DNA of 40,274 bases from Bacteroidota bacterium (lineage in GTDB: Bacteria; Bacteroidota; Ignavibacteria; Kapaibacteriales; UBA961). Position 1 is the first letter of the stretch. Each line of letters starts with the position of its first letter. This document shows positions 1 through 40,274 of this stretch, piece after piece. The notes beneath the pieces are model-generated. The model had not been told where the DNA came from. It did no database searches and saw only the letters and a list, made by a program, of their open reading frames with translations. The stretch covers positions 1 to 40,274 of the forward strand of contig JAFDZU010000049.1 of assembly GCA_018266765.1 (NCBI GenBank), in the 5' to 3' direction. A program made the translations under genes and the position numbers.

Positions 1-1
1 C

Positions 2-43
2 GAAGCAAAAAAAGAACTTCGTGCTGCAAAGAAAAATAAATAA
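2..43 (+). CDS. C-terminal tail of an upstream gene (partial)
   Basis: One frame is open from the window edge to a TAA at 41-43 and encodes a short lysine- and alanine-rich tail (EAKKELRAAKKNK). The composition is typical of a basic protein C-terminus. A strong hairpin with a T-rich tail 46 nt further on (89-131) would suit it as a terminator. Too little is visible to name the product, and the reading is only as good as the frame choice. Confidence 0.4.
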   Translation, partial: EAKKELRAAKKNK

Positions 44-54
44 TCTGAAGTTAT

Positions 55-1083
55 ATGAACAGTAGTTTTGCTTGCAATCAAGTATTTCCAAAGCGTCTCG
101 AATGTATTTCGAGACGCTTTGTTTTGTTGTTAGGATTATTGTTACTCATCTATTATCAAGGATTTTCGGCGAATAACCCATCAAATAAATTTGACACCGA
201 GCAATTTTTACAGTTTGATTTTTCTAAATCCAATGTTTTTGATTCGACCGATATTGATTCTGTAGTAATTGATGAAGATTCAACTGAAACTGAAAGTGAT
301 ACTACTACAACACTCAGTCCGTCAAATGATGATGATTCTCTATTGAATGAGATTGACTCGACTGACGAAGCTGATACTCTCGAACCCAAATGGTCGGTAA
401 CAGCGGGAGTAAATTATAAAAGCCAACAGCAAAAAAACGGAGTAGATTTAAGTGCAGGAAAACCTGTAATTGGCAGTTCACTGGATATTAGCCATGAAAT
501 TGGATTAGCATTTTCCATTAATTCTTCGCATAGGATTGAAAATGGAGGTTTGCAATATCAGGATTTGACGTATGGAATTAATTACACGTATTCTGCATCC
601 AACTGGGTGGATTTAGCTGTGGATTACAACCGTTATCACTTTGCTTCTGATTCGTTAAATGCACTTTCAGCACAAACAAGCAGTTTATCGCTCACTGCAG
701 ATTTTTATATAAAAAAATTAATACTTGATTTGTCCCTCGATCACTATTTTGGTACAGATAAACAGACGTACTTATCTTTATCGGGTATCATGTTATTACA
801 CTATAAAAACCTCAACATTGCACCAATGTTGAGTATCTCTGCTGTATCCTATGAAATAGCAAAAAAACGAGTAAAAGTCAATCCTAAAACTACGCAAGCA
901 ACAACCAAAAACACTATTTCGTTAAGCTCTATCGTTGCATCTATTTCGCTCAGATATCCTCTTATTTGGGGAATTTCTGCTACGCTCTCTCCTTCATTTA
1001 TCTATTCACCGATAGCTGATCTTTCTTCAAAACGTTCACAGATAATTGTAACGGCAGGTCTTAGTTATAATATTGATTTTTAA
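55..1083 (+). CDS. Predicted outer-membrane beta-barrel protein, unknown function
   Basis: This 342-residue protein belongs to no family I recognise. Residues 1-39 look like a long signal peptide: a basic stretch with K13, R14, R20 and R21, then a hydrophobic core at about 22-38. Residues 40-110 form a low-complexity linker rich in Asp, Ser, Thr and Glu. From about 112 to the end there are alternating hydrophobic and polar strands, ending in a terminal Phe, as in outer-membrane barrels. The ATG at 55 gives the best signal peptide, but it places a perfect 12-bp hairpin inside codons 12-23. TTG codons at 124 and 127 are alternative starts but would remove the basic n-region. It converges on the tolC-like gene, with 14 nt between the stops. 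Confidence 0.65.
   Translation: MNSSFACNQVFPKRLECISRRFVLLLGLLLLIYYQGFSANNPSNKFDTEQFLQFDFSKSNVFDSTDIDSVVIDEDSTETESDTTTTLSPSNDDDSLLNEIDSTDEADTLEPKWSVTAGVNYKSQQQKNGVDLSAGKPVIGSSLDISHEIGLAFSINSSHRIENGGLQYQDLTYGINYTYSASNWVDLAVDYNRYHFASDSLNALSAQTSSLSLTADFYIKKLILDLSLDHYFGTDKQTYLSLSGIMLLHYKNLNIAPMLSISAVSYEIAKKRVKVNPKTTQATTKNTISLSSIVASISLRYPLIWGISATLSPSFIYSPIADLSSKRSQIIVTAGLSYNIDF
89..131 (+). terminator. Terminator-like hairpin overlapping the start of the barrel gene
   Basis: CAAAGCGTCTCG (89-100) and CGAGACGCTTTG (110-121) form a perfect 12-bp stem with a 9-nt loop, followed by the T-rich stretch GTTTTGTTGTT. It lies 46 nt after the stop at 43, a normal place for an intrinsic terminator of the upstream gene. 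It also lies inside the signal-peptide codons of the 55-1083 gene. It may therefore terminate the upstream transcript, attenuate the barrel gene, or show that the barrel gene starts later. Confidence 0.65.
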
Positions 1084-1097
1084 GAATTAGCTAATGA

Positions 1098-2417
1098 CTA
1101 AGGATTCACTAATGCCCCGCTCAGTCGGAGCAATTCTGTTTCAGCAATTTTGGCTTCGTACAGTGATTTAATAGTACGGTTTTCAGCATCTACCATAGTT
1201 TTTTGTGCTTGGCGAAATTCAAATTCATTCATATTTCCAAGTTTATAGCGTTCAAGAGAGATATCCACATTTTGTTTTGTAAGAAGCGCATTCTCTGTTT
1301 CTAATTGTACAAGCTCGATTGCAGTAATATATTGCTTGTACATACGACTAACATCTGCAGAAACTTGCTCTTTGACGAGTGCTATATTATATTCATTCGA
1401 CAGCACAAGCAGACGAGTGTTTTCAGATTTTCGGCTCAAATTCCCCCCTTCAAATAAATTTATGGATGCTGTAATTCCATAATTGAATCCGAGTGTCCGC
1501 GCTGACATCACCGCCCCAAATTGTGAATTTGTTTTGGCATAATTCAATCCTGAAGAAAACGATAAAGTAGGATACCAATCTGCATTGAGAAGTTTAAGGT
1601 CGTTTTCAGCAAGTAACTTATTACTTTTGGCAATTAAGAGTGAAGTATTATCAATAAAAGATTTTTCACGAAGGTCTTCTATGATAAACTTCGGCTTGAG
1701 GGCAATTGAATCAGACGGCTCAAACTCAATATCAGCATTTCGAGCAAGTAATTGATTGAGAGTAATTTTACTTCGCTGAAGCGTAGCTTTCTGACGAAGG
1801 AATACAGCGCGATCTTCATTAAAATCAATGGTTGCCTGCAAAAGCCGTTGCTGTGAACTTGCCCCAAGTTCGTTTCTGTTTTTGGCTACGTCAAATCGTC
1901 TTTGTGATACATAAACCGCTTCTTGGAAGGTTTCCAGGGAGTTGCGTTGGGCGATGACATCATAATACTGACTTATAATCTGCGAAAGAGTGTTTTCGAC
2001 CGTTCGCCTAAATATTAGATTACCAATGCGTTGAATCTCTTGAAATCTATCATAAGAAGCAAACATCTTAAACCCATCGAACAACGTCCATGTTAGTGCA
2101 ATTCCGGCATTGAAAGCCATAGATGTAGCACCTATTTTATCTATTGTTTGACCAGAAGTTAACTCTTGATTGACATTTGTGATAGTTCCACCTTCGCTTG
2201 CGGTAGCATCGAGTCTCGGTAACATTCCGGCATTTCCCACGCTGACATTATTTTCTGCAATTTGAGTGTCGTTTTTAGAAATACGAATAGAATAATTATT
2301 CTCTAAACCGATACGAATTGCAGATTCGAGCGAGAGTGATTCTTGTGCAGAGAGATAACAAGTACTCATCACACAAACAAGCAAACAAACTGAAACTATC
2401 ATTTTCCAAATCGTCAT
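1098..2417 (-). CDS. TolC-family outer-membrane efflux protein
   Basis: The outer-membrane channel of a tripartite efflux or type I export system. The 439-residue length suits the TolC family. Residues 1-24 are a signal peptide ending in LSA. The mature protein begins with SLESAIRIGLENNYSI, the usual first helix of the outer-membrane efflux protein domain. It continues with two alpha-helical/strand repeats; the second includes a barrel strand near FNYGITASINLFEGG and a helix near SNEYNIALVKEQV. The start at 2417 gives the full signal peptide. An RND pump gene lies upstream on the same strand, but a plus-strand membrane gene sits between them, so a shared transcript would have to read through that gene antisense. 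No periplasmic adaptor gene is nearby. Confidence 0.9.
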   Translation of the reverse strand: MTIWKMIVSVCLLVCVMSTCYLSAQESLSLESAIRIGLENNYSIRISKNDTQIAENNVSVGNAGMLPRLDATASEGGTITNVNQELTSGQTIDKIGATSMAFNAGIALTWTLFDGFKMFASYDRFQEIQRIGNLIFRRTVENTLSQIISQYYDVIAQRNSLETFQEAVYVSQRRFDVAKNRNELGASSQQRLLQATIDFNEDRAVFLRQKATLQRSKITLNQLLARNADIEFEPSDSIALKPKFIIEDLREKSFIDNTSLLIAKSNKLLAENDLKLLNADWYPTLSFSSGLNYAKTNSQFGAVMSARTLGFNYGITASINLFEGGNLSRKSENTRLLVLSNEYNIALVKEQVSADVSRMYKQYITAIELVQLETENALLTKQNVDISLERYKLGNMNEFEFRQAQKTMVDAENRTIKSLYEAKIAETELLRLSGALVNP

Positions 2418-2530
2418 ATTGTTTGTTTAAAAAGTTTTACATGCGAAATATTTAGTTGAGTGTATTTCATATAATTTTCATATATTTACAAAAAAAATCC
2501 GTACTCATTAATTATTTTAAACACTCAAAT

Positions 2531-2893
2531 ATGCTACCATTACATTCGTTGCAAAACAAACCACTGATAAAGAACGCAATAGTTGCCTTAACTTGTACTT
2601 TCTTTGTTGCACTGCCATTTCCATATTTCTCCTATAATTCAACATTTGAATCCGTTGTAGGAAAAATTACAGGTGGACTTGTCATGTTCATTCTCGTATT
2701 TCTCACCCAAAACAAATCGAAAGAAGATATTGCTATTTCAATTATTAACATTAAATGGATAGGATTATTAATTCCATTTATTTTATTACTATTTATAATC
2801 ATTGGTCAATTGCATCTGGATTATTTTGGTCATGCTTTATTCGGAGTTATATTTTTTAATTTAGTCTATTTTAGCAGATTGATGCAAGACTAA
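2531..2893 (+). CDS. Small membrane protein, three predicted helices
   Basis: Hypothetical protein of 120 residues. I chose the ATG at 2531. The frame could be opened at a TTG at 2456, but those 25 codons overlap the divergent promoter region and add nothing recognisable. Hydrophobic segments at about residues 15-33, 43-59 and 74-94 suggest three or so membrane spans, with a short charged loop containing NKSKEDI between the second and third. It is inserted in the opposite orientation between the RND pump and the TolC gene. No known family was recognised and any role in efflux is unproven. Confidence 0.6.
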   Translation: MLPLHSLQNKPLIKNAIVALTCTFFVALPFPYFSYNSTFESVVGKITGGLVMFILVFLTQNKSKEDIAISIINIKWIGLLIPFILLLFIIIGQLHLDYFGHALFGVIFFNLVYFSRLMQD

Positions 2894-2961
2894 ACAGTGT
2901 CTGTAGTTAAATATTTTTTCAATTAAATAACGAACTATCAATCCTAAAAAAAACTTCTATT

Positions 2962-5900
2962 TCAATTTTCTATACTAGTAATTACAGAACTATTCTTCTT
3001 CTCGCGTGAGAAATAACTGTATAATGCAGGTATTGCATACAATGTAAGAATAAGAGAAAGGAGAAGTCCGCCAATGACCGCAATTCCCATCGAAATACGA
3101 CTTTTAGACCCCGAACCTAATGAAAGTGCAATCGGCAATGTACCCAAAATTGTCGTAAGTGTGGTCATCACAATTGGTCTAAAACGCGAGGCAGCGGCAT
3201 CTTTTACGGCTTCGAGTACAGACAATCCTTGCTCTTTGCGTTGATTAGCAAATTCCACAATTAATATTGCATTTTTGGTTACTAAACCAATAAGCATTAT
3301 AATTCCTATTTCACTGAAAATATTAAGCGTTTGACCAAAATACCAGAGCGAAAGCAATGCTCCGGCAAGAGCAAGCGGAACAGTGAAAAGAATAATAAAC
3401 GGGTCAATAAAACTCTCGAATTGTGCCGCTAAAACCAAATATATAAGCACCAAAGCCAGCACAAATGCAAACAATAAACTTGACGAACTTTCCGCAAAAT
3501 CTTTCGATGCTCCGGTGAGCGCAGTTCTAAATGATTCATCTAACACACGTGAAGAAATCTCGTTCATTGCTTCTATTCCATCTCCGATTGTTTTTCCCGG
3601 AGCAAGTCCGGCAGAAATAGTTGCCGATACAGAGCGATTATAATGGAAGAGTTGAGGTGGCGTATTTTTTTCGGTAAGCCGAACTACGTTGTCTAATTGA
3701 ATTAATTTTCCCGATGAATTACGAACATATAGCGAGCGCAAATCCTGTGGGTCATTTCGATCGGAACGTTCAGCTTGACCAATTACTTGATATTGTTTTC
3801 CATCGAGAATTATATAGCCGAACCGTTGCCCGCTAAAGGCGGTTTGAAGTGTTTGGGCTATATCTAAAACAGAAACATTCAGGACATGCGCCTTTTCGCG
3901 ATCAATTTCTAACAGTAACTCTGGTTTAGTAAATTTTAAATTCACATCAACTACGCTAAAAGCAGAATTTTTATTTGCCTCTTCGAGAAATCCGGGCAGA
4001 ATACTTTTTAACTTATCGAGTGTGGATGTTTGCAGAACAAATTGCACTGGAAGTCCTGCGCCCCCGCCCCCGCCTGCAGAAATGGTTTGCTCTTGAATGA
4101 CAATTCCTTTTGCTTCGGGTAGTTTTTTGAGAAGTTTGGTAATTTGTTCCGCTATATCTTGTTGCGAACGGCGACGTTCATTCGGGTCAGACAGCATAAT
4201 GCGCATAAATCCTTGATTGACTGAACTTGCTCCACTAAATCCGGGAGAAGTAACCGTAAGTGATGACCGTTGTTCAGGCACAGAATCATTTATCACACGG
4301 TTGAGTTTTGCGATATAATTATCCATAAACTCAAAGGTTGCACCTTCTTGTGCTGTGGCAGTAATTCGGAGGCGACTTTTATCTTGAATCGGCGCAAGTT
4401 CTGTTCCGAGTTGGCTACCAAATCCGTAAATTGCTCCAATAGAAACTATCATCACGACAAACGCAAGCCATCGGCGTTGCATAAAACTATGGAGTGAAGA
4501 ATTATAGATTTCTACAAGTCTATTGAGAAGTCGCTCTGACCAATTAAAGAGTTTGCCGTGCGAGGTGTGCCCTTTAATTAAACGTGAACTCATCATGGGA
4601 GTAAGCGTGAGCGAAACAAATGCTGAAATTAGAACCGAACTTGCCACTACAGTCCCAAACTCTCTAAATAGTCTTCCTGTAAGACCTTGCAAAAAGACTA
4701 TCGGCAGAAATACAGCCGCGAGTGTAATTGTGGTAGAAAGAATTGCAAAAACAATTTCCTTAGAACCTTTATGTGACGCTCCCAGTGCATCCATACCGTC
4801 TTCCACTTTGGAATAAATATTCTCCAGAACGACAATTGCATCATCTACGACCAGCCCTGTTGCTAGTACAATCCCAAGCAATGTAAGTACATTAATAGAA
4901 AAATCCATTACATACATAACGAAAAAAGAACCAATCAACGAAATAGGAATTGCAACCACAGGAATAAGTGTTGTACGCCAATTTCTTAGGAAAATAAAGA
5001 TAACGAGTACAACAAGCAGAAAGGCAATTATCATTGTTTCGGCTACTTCAACTATAGATTCTTTGATGCTTTTGGTGGAATCGAGGAGAATCCCAAGTTC
5101 AATATCAGGCGGAAGGTCAGCTTTAATTTGTTCTAAACGTTTGTAGAATTCCTTAGCAATTGCAATGTGATTTGCTCCGGGTTGGGAAGTAATTGCCACA
5201 CCGAACATCGGGACTCCATTACTCTTAAGGATGGTTTTGATATTCTCGGCTCCAATTTCTGCTCGCCCGATATCTTGAAATCTAACCGTATTATTTCCTT
5301 CTTGTTTAATTATCAACTCATTAAAATCATCTACGGTAACAAGTCGCCCCATTGTTCGTACGGTTAGCTCCGTGCTTGCACCCTCCACACTACCGGAAGG
5401 GAGTTCCACATTTTCACGGTCGAGAGCAGATTTAACATCAATTGCTGTAAGTTGGTAAGCGGCTAATTTCATAGGGTCAAGCCAAAGGCGCATTGCATAT
5501 TTTTTTTCGCCCCAAATTCTAATTTCACTGACACCGGGAATTGTTTGTAATTGCTCTTTGATAACATTTGTGGCAATATCACATACTTCGAGCAAATCAC
5601 GGATTTTACTTTGGACAGTAACCACGAGTATTGCATCTGAATTAGCATCTGCTTTTGTCACTACTGGCGGGTCGGCATCCGGAGGAAGTAATCGCAGTGT
5701 TCGGGAAACGCGGTCACGAACATCATTGGCGGCCGTTTCGAGTCCGATTCCAAGTTCAAATTCTACAGTAATCGTACTCGTTCCGTCTTTGCTTATCGAA
5801 GTCAGTGAGCGCACTCCCGCAATCCCATTGAGAGATTCTTCGAGTGGCTCGGTAATTTTAGATTCTATGACATTAGCATTAGCACCTACATAATTCATGC

Positions 5901-6042
5901 TCACAGTAATCACAGGAGGATCAACCGCCGGAAATTCACGAACCCCTAAATAAGTGTAACCTATTGCTCCAAAAAGAACAATTATAATCGAAAAAACAAT
6001 TGTGAGAACCGGACGCTCAATACTTATGGATGAAATACTCAT
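2962..6042 (-). CDS. RND efflux pump, HAE1/AcrB-like inner-membrane transporter
   Basis: A proton-driven inner-membrane exporter of the resistance-nodulation-division family, 1026 residues, the normal size. The frame extends to a TTG at 6078, but the ATG at 6042 gives the canonical N-terminus MSISSISIERPVLTIV. The proton-relay aspartates D400 and D401 are in GLVVDDAIVVLENI, matching AcrB D407/D408. The relay lysine K923 lies in TKNAILIVEFA. Two large periplasmic loops follow TM1 and TM7; the second contains a five-glycine stretch (AGGGGGAG). The substrate cannot be predicted. No membrane-fusion (adaptor) gene is upstream: the next gene is the TsdA-like cytochrome. The partner adaptor must therefore be encoded elsewhere, or this pump works differently. 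Confidence 0.93.
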   Translation of the reverse strand: MSISSISIERPVLTIVFSIIIVLFGAIGYTYLGVREFPAVDPPVITVSMNYVGANANVIESKITEPLEESLNGIAGVRSLTSISKDGTSTITVEFELGIGLETAANDVRDRVSRTLRLLPPDADPPVVTKADANSDAILVVTVQSKIRDLLEVCDIATNVIKEQLQTIPGVSEIRIWGEKKYAMRLWLDPMKLAAYQLTAIDVKSALDRENVELPSGSVEGASTELTVRTMGRLVTVDDFNELIIKQEGNNTVRFQDIGRAEIGAENIKTILKSNGVPMFGVAITSQPGANHIAIAKEFYKRLEQIKADLPPDIELGILLDSTKSIKESIVEVAETMIIAFLLVVLVIFIFLRNWRTTLIPVVAIPISLIGSFFVMYVMDFSINVLTLLGIVLATGLVVDDAIVVLENIYSKVEDGMDALGASHKGSKEIVFAILSTTITLAAVFLPIVFLQGLTGRLFREFGTVVASSVLISAFVSLTLTPMMSSRLIKGHTSHGKLFNWSERLLNRLVEIYNSSLHSFMQRRWLAFVVMIVSIGAIYGFGSQLGTELAPIQDKSRLRITATAQEGATFEFMDNYIAKLNRVINDSVPEQRSSLTVTSPGFSGASSVNQGFMRIMLSDPNERRRSQQDIAEQITKLLKKLPEAKGIVIQEQTISAGGGGGAGLPVQFVLQTSTLDKLKSILPGFLEEANKNSAFSVVDVNLKFTKPELLLEIDREKAHVLNVSVLDIAQTLQTAFSGQRFGYIILDGKQYQVIGQAERSDRNDPQDLRSLYVRNSSGKLIQLDNVVRLTEKNTPPQLFHYNRSVSATISAGLAPGKTIGDGIEAMNEISSRVLDESFRTALTGASKDFAESSSSLLFAFVLALVLIYLVLAAQFESFIDPFIILFTVPLALAGALLSLWYFGQTLNIFSEIGIIMLIGLVTKNAILIVEFANQRKEQGLSVLEAVKDAAASRFRPIVMTTLTTILGTLPIALSLGSGSKSRISMGIAVIGGLLLSLILTLYAIPALYSYFSREKKNSSVITSIEN

Positions 6043-6137
6043 AGATTGACAATGGTAGTATAAATTGACCTTATACAAACTTATAAAAAACCTCTGTCAC
6101 CTAAGGCATACTGAATGCTTCAAGAAAATTTTTCACT

Positions 6138-6165
6138 GAATCTTAAGAATTACCCTTTAAGATTC
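6138..6165 (-). terminator. Probable terminator downstream of the TsdA-like gene
   Basis: GAATCTTAA (6138-6146) and TTAAGATTC (6157-6165) form a perfect 9-bp AT-rich stem with a 10-nt loop. On the minus strand it follows the stop of the 6227-7210 gene, with a moderately T-rich tail. The stem is weak in GC, so the call is tentative. Confidence 0.4.
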
Positions 6166-6226
6166 AAATAAGATAAATCTACAGTACTAATTTTAAATTT
6201 AGTTTGATAATTTATTTTAATCTCTA

Positions 6227-7210
6227 CTACTTACGACCTTTCCAGTATTCGACGATGGGTTTGAATGGGCCGAATCTATGTTGCTCTTGTGAAAATGTAT
6301 CGGCATAGGGCGGGAATGGATAGTCCACCGCTTTATCTTTTGAATTTGGATACATAATATTTTCTTCATTAAAATTAGGTCGTGAATTTACTGTCTCATT
6401 ATTGATATAAGCTGCGATATCATATGCCTGCTCTTCTGTTACGCGTATATGCGTAACGTTCATATCATTTGGCATATTGTTTCGGATAAATGCCGCTAAT
6501 TTACCCACACGGTGCATACTCGAACCAATTGCATATGAATGTTCTCCCCATACCGGAGGATACGTATAGCCATAACCGCTCGGTAATTTTACACCTTGAC
6601 CGTCAATTCCATGACAACGAGCACAAAAATTATCATAGTCAATTTTACCTTGCTTCCAATCCGCTTTTCTGTCCATCCATGGCAACGTATTAGGCAGGTC
6701 ACCTTTTATTTTTAATACATTATTATTTTTATCCCATATCCATTTGAAATACATGGCAAATGCTTTCATTTCTTTGGAATCAAAATCAAGATGTTTTCCG
6801 AGCAAAGGACGTTCAAAACAGTTATTGACACGGTCTTGAATGGTAAGTACTGTTCCTTCTCTACCTCTATATTGGGGATAGCGTCCTGCTGTTGTGACCA
6901 ATGGATTTCCAAAAGGTCTGGTTCCGCCATCAAAATGGCAGTTTTGGCAATCCATTTCATTGCCGGCAATTTGTTTAACAGTTCCTTTTGGGCCAAGATA
7001 GGTGTGGGTATTAACAAATAACTCACGTCCATAAAGAATAAATTCTCGTTCCGGTCCGGGTGGAATTGATGCTGTGTCGTAGGTAATGACTGTTGATGTA
7101 TCTTTAGGGTGTTCTGATGTGGTTAATTCTTTATTCTCGGTTTGTTTGCAACCTATAGCAAAACAACAAATAATAGCTGACAATCCCAAAATAGATATAA
7201 ATTGTTTCAT
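6227..7210 (-). CDS. tsdA: TsdA-like diheme cytochrome c lipoprotein (thiosulfate dehydrogenase / tetrathionate reductase family)
   Basis: Probable periplasmic enzyme that joins two thiosulfates into tetrathionate, or does the reverse. There are two heme c motifs, CQNCH at 88-92 and CARCH at 196-200. RVNNCFERPL at about 127-136 matches the TsdA segment that supplies the unusual Cys axial ligand of the active-site heme; here that residue is C131. M246 in RNNMPNDM is a candidate distal ligand for the second heme. The N-terminus has a lipobox, AIGC with C21, so the protein should be membrane-anchored, unlike the soluble TsdA enzymes I know. It lies 103 nt downstream of the yeiH-like gene on the same strand. 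The family assignment comes from motif memory, and SoxA-like cytochromes are the main alternative. Confidence 0.75.
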   Translation of the reverse strand: MKQFISILGLSAIICCFAIGCKQTENKELTTSEHPKDTSTVITYDTASIPPGPEREFILYGRELFVNTHTYLGPKGTVKQIAGNEMDCQNCHFDGGTRPFGNPLVTTAGRYPQYRGREGTVLTIQDRVNNCFERPLLGKHLDFDSKEMKAFAMYFKWIWDKNNNVLKIKGDLPNTLPWMDRKADWKQGKIDYDNFCARCHGIDGQGVKLPSGYGYTYPPVWGEHSYAIGSSMHRVGKLAAFIRNNMPNDMNVTHIRVTEEQAYDIAAYINNETVNSRPNFNEENIMYPNSKDKAVDYPFPPYADTFSQEQHRFGPFKPIVEYWKGRK

Positions 7211-7313
7211 AACAAACAGGACTCCTTTGGTAAATAATATTATTTAAGAAATGGTGTAGATTGATGCGTTTACTTTTATCTACCTTCGATAGACTTTTTT
7301 TTCAGGTGATTCC

Positions 7314-8261
7314 TTACGGCACTGTTTTGAGAATAACAAACAATGAACTTATCGAAATTACAATCCAAAGAATTACTCCAAGTAGAAATGGCGAGAATCC
7401 GACTGATTTAATTGCTGAACGACTCAGTCCGCTTCCTATCAAAAACAATGTAAGCGTCAGTCCTTTTTTGGCTATGAATACTATGATATTTCCGAACGAT
7501 TGAATAGAAGGAATAAATGTATTAATTGCCATTGCCACCACAAATAAAAAAATAAAATACGGTATGGTAATCTTACGCTTTGATGATTTAAACGCAAATG
7601 AAGCAAACAGCGAAACGGGAATTATCCACAAGGCGCGTTCTAATTTTATAGTTGTGGCAATCTTTAGTGCTTCTGTCCCATAGGCATGAGCCGCACCAAC
7701 GACCGAACTTGTATCGTGGATAGCAATTGCCGACCACCAACCGAATTGCGCCTGACTTAACGTGATAATATGACCAATTACAGGGAAAAGAAAAAGTGCA
7801 AGAGAATTTAGCAAGAATATAATACCAAGCGAAACTGAAATTTCATTTTCGCCCGCTTCGATAACCGGTGAAACAGCCGCAATTGCACTGCCGCCGCAAA
7901 TTGCTGTACCAACTGAAATTAACATCGCTGTTTTTGAGTTCACAGTCAGCAATTTTCCAACTATAAATCCAAGCAGTATAGTTAAGCTGATAGTCGCAAT
8001 CGTAAAGATAATTGCATCTTGTCCTGCTTTTGCCGCTTCAAATAGATTCATCCCAAATCCCAACCCCACAACCGAAGTCTGCAATAATATCTTGGTTGCT
8101 TTAGAGTTGTACTTTTTAAATGGATTAATAAAAATTTGAGAGAAAACTATGCCAAGCAAAAGTGCAATCGGGGGTGAAACAATTGGAGTAAAACAACTTA
8201 CGGCTAAAACAATAAAAATAATTTTTCTAAATAGTTCTGTTTGGAGCGGTTGTGCAGGCAT
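7314..8261 (-). CDS. YeiH/UPF0324 family putative sulfate exporter
   Basis: Inner-membrane transporter with about ten predicted spans, 315 residues from the ATG at 8261. A TTG at 8276, overlapping the porin stop, is a less likely start. Family signatures are GTAICGGSAIAAVSPVI in the first half and AIHDTSSVVGAAHAYG followed by KLERALWIIPVS in the second. Family members are annotated as putative sulfate exporters on limited evidence. Its position 11 nt after an OprD-like porin and upstream of a TsdA-like thiosulfate enzyme fits disposal of sulfate or another sulfur oxyanion, but that substrate is inferred from context. Confidence 0.85.
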   Translation of the reverse strand: MPAQPLQTELFRKIIFIVLAVSCFTPIVSPPIALLLGIVFSQIFINPFKKYNSKATKILLQTSVVGLGFGMNLFEAAKAGQDAIIFTIATISLTILLGFIVGKLLTVNSKTAMLISVGTAICGGSAIAAVSPVIEAGENEISVSLGIIFLLNSLALFLFPVIGHIITLSQAQFGWWSAIAIHDTSSVVGAAHAYGTEALKIATTIKLERALWIIPVSLFASFAFKSSKRKITIPYFIFLFVVAMAINTFIPSIQSFGNIIVFIAKKGLTLTLFLIGSGLSRSAIKSVGFSPFLLGVILWIVISISSLFVILKTVP

Positions 8262-8272
8262 TTTAATTGATT

Positions 8273-9646
8273 TCAAAAATGATAATTCGTTACAAATTCA
8301 TAATGAGACATTGTTACTTTATTATAAAGATAAATATCATCACCGTAAGAATTGCCAAGAAGACCTTTATAGGTAAAAAGACATTGCATATTTAATCCTC
8401 GAAGAAACCCCGAAAATTCATATTTCAAACTGATGTTACAATGATTGTATGATGGAAGTCCATATTTATTAAGCACAGTATTTTTTACATCAGGCATATA
8501 ATAATGCCCGTATATAATTTCTGCATTAAAACCTTCTCCAAAATCATGACTAACCGCACCATTTATCGCATCAACTCCACCAAAGCCATCGTTTTTCTCG
8601 CGCGACATAAAGGTAAAGAACGGGTCTCGTCCCCATTCGCGTGGCATCAAATAGCGTCCGTCGCTTGTGATGTGTGTATAATTCAGCTCTACTTTCCATG
8701 GTGAAGAGAACGCATAAGCAAGATGTCCGCCAATGGCATACGCAGTATTTCCTTGAGGAAGATATGCTTTTTGAGGTTCGGAATTCCCGCCGTTATTAAT
8801 TGCATTCTGCATAATAAATTGCAGACCTGTTGAAAACTTAGCTCCGTTTTTGCCGGATGGCTTTTCGGTGTTTAATTGAAATAAAACTGAATTAAAGATA
8901 TTTTCAACATAAAAATCCCATGCCTGAAAGGTATATTCAGGAGTAATATCGTGAGTAATCCCGGCATAAAAAACTCCTGCGCTCGAAAGATTACCCACAT
9001 AGTCCGATCTACTTCCATTTGCTGCAAATCCACGCGGATACACTCCAATAGAATTTGCTACCGGAAACCAAGTAAGTGTTCCTCGCGGAGATATTTTGTT
9101 TATCCAGCCACCTTCGACTTTAGTGACCGAATTTTTCCATTCTAAAAGTGCGGCTTCTACCATTGTCGGGGCTAATCTGCCATCTTGCGGGTTAATAAAC
9201 GGAGTTTTAATTAATTGTTTACCAATTTTGAGAATATACTTATCCCATGAATATTTCAGATAAAAATTCTCTAATCGGTTTAAAACAGTATTACGAGGAT
9301 TTTGAACATCAAACAGCCCAAGTTCGTAGCGATTTGGGGCAAATGTAGCCGAATCAATGAGTGATAAATCAGATGAAAATAGATTTACCATAAAAAAACC
9401 GCTGATTCCCACCTGAAAATTATGGTACGGTGCAGACTCATAGCCGATTCCCACTCCAAAGCCGTCGGCATACGCATCCAAGAGTCCGGCGGCATTATCG
9501 GTTGCCATCAGAAAATTACGAATATGCCCGGAGACTTTTCCATTGCGCAGAACTGATTGAAGCGTGGTCGAATCAATCGCTTTCTGTGAGAAAGCAGAGG
9601 ATGATGCAAGAAAAACGAACGAAAGAAGTAGCAAATATCGAATCAT
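8273..9646 (-). CDS. OprD-like outer-membrane porin
   Basis: Predicted outer-membrane channel of 457 residues with a clear signal peptide (residues 1-20, ending SSAFSQ) and a C-terminal Phe. The body alternates amphipathic strands. It contains the early segment KVSGHIRNFLM and the middle segment LKIGKQLIKTPFINPQDGRLAPTM, which resemble OprD-family porins of Campylobacterota and Chlorobi relatives. It is first in a minus-strand run with the YeiH-type transporter and the TsdA-like cytochrome, so it may pass sulfur oxyanions. A TAACTTTG box at 9663-9670 (minus strand) resembles the Bacteroidota -7 element but is very close to the start codon. Family confidence is moderate because porin sequences drift quickly. 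Confidence 0.72.
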   Translation of the reverse strand: MIRYLLLLSFVFLASSSAFSQKAIDSTTLQSVLRNGKVSGHIRNFLMATDNAAGLLDAYADGFGVGIGYESAPYHNFQVGISGFFMVNLFSSDLSLIDSATFAPNRYELGLFDVQNPRNTVLNRLENFYLKYSWDKYILKIGKQLIKTPFINPQDGRLAPTMVEAALLEWKNSVTKVEGGWINKISPRGTLTWFPVANSIGVYPRGFAANGSRSDYVGNLSSAGVFYAGITHDITPEYTFQAWDFYVENIFNSVLFQLNTEKPSGKNGAKFSTGLQFIMQNAINNGGNSEPQKAYLPQGNTAYAIGGHLAYAFSSPWKVELNYTHITSDGRYLMPREWGRDPFFTFMSREKNDGFGGVDAINGAVSHDFGEGFNAEIIYGHYYMPDVKNTVLNKYGLPSYNHCNISLKYEFSGFLRGLNMQCLFTYKGLLGNSYGDDIYLYNKVTMSHYEFVTNYHF

Positions 9647-9843
9647 AGATTCACTTTTGTAGCAAAGTTATGTATTGGAGGGAAGACTAAATATTAGAGT
9701 AGAACCATACAACTACCCTCGAATCTATTTGCAAATTACACAAAATTGATTGTAGTTGAAAATACAACTTGAAACTAAATTTTAGAATTATTTACTTGCA
9801 ATGATTCATATTATATGTTCAGACATTTCTTGAACTAAAGTAA

Positions 9844-9888
9844 AAATAAATCCCTATTCCTTCATTTAATCGGAATAGGGATTTATTT
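9844..9888 (-). terminator. Strong terminator after the monoheme cytochrome c gene
   Basis: AAATAAATCCCTATTCC (9844-9860) pairs perfectly with GGAATAGGGATTTATTT (9872-9888), giving a 17-bp stem with an 11-nt loop. It begins 22 nt after the stop of the 9911-10348 gene on the minus strand and is followed there by ATTTTTACTTT. It separates the cytochrome transcript from the porin operon. Confidence 0.8.
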
Positions 9889-9910
9889 AATTCAATCTTA
9901 AAGCCGGTAT

Positions 9911-10348
9911 TTATTTCTTAGCTACTTTACGTATTTTCTTCACTTCAGCGGATGAAACTACGCCGCCATTATTTCCCCAAGTATTCATTACATAGGTAAT
10001 GACAGCCGCCGCGTCATCATTGGTATAATTTGCAGGAAGCGGAACCATCACATTATTAAATTTTTTACCATTAACAGTAACACTACCTTTAAGACCATTG
10101 GTTACATTATCAATAATAGTTGCTTTCGGAGTATTTTTAATATAATCCGAACCAGCAAGAGGCGGATAGACATTCGGTAATCCCATACCGGTTGGTTGAT
10201 GGCATGTTTGGCAATATGCTTTATACACTTCACCACCACGCTTCATTTGTGCTGCTTTATCTTGTCCTTTAACCGGACTCATGCCGAGAATGCCAAAAAC
10301 TACAATCACACATCCCAAAACCATCGAGGTTCCACGTAAACTCTTCAT
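9911..10348 (-). CDS. Monoheme class I cytochrome c, periplasmic
   Basis: Electron carrier of 145 residues. Residues 1-28 form a signal peptide with a hydrophobic core (MVLGCVIVVFGILG). The heme motif CQTCH is at 46-50, followed by QPTGMGLPNVYPPLAGSDY, typical of small cytochrome c domains in nitrite-reductase and cbb3-type systems. M101 in NNVMVPLPA is the likely distal heme ligand. The C-terminus is lysine-rich. A good Shine-Dalgarno (AAGGAG) lies 7 nt before the ATG. Terminators on both sides make it a single-gene transcript. It is next to the porin-YeiH-TsdA group, so it could accept electrons from the TsdA-like enzyme, but nothing in the sequence proves that. Confidence 0.88.
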   Translation of the reverse strand: MKSLRGTSMVLGCVIVVFGILGMSPVKGQDKAAQMKRGGEVYKAYCQTCHQPTGMGLPNVYPPLAGSDYIKNTPKATIIDNVTNGLKGSVTVNGKKFNNVMVPLPANYTNDDAAAVITYVMNTWGNNGGVVSSAEVKKIRKVAKK

Positions 10349-10369
10349 CGAAATTCTCCTTATAAATAT

Positions 10370-10406
10370 AAAAACAAGCCGTCAGTTTGTTAGTAATACC
10401 AACGGC
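10370..10406 (-). terminator. Probable terminator after the MEMO-family gene
   Basis: On the minus strand GCCGT (10406-10402) pairs with ACGGC (10382-10378) around a 19-nt loop that can fold further. A T-rich run (TTGTTTTTAT) follows directly. It lies 24 nt past the stop of the 10430-11647 gene. The stem is short. Confidence 0.4.
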
Positions 10407-10429
10407 GAAACAAATTTCACAGTACAAAA

Positions 10430-11647
10430 TTAATAAAAAGCAAGCGAAGCATAACTAACAGCAGATTTTTGTTCAACTTCATTCCATTGCTCATAATAGA
10501 GTATCTCACCATGTTCGGGCTGTAGAGTTTCGAGCATCATATAATTCGGCGAAAGACCGCAAATCTTCCATGCATCATTTGCCGTAGCTACTTGAGTAAA
10601 AAAGCTATTATGATTACAATTCACCAGAGAGTTAAGGAGTGTTTTATCTTCTTTTTTTAGCGTTTGAAGCATTGATTCCGCATCATAACTATCCCCAAAT
10701 TTTCGCCCGATATGCGCCAAATCTCCACTCGAAATATATACTGCATTTCTTCCAGATTGCTCTACTACACTTCGTACAGTTTCGGCAAATTCTTTCACCG
10801 GAGGATGTTCCGAAGGCAAAATTCCCTGCTGTATGAACGAATGAAACGACGTAACGAGTATAGGAAGAATTGTGAAATTCCTTCCCGGAAAACAATGCTG
10901 AAGGAAAATTAATTCTAATTCAATCGAATGTTCAGGTTTGTGGGCAATATCATTCGTTGGTAATGCAAAAGGATATGATTGAGTTATGGAACTAAGTAAC
11001 TCGCGGTCAGTTTCAACCATGCCAAGCGGCGTTTCAAAATCTTTGGTTGTGGGAATAAATAAATCATAGTTTGCATAATGAGATGTAGCGAATATCACAA
11101 ACAAATCTGCATCACTATTACTTATTGCATTATATGCAGGAGAATAGACCGCACTACCTACTCGAAGGTCAATATGCGGAGCAATGATTCCGCGAGCAGG
11201 AATCTCAAATGGCGACATACGTCGCATAATTCCATCTAAAAATTCAGAGAGTTCCCGAACTGAATTTGGATATGCACCTCCCGCACAAACAGCAGGTCGA
11301 ACCGTTGTGGCACAAAATCTTTGTATTTCTTCCTTCCGACGATAAAACGAAGGCGTTTGCAGATAACCGAGCTCGTCTAAATCCCGTAAAAAGAATGAAA
11401 GAGCATCCGGCTGAATCGGCACTTCTGCTGTTTGGTTTATCATAGATACAATCACCGCAATACTATTTGTTCCAGTAAGCAATTCCAAAAGCGGAAGTAG
11501 AGACGAAGGCAACGTAAGAGCGTCCGTAAATCCATGCGGACAGTTCAAATACAATGAGTCGTTCCCGTTGGCATCGGTAAAAGTGAACATCTCAATATCA
11601 CGCCGAAATGCCGGAATCGGAACAGTATAATCAGAAAGAAATTTCAT
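10430..11647 (-). CDS. MEMO family protein (AmmeMemoRadiSam system protein B) with N-terminal extension
   Basis: A 405-residue protein with two parts. Residues 1 to about 118 are a small helical domain with repeated leucines, similar in character to the PqqD-like winged-helix extensions on some bacterial MEMO proteins. Residues 119-405 are the MEMO domain. H158 (IIAPHIDLRVG), H190 (FATSHYANYD) and C363 (WKICGLSP) match the metal-binding His-His-Cys of human MEMO1. KPEHSIELELIFLQ (H240) and SSGDLAHIG (H312) are also conserved motifs. Its role in the AmmeMemoRadiSam system is poorly understood. The usual AMMECR1 and radical-SAM partners are not in this window. The SDR gene ends 6 nt upstream, so the two are probably co-transcribed. 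Confidence 0.88.
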   Translation of the reverse strand: MKFLSDYTVPIPAFRRDIEMFTFTDANGNDSLYLNCPHGFTDALTLPSSLLPLLELLTGTNSIAVIVSMINQTAEVPIQPDALSFFLRDLDELGYLQTPSFYRRKEEIQRFCATTVRPAVCAGGAYPNSVRELSEFLDGIMRRMSPFEIPARGIIAPHIDLRVGSAVYSPAYNAISNSDADLFVIFATSHYANYDLFIPTTKDFETPLGMVETDRELLSSITQSYPFALPTNDIAHKPEHSIELELIFLQHCFPGRNFTILPILVTSFHSFIQQGILPSEHPPVKEFAETVRSVVEQSGRNAVYISSGDLAHIGRKFGDSYDAESMLQTLKKEDKTLLNSLVNCNHNSFFTQVATANDAWKICGLSPNYMMLETLQPEHGEILYYEQWNEVEQKSAVSYASLAFY

Positions 11648-11653
11648 AGTAAA

Positions 11654-12331
11654 TTACGCAGGAAGTTTACCGTACATTGGAAGAATTGCACCACTTATTC
11701 CTTTTCCTTCGTCCGAACAGAGCGCGAAAATTGCTGAAGCGATTTCCTTGGGCGGTGTCCAATTTGCTTCTTCGCCTTCTGTTGCCCAAGCAAGATTTGC
11801 CGGAGTAAGGATAATTCCCGGAACAATACAATTTGCTCGTATTCCGTAGGGTTTTCCTTCTTCGGCGGCTGTAAGTGTGAGATTAATCGCGGCGGCTTTT
11901 GCGGCGGAATAAGCAGATTTATTGGTTTCGGGATGAATTCCGGCTTTTGCTCCGATTGTTATAATTGCGCCGCCATTAGCTTGCAAAGTTCGAAGAGCTT
12001 GGCGCACCACCAGAAATGTTGTACGAGCATTAAGCTCCATCATATTCTCGAATGTATCTACCGTTGTTGAAGTTATCGGCTCGCCTGCTTTAATTCCACC
12101 AACCAAATGAACAACTGCGTTGCAGTCTTTGGCTTCGCGAAATAACTTTTCAACATCACTCTCATCGGAAAGATTACCAATGCTGAATGTGCAGTGCGGG
12201 CTGTCGGGCAAACGTGTTGCATCATTGGAATTCATACAAGCCGCATGAACATTCCAGCCACGCTCAAGAAACAGCGTTGTAACAACAGAACCGAGATTAC
12301 CGGTAGCTCCGGTTAGTATTAATGTGGGCAT
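11654..12331 (-). CDS. Short-chain dehydrogenase/reductase (SDR) without the usual catalytic serine
   Basis: NAD(P)-dependent oxidoreductase of 225 residues. The cofactor motif TGATGNLG is at 7-14 and the active-site YSAAK at 141-145. The segment where classical SDRs carry their catalytic serine reads IGAKAG (126-131), so that serine is absent. Dihydropteridine reductases also lack it and have a similar GAKA segment, which makes a pterin- or quinonoid-type substrate possible but unproven. NCIVPGIILTP is the usual PG motif. First gene of a pair with the MEMO-family gene. Confidence 0.85.
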   Translation of the reverse strand: MPTLILTGATGNLGSVVTTLFLERGWNVHAACMNSNDATRLPDSPHCTFSIGNLSDESDVEKLFREAKDCNAVVHLVGGIKAGEPITSTTVDTFENMMELNARTTFLVVRQALRTLQANGGAIITIGAKAGIHPETNKSAYSAAKAAAINLTLTAAEEGKPYGIRANCIVPGIILTPANLAWATEGEEANWTPPKEIASAIFALCSDEGKGISGAILPMYGKLPA

Positions 12332-12520
12332 AGATTTAATACAAAAGTGATAAAATTGTGCTTTGGGGATTAGAATCGTATTCCTAAAGCGAAACTACGG
12401 AAACATCCAGACATAAAAAAAACAGTTTCACAGAAGAATACAATTAGTATGCAGACAATCGGTTAAATTTTATGTAATAGTATTCAGTAATTCTATCAAA
12501 ATTGTAATGACGCACTCAAA

Positions 12521-12644
12521 GATTTGAATTTTTTAATCGAGGATTTGAATTTTTTAGTCAAGGATTTGAAAATCTTTGTTCACTTAATTCTAATCCTTCA
12601 TTACTTAATTCTAATCCTCAATTACTTAATTCTAATCCTTGATT
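12521..12644. repeat. 21-bp tandem repeats in two blocks of opposite orientation
   Basis: The left block starts GATTTGAATTTTTTAATCGAG (12521-12541), repeats with few changes at 12542-12562 and decays at 12563-12583. The right block is ACTTAATTCTAATCCTTCATT at 12582-12602, 12603-12623 and 12624-12644, differing only near the unit ends. The reverse complement of the right unit contains AAGGATTAGAATTAA, close to AAGGATTTGAATTTT in the left unit. The whole therefore forms an imperfect inverted repeat with 21-bp periodicity. Confidence 0.85.
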
Positions 12645-12862
12645 ATATCTTTTACTTTTTTGCTATTATCACTACTATTTTGGTGCATAGTATCACGGAG
12701 TTTTATAATACCTATTCAATTATTCCTCAATTAGTCTGTAGTTTGGGTTACTGTAATTGTAAGTATGGTATTCAGAACTATTTTGTGGGTGATTGAAGTT
12801 CTGTCTCTCGGCGTATTCCAAACAATCTTCTATAAAAATAAAAGATTCGTGTAAGCATTTAT

Positions 12863-12870
12863 TATATTTG
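12863..12870 (+). promoter_or_regulatory. Candidate -7 promoter element upstream of ruvX
   Basis: TATATTTG matches the Bacteroidota-type TAnnTTTG box and would give a 5' leader of about 55 nt for ruvX. No clear TTTG partner is visible at the -33 position, and such boxes occur by chance in AT-rich DNA. Confidence 0.3.
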
Positions 12871-12932
12871 TCGGTAAATAACGATGCGATGCTGACCAAT
12901 TATCAGCAGTAACGACCTAAATAATTACACGA

Positions 12933-13382
12933 ATGAACCTGCCGCCGCTCAAAGGCAAACGCATTGCCGCCTTGGATTATGGAACAAAACGCATCGGACT
13001 TGCCGTTACCGATGAATTGCATATTACAATCTCACCGCGCGATATTCTCCTTGCTGATGCGCCTGAATTATGGGATAATCTTCGGAAGTTTGTCGAACGT
13101 GAACGGCTCGGCGCACTTGTTGTCGGTATTCCGATTCGAGAAGATGGCACAAAAACAGCAATTGTTCGACGAATTGAGAAGTTTATTCTGAAATTACGAA
13201 CAGAAATTGCTATTCCTGTGATAGAATACGACGAATCATTTTCTACTCAAGCAGCATTTCAAACGATGATTGCCGGAGGAATGAAACGGAAACAACGTGC
13301 ACAGAAAGGAATGAAAGATAAAATTGCGGCGGCGGTGATTCTCCGCGACTTTATGGAGGATTTCGAGCGGTTTTTTGTGTAA
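12933..13382 (+). CDS. ruvX: RuvX/YqgF family nuclease (putative Holliday junction resolvase)
   Basis: Cytosolic RNase H-fold protein of 149 residues, the usual size, linked to pre-16S rRNA processing and Holliday junction resolution. Landmarks are ALDYGTKRIGLAVTD with D15, VVGIPIREDGT at about 63-73, YDESFSTQAA with D100 and E101, and KGMKDKIAAAVILRDFME with D129, together giving the acidic catalytic set. The C-terminus is complete. It is the first plus-strand gene after the repeat region and is not obviously co-transcribed with the next gene, which starts 245 nt later. Confidence 0.93.
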   Translation: MNLPPLKGKRIAALDYGTKRIGLAVTDELHITISPRDILLADAPELWDNLRKFVERERLGALVVGIPIREDGTKTAIVRRIEKFILKLRTEIAIPVIEYDESFSTQAAFQTMIAGGMKRKQRAQKGMKDKIAAAVILRDFMEDFERFFV

Positions 13383-13414
13383 TTCGTCGCAGTACAATGT
13401 TATTCGTCGCAGTA
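13382..13414 (+). repeat. Two copies of a 13-bp direct repeat after ruvX
   Basis: ATTCGTCGCAGTA occurs at 13382-13394 and again at 13402-13414, with a 20-nt period. The first copy overlaps the last base of the ruvX stop. No function is apparent. The rest of the 245-nt gap to 13627 holds nothing I recognise. Confidence 0.6.
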
Positions 13415-13627
13415 TATTTTTTCATTACAGCATTTTCTACCATAAAAAAATCGTAGTATTGGAATAATTATGGATAGGAATTATAATTATGATTATTTTG
13501 CAATGTCAATATCCAATAAATATCCTGCTATGGTTTCCTAACATATTTAAGCGACTGCTCATTGGTAGCCGAATACGAGATTATACCATTCCGTATATTC
13601 TTTTCTTAATTATTATTCTAATGTCCT

Positions 13628-14719
13628 ATGTCATTTTCTTTTATTCTTGATTCGCATTTACTTGCTTCAAACAGCAATGCAATGCGCGAGCAACTTGCTC
13701 AACTCATTCATTACTTCACATTTTATTATCGGTGTTCATGGTCTGTGTGGCACGATGGTTCGTTTGGGCTTTATCCGTGGCACGAGATTGTCCCGAGTCC
13801 GATTCCGTATCCGGAACTTCAGATGACTTCTGCGCTTCCGTCAAATTGCGTTATAATTACTACTTCGGATAGAGAACAGATAGTACAAGGTGGCGAGCGC
13901 ACTATCTTTTCGATTGCGCCAACTCCCGATGAAGTCGTTGCAGTACAGCAGATGCTCACAAGAGTATTAAGCGCGAAACTTCTTCCCTTTAAAAAACAAC
14001 TTGCACCCTCGCAACGGTTTTATGAATTGACTTTCCCGAGCGGTTGGGAAGAATTATTTCATAATAGAACTAAACTTCCGCCGAGTGAGAACATTGATTG
14101 TGACAATTATGGCCCATTTGGTTGGTTGCGACGATTAGAATATTCTTGGTCGCTTGCTCAAGTTGATTACCGAGCAGGTTCTTCGATTATTGATATTGGT
14201 TCGCTCGAAACGTTTATTCCTCGGTATCTGGCAGAACGTGGATTGGATGTTACTTCGATTGATATTGACGAAGTTGGCGTAAAATTCCAGCAAGGTGTCG
14301 CCTCCAAACTTCCCAAACCGTTTCGGGTTGAATTACAAGATATCACCAAAACCTCGTATTCTGATGAATCGTTCGACCAAGCGTTGATGATTTCGACGGT
14401 TGAGCATATTCCGAATGATGGCGACTGCCGAGCAATGCGTGAGATTCACAGAATACTCCGTCCGAATGGAATTGTAGCCGTTACAACGCCATACGACCAT
14501 CATTGGGCGCACGAGGACACAGGGATTCGTCCTCATAATTATTTACAGAGGTATTATTCGATGCAATCGGCGATGGAGCGACTTGCTCCTCAAAACTTAT
14601 TTGAAGTTGTGGATATTGAATTTATTGGCGGTGAATTACATTCTCCGGGGAATTACACCCCACAGTTTATTAATCCGACCAATGCAGATATTATTGCATT
14701 GGCTTTGCGAAAGCGATGA
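13628..14719 (+). CDS. Class I SAM-dependent methyltransferase with unknown N-terminal domain
   Basis: 363 residues. The C-terminal half (about 180-363) is a Methyltransf_11-type fold: SSIIDIGSLETF (185-196) in place of the glycine-rich SAM loop, the acidic pair D212/D214 at the end of strand 2, SYSDESFD at 243-250, ISTVEHI at 255-261 and the hairpin RILRPNGIVAVTTP at 275-288. The SAM loop is glycine-poor (D-I-G-S-L-E), so binding may be altered. Residues 1-170 belong to no family I recognise and contain several Trp/Tyr clusters. The ATG at 13628 was chosen. It ends 62 nt before mraY. The substrate is unknown; an envelope or polysaccharide role is only a guess from position. Confidence 0.78.
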   Translation: MSFSFILDSHLLASNSNAMREQLAQLIHYFTFYYRCSWSVWHDGSFGLYPWHEIVPSPIPYPELQMTSALPSNCVIITTSDREQIVQGGERTIFSIAPTPDEVVAVQQMLTRVLSAKLLPFKKQLAPSQRFYELTFPSGWEELFHNRTKLPPSENIDCDNYGPFGWLRRLEYSWSLAQVDYRAGSSIIDIGSLETFIPRYLAERGLDVTSIDIDEVGVKFQQGVASKLPKPFRVELQDITKTSYSDESFDQALMISTVEHIPNDGDCRAMREIHRILRPNGIVAVTTPYDHHWAHEDTGIRPHNYLQRYYSMQSAMERLAPQNLFEVVDIEFIGGELHSPGNYTPQFINPTNADIIALALRKR

Positions 14720-14781
14720 TATTAGAAATCCAACTCTCTCATTATTAATTACAATAGAAACTGAGGCAAACGTATAGAATT

Positions 14782-15912
14782 ATGCTCTACTATTTTACTC
14801 AATGGCTACGTACAACATTTGATACTCCCGGATTTGGAGTGTTTCAATATGTTACATTTCGGGCGGCGGCGGCGGCAATTACGGCTCTGTTAATAAGTTT
14901 TATCGTAGGCCCAAAAATCATTGCACTTCTCAAACGCAAACAAATCGGTGAATCAGCCAAAAGCGAACTTCAAGCAGTAGGCAATCACTCAACCAAAGCG
15001 GGAACGCCAACGATGGGTGGCTTGATTGTGCTGACGGCGTTACTTGTACCGACGCTTCTCTGGGCTAATATTTTCAATGCGTATATTGTTCTTATTATTT
15101 TAGTTACGGCATTGCTTGGACTTGTAGGTTTTATTGATGATTATCTCAAAGTAGTAAAGAAACTGCGCAAAGGACTTATCGGACGTTATAAAATAATCGG
15201 GCAAGTGTTGGTGGGACTGATTGTGGGTGGCTCGCTATATTTCATTCCTGAATGGTTTTCGCCTGTTTTTGCAAAAATTAATACGCTTACAACCGTTCCT
15301 TTTGCCAAAAACATTAATGTTGATTATGGGATTTTCTATATTCCTGTTGTTATTTTTGTACTGACGGCTACATCGAATGCAGTGAATCTAACCGACGGAT
15401 TAGACGGTTTGGCGATTGGCACAGTTGGTATAGTTGCCCTTGCCTTGGCTGTTATTTCGTATATGTCGGGAAATGCTATTTTTGCTTCGTATCTTAATAT
15501 TATTCACTTACGTGGAGCCGAAGAGCTTACTGTTTTTTGTGCCGCGTTAGTGGGTGCGGCATTGGGGTTTTTGTGGTTTAATTCGTATCCTGCACAGGTG
15601 TTTATGGGCGACACAGGTTCGCTTGCTCTTGGCGGTGCTATTGGTTGCTTGTGTATATTAATTAAAAAAGAATTTTTACTGCCGATTTTAGGTGGAATAT
15701 TCTTTGCCGAGACTCTTTCGGTTATTATTCAAGTAAGTTATTTTAAATATACACGAAAACGCTTTGGCGAAGGACGGAGATTACTGAAAATGTCGCCGTT
15801 GCATCATCATTTCGAGAAAAGCGGTTGGCATGAATCTAAAATCGTGGTACGGTTTTATATTATAGCAGTTATGCTTGCTATTGTGGCAATGGCAACCTTT
15901 AAAGTTCGGTAG
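14782..15912 (+). CDS. mraY: Phospho-N-acetylmuramoyl-pentapeptide-transferase
   Basis: Integral membrane enzyme that transfers phospho-MurNAc-pentapeptide to undecaprenyl phosphate, making lipid I for peptidoglycan. All signatures are present: TKAGTPTMGG (71-80), the catalytic FIDDYLK with D119 and D120, NLTDGLDGL (202-210), FMGDTGSLALGG (274-285) and MSPLHHHFEKSGW with H341-H343. About ten membrane helices are expected, and 376 residues is a normal length. An in-frame (GGC)n-like tract encodes five alanines at 28-32. It is separated from the other division and cell-wall genes with which mraY usually clusters; its neighbours here are a methyltransferase and metG. Confidence 0.97.
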   Translation: MLYYFTQWLRTTFDTPGFGVFQYVTFRAAAAAITALLISFIVGPKIIALLKRKQIGESAKSELQAVGNHSTKAGTPTMGGLIVLTALLVPTLLWANIFNAYIVLIILVTALLGLVGFIDDYLKVVKKLRKGLIGRYKIIGQVLVGLIVGGSLYFIPEWFSPVFAKINTLTTVPFAKNINVDYGIFYIPVVIFVLTATSNAVNLTDGLDGLAIGTVGIVALALAVISYMSGNAIFASYLNIIHLRGAEELTVFCAALVGAALGFLWFNSYPAQVFMGDTGSLALGGAIGCLCILIKKEFLLPILGGIFFAETLSVIIQVSYFKYTRKRFGEGRRLLKMSPLHHHFEKSGWHESKIVVRFYIIAVMLAIVAMATFKVR

Positions 15913-16009
15913 AGGGAAAGAAAGCATTCGAGGAAATAACAATAGAAAAGTACTAGCAAGAATCTAATATCGAAAAAATCAACAACAGACTATTTCAACT
16001 TATCTTTTT

Positions 16010-18184
16010 ATGACCCAAACTCTCATTACAGCCGCGCTTCCGTATGTTAATAGTTTTCTTCATCTCGGGCATCTTGCCGGTGCGTATTTGCCTGCCGATA
16101 TGTATTCTCGTTTTTTGCGGCTTTCTGGGCGTAAAGTGCTGTTTGTGTGCGGCTCGGATGAACATGGTGTAGCAATTACCATCAGTGCCGACAAAGAACA
16201 CACCACTCCCGACAAGATTATTGATAAGTATCATTTTGCCAATAAGCTTGCATTTGAACGCTTCGGAATGAGCTTTGATATTTTCTCGCGCACTTCCCTG
16301 CCCGAACACGCCGAAACTGCCCAAGAATTTTTTCTTGATTGGCTCAAAAAAGGTCTGCTTGTCGAAAAAGAAGAAAATCAATTCTATGATGAAGAAGCAC
16401 AGATGTTTTTGCCTGACCGCTACGTCGAGGGCACATGCCCAAACTGTGGAAACGAACGCGCTCGCGGTGACCAATGCGATAATTGCAGTGCTAATTACAA
16501 TCAGACTGACCTCTTAAATCCCAAAAGCGTCGTTTCAGGCAAAACTCCCGTTGTGCGTTCTACGAAGCATTGGTATTTCAAAATGGGTGATTTCCAAGAG
16601 CGTTTGGAACATTACATCGAAAGCAATGCAACTCAATGGAAAGATAATGTATTACAGCAAAGTCGTTCGTGGCTCAAACAAGGACTCGCCGACCGTGCCG
16701 CTACTCGTGATATGACGTGGGGCATTCCCGTACCAATCGAAGGGGCGAAAGGGAAAGTAATTTATGTGTGGTTCGAGGCAGTTTTAGGGTATATTTCCGC
16801 CACAAAAGAATGGGCGAATCTTCATAATTCTCCCGAAGAATGGAAACAGTGGTGGCAGAATCCCGATACAGAATACATTGCATTCTTAGGCAAAGACAAC
16901 ATCGTTTTTCATACGCTCATTTTCCCGATGCTCTTAATGGCAAAGGAAAATTACATTCTACCGACGAATGTTCCGGCTAATGAATTTATGAATTTTGAAG
17001 GCAAAAAGTTTTCTAAATCTATGAATTGGGGGATTTTTCTGCATGATTTTCAGCGCGATTTTCCTGGAGCCGGGCAAACTGATGCACTGCGTTATACGAT
17101 TGCAATGAACCTTCCCGAAACGAAAGATTCTGACTTTACATGGCAGGATTTACAGGCACGAAACAACAACGAACTTGCCGCTATTTTTGGAAATTTCGTT
17201 AATCGTGTGGTTCAATTTTTACATAAAAATTTTGATGAGAAAGTGCCTGCTTTGCCTGAGCGTTTTGCTAAATTAACTGATGCTTGGAAATTACTGTTGG
17301 AAGATTTTAGCCGAGAAGAATCACGCGAGCAAGCCCAAGAAAAATATGAGAATAAACATCTTCGTTATTTCTCGCCCAATGATGTTGCATTGATTGCGGC
17401 TATTCATTTTGGAGCAAAAAAAGCGGCAGAACATTACAGCCGCTTTCGATTTCGTGATGCGGTGAGCGAAACAATGAATATTGCACGTGCGGCGAATAAA
17501 TATTTCAATGATACAGCTCCGTGGAAAACCGTCAAATCAGACCACGATGAATGTGCAAAAACTCTCTATATTTGCTCTCAAACTATCGGTGCATTATCAG
17601 TATTGTTTGCGCCAATTTTGCCGAATACTTGCACCACACTTTCTCAGATGATTGGTGTTCAACCCGAAACCGGCGAGCCAAATTCAGAGCTAATTGACCG
17701 TTGGAGCAAAGCCGCTTTTCCGGCAATTGCAGAACAAACACCACTGGCATCGCCCGAAGTATTATTTACAAAAATTGAAGATTCCACAATTGCTGAACAA
17801 GTTTCCAAAATGGGTGCAACTACTCAAACGACTGCTGAAATCAAAGCTGAACCATCGGAAATGATTACTATTGATGACTTTAAGAAAATTAAACTTCGCA
17901 CAGCTCTTGTCATAAGCGCAGAACGAGTACCGAAATCTGAGAAATTACTTAAACTGCAAGTAACACTTGGTAATGAAACTCGGCAGATATTGGCAGGAAT
18001 AGCCAAATTTTACACACCCGAAGAAATGGTTGGCAAAACTGTCATTGTGGTCGCCAATCTTCAACCGGCAAAACTGATGGGAATGGAATCGCAAGGAATG
18101 CTCCTTGCCGCCAATACTCCCGAAGGAACTCTTGCGCTCGTTACACCGGAAAGTATTGTGGGTGCTGGTGCGGAAGTGCGATAA
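16010..18184 (+). CDS. metG: Methionine-tRNA ligase with C-terminal tRNA-binding domain
   Basis: Class I aminoacyl-tRNA synthetase charging tRNA-Met, 724 residues. The nucleotide-binding HLGH motif is at 18-21 and KFSKS at 333-337. A zinc knuckle with C143, C146, C156 and C159 lies in the connective region, so this is the zinc-binding MetG1 type. The anticodon-binding helical domain covers about 390-560. Residues from about 619 form an EMAP/Trbp111-type tRNA-binding domain (FKKIKLRTALVISAE ... QPAKLMGMESQGMLLAA), which dimerises the enzyme in other bacteria. The start at 16010 gives the normal TLITAALPYVN opening. The glycosyltransferase starts 22 nt after the stop. Confidence 0.97.
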   Translation: MTQTLITAALPYVNSFLHLGHLAGAYLPADMYSRFLRLSGRKVLFVCGSDEHGVAITISADKEHTTPDKIIDKYHFANKLAFERFGMSFDIFSRTSLPEHAETAQEFFLDWLKKGLLVEKEENQFYDEEAQMFLPDRYVEGTCPNCGNERARGDQCDNCSANYNQTDLLNPKSVVSGKTPVVRSTKHWYFKMGDFQERLEHYIESNATQWKDNVLQQSRSWLKQGLADRAATRDMTWGIPVPIEGAKGKVIYVWFEAVLGYISATKEWANLHNSPEEWKQWWQNPDTEYIAFLGKDNIVFHTLIFPMLLMAKENYILPTNVPANEFMNFEGKKFSKSMNWGIFLHDFQRDFPGAGQTDALRYTIAMNLPETKDSDFTWQDLQARNNNELAAIFGNFVNRVVQFLHKNFDEKVPALPERFAKLTDAWKLLLEDFSREESREQAQEKYENKHLRYFSPNDVALIAAIHFGAKKAAEHYSRFRFRDAVSETMNIARAANKYFNDTAPWKTVKSDHDECAKTLYICSQTIGALSVLFAPILPNTCTTLSQMIGVQPETGEPNSELIDRWSKAAFPAIAEQTPLASPEVLFTKIEDSTIAEQVSKMGATTQTTAEIKAEPSEMITIDDFKKIKLRTALVISAERVPKSEKLLKLQVTLGNETRQILAGIAKFYTPEEMVGKTVIVVANLQPAKLMGMESQGMLLAANTPEGTLALVTPESIVGAGAEVR

Positions 18185-18206
18185 TCATATATCATTATAA
18201 ATTCTC

Positions 18207-19175
18207 ATGTCAAATAATCCTTCAATCGGTGCGGCAATCATCGTCAAGAACGCAGAAGCTACTATTGCTCGTACACTTGATTCTCTAAAAGGATTTGCAG
18301 AGCAAATTATAGTGGTTGATACAGGGTCAACCGACCAAACGCCTCAGACATGTTCGCGCTTTGGAGCTGAACTTCATTTTAAGAAATGGACTGATAATTT
18401 CTCCGAAGCAAGAAACTATGCTTTGGAACGAATGCGAACTGATTGGATTATCCAACTTGATGCAGATGAAGAGCTTGACGCTGATTCACTTGCTAATATT
18501 AATTCGTTACTTACTAATCCAACAACTGGAGGACTTCACACACAAATTTGGAATGTATTGGATGGCGGGATTGAGTCGGAACACCAATATACTCGCATTT
18601 TTCGCAGACATACTTCAATTCGTTACGAAGGAGCTATCCACGAGCAAATTGCAGGTTCAATTCGTCAAGCCGGTTTTGAAATTATAGATTCTCCTGTGAT
18701 AATACGGCATTTTGGATATGCAGAACATTCCCCTGAAAAGATAGAACGTAATACAATTTTACTTCGAAAAGAATTAGCCATAAATCCTTATGATGTATGG
18801 CTTAGCTATCATTTGGGGTTAACAGAATTTGCCGCAGGTAATCATTCTGAAGCTGAATCGCTTCTGTTATCCATTGTTAATTCATCGGAATTATCTACCG
18901 AGCAACATGAGACAGCTCGGTTGCGTCTCGGGCAAATAGCACTCGCAACAGAGAAATCGGATAATGTTCAATTATGGCTTGACTTTATCAGTTCGGATAT
19001 TCACCGTGAAGGACTTCGTTTGTTTATTTACGGTGCGATGTTGGCAGTTCAGAAAGAATTTCAAGAAGCACTTGTTTATTTTTCTCACGAAGAAGTTGCT
19101 GACTCGCGTTTAGTCAATCAATCAGAGCTTCAATCGTTTATAGAGGGGATTTCCACTTTTCTTAATCGGAGATAA
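18207..19175 (+). CDS. Family 2 glycosyltransferase with TPR-like C-terminus
   Basis: Cytosolic GT-A enzyme of 322 residues. It opens with IGAAIIVKNAEATIARTLDS, then VVDTGSTDQT (36-45), KWTDNFSEARNYAL and the metal-binding DADEE at 85-89, which is the SunS-like subgroup of GT2. After about residue 190 it changes to helical pairs (WLSYHLGLTEFAAGNHSEAE, then GAMLAVQKEFQEALVYF) that look like tetratricopeptide repeats, a common arrangement in this subgroup. The acceptor is unknown; protein or envelope glycan are both possible. It sits between metG and the HisA-like gene with gaps of 22 and 5 nt, so the three may be one transcript. Confidence 0.88.
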   Translation: MSNNPSIGAAIIVKNAEATIARTLDSLKGFAEQIIVVDTGSTDQTPQTCSRFGAELHFKKWTDNFSEARNYALERMRTDWIIQLDADEELDADSLANINSLLTNPTTGGLHTQIWNVLDGGIESEHQYTRIFRRHTSIRYEGAIHEQIAGSIRQAGFEIIDSPVIIRHFGYAEHSPEKIERNTILLRKELAINPYDVWLSYHLGLTEFAAGNHSEAESLLLSIVNSSELSTEQHETARLRLGQIALATEKSDNVQLWLDFISSDIHREGLRLFIYGAMLAVQKEFQEALVYFSHEEVADSRLVNQSELQSFIEGISTFLNRR

Positions 19176-19180
19176 AAACT

Positions 19181-19951
19181 ATGATTTTACTAATTCCATC
19201 AATTGACCTTTCAAACGGACATTGCGTTCGATGTATCGTGGGGGAGCCGGGAACAGAAAATATGTATTCGCAAATATCCGATCATCCCTTCGAGCTTGCT
19301 CGATTGTGGCGACGCGAAAACGCGAAAACGCTTCATATCACCGACTTAGACAGCATGACCGGACGTGATAATACAGCTAATTACAACACCATTTTAGAAA
19401 TAGTCAAATCTGTTGATATTCCTATCCAACTTCTCTCGAACTTCCATACAATTGAAGAATGCAGGTTTTGGCTTGAGCATGGAGTTTACCGAGTGATAGT
19501 CAATGAATTAATTTATACTGACCCAGAGGGAGTACAAACCTTGGTAGAAGAATTCACGCCGAGTAAAGTAGTTGTGGGGATTCGCGCTAAAAATGGACAG
19601 GTAGTTTTTCCGACGATTGACAAAGAAGTAAGCGATACTGAATATGCGTTATTTGCGAAAGAACTAGGAATAAAACGGTTGGTTTATACTGATATTTCGT
19701 GGGAAGGTTCACTTACGGGACCAGATTTTGAGATGCTGCGACGCATCGCCAAAGAATCAGGTTTGCGCGTAACCGAAGCAGGTGGGATTGCAGGGCCACA
19801 GCAATTATGGAAAGTTCAGGAGCTACAAAAAGATGGTGTAGATTCGGCTATTGTCGGCCGGGCACTCTACGAAAATCGTTTCCCTTGTCAGAAAATTTGG
19901 AGGCAAGTGGAAGCTGAATTAGAACCTGAAATTGTGGAAAGAGAAATGTAA
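19181..19951 (+). CDS. HisA-like TIM barrel with altered active site
   Basis: 256 residues with the HisA/HisF barrel fold. It keeps the start IPSIDLSNGHCVR with catalytic D9, LHITDLDSMTG (51-61), VYTDISWEGSLTGPD (168-182, with T170) and AIVGRALYE (223-231). Two key places differ from true HisA (the histidine-pathway ProFAR isomerase). The phosphate-binding GGGIR loop after strand 3 reads LLSNFHT (84-90). The second catalytic aspartate, after VVVG on strand 5, is R135 (VVGIRAKNG). The second phosphate loop reads EAGGIAG instead of SGGV. The fold is well supported, but isomerase activity is doubtful. No other his gene is in the window. Translation is probably coupled to the glycosyltransferase 5 nt upstream. 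Confidence 0.82.
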   Translation: MILLIPSIDLSNGHCVRCIVGEPGTENMYSQISDHPFELARLWRRENAKTLHITDLDSMTGRDNTANYNTILEIVKSVDIPIQLLSNFHTIEECRFWLEHGVYRVIVNELIYTDPEGVQTLVEEFTPSKVVVGIRAKNGQVVFPTIDKEVSDTEYALFAKELGIKRLVYTDISWEGSLTGPDFEMLRRIAKESGLRVTEAGGIAGPQQLWKVQELQKDGVDSAIVGRALYENRFPCQKIWRQVEAELEPEIVEREM

Positions 19952-20018
19952 GATTTATCATAAATAATCACACCTTTTTTGTTATTTACCTCTCTATGAA
20001 ATATTAAAGTACATTTCA

Positions 20019-21698
20019 CTAAAACTGAATATTCCAAATTGATTTTGCATCTTTAGCTAATTGTTTTTGTCTCGCTGATATTTTATCTTCGTTCCAAGTA
20101 GAATACAATTCAGGTATTTTTCTTGTGATGTTGAGTTTGCTTTTTTCATATATCGTTTTTTTTAACTCATACCCAAGTATCCCTGCATCTTTATTCAAAT
20201 TCTTTTCGAGTAATGTTAAATTACCCAAACGATAGATAGAGCGAATAACTTCTTCATTTGAAAATTCACCCCATGTTTCGTCAGCACTCTCCGGTAAAAT
20301 ATGCTCAATTGAAAAAATATCACTTTCACGATTTATTTCATTTTTATACTTGTATTCTTCAATTTTAGAAAAAATATATTTTACAATTTTATGATTTCTA
20401 TTTGCATTTTTGAATTGTTTGGTTGCAAAATCATTTTCAAAATTATTATCGGATACATAAACAGATCGAAAGTCCTTGGCATCAAAAGATTTTTCATTAT
20501 AAATTTTCTGAGCAATTGAATTATAAACATCTTCCTGCTCATTAGGGTTCAAGCCACCGATGACATTGTAACGAAAAGAAATAACGGAACAATACTTCAC
20601 TAATTTAGTAAATTTATCTATAGATAAATACTTATACCCTGATAGAAAAATAGAGTTTGTTTGTTTTATTTGGAATAATTTTAGTTCATAAAGAGCATCT
20701 TTTATTTCATTTTTACCAATCCAAAATTCATCATTCGGATTTTGAAAAGCTAAATACAAATCAGCACTGTCTCTAAGGTTTCGCAACAAGTTAAATGCAT
20801 CTTCTTTATTTACTATACTTTTCTTTATAACCTTAAACAGATTATTTTTTCTGACTGTATCATTATAACTATTCCAATAATACCGTAGATAATCTTCAAA
20901 TTTTTGATTACCCAATTTTCCACTGATACTGCTCCATATATTTTCTAATTCTTCAATTTCGGATTTATGGGGTTTTGTTTCGTCAACAACAGAAAAAAGG
21001 TAGTTTTTTAACAAATCGGAAGAGGAAAGCTGAACACCTCTTGCATTAAGTGTTTCAAATACCTTAAAAGCATTGAGTTGGTCACTGACTTTTATAACCG
21101 TAAAAAATAATTTATCTACAATTCCATCAATAAATCCCGCTAACTCTTCTCCTGTTTTATATTCTTTTTTCATTTTATCATAAAACCACTGGAAACAATC
21201 CCTCATGTGCTTTTCTGAGGTATTTGTATTACGAATTGGGAGTTCTCGTAATAGAACTAAGTTCATTCTATAATATTCATCACTATTTCTATTGAGCTTC
21301 AATTTATTATTAGAGATTAGTGTTACAGGATCAATATATCCGATATAACTATTAAGTAATGTATCTTTTCTCTTTTGATTATTCTCCTTATCAATCGAGG
21401 CATCCACCAGATTGCTAAGACATTTTAATATGCTAAGTATCATAATACTGATTGTAGTCAGTCGTTGCTGACCATCTATTATAGTGTAATTCTTATTATC
21501 TATAGTTTGCAAAACTAAGTATCCCATATAATGCTCTTTTTCTTCATTAGAAGTAAGCATTTTTATATCTTGCCACAAATCGTCCCATTGCTCATTATCC
21601 CAAGTATAATCACGTTGAAATTTAGGAATTTCATAGCGTAATCCATTTCCCATTAATTGGCGATAAGTTATATTTGACGTGTCTTGAATACCTCTCAT
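20019..21698 (-). CDS. DUF262/DUF1524 protein, GmrSD-like type IV restriction candidate
   Basis: 559 residues. The N-terminal DUF262 domain has IPKFQRDYTW (24-33) and IIDGQQRLTT (73-82), the ParB/sulfiredoxin-like nucleotide-binding signature. The middle is helical. The C-terminal DUF1524 domain carries an HNH-type nuclease motif: IEHILPES with H466, YRLGNLTLL with N493, then N500 and N502. This two-domain layout is that of GmrSD-type enzymes, which cut modified phage DNA, though many relatives are uncharacterised. The gene is visibly richer in AT than its neighbours, stands alone and converges on the HisA-like gene, which suits a horizontally acquired defence gene. Both domains appear intact. 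Confidence 0.85.
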   Translation of the reverse strand: MRGIQDTSNITYRQLMGNGLRYEIPKFQRDYTWDNEQWDDLWQDIKMLTSNEEKEHYMGYLVLQTIDNKNYTIIDGQQRLTTISIMILSILKCLSNLVDASIDKENNQKRKDTLLNSYIGYIDPVTLISNNKLKLNRNSDEYYRMNLVLLRELPIRNTNTSEKHMRDCFQWFYDKMKKEYKTGEELAGFIDGIVDKLFFTVIKVSDQLNAFKVFETLNARGVQLSSSDLLKNYLFSVVDETKPHKSEIEELENIWSSISGKLGNQKFEDYLRYYWNSYNDTVRKNNLFKVIKKSIVNKEDAFNLLRNLRDSADLYLAFQNPNDEFWIGKNEIKDALYELKLFQIKQTNSIFLSGYKYLSIDKFTKLVKYCSVISFRYNVIGGLNPNEQEDVYNSIAQKIYNEKSFDAKDFRSVYVSDNNFENDFATKQFKNANRNHKIVKYIFSKIEEYKYKNEINRESDIFSIEHILPESADETWGEFSNEEVIRSIYRLGNLTLLEKNLNKDAGILGYELKKTIYEKSKLNITRKIPELYSTWNEDKISARQKQLAKDAKSIWNIQF

Positions 21699-21778
21699 AA
21701 TTTCTAGCGTATATGATATTATTATGAATTAATTATCTTAATTTCTATTATAAAAATAATTTGGAGCAATTATTCTCT

Positions 21779-21786
21779 CAAATATA
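21779..21786 (-). promoter_or_regulatory. Candidate -7 promoter element for the DUF262 gene
   Basis: On the minus strand TATATTTG matches TAnnTTTG and lies about 80 nt before the start codon. There is no convincing -33 partner. The surrounding 230-nt gap is AT-rich and otherwise holds only the terminator of the beta-helix gene. Confidence 0.28.
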
Positions 21787-21871
21787 CAAATGTTTTTACA
21801 ATGCTGTGATAAAAGTACTCACAATCTTAATTTGAAATAATTGACAATAAAAGACGACTCTTAAATACAAA

Positions 21872-21904
21872 AAATGGCTTCTTCCACGACGGAAAAAGCC
21901 ATTT
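21872..21904 (-). terminator. Terminator after the beta-helix T9SS gene
   Basis: AAATGGCTT (21872-21880) pairs with AAGCCATTT (21896-21904). After one mismatch, TTCC pairs with GGAA around an ACGAC loop. It lies 25 nt after the minus-strand stop and is followed on that strand by TTTTGTATTTAAG. Confidence 0.75.
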
Positions 21905-21929
21905 ATAATTTGTTGATTTAAAAACTAAA

Positions 21930-23942
21930 TCAGCGAACAACTGTTAGTTTTTGAGTTGCAATTTTACTGCCGTCTTGTGTTAGAATTTGTACAAAATACA
22001 CACCATTGGGTAATTCATAAGTTTTAATTCCAAATTGATAGATTCCTTGACTTTGGAATTCACCACTCACAAATGTTGTATTTAATGTTCCAAATGCGTC
22101 AAACAATCTGACAGTTACATTCGTTGAATTAGCCAGAGCATAACGTACTGAAGTATAGTCAGTTGCAGGGTTTGGCATAATTTCAACTGCAACACCTTTT
22201 ATGGCGGCATCTTCCTCTACACCTTTAGGTTGCTGTGGTTTATAGTCTGCATTAATCGGGTCGTAATTAGCCCACGGTAAATCCCAACGCTGTAATCCAA
22301 ACGCACCACGATAGGTTACTTTCTCGAAAAATGGGTCTTCAATTCCTGTTACCGTACCAACTTTGGCAAAGCTCGCACCCGCAAGCACTGGCGAACCTGC
22401 TTTTGGCATTGGATTGAATACAGTTTCATCAAACGGATTTTCAAGTTGAGCATTGTTTGGAGTAGATTTATCTATTACATTTCCGTATTCTGCTTTGGCA
22501 ATCCAATTTACATCAAATCCTGTCGGTGGCGTGCCACTCGCAGTATTCATTATTGTTGTTTTAATTCCATAGAATGAACAATTTTTTATAGCAAGGGAAT
22601 CTACTTGCATAGCCGCCATTGTACCCACTGAAGAAATTTCGACTCCGCGTCCCCATCCCATAAAGACTGTATTAAAGATACTTTCACGAGAGTTTCTGCG
22701 AATTTGAGCTACTGCTCCAAAACGTGAATTTGGAGTTTGAGAAGTATCTGATAGTGGACCAACTACAGTCATGTTTGAGAAGATTGCAGATGTATATGGT
22801 AGATTTGAAGAACCGCTAGCATCATTATCTGATTCAAATGCTTCACTGTTAGACTGATCTGCACGATTTTTATACCGTTGAGATACTCCGAATTGAACTT
22901 TTCCACTGAAACCATTGTCGGTGTCAAAATCATCATCGAGACAACCATTTACGATTAAATGCTTTGCATTGACCGAACCGCCGAACCATTCGATACCATC
23001 ATCATTTGCATAGCTTGACTGAACGTAATCAATCGTTGTACCTCGTCCAACTCCGCCAAGAGTTATACCATTTAATTCTTGATTTGGTTGGAGTGCTATT
23101 CCTGCAAATTCTACTCGAACATACTTGAGTGTACCGGAATTATCATCATCATCAGTTCCACCATAATACCAGCGAGTTTTATCATTTACATCAAATCCAC
23201 CTTCCATTATTGCCTCACCGCCCGGATTATTAATTCTTGCTTTTCCAAAAATTACAAGTCCGCCCCAATCACCCGGTGAACGTTGTCCCGGAGGCGCACT
23301 GCTTGTCATTATAATCGGTAGTGTAGGTGTCCCGATTGCATTAATTTTTGCTCCACGATTGATAACAAGTGCAGAATTAATCCCAACTTCATCACCAAGT
23401 ATTATTGTTCCCGGTTCAATATTCAGAGTTCCACCCGAAAGTACATGAACATATCCTTTTAAACCGTAAATTTTTGTGTTAGAAAGTGTTACATTACTGG
23501 TAATTGCATCCTTGAGTAGCGAATCAATTTTAGAAGGAGAAGGTCTTCTAATTTCAACCGGATACTTTGATACGGCTTCACGTGTCGGGTCATCAATTTG
23601 AACCATGTGAATATATCCTGTCATTGTTGCTACTAGTGGTGGAAAGAACCCGCCGATAACGATACCACGCTTCATTGTTCCTGATTTATTACTGTCTATT
23701 ACATCAGTTGCGGCACCGACAATTGGTGTCCATGGACCTTGTGGAGATGTACCAAACTCAAAACGGAAATGCTTACGGTAATTTCCGGTTGTATCATATT
23801 TTATATCTATTGCAACGCCCGGACGATATACTTCGCCTTCTGTTCCACCGGGTGTAAGAATTTTGAGATTAGTGGACTGTGCAAATACTGCAACTGTTCC
23901 AATTGCAAAAAAAACTGCAAGAGTAAACATCATTCTTTTCAT
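21930..23942 (-). CDS. Secreted right-handed beta-helix protein with T9SS type A sorting domain
   Basis: 670 residues from the ATG at 23942. An in-frame ATG at 23951 sits directly on the AAGGA ribosome site, so the second one is better spaced. It has a signal peptide (MKRMMFTLAVFFAIGTVAVFAQ in two blocks), then a short Ig-like region to about residue 120. About 150-480 is a parallel beta-helix with GTLNIEPGTIILG, INAIGTPTLPIIMTS and GDWGGLVIFG. An acidic DDDD stretch lies near ARWYYGG-like sequence, and further D-rich turns could bind calcium. The last 80 or so residues are a T9SS type A sorting domain (IMPNPATDY, then LPNGVYFVQI). It lies 57 nt after the TonB-dependent receptor, so the two are probably a receptor and surface-protein pair. 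Confidence 0.87.
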   Translation of the reverse strand: MKRMMFTLAVFFAIGTVAVFAQSTNLKILTPGGTEGEVYRPGVAIDIKYDTTGNYRKHFRFEFGTSPQGPWTPIVGAATDVIDSNKSGTMKRGIVIGGFFPPLVATMTGYIHMVQIDDPTREAVSKYPVEIRRPSPSKIDSLLKDAITSNVTLSNTKIYGLKGYVHVLSGGTLNIEPGTIILGDEVGINSALVINRGAKINAIGTPTLPIIMTSSAPPGQRSPGDWGGLVIFGKARINNPGGEAIMEGGFDVNDKTRWYYGGTDDDDNSGTLKYVRVEFAGIALQPNQELNGITLGGVGRGTTIDYVQSSYANDDGIEWFGGSVNAKHLIVNGCLDDDFDTDNGFSGKVQFGVSQRYKNRADQSNSEAFESDNDASGSSNLPYTSAIFSNMTVVGPLSDTSQTPNSRFGAVAQIRRNSRESIFNTVFMGWGRGVEISSVGTMAAMQVDSLAIKNCSFYGIKTTIMNTASGTPPTGFDVNWIAKAEYGNVIDKSTPNNAQLENPFDETVFNPMPKAGSPVLAGASFAKVGTVTGIEDPFFEKVTYRGAFGLQRWDLPWANYDPINADYKPQQPKGVEEDAAIKGVAVEIMPNPATDYTSVRYALANSTNVTVRLFDAFGTLNTTFVSGEFQSQGIYQFGIKTYELPNGVYFVQILTQDGSKIATQKLTVVR

Positions 23943-23999
23943 AATTTCCATCCTTAAAGAAGTAAAAAAAATTAAAACTCTAACTAATAAAACTATTAA

Positions 24000-26876
24000 T
24001 TACTTGAATTTATAGCTAATACCAACATTAACCGTCGTTCCTTTTATCGCTGTACCACTGACCAAGCCATCTGTTGTACGTACATATTCCTGATTGAAAA
24101 TATCGCGCACTGCAAGTTTAAGTTCAAACGCATCTGCAATTGGTTGAATGACTGAAAAATCAACAACATCACGCGGTTCTTCATAAATATGAGGGCTTGG
24201 CAAAAATCCGATAGCACCAACCTGTACAATTCGCCGTCCGAAGCGGTTATAAGCAACATTCACAGCAGTTTTGTACTCTGGATTAACATAAAACAAACCA
24301 ACATTGAGAGTATAAGGTGATTGTCCCCACATCGGTCGAGTATCTTCTAATTGACCATACATTACCGTTATTTCAGATCGAATAAGTGAATAATTAACAC
24401 TGAGAAGGAAGTCTGAAAAACTTTCGCTCAAGAAACTTAAACTCTTACGTCCTTCGAGTTCAATTCCATAATTATATGCAATTCCTTCACTTGTTACTTT
24501 GCCGGATGAGTCTCTGCTTTCTGCATTTGAAAATGTCTTTATCCATTCACTTGATGTGGGTTGAATTGCTTCTTCAATAGGATTTTTGAATGACTTATAA
24601 AATGCACCTATCGAAAGAACTTCGCCGGGGTTGGGGAATGTTTCGAGGCGAATATCGTAGTTTTGAATAAGAGTTCGCTTTAACTGTGGATTACCGGTAA
24701 CAACAAATAAACTGCGGAAATCATAGAATGCAAACGGCGCGATTTCTCTAAAGGTAGGGCGTGTAAGTGTTTGGCTCGCCGAGAAACGAACATTGGTCGA
24801 ACTTGTCGCCTTAAAGAGTATATTCAGCGAAGGAAGAACATCGAACGTATTATAATTGATATTTATCGTATCACCGGCTGTTCCGAAACTATTTAATCTG
24901 ATTGTGTTATCTTCCAATCTCATACCACCAATGAATCTAAAATCACCGCCAAAAACTTCAAAAGGCATATCAATCATTCCGTATCCGGCAACAAGAGATT
25001 CAGTTCCACTATACGAGTCGCTTTTTTTGGAATCTTCACTTATTCCGAGTTGCCCAATGCGGAAATTTTCAGGAACTAATAATTTTTCAGGTGAAAGTGA
25101 GAAATCAATGCTGTCAGCGAATCCATTTTGTTGGTTAATGGTAAATGATCGTGCTGTAAACGAACGAGTGCGCTCTTCGGACGAACCACCAAATTTGAGT
25201 TTCATTTCTCTGCTTATCGGAATCATAAGATTAGCACCGCCATTGAAAACTTTATCGGTAAGATTCGAGAAGAAACGCCCTGCAAGAGTTCCGTCACCCT
25301 GCGGAGTTTGGGAAATATCTGCCATAAACGGTAAAGTTGTGTCTGCGCTTTGGCGTGAATATCGTAATCGGCGAAAATCCGGCTCATCGCGCTCCGAAGT
25401 AGAAAGTCCTAATCTCCAGTCAAACAACATATTTTCCCATGGAAGCGTATGCTCGCCACTTATCGAACCTGAATACAATGATTTTTGAACATATTGATAA
25501 TTATAAAATCGTGTATCAATTCCTTGAGGAATATCTTTACCCTGCGAATAGACCGCCTCATCGTCGCTCGAACGATTATAAAGATTTTTGATGCTTATAG
25601 ATGATGATGTTCCTATTTTATAGGCAAGATTTATAAGACCTCCCCAATTAACTGAGCGTGTAGATACTTGAGGTGATTGGATTTGGCGATACCTGTCTGA
25701 TTCGACTGTTCCTGCTTGAATGGGAGTTTCCCGTCCTACACTTATTGAATAACCATTACTATAGGTTAGCGAACCGATAACTCCCAAATCATTATCTGCT
25801 ACATTAAAAATATTAGTATACGAAAGCCCAAAACCTGAGTTAGGCATTGCAGTAGATGATTTACCTTTCCAGTTATTACTATTCAATCCACGAGCAAAAT
25901 CTTGAAGTTTAGATTGTGCTTCAGCTTGTAATTCAGGATTGTAAAAATTCTTGGCTTCACGAAGTAATTGATTTATTTCATCACGACTTGAGGGTGCATT
26001 TGCAGGTAAAGCACGAGTGCCGTCATCAGTAGCCAGCCAATCTTTCGTACCGCTTGGAGTTGCAAGGAACGAATTATCCTTGAATGTTACATTACTGTTG
26101 TACGAAGATGATGTGCTTGCCTTGAGCGAAAAACCTAAAGGGAAATCTATAGTTGTAAGCTGTACAAGTCCCCCTGCAAAATTTCCCGGGAGATCAGGAG
26201 TAAATGATTTCGCAACATTAGCATTTTGCAGAAATTCTGCCGGAAACATATCAAATGCAAACGATTTTTTATCCGGTTCGGTAGTAGCAAGCGAAGCACC
26301 ATTTAATATTGTACTATTATAGCGGTCGCTCACTCCGCGTACATACACAAACTTATCTCCTACAAGTGTGATACCCGAAACACGCTTTAATGCTTGTCCA
26401 GCATCAGCATCGGGAAGTTTTGCGATTTCTTCTTCGCTTATTCCGTCGCTCACTTGTGCAGAATTTTTACGTTTATTTAGCATAGCCGCTTGATTATCAT
26501 CTGTTCTGCGCGCTGTTGCTACAACTTCTTGTGTTTTTTTGATATTAGTCTGTAAAACTACATCAACAGTTGCCGGTTGTCCTTCAATAACGGCTATATT
26601 ATCAACAATTTTTGGCTTAAACCCTACATAACTTACTCGGATTGAATATGTTCCGACAGGAATAGATTTGACGGTGAATTTCCCTTTTACATCAGAATAT
26701 GCACCTTTTTTAGTGCCAACTACCGAAACTGATGCACCACGTAATGTTTCACCACTTTCGCCATCAGTTACTTTTCCGGTTATAGTGCCTGTTGAAACGG
26801 CTTCAGCATGAATTGATGGCGAGTAATTGCATATAAAACATACAAATACAAGTAGGGTAGAAATTAAGATTTTCAT
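24000..26876 (-). CDS. TonB-dependent outer-membrane receptor
   Basis: 958 residues. I chose the ATG at 26876 rather than one 12 codons upstream because it starts a clean signal peptide (MKILISTLLVFVCFI, cleavage near SIHA). Next is a carboxypeptidase-regulatory-like domain at about 28-115 (GTITGKVTDGESGETLRGAS). The plug domain includes GISEEEIAKLPDADAGQAL and VYVRGVSDRYNSTILNG. A 22-strand barrel fills the rest, ending in an aromatic/basic strand (VGISYKFK). It imports an unidentified ligand across the outer membrane using TonB energy. No regulator or inner-membrane transporter is adjacent. A TATAAT-like box (minus strand, 26898-26893) lies just upstream but is very close to the start. Confidence 0.93.
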   Translation of the reverse strand: MKILISTLLVFVCFICNYSPSIHAEAVSTGTITGKVTDGESGETLRGASVSVVGTKKGAYSDVKGKFTVKSIPVGTYSIRVSYVGFKPKIVDNIAVIEGQPATVDVVLQTNIKKTQEVVATARRTDDNQAAMLNKRKNSAQVSDGISEEEIAKLPDADAGQALKRVSGITLVGDKFVYVRGVSDRYNSTILNGASLATTEPDKKSFAFDMFPAEFLQNANVAKSFTPDLPGNFAGGLVQLTTIDFPLGFSLKASTSSSYNSNVTFKDNSFLATPSGTKDWLATDDGTRALPANAPSSRDEINQLLREAKNFYNPELQAEAQSKLQDFARGLNSNNWKGKSSTAMPNSGFGLSYTNIFNVADNDLGVIGSLTYSNGYSISVGRETPIQAGTVESDRYRQIQSPQVSTRSVNWGGLINLAYKIGTSSSISIKNLYNRSSDDEAVYSQGKDIPQGIDTRFYNYQYVQKSLYSGSISGEHTLPWENMLFDWRLGLSTSERDEPDFRRLRYSRQSADTTLPFMADISQTPQGDGTLAGRFFSNLTDKVFNGGANLMIPISREMKLKFGGSSEERTRSFTARSFTINQQNGFADSIDFSLSPEKLLVPENFRIGQLGISEDSKKSDSYSGTESLVAGYGMIDMPFEVFGGDFRFIGGMRLEDNTIRLNSFGTAGDTININYNTFDVLPSLNILFKATSSTNVRFSASQTLTRPTFREIAPFAFYDFRSLFVVTGNPQLKRTLIQNYDIRLETFPNPGEVLSIGAFYKSFKNPIEEAIQPTSSEWIKTFSNAESRDSSGKVTSEGIAYNYGIELEGRKSLSFLSESFSDFLLSVNYSLIRSEITVMYGQLEDTRPMWGQSPYTLNVGLFYVNPEYKTAVNVAYNRFGRRIVQVGAIGFLPSPHIYEEPRDVVDFSVIQPIADAFELKLAVRDIFNQEYVRTTDGLVSGTAIKGTTVNVGISYKFK

Positions 26877-27298
26877 TGATTTTTCGCGTAAGATTATACA
26901 AAAACTATGCACAAAACTACCGCCCTAACATTACTTGTATGTTACCGAAACAATATCAAATCATAACATTGATTTTTAGTTTATCGAGCTTGCGCCTTCT
27001 AATAGCCGATACTTTAATAATTCATATCTTTACTATTTATAATGATGTTACGTTGTTTATATGCTTCAAAAATTTCCGTCCATTTAGACTTTTGCATACT
27101 ATGAACTCTATTTTAGATTTTGCCTCTGGTTAAAATTGCGGTAGTACAGAATTTTTCCATTAAATTTGTGCATAGAACAACTGAATACGATGGAATTTGA
27201 ATCATCTATATCTTTAGATTTGGGAATGAATCCATATATTTCAACACATAACCGTCGTACTTCCCTGCAATTGAATTGAACATAACAAAGGAAACTGA
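26877..27298. other. 422-nt divergent intergenic region
   Basis: Lies between the TonB-receptor gene (minus) and the epimerase gene (plus), so it should hold two promoters. On the plus side TTTG (27196-27199) and TAGATTTG (27215-27222) resemble Bacteroidota -33/-7 boxes but with a short 15-nt spacer. AAAGGA at 27287-27292 is a good ribosome site for the epimerase. A small inverted repeat, TAACAT (26926-26931) and ATGTTA (26939-26944), could be an operator for the receptor gene. None of these is strong, and no credible gene is present. Confidence 0.4.
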
Positions 27299-28285
27299 AT
27301 GAAAGTATTAGTAACAGGTGCAACCGGTTTTATCGGAAGTCATGTAGCAGATTTACTCGTCGAACGTGGATATGATGTTCGGGCACTCGCTCGAAAAACA
27401 AGTAATTTACAATGGCTCAAAGGTAAAAACATTGAGATTGTTGACGGTTCGATAGATAATCCGCTCTCGCTCGAAAAAGCAATGAAAGACGTTCAAATGG
27501 TCTATCATGTAGCCGGACTGACAGCCGCACGCAATGCCGAAGAATTCATGCGTGGCAATCGTGACGGAACGATAAATATGCTCGAAGCCGCTCTCAAATT
27601 TGCTCCAAATCTCGAACGGTTTCTGCATGTCAGTTCGCTGGCGGCAGTTCGTCCTTCGGTTTCACCCGATAAACCTGTTGATGAATCAACTCCAAGTGCA
27701 CCAATAACTTCCTACGGTCATTCTAAAAAAGCCGCTGAAGATGCGGTTAATTCTTTTGCAAGTAAACTGCCCATTACAATTGTACGTCCTCCGGCAGTAT
27801 ATGGTCAGCGTGAAACAGCAATTCTTGACTTTTTCAAAACTGTGAATAAAGGATTTGTTCCTCATATTGGTTTTGATGAGAAACAAGTCAGCTTGGTGCA
27901 TGGGCTTGACCTTTCACGTGGAATTATCGAAGCCGCCGAATCAGAAAACACCATCGGAAAAACGTACTTTGTTTCTTCGGAAGAATTTTATACATGGGCA
28001 CAAATCGGTGATATTACCGCAAAAATTTTAGGTAAAAAAAGGGCAATTCCACTTCGTCTGCCACATTTTTTGGTGTTTGGTGTTGCAGGTTTATCCGAAT
28101 TTTTCGGGAAATTTTCAGCCAAGCCACCAGTTCTTAATTTTGAAAAAGGACGTGATATTACTACGCCATACTGGATATGTTCGGTCGAACGTGCCAAAGC
28201 TGATTTTGGTTATCGCCAATTGATTTCACTTGAAGACGGAATTCGCCAAACCGTTGATTGGTATAAATCTATGGGGTGGTTGTGA
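27299..28285 (+). CDS. NAD-dependent epimerase/dehydratase (extended SDR)
   Basis: 328 residues acting on a nucleotide sugar, sterol-like or similar substrate. The Rossmann motif TGATGFIG is at 6-13, the active-site serines are in HVSSLAAV (S112, S113), and Y139 and K143 are in SYGHSK. RPPAVYGQRE is the usual substrate-side motif. The C-terminal third (about 215-328) matches the general layout of dihydroflavonol-4-reductase or hopanoid-associated types. The exact substrate cannot be read from the sequence. Its last codons overlap the start of lptC, so the two are translationally coupled. Confidence 0.88.
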   Translation: MKVLVTGATGFIGSHVADLLVERGYDVRALARKTSNLQWLKGKNIEIVDGSIDNPLSLEKAMKDVQMVYHVAGLTAARNAEEFMRGNRDGTINMLEAALKFAPNLERFLHVSSLAAVRPSVSPDKPVDESTPSAPITSYGHSKKAAEDAVNSFASKLPITIVRPPAVYGQRETAILDFFKTVNKGFVPHIGFDEKQVSLVHGLDLSRGIIEAAESENTIGKTYFVSSEEFYTWAQIGDITAKILGKKRAIPLRLPHFLVFGVAGLSEFFGKFSAKPPVLNFEKGRDITTPYWICSVERAKADFGYRQLISLEDGIRQTVDWYKSMGWL

Positions 28286-28821
28286 AAACTGTTACGCGAA
28301 TAATCCTTATTGTTTGCTCTGTGATACTCGGATGTCAGCAGGAGAATAATATCCCGCAACAAAAACTTGCTATCGAACAACTCCAACAGCTTCCCACACA
28401 CACAAGTTGGGATTTTTCGATGGTTATAATGGATTCTAATCGCATTAAATCTACTCTCAAAGCTCGACTCGCGCGCGTTTATGACCAACGCCAAGAAACT
28501 CGGCTCGATACCTCCGTCGTGGTGGAATTTATGAATAGTAATTCTCAACGAGTTGGAATTTTGACTGCCGACAGCGCAATTGTGGACGATAAAACGCGCA
28601 ATATGGTTGCATACGGTCGAGTAAAAGTAGTGTCCGACAGCACACATACAACCCTCCAAACACCGGTTTTAATGTGGAATAATAAAACCAAGAAACTTTA
28701 TACAACAGAAAAAGTCTATATTAAGTCACCAAAAGAAGTTATTTATGGAACAGGAATGGAATCTGACCAATATCTCAAAAACTACAAAATATTCAAAGTA
28801 AGTGGCATTAAAAACCCATAG
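28282..28821 (+). CDS. lptC: LptC-family LPS export protein (lipoprotein)
   Basis: 179 residues starting at the GTG at 28282, whose GTGA overlaps the epimerase stop; a GTG at 28276 is possible. The N-terminus is a lipoprotein signal (IVCSVILGC), so it is lipid-anchored rather than held by a helix as in E. coli LptC. The body is the LptC beta-jellyroll: SWDFSMVIMDSNRIKSTL, TADSAIVDDKTRNMVAYGRV, MWNNKTKKLYTTEKVYI and YGTGMESDQYLKNYKI. LptC passes LPS from LptBFG to the LptA bridge. No lptA or lptB gene is adjacent. It is followed by tpiA 28 nt later. Confidence 0.85.
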   Translation: MKTVTRIILIVCSVILGCQQENNIPQQKLAIEQLQQLPTHTSWDFSMVIMDSNRIKSTLKARLARVYDQRQETRLDTSVVVEFMNSNSQRVGILTADSAIVDDKTRNMVAYGRVKVVSDSTHTTLQTPVLMWNNKTKKLYTTEKVYIKSPKEVIYGTGMESDQYLKNYKIFKVSGIKNP

Positions 28822-28849
28822 AATTTATACTCAAATCGAAAGGAAAACT

Positions 28850-29593
28850 ATGAATAGAAAACATATTGTTGCTAATTGGAAGATGAATACTACCATTAGT
28901 GAAGCTCGAGAGTTAGCCCAAAATTTAGCGAGCCATGAATTTCCAAATGCTCAAATTGTCCTCTGTCCTCCGGCGGTGAATCTTGCAATCGTCGCAGAAT
29001 GTATCGAAGGAAGCAAAATTCAACTCGGAGCGCAAAACTGTTACTATGAATCAAAAGGTGCTTTTACCGGTGAGATTTCTCCTGAAATGCTGGTAGCAGT
29101 GGGCTGTACCTATGTAATTCTCGGTCATTCTGAGCGCAGACATATTTTCAATGAAACAAATGAAATGATTCAGAAAAAAGTTATAGCCGCTGTTTCTGCG
29201 GGATTAATTCCGATTATATGTATCGGTGAAACCCTTGATGAACGCAAGGCAGGCAAAACCTTATCAGTTGTCGAAACTCAACTTCGAGATGCCACTCGGC
29301 TTTTGTTTGACAAAGGAATATTCAATATTATTATTGCCTACGAACCTGTCTGGGCAATCGGTACAGGACTTTCAGCAACACCCGAACAAGCCGAAGAAAT
29401 TCATACATTCATCAGAAATACTAGCACAAAAGACTTCGGAGTCATCACTCAGCAAATTCCTCTATTATATGGCGGAAGTGTGAATGAATCCAATGCACAA
29501 TCATTACTTCAAAAACCCAATATTGATGGTTTTCTCGTCGGTGGTGCATCACTCAAACCTGAATCTTTTTTAGCGATTTGCGGTGCAGTATAA
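28850..29593 (+). CDS. tpiA: Triosephosphate isomerase
   Basis: Glycolytic enzyme converting dihydroxyacetone phosphate and glyceraldehyde 3-phosphate, 247 residues. The frame runs 16 codons further upstream, but the ATG at 28850 has an AGGAAAA ribosome site and gives the canonical MNRKHIVANWKMN. Catalytic residues are N9, K11, H93 (ILGHSERR) and E165 (AYEPVWAIGTG). The phosphate-binding loops LYGGSVN and GFLVGGASL are intact. It follows lptC by 28 nt. Confidence 0.97.
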   Translation: MNRKHIVANWKMNTTISEARELAQNLASHEFPNAQIVLCPPAVNLAIVAECIEGSKIQLGAQNCYYESKGAFTGEISPEMLVAVGCTYVILGHSERRHIFNETNEMIQKKVIAAVSAGLIPIICIGETLDERKAGKTLSVVETQLRDATRLLFDKGIFNIIIAYEPVWAIGTGLSATPEQAEEIHTFIRNTSTKDFGVITQQIPLLYGGSVNESNAQSLLQKPNIDGFLVGGASLKPESFLAICGAV

Positions 29594-29661
29594 GTAGTAT
29601 TTCAAGTTAAATAATGAATAGCTTAGTTTATCGTGCAAATGCTCAAGGAAGCGTCAAGTCA

Positions 29662-29682
29662 AGTCAGTTTTTAAAACTGACT
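29662..29682 (+). terminator. Possible terminator after tpiA
   Basis: AGTCAGTTTT (29662-29671) and AAAACTGACT (29673-29682) are a perfect 10-bp inverted repeat with one central base, so in RNA the A/T core would form the loop. It lies 69 nt after tpiA and is followed by TTTCAATT, a weak tail. Confidence 0.35.
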
Positions 29683-29720
29683 TTCAATTACTAACCAAAG
29701 TTAAAGTTATCACAAAGAAA

Positions 29721-29746
29721 AAGCCCACGAAAAAACTCGCGGGCTT
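29721..29746 (-). terminator. Terminator of the minus-strand surface-gene cluster
   Basis: AAGCCC (29721-29726) pairs with GGGCTT (29741-29746); one mismatch and two more G-C pairs extend the stem. On the minus strand it is followed by TTTCTTTGTG. It lies 68 nt after the stop of the last gene of the cluster (29815). Confidence 0.55.
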
Positions 29747-29814
29747 AAAATCTATGTAACCTATGTGTACCTATATGGTTAAGAAAAAAAATAACACACC
29801 TTCCACCGCAAAAC

Positions 29815-30426
29815 TTAGAATGTAATTCCCATTCCAAATACAAAGTGCTTTTTCAACGGTTGCCACTCCTCCTCTGTAACAGTTGACAGAAACGGAGTCT
29901 GTATATCAACTTGAAATAGAGTACCGCCAGCCGTTACGGGAATCGCAATACCAAAACTCGGACGAAACGCATAGCCAACTTTCGGTTGATAATAGTTATT
30001 AGCGACCACATACAAAAGTGTTCCACTTGAATCTACTTGCCATATCGAATGAAGCCCGAGACCTCCGTACGATAGTTGTAAATCTCTGTCAGTTCCAAAA
30101 AAAATTCCAGAATTGCCATTGTTCCACGAATAAATTCCAGTTCCTCCGTATCCATTTATACCAATTTCCGGCAAAAAACCTTTGGTATGAGAAACGGCGT
30201 AATACAACCCGAGGCGATAATTTAATAAATCACTGACAGTTGCATACGCTGTTGCATTATCACTAATGCCATAGCCCAAACTACAATTCACGGAGCCCGT
30301 ATTACCTACTGACATTGACGCACTTTCGCCCCATTCACCTTTTTTTAAGGCGTGAATTGGGAAGGTCGGGGCGCATCCTCCGAGAAGAATGATTCCAAGA
30401 AGGAATAGGAATGTTTGTTGTTTCAT
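29815..30426 (-). CDS. Small outer-membrane lipoprotein with predicted barrel
   Basis: 203 residues, no family recognised. Residues 1-18 are a lipoprotein signal with lipobox LGGC (C18). The rest is glycine- and tyrosine-rich with alternating strands (GSVNCSLGYGISDNATAYAT, YRLGLYYAVSH, FRPSFGIAIPV) and ends in Phe, so it may form a small barrel or lipocalin-like fold in the outer membrane. Last gene of the minus-strand surface cluster, 20 nt after the phospholipase-like gene, with a terminator behind it. Confidence 0.7.
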   Translation of the reverse strand: MKQQTFLFLLGIILLGGCAPTFPIHALKKGEWGESASMSVGNTGSVNCSLGYGISDNATAYATVSDLLNYRLGLYYAVSHTKGFLPEIGINGYGGTGIYSWNNGNSGIFFGTDRDLQLSYGGLGLHSIWQVDSSGTLLYVVANNYYQPKVGYAFRPSFGIAIPVTAGGTLFQVDIQTPFLSTVTEEEWQPLKKHFVFGMGITF

Positions 30427-30446
30427 AATAGATTATTTCATTAGAT

Positions 30447-32555
30447 TCATCTGTTCACCACAAAATTCTTGCTCGTAATACCATTAGCAGTTTTTACAAC
30501 TGCCATATACATTCCCGGAGCCAAATCAGAAGTATAAACCCTCGACAGCTTATCAGTAGTTTTAACCGTTGTTTCTGATATTTTTACACCCATTTGAGTA
30601 TAAATCGTTACTGTTGCAACGCTTCCTCTGCCATCAACCTGCATATCTATGTAGTCAGAATTGGGGTTTGGGTAGATATTGTAGATGCGGGGTGCATCAT
30701 CGTTGCTACTATTTCTTGATGTTCCCGAAGTATCGCTTCTTATAATCATAGCGGTACTATCGGTTAAAATTATAGTACAAAAACTATTTTCGACTAACAC
30801 AACGGAATCATCCGGTGCATATAGCATAGAGTCGCCTTCGCTAATGACGACTAAACTATCTGTATATAGCAACAACGATGAGTTTATAAGGTAGTTAACA
30901 GTATCAGCAGGATCTATAACTCTTGGAATTTCATTTGTTCTTGTCCAAGACGACAGGAAAATCGTATCACCTGAAGTTGTAACGATTGAATTTTTGAAAA
31001 TGATAACTGAACACTTTGCAAGAGTATCATTCGCTTCTTGGATAATGTTGTCGCTTTTCTTTGCAAAATTCCCAGCAAAATTCCCACTGTTATTGGTATA
31101 GGTGCAAGTTTGAGTTGCAAGTGGACACGCATTTTCTATCTTTGCATGAAATGAACTGCCTGATTTTGCAATGAACCCATCTTTGAGTTGGATTTCATCA
31201 CCCGCCAAGTATGTGAGTGTGCCGCTTTCTACCACCACATTACCTTGTGAGCTAGTCAGGTTTGGATTGACATTTTGCCCTGCTATAATCTTGGTAGATG
31301 CTTTGAAAGTTGCATTTTCTTCTGCTGTTCTCACGCCGTAATAGGTGTGGCTTTGCTGGTAGAGAGTTGCAGGGCATCCGACCAGACTCGTCTTCACGGC
31401 GAACCAATACATGGCGGTAGCGGTTACTCGGATAGCATAATTCATGAGTTCGTCGGCAGTATAAGCTATGCAATAATTTGTACTGGATGCTGAAGCAAAA
31501 TTCCAGTAATCTTTTGAAACACCAACTGAACCCAACTTTGCGTAACGTGCACTCACTAACATACTAGTGCCATTTGTAAGCCAATTATTGCCATCCTCAT
31601 CGGATGAACCAAAATGTGCTGTTAATCGGTTCATTGTGTAAAACATATAACGAAGTGCATCTTTATCAGACATGGAAAATACTTCGAGTAAAAGCCCACC
31701 TTGGTTTGCCGCAGATGTCGATGTCCAGTTCTGAGCAAGAAACGATGTATGCTCATCATTGCAACCGCCTTGTAAATTGTCTCCCATTACAAGTTCGTAT
31801 GTATCATCGCAAGGGTGAGAATCTGCATGAGTATGAGCAGGAACACTCATATCACCAAGTAGATGGAGAATGTGTCCAAATATATTATACCCAATTACTT
31901 TCGCTTGCGCATCCGAGAAATAATTTTGTCTATCTTCTGCCAAATAATGAGGTAATCCCAGGTAATAACCTTTGGTAACATTGCAATTTCCGTTTATAAT
32001 CAAGTCGCATAAGTCTTGGTACTCCATCTGCACACCATTGGTTGATAAGGTCCCCCATGCAAGCGGACCATTGACCTTAAATAAATATTTACCATCTATA
32101 AAAAGTCCATGAATTCCTGTTAGATTCAGTCCATTATTCATGTAGTTTCGAGCTTTGAGAAATGCGTTTTCGTTATTAGGAGTATACCAACTATTGAATT
32201 GAGTATTGTTGTTATCACCATCTTGAGCGCTCCAAAAATGAGTAGTACCAACATAAGCTCCATCAGGTCCATAATATCCCCACACAGGATCTAAAACATC
32301 CTCACGCCAAACCCCAACTGCAAGAGCGGCAGGCAATTCCCAGGGTTTAGGATGATACTTTGCCCAGCCGTAAAAATCATTGCCGGAATTTTGATAATTT
32401 ACACCTACATAATCTCTTAAAGCAGGTATTGCACCCACTTGTTTCTCAAGATACCGATATGCTTCCTGCACAATATACTGATGCACCCACTCTTTGTGGG
32501 CAGAGCAAGGCATAGCGGCAAGCCATAGAACGAAAATTACAAATAGTTTTTTCAT
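30447..32555 (-). CDS. Secreted zinc phospholipase C/P1-nuclease-like enzyme with T9SS tail
   Basis: 702 residues in four parts. Residues 1-19 are a signal peptide ending PCSA. About 20-390 resembles the zinc-dependent phospholipase C and S1/P1 nuclease fold, with likely metal ligands H25, D86 (VWREDVLDP), H106 (TTHFW, like the HFY of Bacillus PC-PLC), H231 and D235 (HLLGDMSVP), H241 and E254. About 400-475 resembles the 3-coathanger stack domain common in secreted Bacteroidota proteins (ITYLAGDEIQLKDGF-like, then AKSGSSFHAKIENAC). The last 75 or so residues are a T9SS type A sorting domain (NIYPNPNSDYIDM). The enzyme should act outside the cell or on its surface, on phospholipid or nucleic acid; the substrate is not decided. 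Confidence 0.75.
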   Translation of the reverse strand: MKKLFVIFVLWLAAMPCSAHKEWVHQYIVQEAYRYLEKQVGAIPALRDYVGVNYQNSGNDFYGWAKYHPKPWELPAALAVGVWREDVLDPVWGYYGPDGAYVGTTHFWSAQDGDNNNTQFNSWYTPNNENAFLKARNYMNNGLNLTGIHGLFIDGKYLFKVNGPLAWGTLSTNGVQMEYQDLCDLIINGNCNVTKGYYLGLPHYLAEDRQNYFSDAQAKVIGYNIFGHILHLLGDMSVPAHTHADSHPCDDTYELVMGDNLQGGCNDEHTSFLAQNWTSTSAANQGGLLLEVFSMSDKDALRYMFYTMNRLTAHFGSSDEDGNNWLTNGTSMLVSARYAKLGSVGVSKDYWNFASASSTNYCIAYTADELMNYAIRVTATAMYWFAVKTSLVGCPATLYQQSHTYYGVRTAEENATFKASTKIIAGQNVNPNLTSSQGNVVVESGTLTYLAGDEIQLKDGFIAKSGSSFHAKIENACPLATQTCTYTNNSGNFAGNFAKKSDNIIQEANDTLAKCSVIIFKNSIVTTSGDTIFLSSWTRTNEIPRVIDPADTVNYLINSSLLLYTDSLVVISEGDSMLYAPDDSVVLVENSFCTIILTDSTAMIIRSDTSGTSRNSSNDDAPRIYNIYPNPNSDYIDMQVDGRGSVATVTIYTQMGVKISETTVKTTDKLSRVYTSDLAPGMYMAVVKTANGITSKNFVVNR

Positions 32556-32645
32556 AAATTTCTAAATATTTAATTATTCAAATAGTTAATTGTTGATTTA
32601 TTGTAGCAAATACAGATTGATTGACTACAAAAATCTGATAAAAAT

Positions 32646-33194
32646 TCACCACGATACCTTGAAAGCATCATATGTAAGAACAAAATCAAGACTCAAGTTA
32701 ACATTTTTGTATTTCATTGAGTTACCTGCATATTTCTTAGTATATCCTGCACTTATTCTTAAAGCTGTTAAATCACCGGTTTGTATTTTCCAACCTATCA
32801 TTGCTTGCCAATAGTTTGAAGACTCGTTAGCACTTTTGGAAATATAAGTATTATAGAAAATAAATGAAAGTCGTTTCTCAGCAAAAGGTGTAAAAATTAT
32901 TCCTTCCGATAGTGCCCTTCCATAAGGATCAATGGGGAGAAGAAATAATGTCAATGCCGATAGCGATGCTATTGCATCCAACCCAAACCCAGCTTCCACC
33001 GCAATAAACTCATTAAGCTTTATTCCTAAGCCAACTCTGCCGCCATTAAACAATCCAAGTCCTACTATTGGCTGGAATGTCAGCGTTGTTTTATTAGTTG
33101 TATCTATTTCACTCGTTTTAGTGCTATCTGTATCTTGAGCGTAAAGACTGCTCGCAATCAATAGACAACACAAAGTAAGTAAGATAAGTTTCAT
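32646..33194 (-). CDS. Small outer-membrane beta-barrel protein
   Basis: 182 residues, unknown function. It has a signal peptide (residues 1-19, cleaved near SLYAQ) and a short acidic and threonine-rich linker (DTDSTKTSEIDTT). Amphipathic strands follow, with glycine pairs and a C-terminal Trp (FKVSW), as in eight-strand barrels. It starts 1 nt after the stop of the fibre-like gene, so translation is almost certainly coupled. A 90-nt gap separates it from the phospholipase-like gene. Confidence 0.68.
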   Translation of the reverse strand: MKLILLTLCCLLIASSLYAQDTDSTKTSEIDTTNKTTLTFQPIVGLGLFNGGRVGLGIKLNEFIAVEAGFGLDAIASLSALTLFLLPIDPYGRALSEGIIFTPFAEKRLSFIFYNTYISKSANESSNYWQAMIGWKIQTGDLTALRISAGYTKKYAGNSMKYKNVNLSLDFVLTYDAFKVSW

Positions 33195-33195
33195 G

Positions 33196-34770
33196 TTATT
33201 TTCTATTACTTATTTGTTGTTGAAGCATCGTAAGTTTATTTTGTAGTTCAATATTATCTTTTTTGAATTGAATCATATAGAGCGTTAGCTCTTCAATCTT
33301 TTGGAGTAATTTTACCTGCATTTCACCCACGCTTGAGCCGCCGTCCTCGCTGACTTGTTTCGCACTTGGAATATTTGGCAAATGATGATTCGCTTTGATG
33401 TGCGATTCAACTTCGTCGAGCGGCATCAGATTGTAGTTTTCATCAAATACATAATCTGCCCAATAGTCGGCAGTAGTTGTAACGTAAAGCTCTTGGACTA
33501 CTGCCTTACCCTTTACAACAAGTTTTGCATCCCACACATGCGGGTTATTTGTAGAGACCCAAGAGCCGTTTACCTGTTTTTGCCACCTCATTAAACCAAA
33601 AGCTCCTTGGTCACTTGCACCATCCCCGATATGAACATACCCATTAGCAAATACCTGAAACGACGATTTATCTTCTGCTCCGGCAGAAATTAGCGGAATG
33701 GACCACCAATAAGGATATGCTCCCCATGATCCTTGCTCAACTCGTAAAGCTACCGGTGCTACACCAGCACGCAGAGGATTTCTTAGAATGGAAAGAGTGC
33801 CTTTCTGTCCTTTCAAATTAAGGGAATTATTTGCCATACTACCACCAAGATTTGCAAGATAATTCCCGATACCAACTGACCCTCCCTGTGATTCCATAAC
33901 CATCATAGTGCCCTCGCCCTGTGGACCACCACCGGGGATAAGACCTGACGAGAAACGCAATTGACTACCGTAGGTGATTGGAGGATTATCTTGGGTGTTA
34001 ATTCCATAGTTATCAATATGATAATTATTATCTAAATTATTTTTAGGAATGAAGGATATTACACCCGGTACTCTTGTTTGTACAACATCATCAAATCCAC
34101 CGGTAGATATAGTTCCACGTACATCAAGTGATGCGTTAGAATATGGAAATATGGTTTTAATTCCAACTTGTTTATCCACAATTCTCATAACTTCATGCAA
34201 ATTTTGTGCATCGCCAAATGTAGGCGAGCCGCTACAAAAAAAGGCAATTCCACCTCTAAATATTCCACCTGCTTGTGTAAGGTCGGGGTCTGTGCCAATC
34301 TCCGGCTGATTTATTGATTTTATTGCTGAAACTTGCCACTTATTTAGTACAAATTGATTGCCTCCAATGGGAGCACGATAATCACTATTCGACCAAAACT
34401 GTATCTCCGATTGTCCGAATTTATTACCATCTACTCCGGTTGTTGCATTACCAAGACTATGCTGAGTTTGCAGACGTAGTATGGCTGGGTAAAGCGGCCC
34501 CAATATATTTCCGGCAGGTGCAATATCTTGAAGAGAATGAACGTGGAGCATGGTTGCAGGATAGAGTGTTCCTATTCCGGTTCTTCCGAGTGGATAAGCA
34601 ATGTCTATAATTGCAGGAGGAGGATTCGGATTAGGTTGGCTGTTCACCCAATCTTGTAATTGAGCAGACATTGGAATAGGGACAAAAGCAAGTATAGTTG
34701 TAATTCCAATAATCAAACAATTACCTAAATAATTCAGAAAAGATGTGCGAACTACGGTCAAGTATTTCAT
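33196..34770 (-). CDS. Secreted fibre-like protein with C-terminal HLP/coiled-coil module
   Basis: 524 residues. The signal peptide is about 1-36 (ending PMSAQ). Then come beta-structured repeats with the pattern V/T-GIGT..P..LHV (GRTGIGTLYPATMLHV; later GSVGIGNYLANL). The C-terminal module spans about 437-524: WADYVFDENYNLMPLDEVE, NHHLPNIPSA, then KIEELTLYMI and a coiled coil to the end. I know this module from many Bacteroidota surface proteins. It is reminiscent of phage tail-fibre tips but lacks the S74 endosialidase-chaperone signature. A good ribosome site (AGGAGATA) precedes the ATG. It is a paralogue of the 38344-40274 gene by this module. It probably forms a trimer at the cell surface; the role is unknown. 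Confidence 0.75.
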   Translation of the reverse strand: MKYLTVVRTSFLNYLGNCLIIGITTILAFVPIPMSAQLQDWVNSQPNPNPPPAIIDIAYPLGRTGIGTLYPATMLHVHSLQDIAPAGNILGPLYPAILRLQTQHSLGNATTGVDGNKFGQSEIQFWSNSDYRAPIGGNQFVLNKWQVSAIKSINQPEIGTDPDLTQAGGIFRGGIAFFCSGSPTFGDAQNLHEVMRIVDKQVGIKTIFPYSNASLDVRGTISTGGFDDVVQTRVPGVISFIPKNNLDNNYHIDNYGINTQDNPPITYGSQLRFSSGLIPGGGPQGEGTMMVMESQGGSVGIGNYLANLGGSMANNSLNLKGQKGTLSILRNPLRAGVAPVALRVEQGSWGAYPYWWSIPLISAGAEDKSSFQVFANGYVHIGDGASDQGAFGLMRWQKQVNGSWVSTNNPHVWDAKLVVKGKAVVQELYVTTTADYWADYVFDENYNLMPLDEVESHIKANHHLPNIPSAKQVSEDGGSSVGEMQVKLLQKIEELTLYMIQFKKDNIELQNKLTMLQQQISNRK

Positions 34771-34806
34771 AAAAATATCTCCTGTAAAGTCTTATTTTAG
34801 TAGTAT

Positions 34807-34889
34807 TCGAGCAAGCCGAGCATTTATTTATAGCTTGCTTGAGTATTTATGCCGCGTGGAATTGCAGTTCTGCGCGGTTCTTTTTTTCT
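34807..34889 (+). ncRNA. Candidate plus-strand small RNA ending in an intrinsic terminator
   Basis: Hairpin 1 pairs TCGAGCAAGC (34807-34816) with GCTTGCTTGA (34833-34842), 10 bp with one G-U. Hairpin 2 pairs CCGCGTGGAA (34852-34861) with TTCTGCGCGG (34868-34877), 10 bp with two G-U and a 6-nt loop, followed by TTCTTTTTTT. All three wobbles are G-U only when read on the plus strand; on the minus strand they become A-C mismatches. There is no plus-strand gene nearby for this terminator to serve (the nearest ends at 29593), so it may end a short or antisense RNA. The 5' end and promoter are not visible. Confidence 0.45.
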
Positions 34890-35038
34890 CAATATCTTGT
34901 TAATACTTCTATTTCCCGTTTGCACTGTGAGAAAATAGAGCAGTGAAAACTAAGTACTTGGTTGTGTTGTTTTTTCTTTGATTAATGGCTCCTCATAAAA
35001 TGTGGATGAAATTTGCTGTCTATATGAGTCCTCACGCA

Positions 35039-35086
35039 GTGGCAGGGTTTTCGGTTATTGAACGAAGCCGGAATGTACCCTGCCAC
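35039..35086 (+). other. Long hairpin near the end of the split T9SS gene
   Basis: GTGGCAGGGT (35039-35048) pairs perfectly with ACCCTGCCAC (35077-35086). Inside, TTTCGG (35049-35054) pairs with CCGGAA (35068-35073) with one G-U, leaving a 13-nt loop and a 3-nt bulge. No T run follows on either strand except the T-rich stretch between it and the minus-strand stop, so it is not a textbook terminator. It may stabilise an mRNA 3' end. Confidence 0.4.
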
Positions 35087-35108
35087 ATGGATTTTGCTTA
35101 AAAAAACC

Positions 35109-35934
35109 TCAATGAATTACAGAAAGTGGCATAACTATATATTCTGAATCTGTTTGAAGTATGCAATGATATAGACCGGAATTCAAATTACTAATATCGA
35201 ACTTTACTAGTCCATTTCTTCTTGCTGATAATTCTTCAACTACCGTAGCAACTATGCGCCCGTATTGATCACTTACTAAAATCTTCAACGGGCTGGACTG
35301 TGATACATTATAGACTATATTCACGATTGACGAAGCAGGCATTGGATAAATATCCAAACTGGCTTGTACTTGTGCCGTGTTATCTAATCCCGTCACCGCT
35401 TCGTTTTCTTCCGAAGATTTTGTGAAAGAACGAGAATCTTTGTAAGCATTACTTCCACAAAATTCAGAAAGTCTGCTCTGCGTTACGGGAGGAATTGTCG
35501 CTGTACATTCTATCGGAAGTGCTAATCGTAAGGTCGTATTATCCCCAATATCAATATTATCTCCAACAATATTGATTTCTTCGCCTGCTGCTATATCAAT
35601 AGGTTGATTATTTGATGATGCTATAGTGGTGTTTTCTCCAATAGTGATCTTTGTCCATGCTCTCAAATTACTTGAAATAGTTTGATTTGATAGTGTTATC
35701 TCATTTTCAATTCCTTGCCAATCACTTTGCCAGAACGAAGCGGGCTTTTGAGTAATAACCTCTTTCCGAACAGGGTATTTACCCTTGAATAAAACGCCTT
35801 GCGTATTTGACGAGGCATCGCTACGTTTGAGACGAACTACAAGACTCAAATATATTCGACCGGATTCTATAAATGGAGAAGAAACTAACCCACAGTTACA
35901 ACTAGGAGAAGGCATCCGCCAGAACCACAACGGT
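35109..35934 (-). pseudogene. C-terminal part of the split T9SS protein (out of frame)
   Basis: This is the continuation of the gene that starts at 37554, put out of frame by the 13-bp duplication at 35935-35960. The frame is open from 35975, but its first codons only re-read the duplicated DNA in another frame, and there is no signal peptide. From the repeat onward it encodes SPSCNCGLVSSPFIESGR, a beta-rich region with ITIGENTTIASS and DIAAGEEINIV (like the 3-coathanger stack type). The final 80 or so residues are a T9SS type A sorting domain (IYPMPASSIVNIVY, then LNSGLYHCIL). Without the N-terminal half it could not be exported, so it is functional only if the frame is restored. Confidence 0.75.
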
Positions 35935-37554
35935 ATATCGGATAAACATATCGGATAAACACCCAAGCGGAACATACTGGGTTCGTACTATTTTGTCACT
36001 TTCAACAATTACACTGGGGTCACTTCTTACAATAGTTCCACCTTCGAAAATCGGACCGTCAAATTCAACCGAAAGAGCACCTAAGATTTCAATTTCACCT
36101 GGGTCAAAACCTGCCGCAAAATTTGCCGCATATTCAATCTCGTCGTGCAATTTAATCTTTAGGGTATCTGCGTACCAATAAGGATTCCAAGTCTCCTTCT
36201 CTGCATAATACCAATCCGCTTTAGGAGTAGTCAATAAATTAAACAACCCAAGTGGTTCATTGTAATAAGGATACTGATCAGTTACCGTAGAAAGATTAGT
36301 AATATTTGAACCCGGTGTCCAAAATATTATCTCTCGATAGGGACTTTTCGCAGTAATATCACCGTTAAAACTGCTTGTTGTATTGATTGTCATGGGCATA
36401 ATTTCTACTTTTTGCGGCTGTGCAGGTTTTGCGCCTCCACCGGTAAAGAAGGAATACATATCCAAAGCGGCACTAACTGCACCACCGATAACAGGAGCAT
36501 ATTTAAGTGCTGTTTGTAAAAAACTAGATTTGCTGATTTCTGTTTCGAGTACATTCAGGGCGGCTGGTTTGAGCTCTCTTCGCTTATTTATTTTATCCTT
36601 CATCTCCTGATTCAAGTATGGACCGTACCCATGATATTCATTAACATTATTCAAAGTGGCTGTCGTAAATCCGCTGATAGCGTTATAAATCTCCGCTCCC
36701 TTTTTACCTGCATTCAAAGCCGCATTTAATCCCATAGAAAATGTTTTTTCTGTTGGAACAACATCATGCGTTTGGTCAATATTAACAATTGTACCTGTTG
36801 TAGTACCACTTAAACTAACTTTGGCGACTGATATAAGATTAACATTTATCTGCATTTGAGACGGATAAGCACAAATACAAGGATCGTACATCATAGGAAA
36901 GTCAGCATACATCCATTTGCGGTTTGTATTGAGATAGCGAGTAATTGCAGATAATTCTGGACCCGGAATAAAATCATCCAAAGCGTGGAGTGGCTTTTGT
37001 TGCGTTGAAGTAGCAATATCAATAACGGAAGGAAATCCACCACCAGGAGGTTTAGATAGTGTTATTACTATCTCTACTTTGTCAAAATTGCCTACACTAA
37101 ACACGGCAACAAATACACGAAGCATACCGGTGTATCGATTGTAAAGAATGAGGCATGGATAGTCCACATCTGAAGTGTAAGCGTTGTTTACTGCATCAAA
37201 AGGAGCACCCATTTCTTGTTTTATCAATTCCCATCCATCTTCCGGGCGCATATCTTTACTCAGATACAAATGATTAGTGATGGAATTATTTGGCTCATAA
37301 AATGGAGAGTTGATATCCACAGAAGTCGTTAGAGACGACCTTATATCGAATAGAGGTCGCCGCCAATCAAAAATCACCGGGCGATTATCGCCGCTATGGG
37401 GGCCATTCTGTTTTGATGGTTTTTCGGTATTCACAGCCGCATCAGGATTCGTTGATATGCCTTTATCTTCATTGCATGGCGTCTGTGCAACTGCTATAGT
37501 ACACATTAAAATACACGCCATGACTACTAAAAAAATACGATGGAAAATAGTCAT
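35902..37554 (-). CDS. N-terminal part of a large secreted protein, split by a frameshift
   Basis: 550 residues in the present frame. The signal peptide is about 1-23 (MACILMCTIAVAQ). The next 500 residues match no family I recognise. They include IFDWRRPLFDIRSS near residue 61, a hydrophobic helical segment (YAPVIGGAVSAALDMYSFF near residue 360) that could insert in a membrane, and several paired cysteines (DPCICAYP). The protein ends in VVVLADAFS, without a sorting domain, 13 or so codons past the tandem duplication. A perfect AAGGAG ribosome site precedes the ATG, which overlaps the stop of the upstream lipoprotein gene (ATGA). In this form the product would reach the periplasm but not the T9SS. 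Confidence 0.75.
   Translation of the reverse strand: MTIFHRIFLVVMACILMCTIAVAQTPCNEDKGISTNPDAAVNTEKPSKQNGPHSGDNRPVIFDWRRPLFDIRSSLTTSVDINSPFYEPNNSITNHLYLSKDMRPEDGWELIKQEMGAPFDAVNNAYTSDVDYPCLILYNRYTGMLRVFVAVFSVGNFDKVEIVITLSKPPGGGFPSVIDIATSTQQKPLHALDDFIPGPELSAITRYLNTNRKWMYADFPMMYDPCICAYPSQMQINVNLISVAKVSLSGTTTGTIVNIDQTHDVVPTEKTFSMGLNAALNAGKKGAEIYNAISGFTTATLNNVNEYHGYGPYLNQEMKDKINKRRELKPAALNVLETEISKSSFLQTALKYAPVIGGAVSAALDMYSFFTGGGAKPAQPQKVEIMPMTINTTSSFNGDITAKSPYREIIFWTPGSNITNLSTVTDQYPYYNEPLGLFNLLTTPKADWYYAEKETWNPYWYADTLKIKLHDEIEYAANFAAGFDPGEIEILGALSVEFDGPIFEGGTIVRSDPSVIVESDKIVRTQYVPLGCLSDMFIRYTVVVLADAFS
35935..35960 (-). repeat. Perfect 13-bp tandem duplication causing a frameshift
   Basis: On the plus strand ATATCGGATAAAC occurs at 35935-35947 and again at 35948-35960 (GTTTATCCGATAT twice in gene sense). 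Thirteen is not a multiple of three. Removing one copy gives 37554-35109 minus 13 = 2433 nt = 811 codons including the stop, and the join reads PLGCLSDIPLWFWRMPSPS without a stop. Confidence 0.95.
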
Positions 37555-38339
37555 CGGATTCTCCTTCCTGTAAATACCTTATGGTGTGAAATACCATCAC
37601 CTGCTCGGTCGGTCTGAACATAATCAATGATAATGCTGTCACGATTTTCAGGTAGAAGTCGCATATATCCTTCAAGTGATAAAAGACCGCACGTTGGTAC
37701 CGTAGCATAGATATGGAATCCCATAGAGATATTACCAATATCTCGAGCTACAGGTGAAGACACTTTAGTGCAATCATCCATAAATCCACGATTGATGTTG
37801 CGAACGGCGAGGAAAATATCCGATTTCCAAAAAATATCTACTGTAAACGTATCAAGAGGATTCTCATCAGTATGATGCCCCAGATAGCTGCCAAGAATTT
37901 TAGCATCTGCCGGATATCGGAAGACAATAAAACGATTAGCTGTATCTATGCCATCATCATCCGAGTAGCAGTCTGTGCGTGGCTTCCGCCGCCCTATAAA
38001 CGTTATGGGCAAAGGCACGAGTTCAGAAACCTGTGTTGGACTAAAGTCAAGAGAAAAAGCACTATCAGTCCTAATGCGGTCATCATAACCGATATGCCAC
38101 TCGTAGCTATCATACCGCTCATCAGCTGCAAATCTGACGGGGTTAACATAAATAAAAGTGTCAGTTTTGGCTAAGTTGGGTTTAGGGTTATTGTATAAGC
38201 CATAGACTATCTCATACGTTGAAAATCGTGCAGTAACTGGCTCGGCACCTGCACATGGATCCACAACGATGTTATCAGGGCATCCGCTAAAAACGACCGC
38301 GCCCAACAGCATCACTATTAGAATTATTTTGTTTTTCAT
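37551..38339 (-). CDS. Lipoprotein of unknown function
   Basis: 262 residues from the ATG at 38339. The frame runs 26 codons further up, into the preceding gene, but the chosen ATG has an AAAGGA ribosome site and starts the lipoprotein signal (IVMLLGAVVFSGC). The mature part is beta-rich, with an acidic stretch (CYSDDDGID) and YEWHIGYDDRIRTDSAFS, which resembles PKD- or Ig-like folds. I recognise no family. It begins 4 nt after the fibre-like gene and its stop overlaps the next start (ATGA), so the three genes are tightly coupled. Confidence 0.75.
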   Translation of the reverse strand: MKNKIILIVMLLGAVVFSGCPDNIVVDPCAGAEPVTARFSTYEIVYGLYNNPKPNLAKTDTFIYVNPVRFAADERYDSYEWHIGYDDRIRTDSAFSLDFSPTQVSELVPLPITFIGRRKPRTDCYSDDDGIDTANRFIVFRYPADAKILGSYLGHHTDENPLDTFTVDIFWKSDIFLAVRNINRGFMDDCTKVSSPVARDIGNISMGFHIYATVPTCGLLSLEGYMRLLPENRDSIIIDYVQTDRAGDGISHHKVFTGRRIR

Positions 38340-38343
38340 AGAA

Positions 38344-40274
38344 TTAGTCCTTTGGTTTAGGTTGTGAAGCATCAAGTACATCCATGCGCTGGCGTAATTG
38401 TTTGTTTTCTTGTTCAAGTTTTATCAAATGCAACGTCAGTTCCTCTACTTTTCTCAATAATGTTGCCTGAATTTCTTGGAGGTCAACACCGTTCTTTTGT
38501 ACTTCTTGTTCGGTAGGAACTTCAGGAAGATGTCCGTTTTTGTCAATAAATTCTTTGACTTCAGAGAGTGACATTAATTGATAGTCAGACCGAAATACAT
38601 TGTCTGCCCAATTATTTGCTGTTACTCGCACTAATTTTGCTACAACAGCACCATTAACCGACAGGAGAGATGGGTAGTTGCTTCTATTTAGATTTCCGGC
38701 AGTGCTGGTGTAATCCCACACATTGCCGACGTGAACATCACCGTTAGCGGCAATCTGCATACGTGGCGTACTGTATGTTTTGAATACAAGCGGCTTCTCG
38801 TCTATTGTACCAATAAACACTGAATTAGTTCCTACGGTATTCCCACTCAGCGACCATCCACCTGCCGAACCCGATGCCATAACAAGTTCTCCATTAGCAT
38901 TGGCATAGATAGCACGTTCGCCTGTACCTGCAAGATTATTGATGGTTACTTTGCCATCGTTTGCAATTGAGAATGCCGTGTTCCATGTTATTGGCGAACC
39001 CGTCATCCCCTCTGCACCAACCTGCAAGGTAATACCTCCATCACTCATACCGATTGCGGCGGGTTTTTTACCTTGTCCTGTGCTTCCCGACATACGTTTC
39101 CACCCATCATTATAATAGGCATTATGAGCAATGACACTCGAATTACCTGCAAAAAATCCAAGCATATCATTAATCTGGAATTGAGATTTCACTATATCGG
39201 TACCAATACCCACGTTACCATTATCTTTTACGGCAAATCGAGTTTGTGGTGTTCCTTCGTCATTTGTAACTCGAAACGCATTTTTTGTAGCATCAGATTC
39301 TGTCAATCCACGAACTACCACACGGCTATTAGGGTCGGGTACTGTACCCAATCCAATATACCCTTTGTCACCGTTTGTCATTACATCGTTATTATCATTC
39401 CATATAGAAATTCCTTTTACTTGATAATTGGGACCCTTATAGTTGACATTCGTCCCTATTTGTCCTGTTCCATTATTGGTAATGAACATAGTATTCTCAT
39501 ATTTTGCGAACATAATACCCATAGTAGGCGATTCACTTATTCGCTTTGTTTGATAAGCAGTATTTTCATACTGATTATATCCAATATAATATTCATTTTC
39601 ACCAACATGAAATGTGAGCTTTTGATTAATGTGGAGAGCTTCGAGGGGAGTAGCAGTTCCTATGCCGACCTGCCCGTTATCAAGAATAGTCATGCGTTCA
39701 TTTTGTGTCCCCGCTACTTTGGTTGTGAAAAATTTAATTCTCGACCCTGCATTATTCGTAGAAAGAAGTAAGTCTTTTGCATCACAAGTCGAAACCAAAA
39801 ACACATCACCAACATCAAAATTTTGTCCAAAGTTTCCGTTGAGTGATACAGGATATAGTCTTGCTGCCGGAAAACCGTCAATGATGAAGGGAGGCATAAT
39901 TCCGATTCTTCCTGCACGTTCGTATGCACAATCGCCAACTATCCCTTCCACATGGTAAGAAAATCTTATAGTTGGCATCGGTTCAAATCCAATTGGACTG
40001 ATACCGGCATGAAGTCGCATTCCATCTCCTAAAGGGCTTAGGCATGGAGTGGGTGTTTGGTAAGGACCGAGATTATACATCAGCCCGTTCGTACATGAAA
40101 TACTACAACCGGCATCCCCACCTAATGGTTGTCCGGTAAGCCGCGTACTATTGCTGGTACACGTTTGCCCGAACAATACAGAAGGGGAAGTTATCATAGC
40201 AATTGCAAAAATTATTACAATGCTAAAGCATCGGGTTAGTAGAATAAACCGTCTGCGGTCTGCGGTCTGCGGTC
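38344..40274 (-). CDS. Secreted fibre-like protein, start beyond the window
   Basis: The first ATG in frame is at 40197 (617 residues), but the frame stays open to the window edge. The upstream codons complete a signal peptide: RRRFILLTRCFSIVIIFAIA then MITSPSVLFGQ. The real start is therefore probably outside. The body has repeated VGIGT..P..LHI units (VGIGTATPLEALHI, GNVGIGTDIVKSQFQI, IGLGTVPDP). The C-terminal module matches the 33196-34770 gene: WADNVFRSDYQLMSLSEV (from 530), HLPEVPT (556), KVEELTLHLI and a coiled coil at about 575-608. Likely a trimeric surface fibre. It is the first visible gene of the cluster, and its 5' end contains the heptanucleotide repeats. Confidence 0.75.
   Translation of the reverse strand, partial: PQTADRRRFILLTRCFSIVIIFAIAMITSPSVLFGQTCTSNSTRLTGQPLGGDAGCSISCTNGLMYNLGPYQTPTPCLSPLGDGMRLHAGISPIGFEPMPTIRFSYHVEGIVGDCAYERAGRIGIMPPFIIDGFPAARLYPVSLNGNFGQNFDVGDVFLVSTCDAKDLLLSTNNAGSRIKFFTTKVAGTQNERMTILDNGQVGIGTATPLEALHINQKLTFHVGENEYYIGYNQYENTAYQTKRISESPTMGIMFAKYENTMFITNNGTGQIGTNVNYKGPNYQVKGISIWNDNNDVMTNGDKGYIGLGTVPDPNSRVVVRGLTESDATKNAFRVTNDEGTPQTRFAVKDNGNVGIGTDIVKSQFQINDMLGFFAGNSSVIAHNAYYNDGWKRMSGSTGQGKKPAAIGMSDGGITLQVGAEGMTGSPITWNTAFSIANDGKVTINNLAGTGERAIYANANGELVMASGSAGGWSLSGNTVGTNSVFIGTIDEKPLVFKTYSTPRMQIAANGDVHVGNVWDYTSTAGNLNRSNYPSLLSVNGAVVAKLVRVTANNWADNVFRSDYQLMSLSEVKEFIDKNGHLPEVPTEQEVQKNGVDLQEIQATLLRKVEELTLHLIKLEQENKQLRQRMDVLDASQPKPKD
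40254..40274. repeat. Heptanucleotide tandem repeat at the window end
   Basis: TGCGGTC occurs three times in a row (40254-40260, 40261-40267, 40268-40274), with GTC of a partial unit before it. The array reaches the last base, so its true length is unknown. In gene sense it lies just before the hydrophobic part of the fibre-like signal peptide. Seven is not a multiple of three. Confidence 0.9.

Follow-up and report, generated by a model that had tools for sequence, protein, structure and literature searches.

The question raised by positions 34,807 to 34,889 of the window, by which we mean the whole 40,274-nt stretch analyzed here, is what a strong terminator-like structure is doing on a strand with no gene in the 5 kb before it. 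The first-pass annotation had described two consecutive 10-bp hairpins there, with three G-U wobbles that pair only on the plus strand, and had nominated the site as a candidate small or antisense RNA. Folding and a terminator scan bear out the two plus-strand hairpins at that position, and the T tract TCTTTTTTT is present at the end of the second (Table 1). The figure of 10 bp describes the core of each hairpin; the stems themselves are longer, with 15 pairs in stem 1 of the window copy (34802-34816 with 34833-34847, 12 of which are in the consensus of the family described below) and 12 in stem 2. Likewise, the three wobbles are the G-U pairs within the two 10-bp cores, and over all 24 consensus pairs the window copy has six. 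The MFE of the hairpin pair is -36.0 kcal/mol versus a shuffled mean of -19.8 (sd 2.7), giving z = -5.93 with none of 200 shuffles as low; the hairpins are real, far beyond chance. Among 15 terminator-like sites in 28000-40274, stem 2 ranks first. The claim that no plus-strand gene exists for 5 kb upstream holds over about 5.2 kb, back to the last likely plus-strand gene, an ORF ending at 29593, and the smaller plus-strand ORFs upstream of the element are antisense within minus-strand genes. Since the likely genes from 29593 to 40274 are all on the minus strand, no coding transcript ends at the element. No tRNA or tmRNA was found in the window, and the element has no match in Rfam 15 at the gathering cut-off; the only hits at E up to 5 are L20_leader (15.5 bits against a cut-off of 58.7) and U2 (13.2 bits against 46), both chance-like.

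Table 1. Coordinates in the window of the two-hairpin element and of the features predicted or read around it.
Feature	Position	Strand	Remarks
Predicted -7 promoter box TATTTTAG	34793..34800	+	Family consensus TATTTTTG; compare Bacteroidota sigma-A TAnnTTTG
Predicted antisense RNA, 83 nt	34805..34887	+	Runs from A34805 (+1) through the T tract
Stem-loop 1	34805..34844	+	12 consensus pairs, 34805-34816/34833-34844; A+T-rich variable loop
Stem-loop 2, terminator hairpin	34851..34878	+	12 pairs, 34851-34862/34867-34878; 4-nt loop
Terminator T tract TCTTTTTTT	34879..34887	+	TTCTTTT ends stem 2 in 6/6 copies
Fiber-like protein gene, 524 aa, N-terminal hydrophobic segment	33196..34770	-	Start codon 34 nt before predicted +1
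Part of the intergenic leader of the fiber-like gene	34771..34887	-	Presumed; complementary to the predicted RNA in mRNAs starting upstream of 34887

The element belongs to a small family. A search of the window gap against the whole of its own genome (3.71 Mb, 106 contigs) found four more copies, at C35:9456, C74:15832, C57:31108 (minus) and C1:196 (minus), named below by their contigs. A covariance model of these five copies, R1, re-found all five at 104 to 118 bits and located a sixth in the congener G001 at 99.6 bits, a copy also present in JACPWH010000230.1 (Ignavibacteriae groundwater MAG). With a six-row model, R2, the six copies score 100.8 to 116.7 bits and the next best match in three genus genomes scores 22.4 bits; the copies score high by construction because they built R2, and it is the gap to the next match that is informative. 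The covariance search of relatives that the first-pass annotation had suggested as a check gave the one copy in G001 and none in the congener G002 (82% complete, searched with R2) or in the wider genomes. R1 against 99 relatives, at E 0.05 or better, matched five, two of which are the own genome and G001; the matches in G005, G007 and G055 were rejected as copies, being on reading ordinary hairpins or terminators without the box and stem 1. With R2 and a cut-off of E 0.001, four of 391 class genomes matched, the own genome among them, with G001 not listed in that draw; G335 and G131 are on reading plain hairpins or terminators, G387 has nothing recognizable, and all three were rejected. The element pattern has no match in viral contigs. 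The only full-length homolog of the fiber-like gene found in the congeners, at G002:C598, has a different gap and no copy, and the element is conserved across paralogous gaps.

On the plus strand, each of the six copies reads TAT[AT]TT[AT]G, a four-base spacer, stem 1, then a short linker leading to stem 2, and TTCTTTT, with core identity between copies of 76 to 91%. At C74 the core is 80 to 91% identical to the others, while the flanks on both sides are 52 to 62% identical to those of the other copies, the exception being 73% to C1 on the far side, a value that random comparisons also reach (mean 59, max 77). Since the flanks of C74 are not clearly alike while the core is, the conserved unit there extends from the box to the T tract. 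Among C35, C57, C1 and G001, conservation goes past the T tract, at 67 to 91% pairwise over the next 100 nt.

The opposite-strand genes at all six copies apparently encode secreted proteins, signal peptides having been judged by reading N-terminal sequences, without a prediction program. In the window it is the fiber-like protein, with a weak, sub-cut-off tail-fiber match (Pfam E = 0.027); next come an outer-membrane beta-barrel-like protein (sub-cut-off) and, after it, a T9SS-sorted protein. C35, C1 and a 45-aa start at C57 encode Cys-rich proteins of one family, C74 a 391-aa protein that has no Pfam match and adjoins a T9SS-sorted metalloprotease-like protein, and G001 a SprB-repeat protein beside the copy. 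BLASTP relates C35 to C1 (E = 1e-4) and C1 to C57, and finds no full-length relation of the window, C74 or G001 genes, either to these three or among themselves; because it links only C35, C1 and C57, the element is common to unrelated genes. For the genes adjoining the window, C35, C74, C1 and G001 copies, Pfam lists no TonB-dependent/SusC or SusD family. At C57 and G001 the upstream neighbor is a gene for a small HTH_18 (AraC-type) regulator; it is beside those two copies only, not in the window, and was rejected as a fixed partner.

The surroundings offer further observations. Small stand-alone HTH_18/AraC-type regulators, followed by a long leader and an apparently secreted-protein gene, are found at loci L011, L046 and L068-L073, with TAnnTTTG too and in most of them short direct repeats; this genus-level set looks like paired regulators and operators. 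The contig ends of C57, C88 and C1 (L090, L089 and L012) have a common inverted-repeat-like sequence, a pattern that would fit an insertion sequence breaking up the Cys-rich gene (C57/C88) and lying upstream of the element at C1. A second hairpin repeat (GTGGCAGGGT...ACCCTGCCAC) occupies 35039-35087 in the same gap of the window, with copies at G000:C61:362, C61:3555 and C82:35298 of 90 to 92% identity. C61 and C82 also have homologs of the C-terminal domain of the fiber-like protein, plus 21-bp tandem arrays, and the same period recurs in two adjacent 21-bp arrays (2.6 and 3.0 copies) at 12516-12645 of the window. A second protein with that C-terminal domain is encoded at 38371-38676 (E = 9.5e-18).

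The alignment of the six copies bears on whether the stems are selected for pairing, and on which strand. Over the 24 consensus pairs, 142 of 143 cells are standard pairs, compared with 31 to 45% paired when the structure is slid along the alignment as a control. Both sides have changed in 4 of the 24 pairs (5 cells), a result reached by 0 of 500 shuffles in cells and 5 of 500 in pairs, from a count of rows, six, that is few. In all, the 144 cells comprise 115 Watson-Crick, 27 G-U, 0 A-C and 2 others (one gap, one mismatch), with G-U occurring in 10 pairs and A-C in none. Eight of the ten G-U pairs vary among copies; the two invariant ones are the outermost and the loop-closing pairs of stem 2 and may reflect where the stem is drawn. 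A plus-strand G-U is an A-C on the minus strand, and therefore selection for pairing would have acted on the plus strand, which is, by this comparison of copies, the selected strand. Across the six copies the MFE is -35.5 to -39.9 kcal/mol on the plus strand and -19.7 to -28.9 on the minus, and the minus strand is also better than its shuffles (z = -2.7 to -5.3).

A transcript ending here could, in the first-pass annotation, begin either within the fiber-like gene or just upstream of the first hairpin. The second of these is supported, in that a conserved box makes stem 1 begin at the predicted +1 in every one of the six copies. The first is not, because the flanking genes are of several unrelated families and the gene-side sequence is less conserved than the core. 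TAT[AT]TT[AT]G is at the box position in every copy, and a perfect TAnnTTTG is at the right place in four of the six, the window and C74 copies each departing from it at one base. The sections of PMC9723704 drawn on here report the Flavobacterium psychrophilum sigma-A box at -12 to -5, and by that placement consensus stem 1 would start at the +1, which is a purine in all six copies, and the predicted RNA would measure 81 to 83 nt. In every copy the predicted RNA points away from the opposite-strand gene, whose start codon is 32 to 34 nt from the +1 in five copies and 44 nt in one, and 20 to 22 nt from the box in five and 32 nt in C74.

The box was put in context by a survey of 167 upstream regions in 478 kb of the own genome, which include the window and the C35 and C74 loci. 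The coding strand has 69 occurrences of TAnnTTTG, compared with 32 for the opposite strand and 25 in shuffles, or 27 versus 8 when only co-directional gaps are taken. The family consensus TATTTTTG is found 20 times on the coding strand versus 8 on the other, and the window variant TATTTTAG 3 versus 4, with no strand bias. Because TAnnTTTG is strand-biased upstream of genes here, a promoter of its own is plausible for the element. No clear -33 TTTG/TTG stands at the usual distance upstream of the boxes in the six copies, and the conserved T-rich box could alternatively be an A-rich translation leader of the opposite-strand gene.

At the other end, stem-loop 2 and the T tract are an intrinsic terminator by sequence, with a G+C-rich hairpin and a T tract directly after. 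The element differs from ordinary ones in that no co-oriented gene ends at the terminator in any copy, and in that a -7-like box and another conserved stem accompany it; the far neighbor is likewise on the opposite strand in all five copies where it is readable. Of 51 terminator-like hairpins in the same 478 kb, 31 mark the ordinary ends of genes and 7 are antisense-facing between two opposite genes. Three of the 7 are the element itself, two of their loci having been sampled because they hold it. The other four comprise a doubtful one and three with A tracts on the other side, which are for that reason taken as two-way ends of the opposite gene. In the copies of the element such an A tract is lacking, and the idea that it is a two-way terminator of this kind was dropped.

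These findings bear on whether the double hairpin is a one-way roadblock that stops antisense polymerases leaving the secreted-protein gene and shields its upstream regulatory region, with any RNA at most a by-product. A strong terminator and plus-strand-selected pairs in all six copies would suit that role, as would the weak -33 and imperfect box of the window copy. However, one hairpin would be enough to block polymerases, and here a second conserved 12-bp stem sits exactly at the predicted +1, the TAT[AT]TT[AT]GTA box is also conserved, and the other antisense-facing sites are mostly (3 of 4) two-way ends of the opposite gene, so that we think a roadblock unlikely.

Alternatively, the hairpins might serve the secreted-protein mRNA as part of its 5' UTR, stabilizing it or forming a switch, for instance. 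The box lies at a constant place 20 to 32 nt before the start codon, the minus strand folds better than chance, and at C57 and G001 there is a perfect minus-strand TAnnTTTG 177 to 239 nt beyond the stem-loop 2 reference point, so that the leader would include the element there. On the other side, all 27 wobble cells pair on the plus strand only and none on the minus only, the minus-strand MFE is 10 to 16 kcal/mol weaker, and the T tract is meaningful on the plus strand only; a role in the sense leader strikes us as rather improbable. The minus-strand boxes at C57 and G001 have a further consequence, which is that mRNAs from there would carry the full complement of the predicted RNA. No perfect minus-strand TAnnTTTG lies inside the element in any of the 6 copies, and beyond the element one was seen at C57 and G001 only, the window copy having none within the scanned region. 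Its leader complement could possibly be carried by read-through from the 35109-35975 gene, as no minus-strand terminator is listed in the gap. At L068 of G002, the leader of the fiber-like homolog has a hairpin on the sense strand and then ACTTTTTTT, about 190 nt after a regulator gene; this sense hairpin, possibly an attenuator, stands where the antisense element would be.

A functionless selfish repeat of the REP or MITE kind is very improbable: several copies have differing neighbor genes and GTAG adjoins the hairpin foot in 5 of 6, GTAG beside an imperfect palindrome being a feature of REP elements, but the own genome has only 5 copies and no Y1/RAYT transposase (PF01797, for which the control matched 5 of 14 genomes), no terminal inverted repeats are visible by eye at the core ends, and all six copies have the same orientation with the box at most 32 nt from a start codon.

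The reading that we prefer, and hold to be probable, is that 34793-34887 is a plus-strand cis-antisense RNA gene opposite the leader of a secreted-protein mRNA. The small or antisense RNA of the first-pass annotation is, on the structure, family, box and terminator, the best reading, once the start within the fiber-like gene is given up. A Bacteroidota-type primary sigma factor with RNA polymerase would start at about A34805 from the box at 34793-34800, the two tight hairpins would be transcribed, and transcription would stop at the second as an intrinsic terminator, leaving an RNA of about 83 nt. That RNA would pair with the minus-strand 5' leader of the fiber-like gene, from 34 nt before the start codon, most likely lowering the output of the gene in cis. 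The route may be leader pairing followed by decay or an altered leader fold, or the two polymerases may collide. Since the predicted RNA leaves the start codon uncovered, it would not be expected to block ribosomes directly. The sign of regulation is not safe, as antisense-PUL pairs in the excerpts of PMC10994844 are both anti-correlated and correlated. The own genome has no match to Hfq (the control matched 5 of 14 genomes) and does have a gene for an RRM protein, at 83 bits, which is by analogy a possible partner of the RNA; in the part of PMC11697453 drawn on here, RbpB of B. thetaiotaomicron counteracts FopS sRNAs. The copies being 76 to 91% alike, cross-pairing with each other's leaders is possible. 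A bolder and rather doubtful extension is a genus-specific portable promoter-RNA-terminator cassette of about 97 bp, copied before unrelated secreted-protein genes, in which repression of the own gene and stem-based cross-talk between leaders would set the secreted proteins against one another instead of switching them independently.

The cis-antisense RNAs associated with PULs in Bacteroides, DonS among them, were reportedly described by Cao et al. in 2016. Passages of PMC7366714 give DonS-type RNAs as 78 to 128 nt and divergently encoded to susC genes. The RNA predicted here is in the same length class and has the same divergent cis-antisense placing at the 5' end of a surface-protein gene, an arrangement found in all six copies; a sigma-ABfr-type box accompanies about half of the cis-antisense RNAs there, as far as the extracts of PMC7366714 and PMC10994844 go. 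Measured against the same partial sources, the element differs in that its loci have no susC or PUL but T9SS-type or other apparently secreted proteins, and in that its paralogs have one two-hairpin structure in common; expression and repression are predictions here. Furthermore, the predicted RNA is wholly in the leader with the start codon uncovered. We do not file the element as DonS-type, because the PUL/susC feature is absent. The best explanation, by this comparison, is that it would work like a DonS-type antisense RNA at non-PUL loci, with a conserved structure of its own.

FopS, a 14-member paralogous sRNA family of B. thetaiotaomicron in passages of PMC11697453, is alike in being a multicopy paralogous family in a Bacteroidota relative, with a canonical promoter, a terminator hairpin and a surface-protein theme. 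As described in that material, the FopS RNAs are trans-acting, with a 5' seed that is single-stranded and a single terminator hairpin, whereas the element is almost fully paired and each copy is opposite its own candidate target. The element also lacks an Rfam match, which would be a further difference if Rfam 15 contains FopS.

No described small RNA emerged from a literature search on small, antisense or noncoding RNA in Ignavibacteria, Ignavibacterium and Kapabacteria. With its few members and sharp limits, the family is testable with a single strand-specific RNA data set. If it is transcribed, an uncultured Ignavibacteria-type lineage would have a family of structured antisense RNAs in control of secreted and surface proteins, and the DonS principle would reach past gut Bacteroides and PULs to genes for T9SS cargo.
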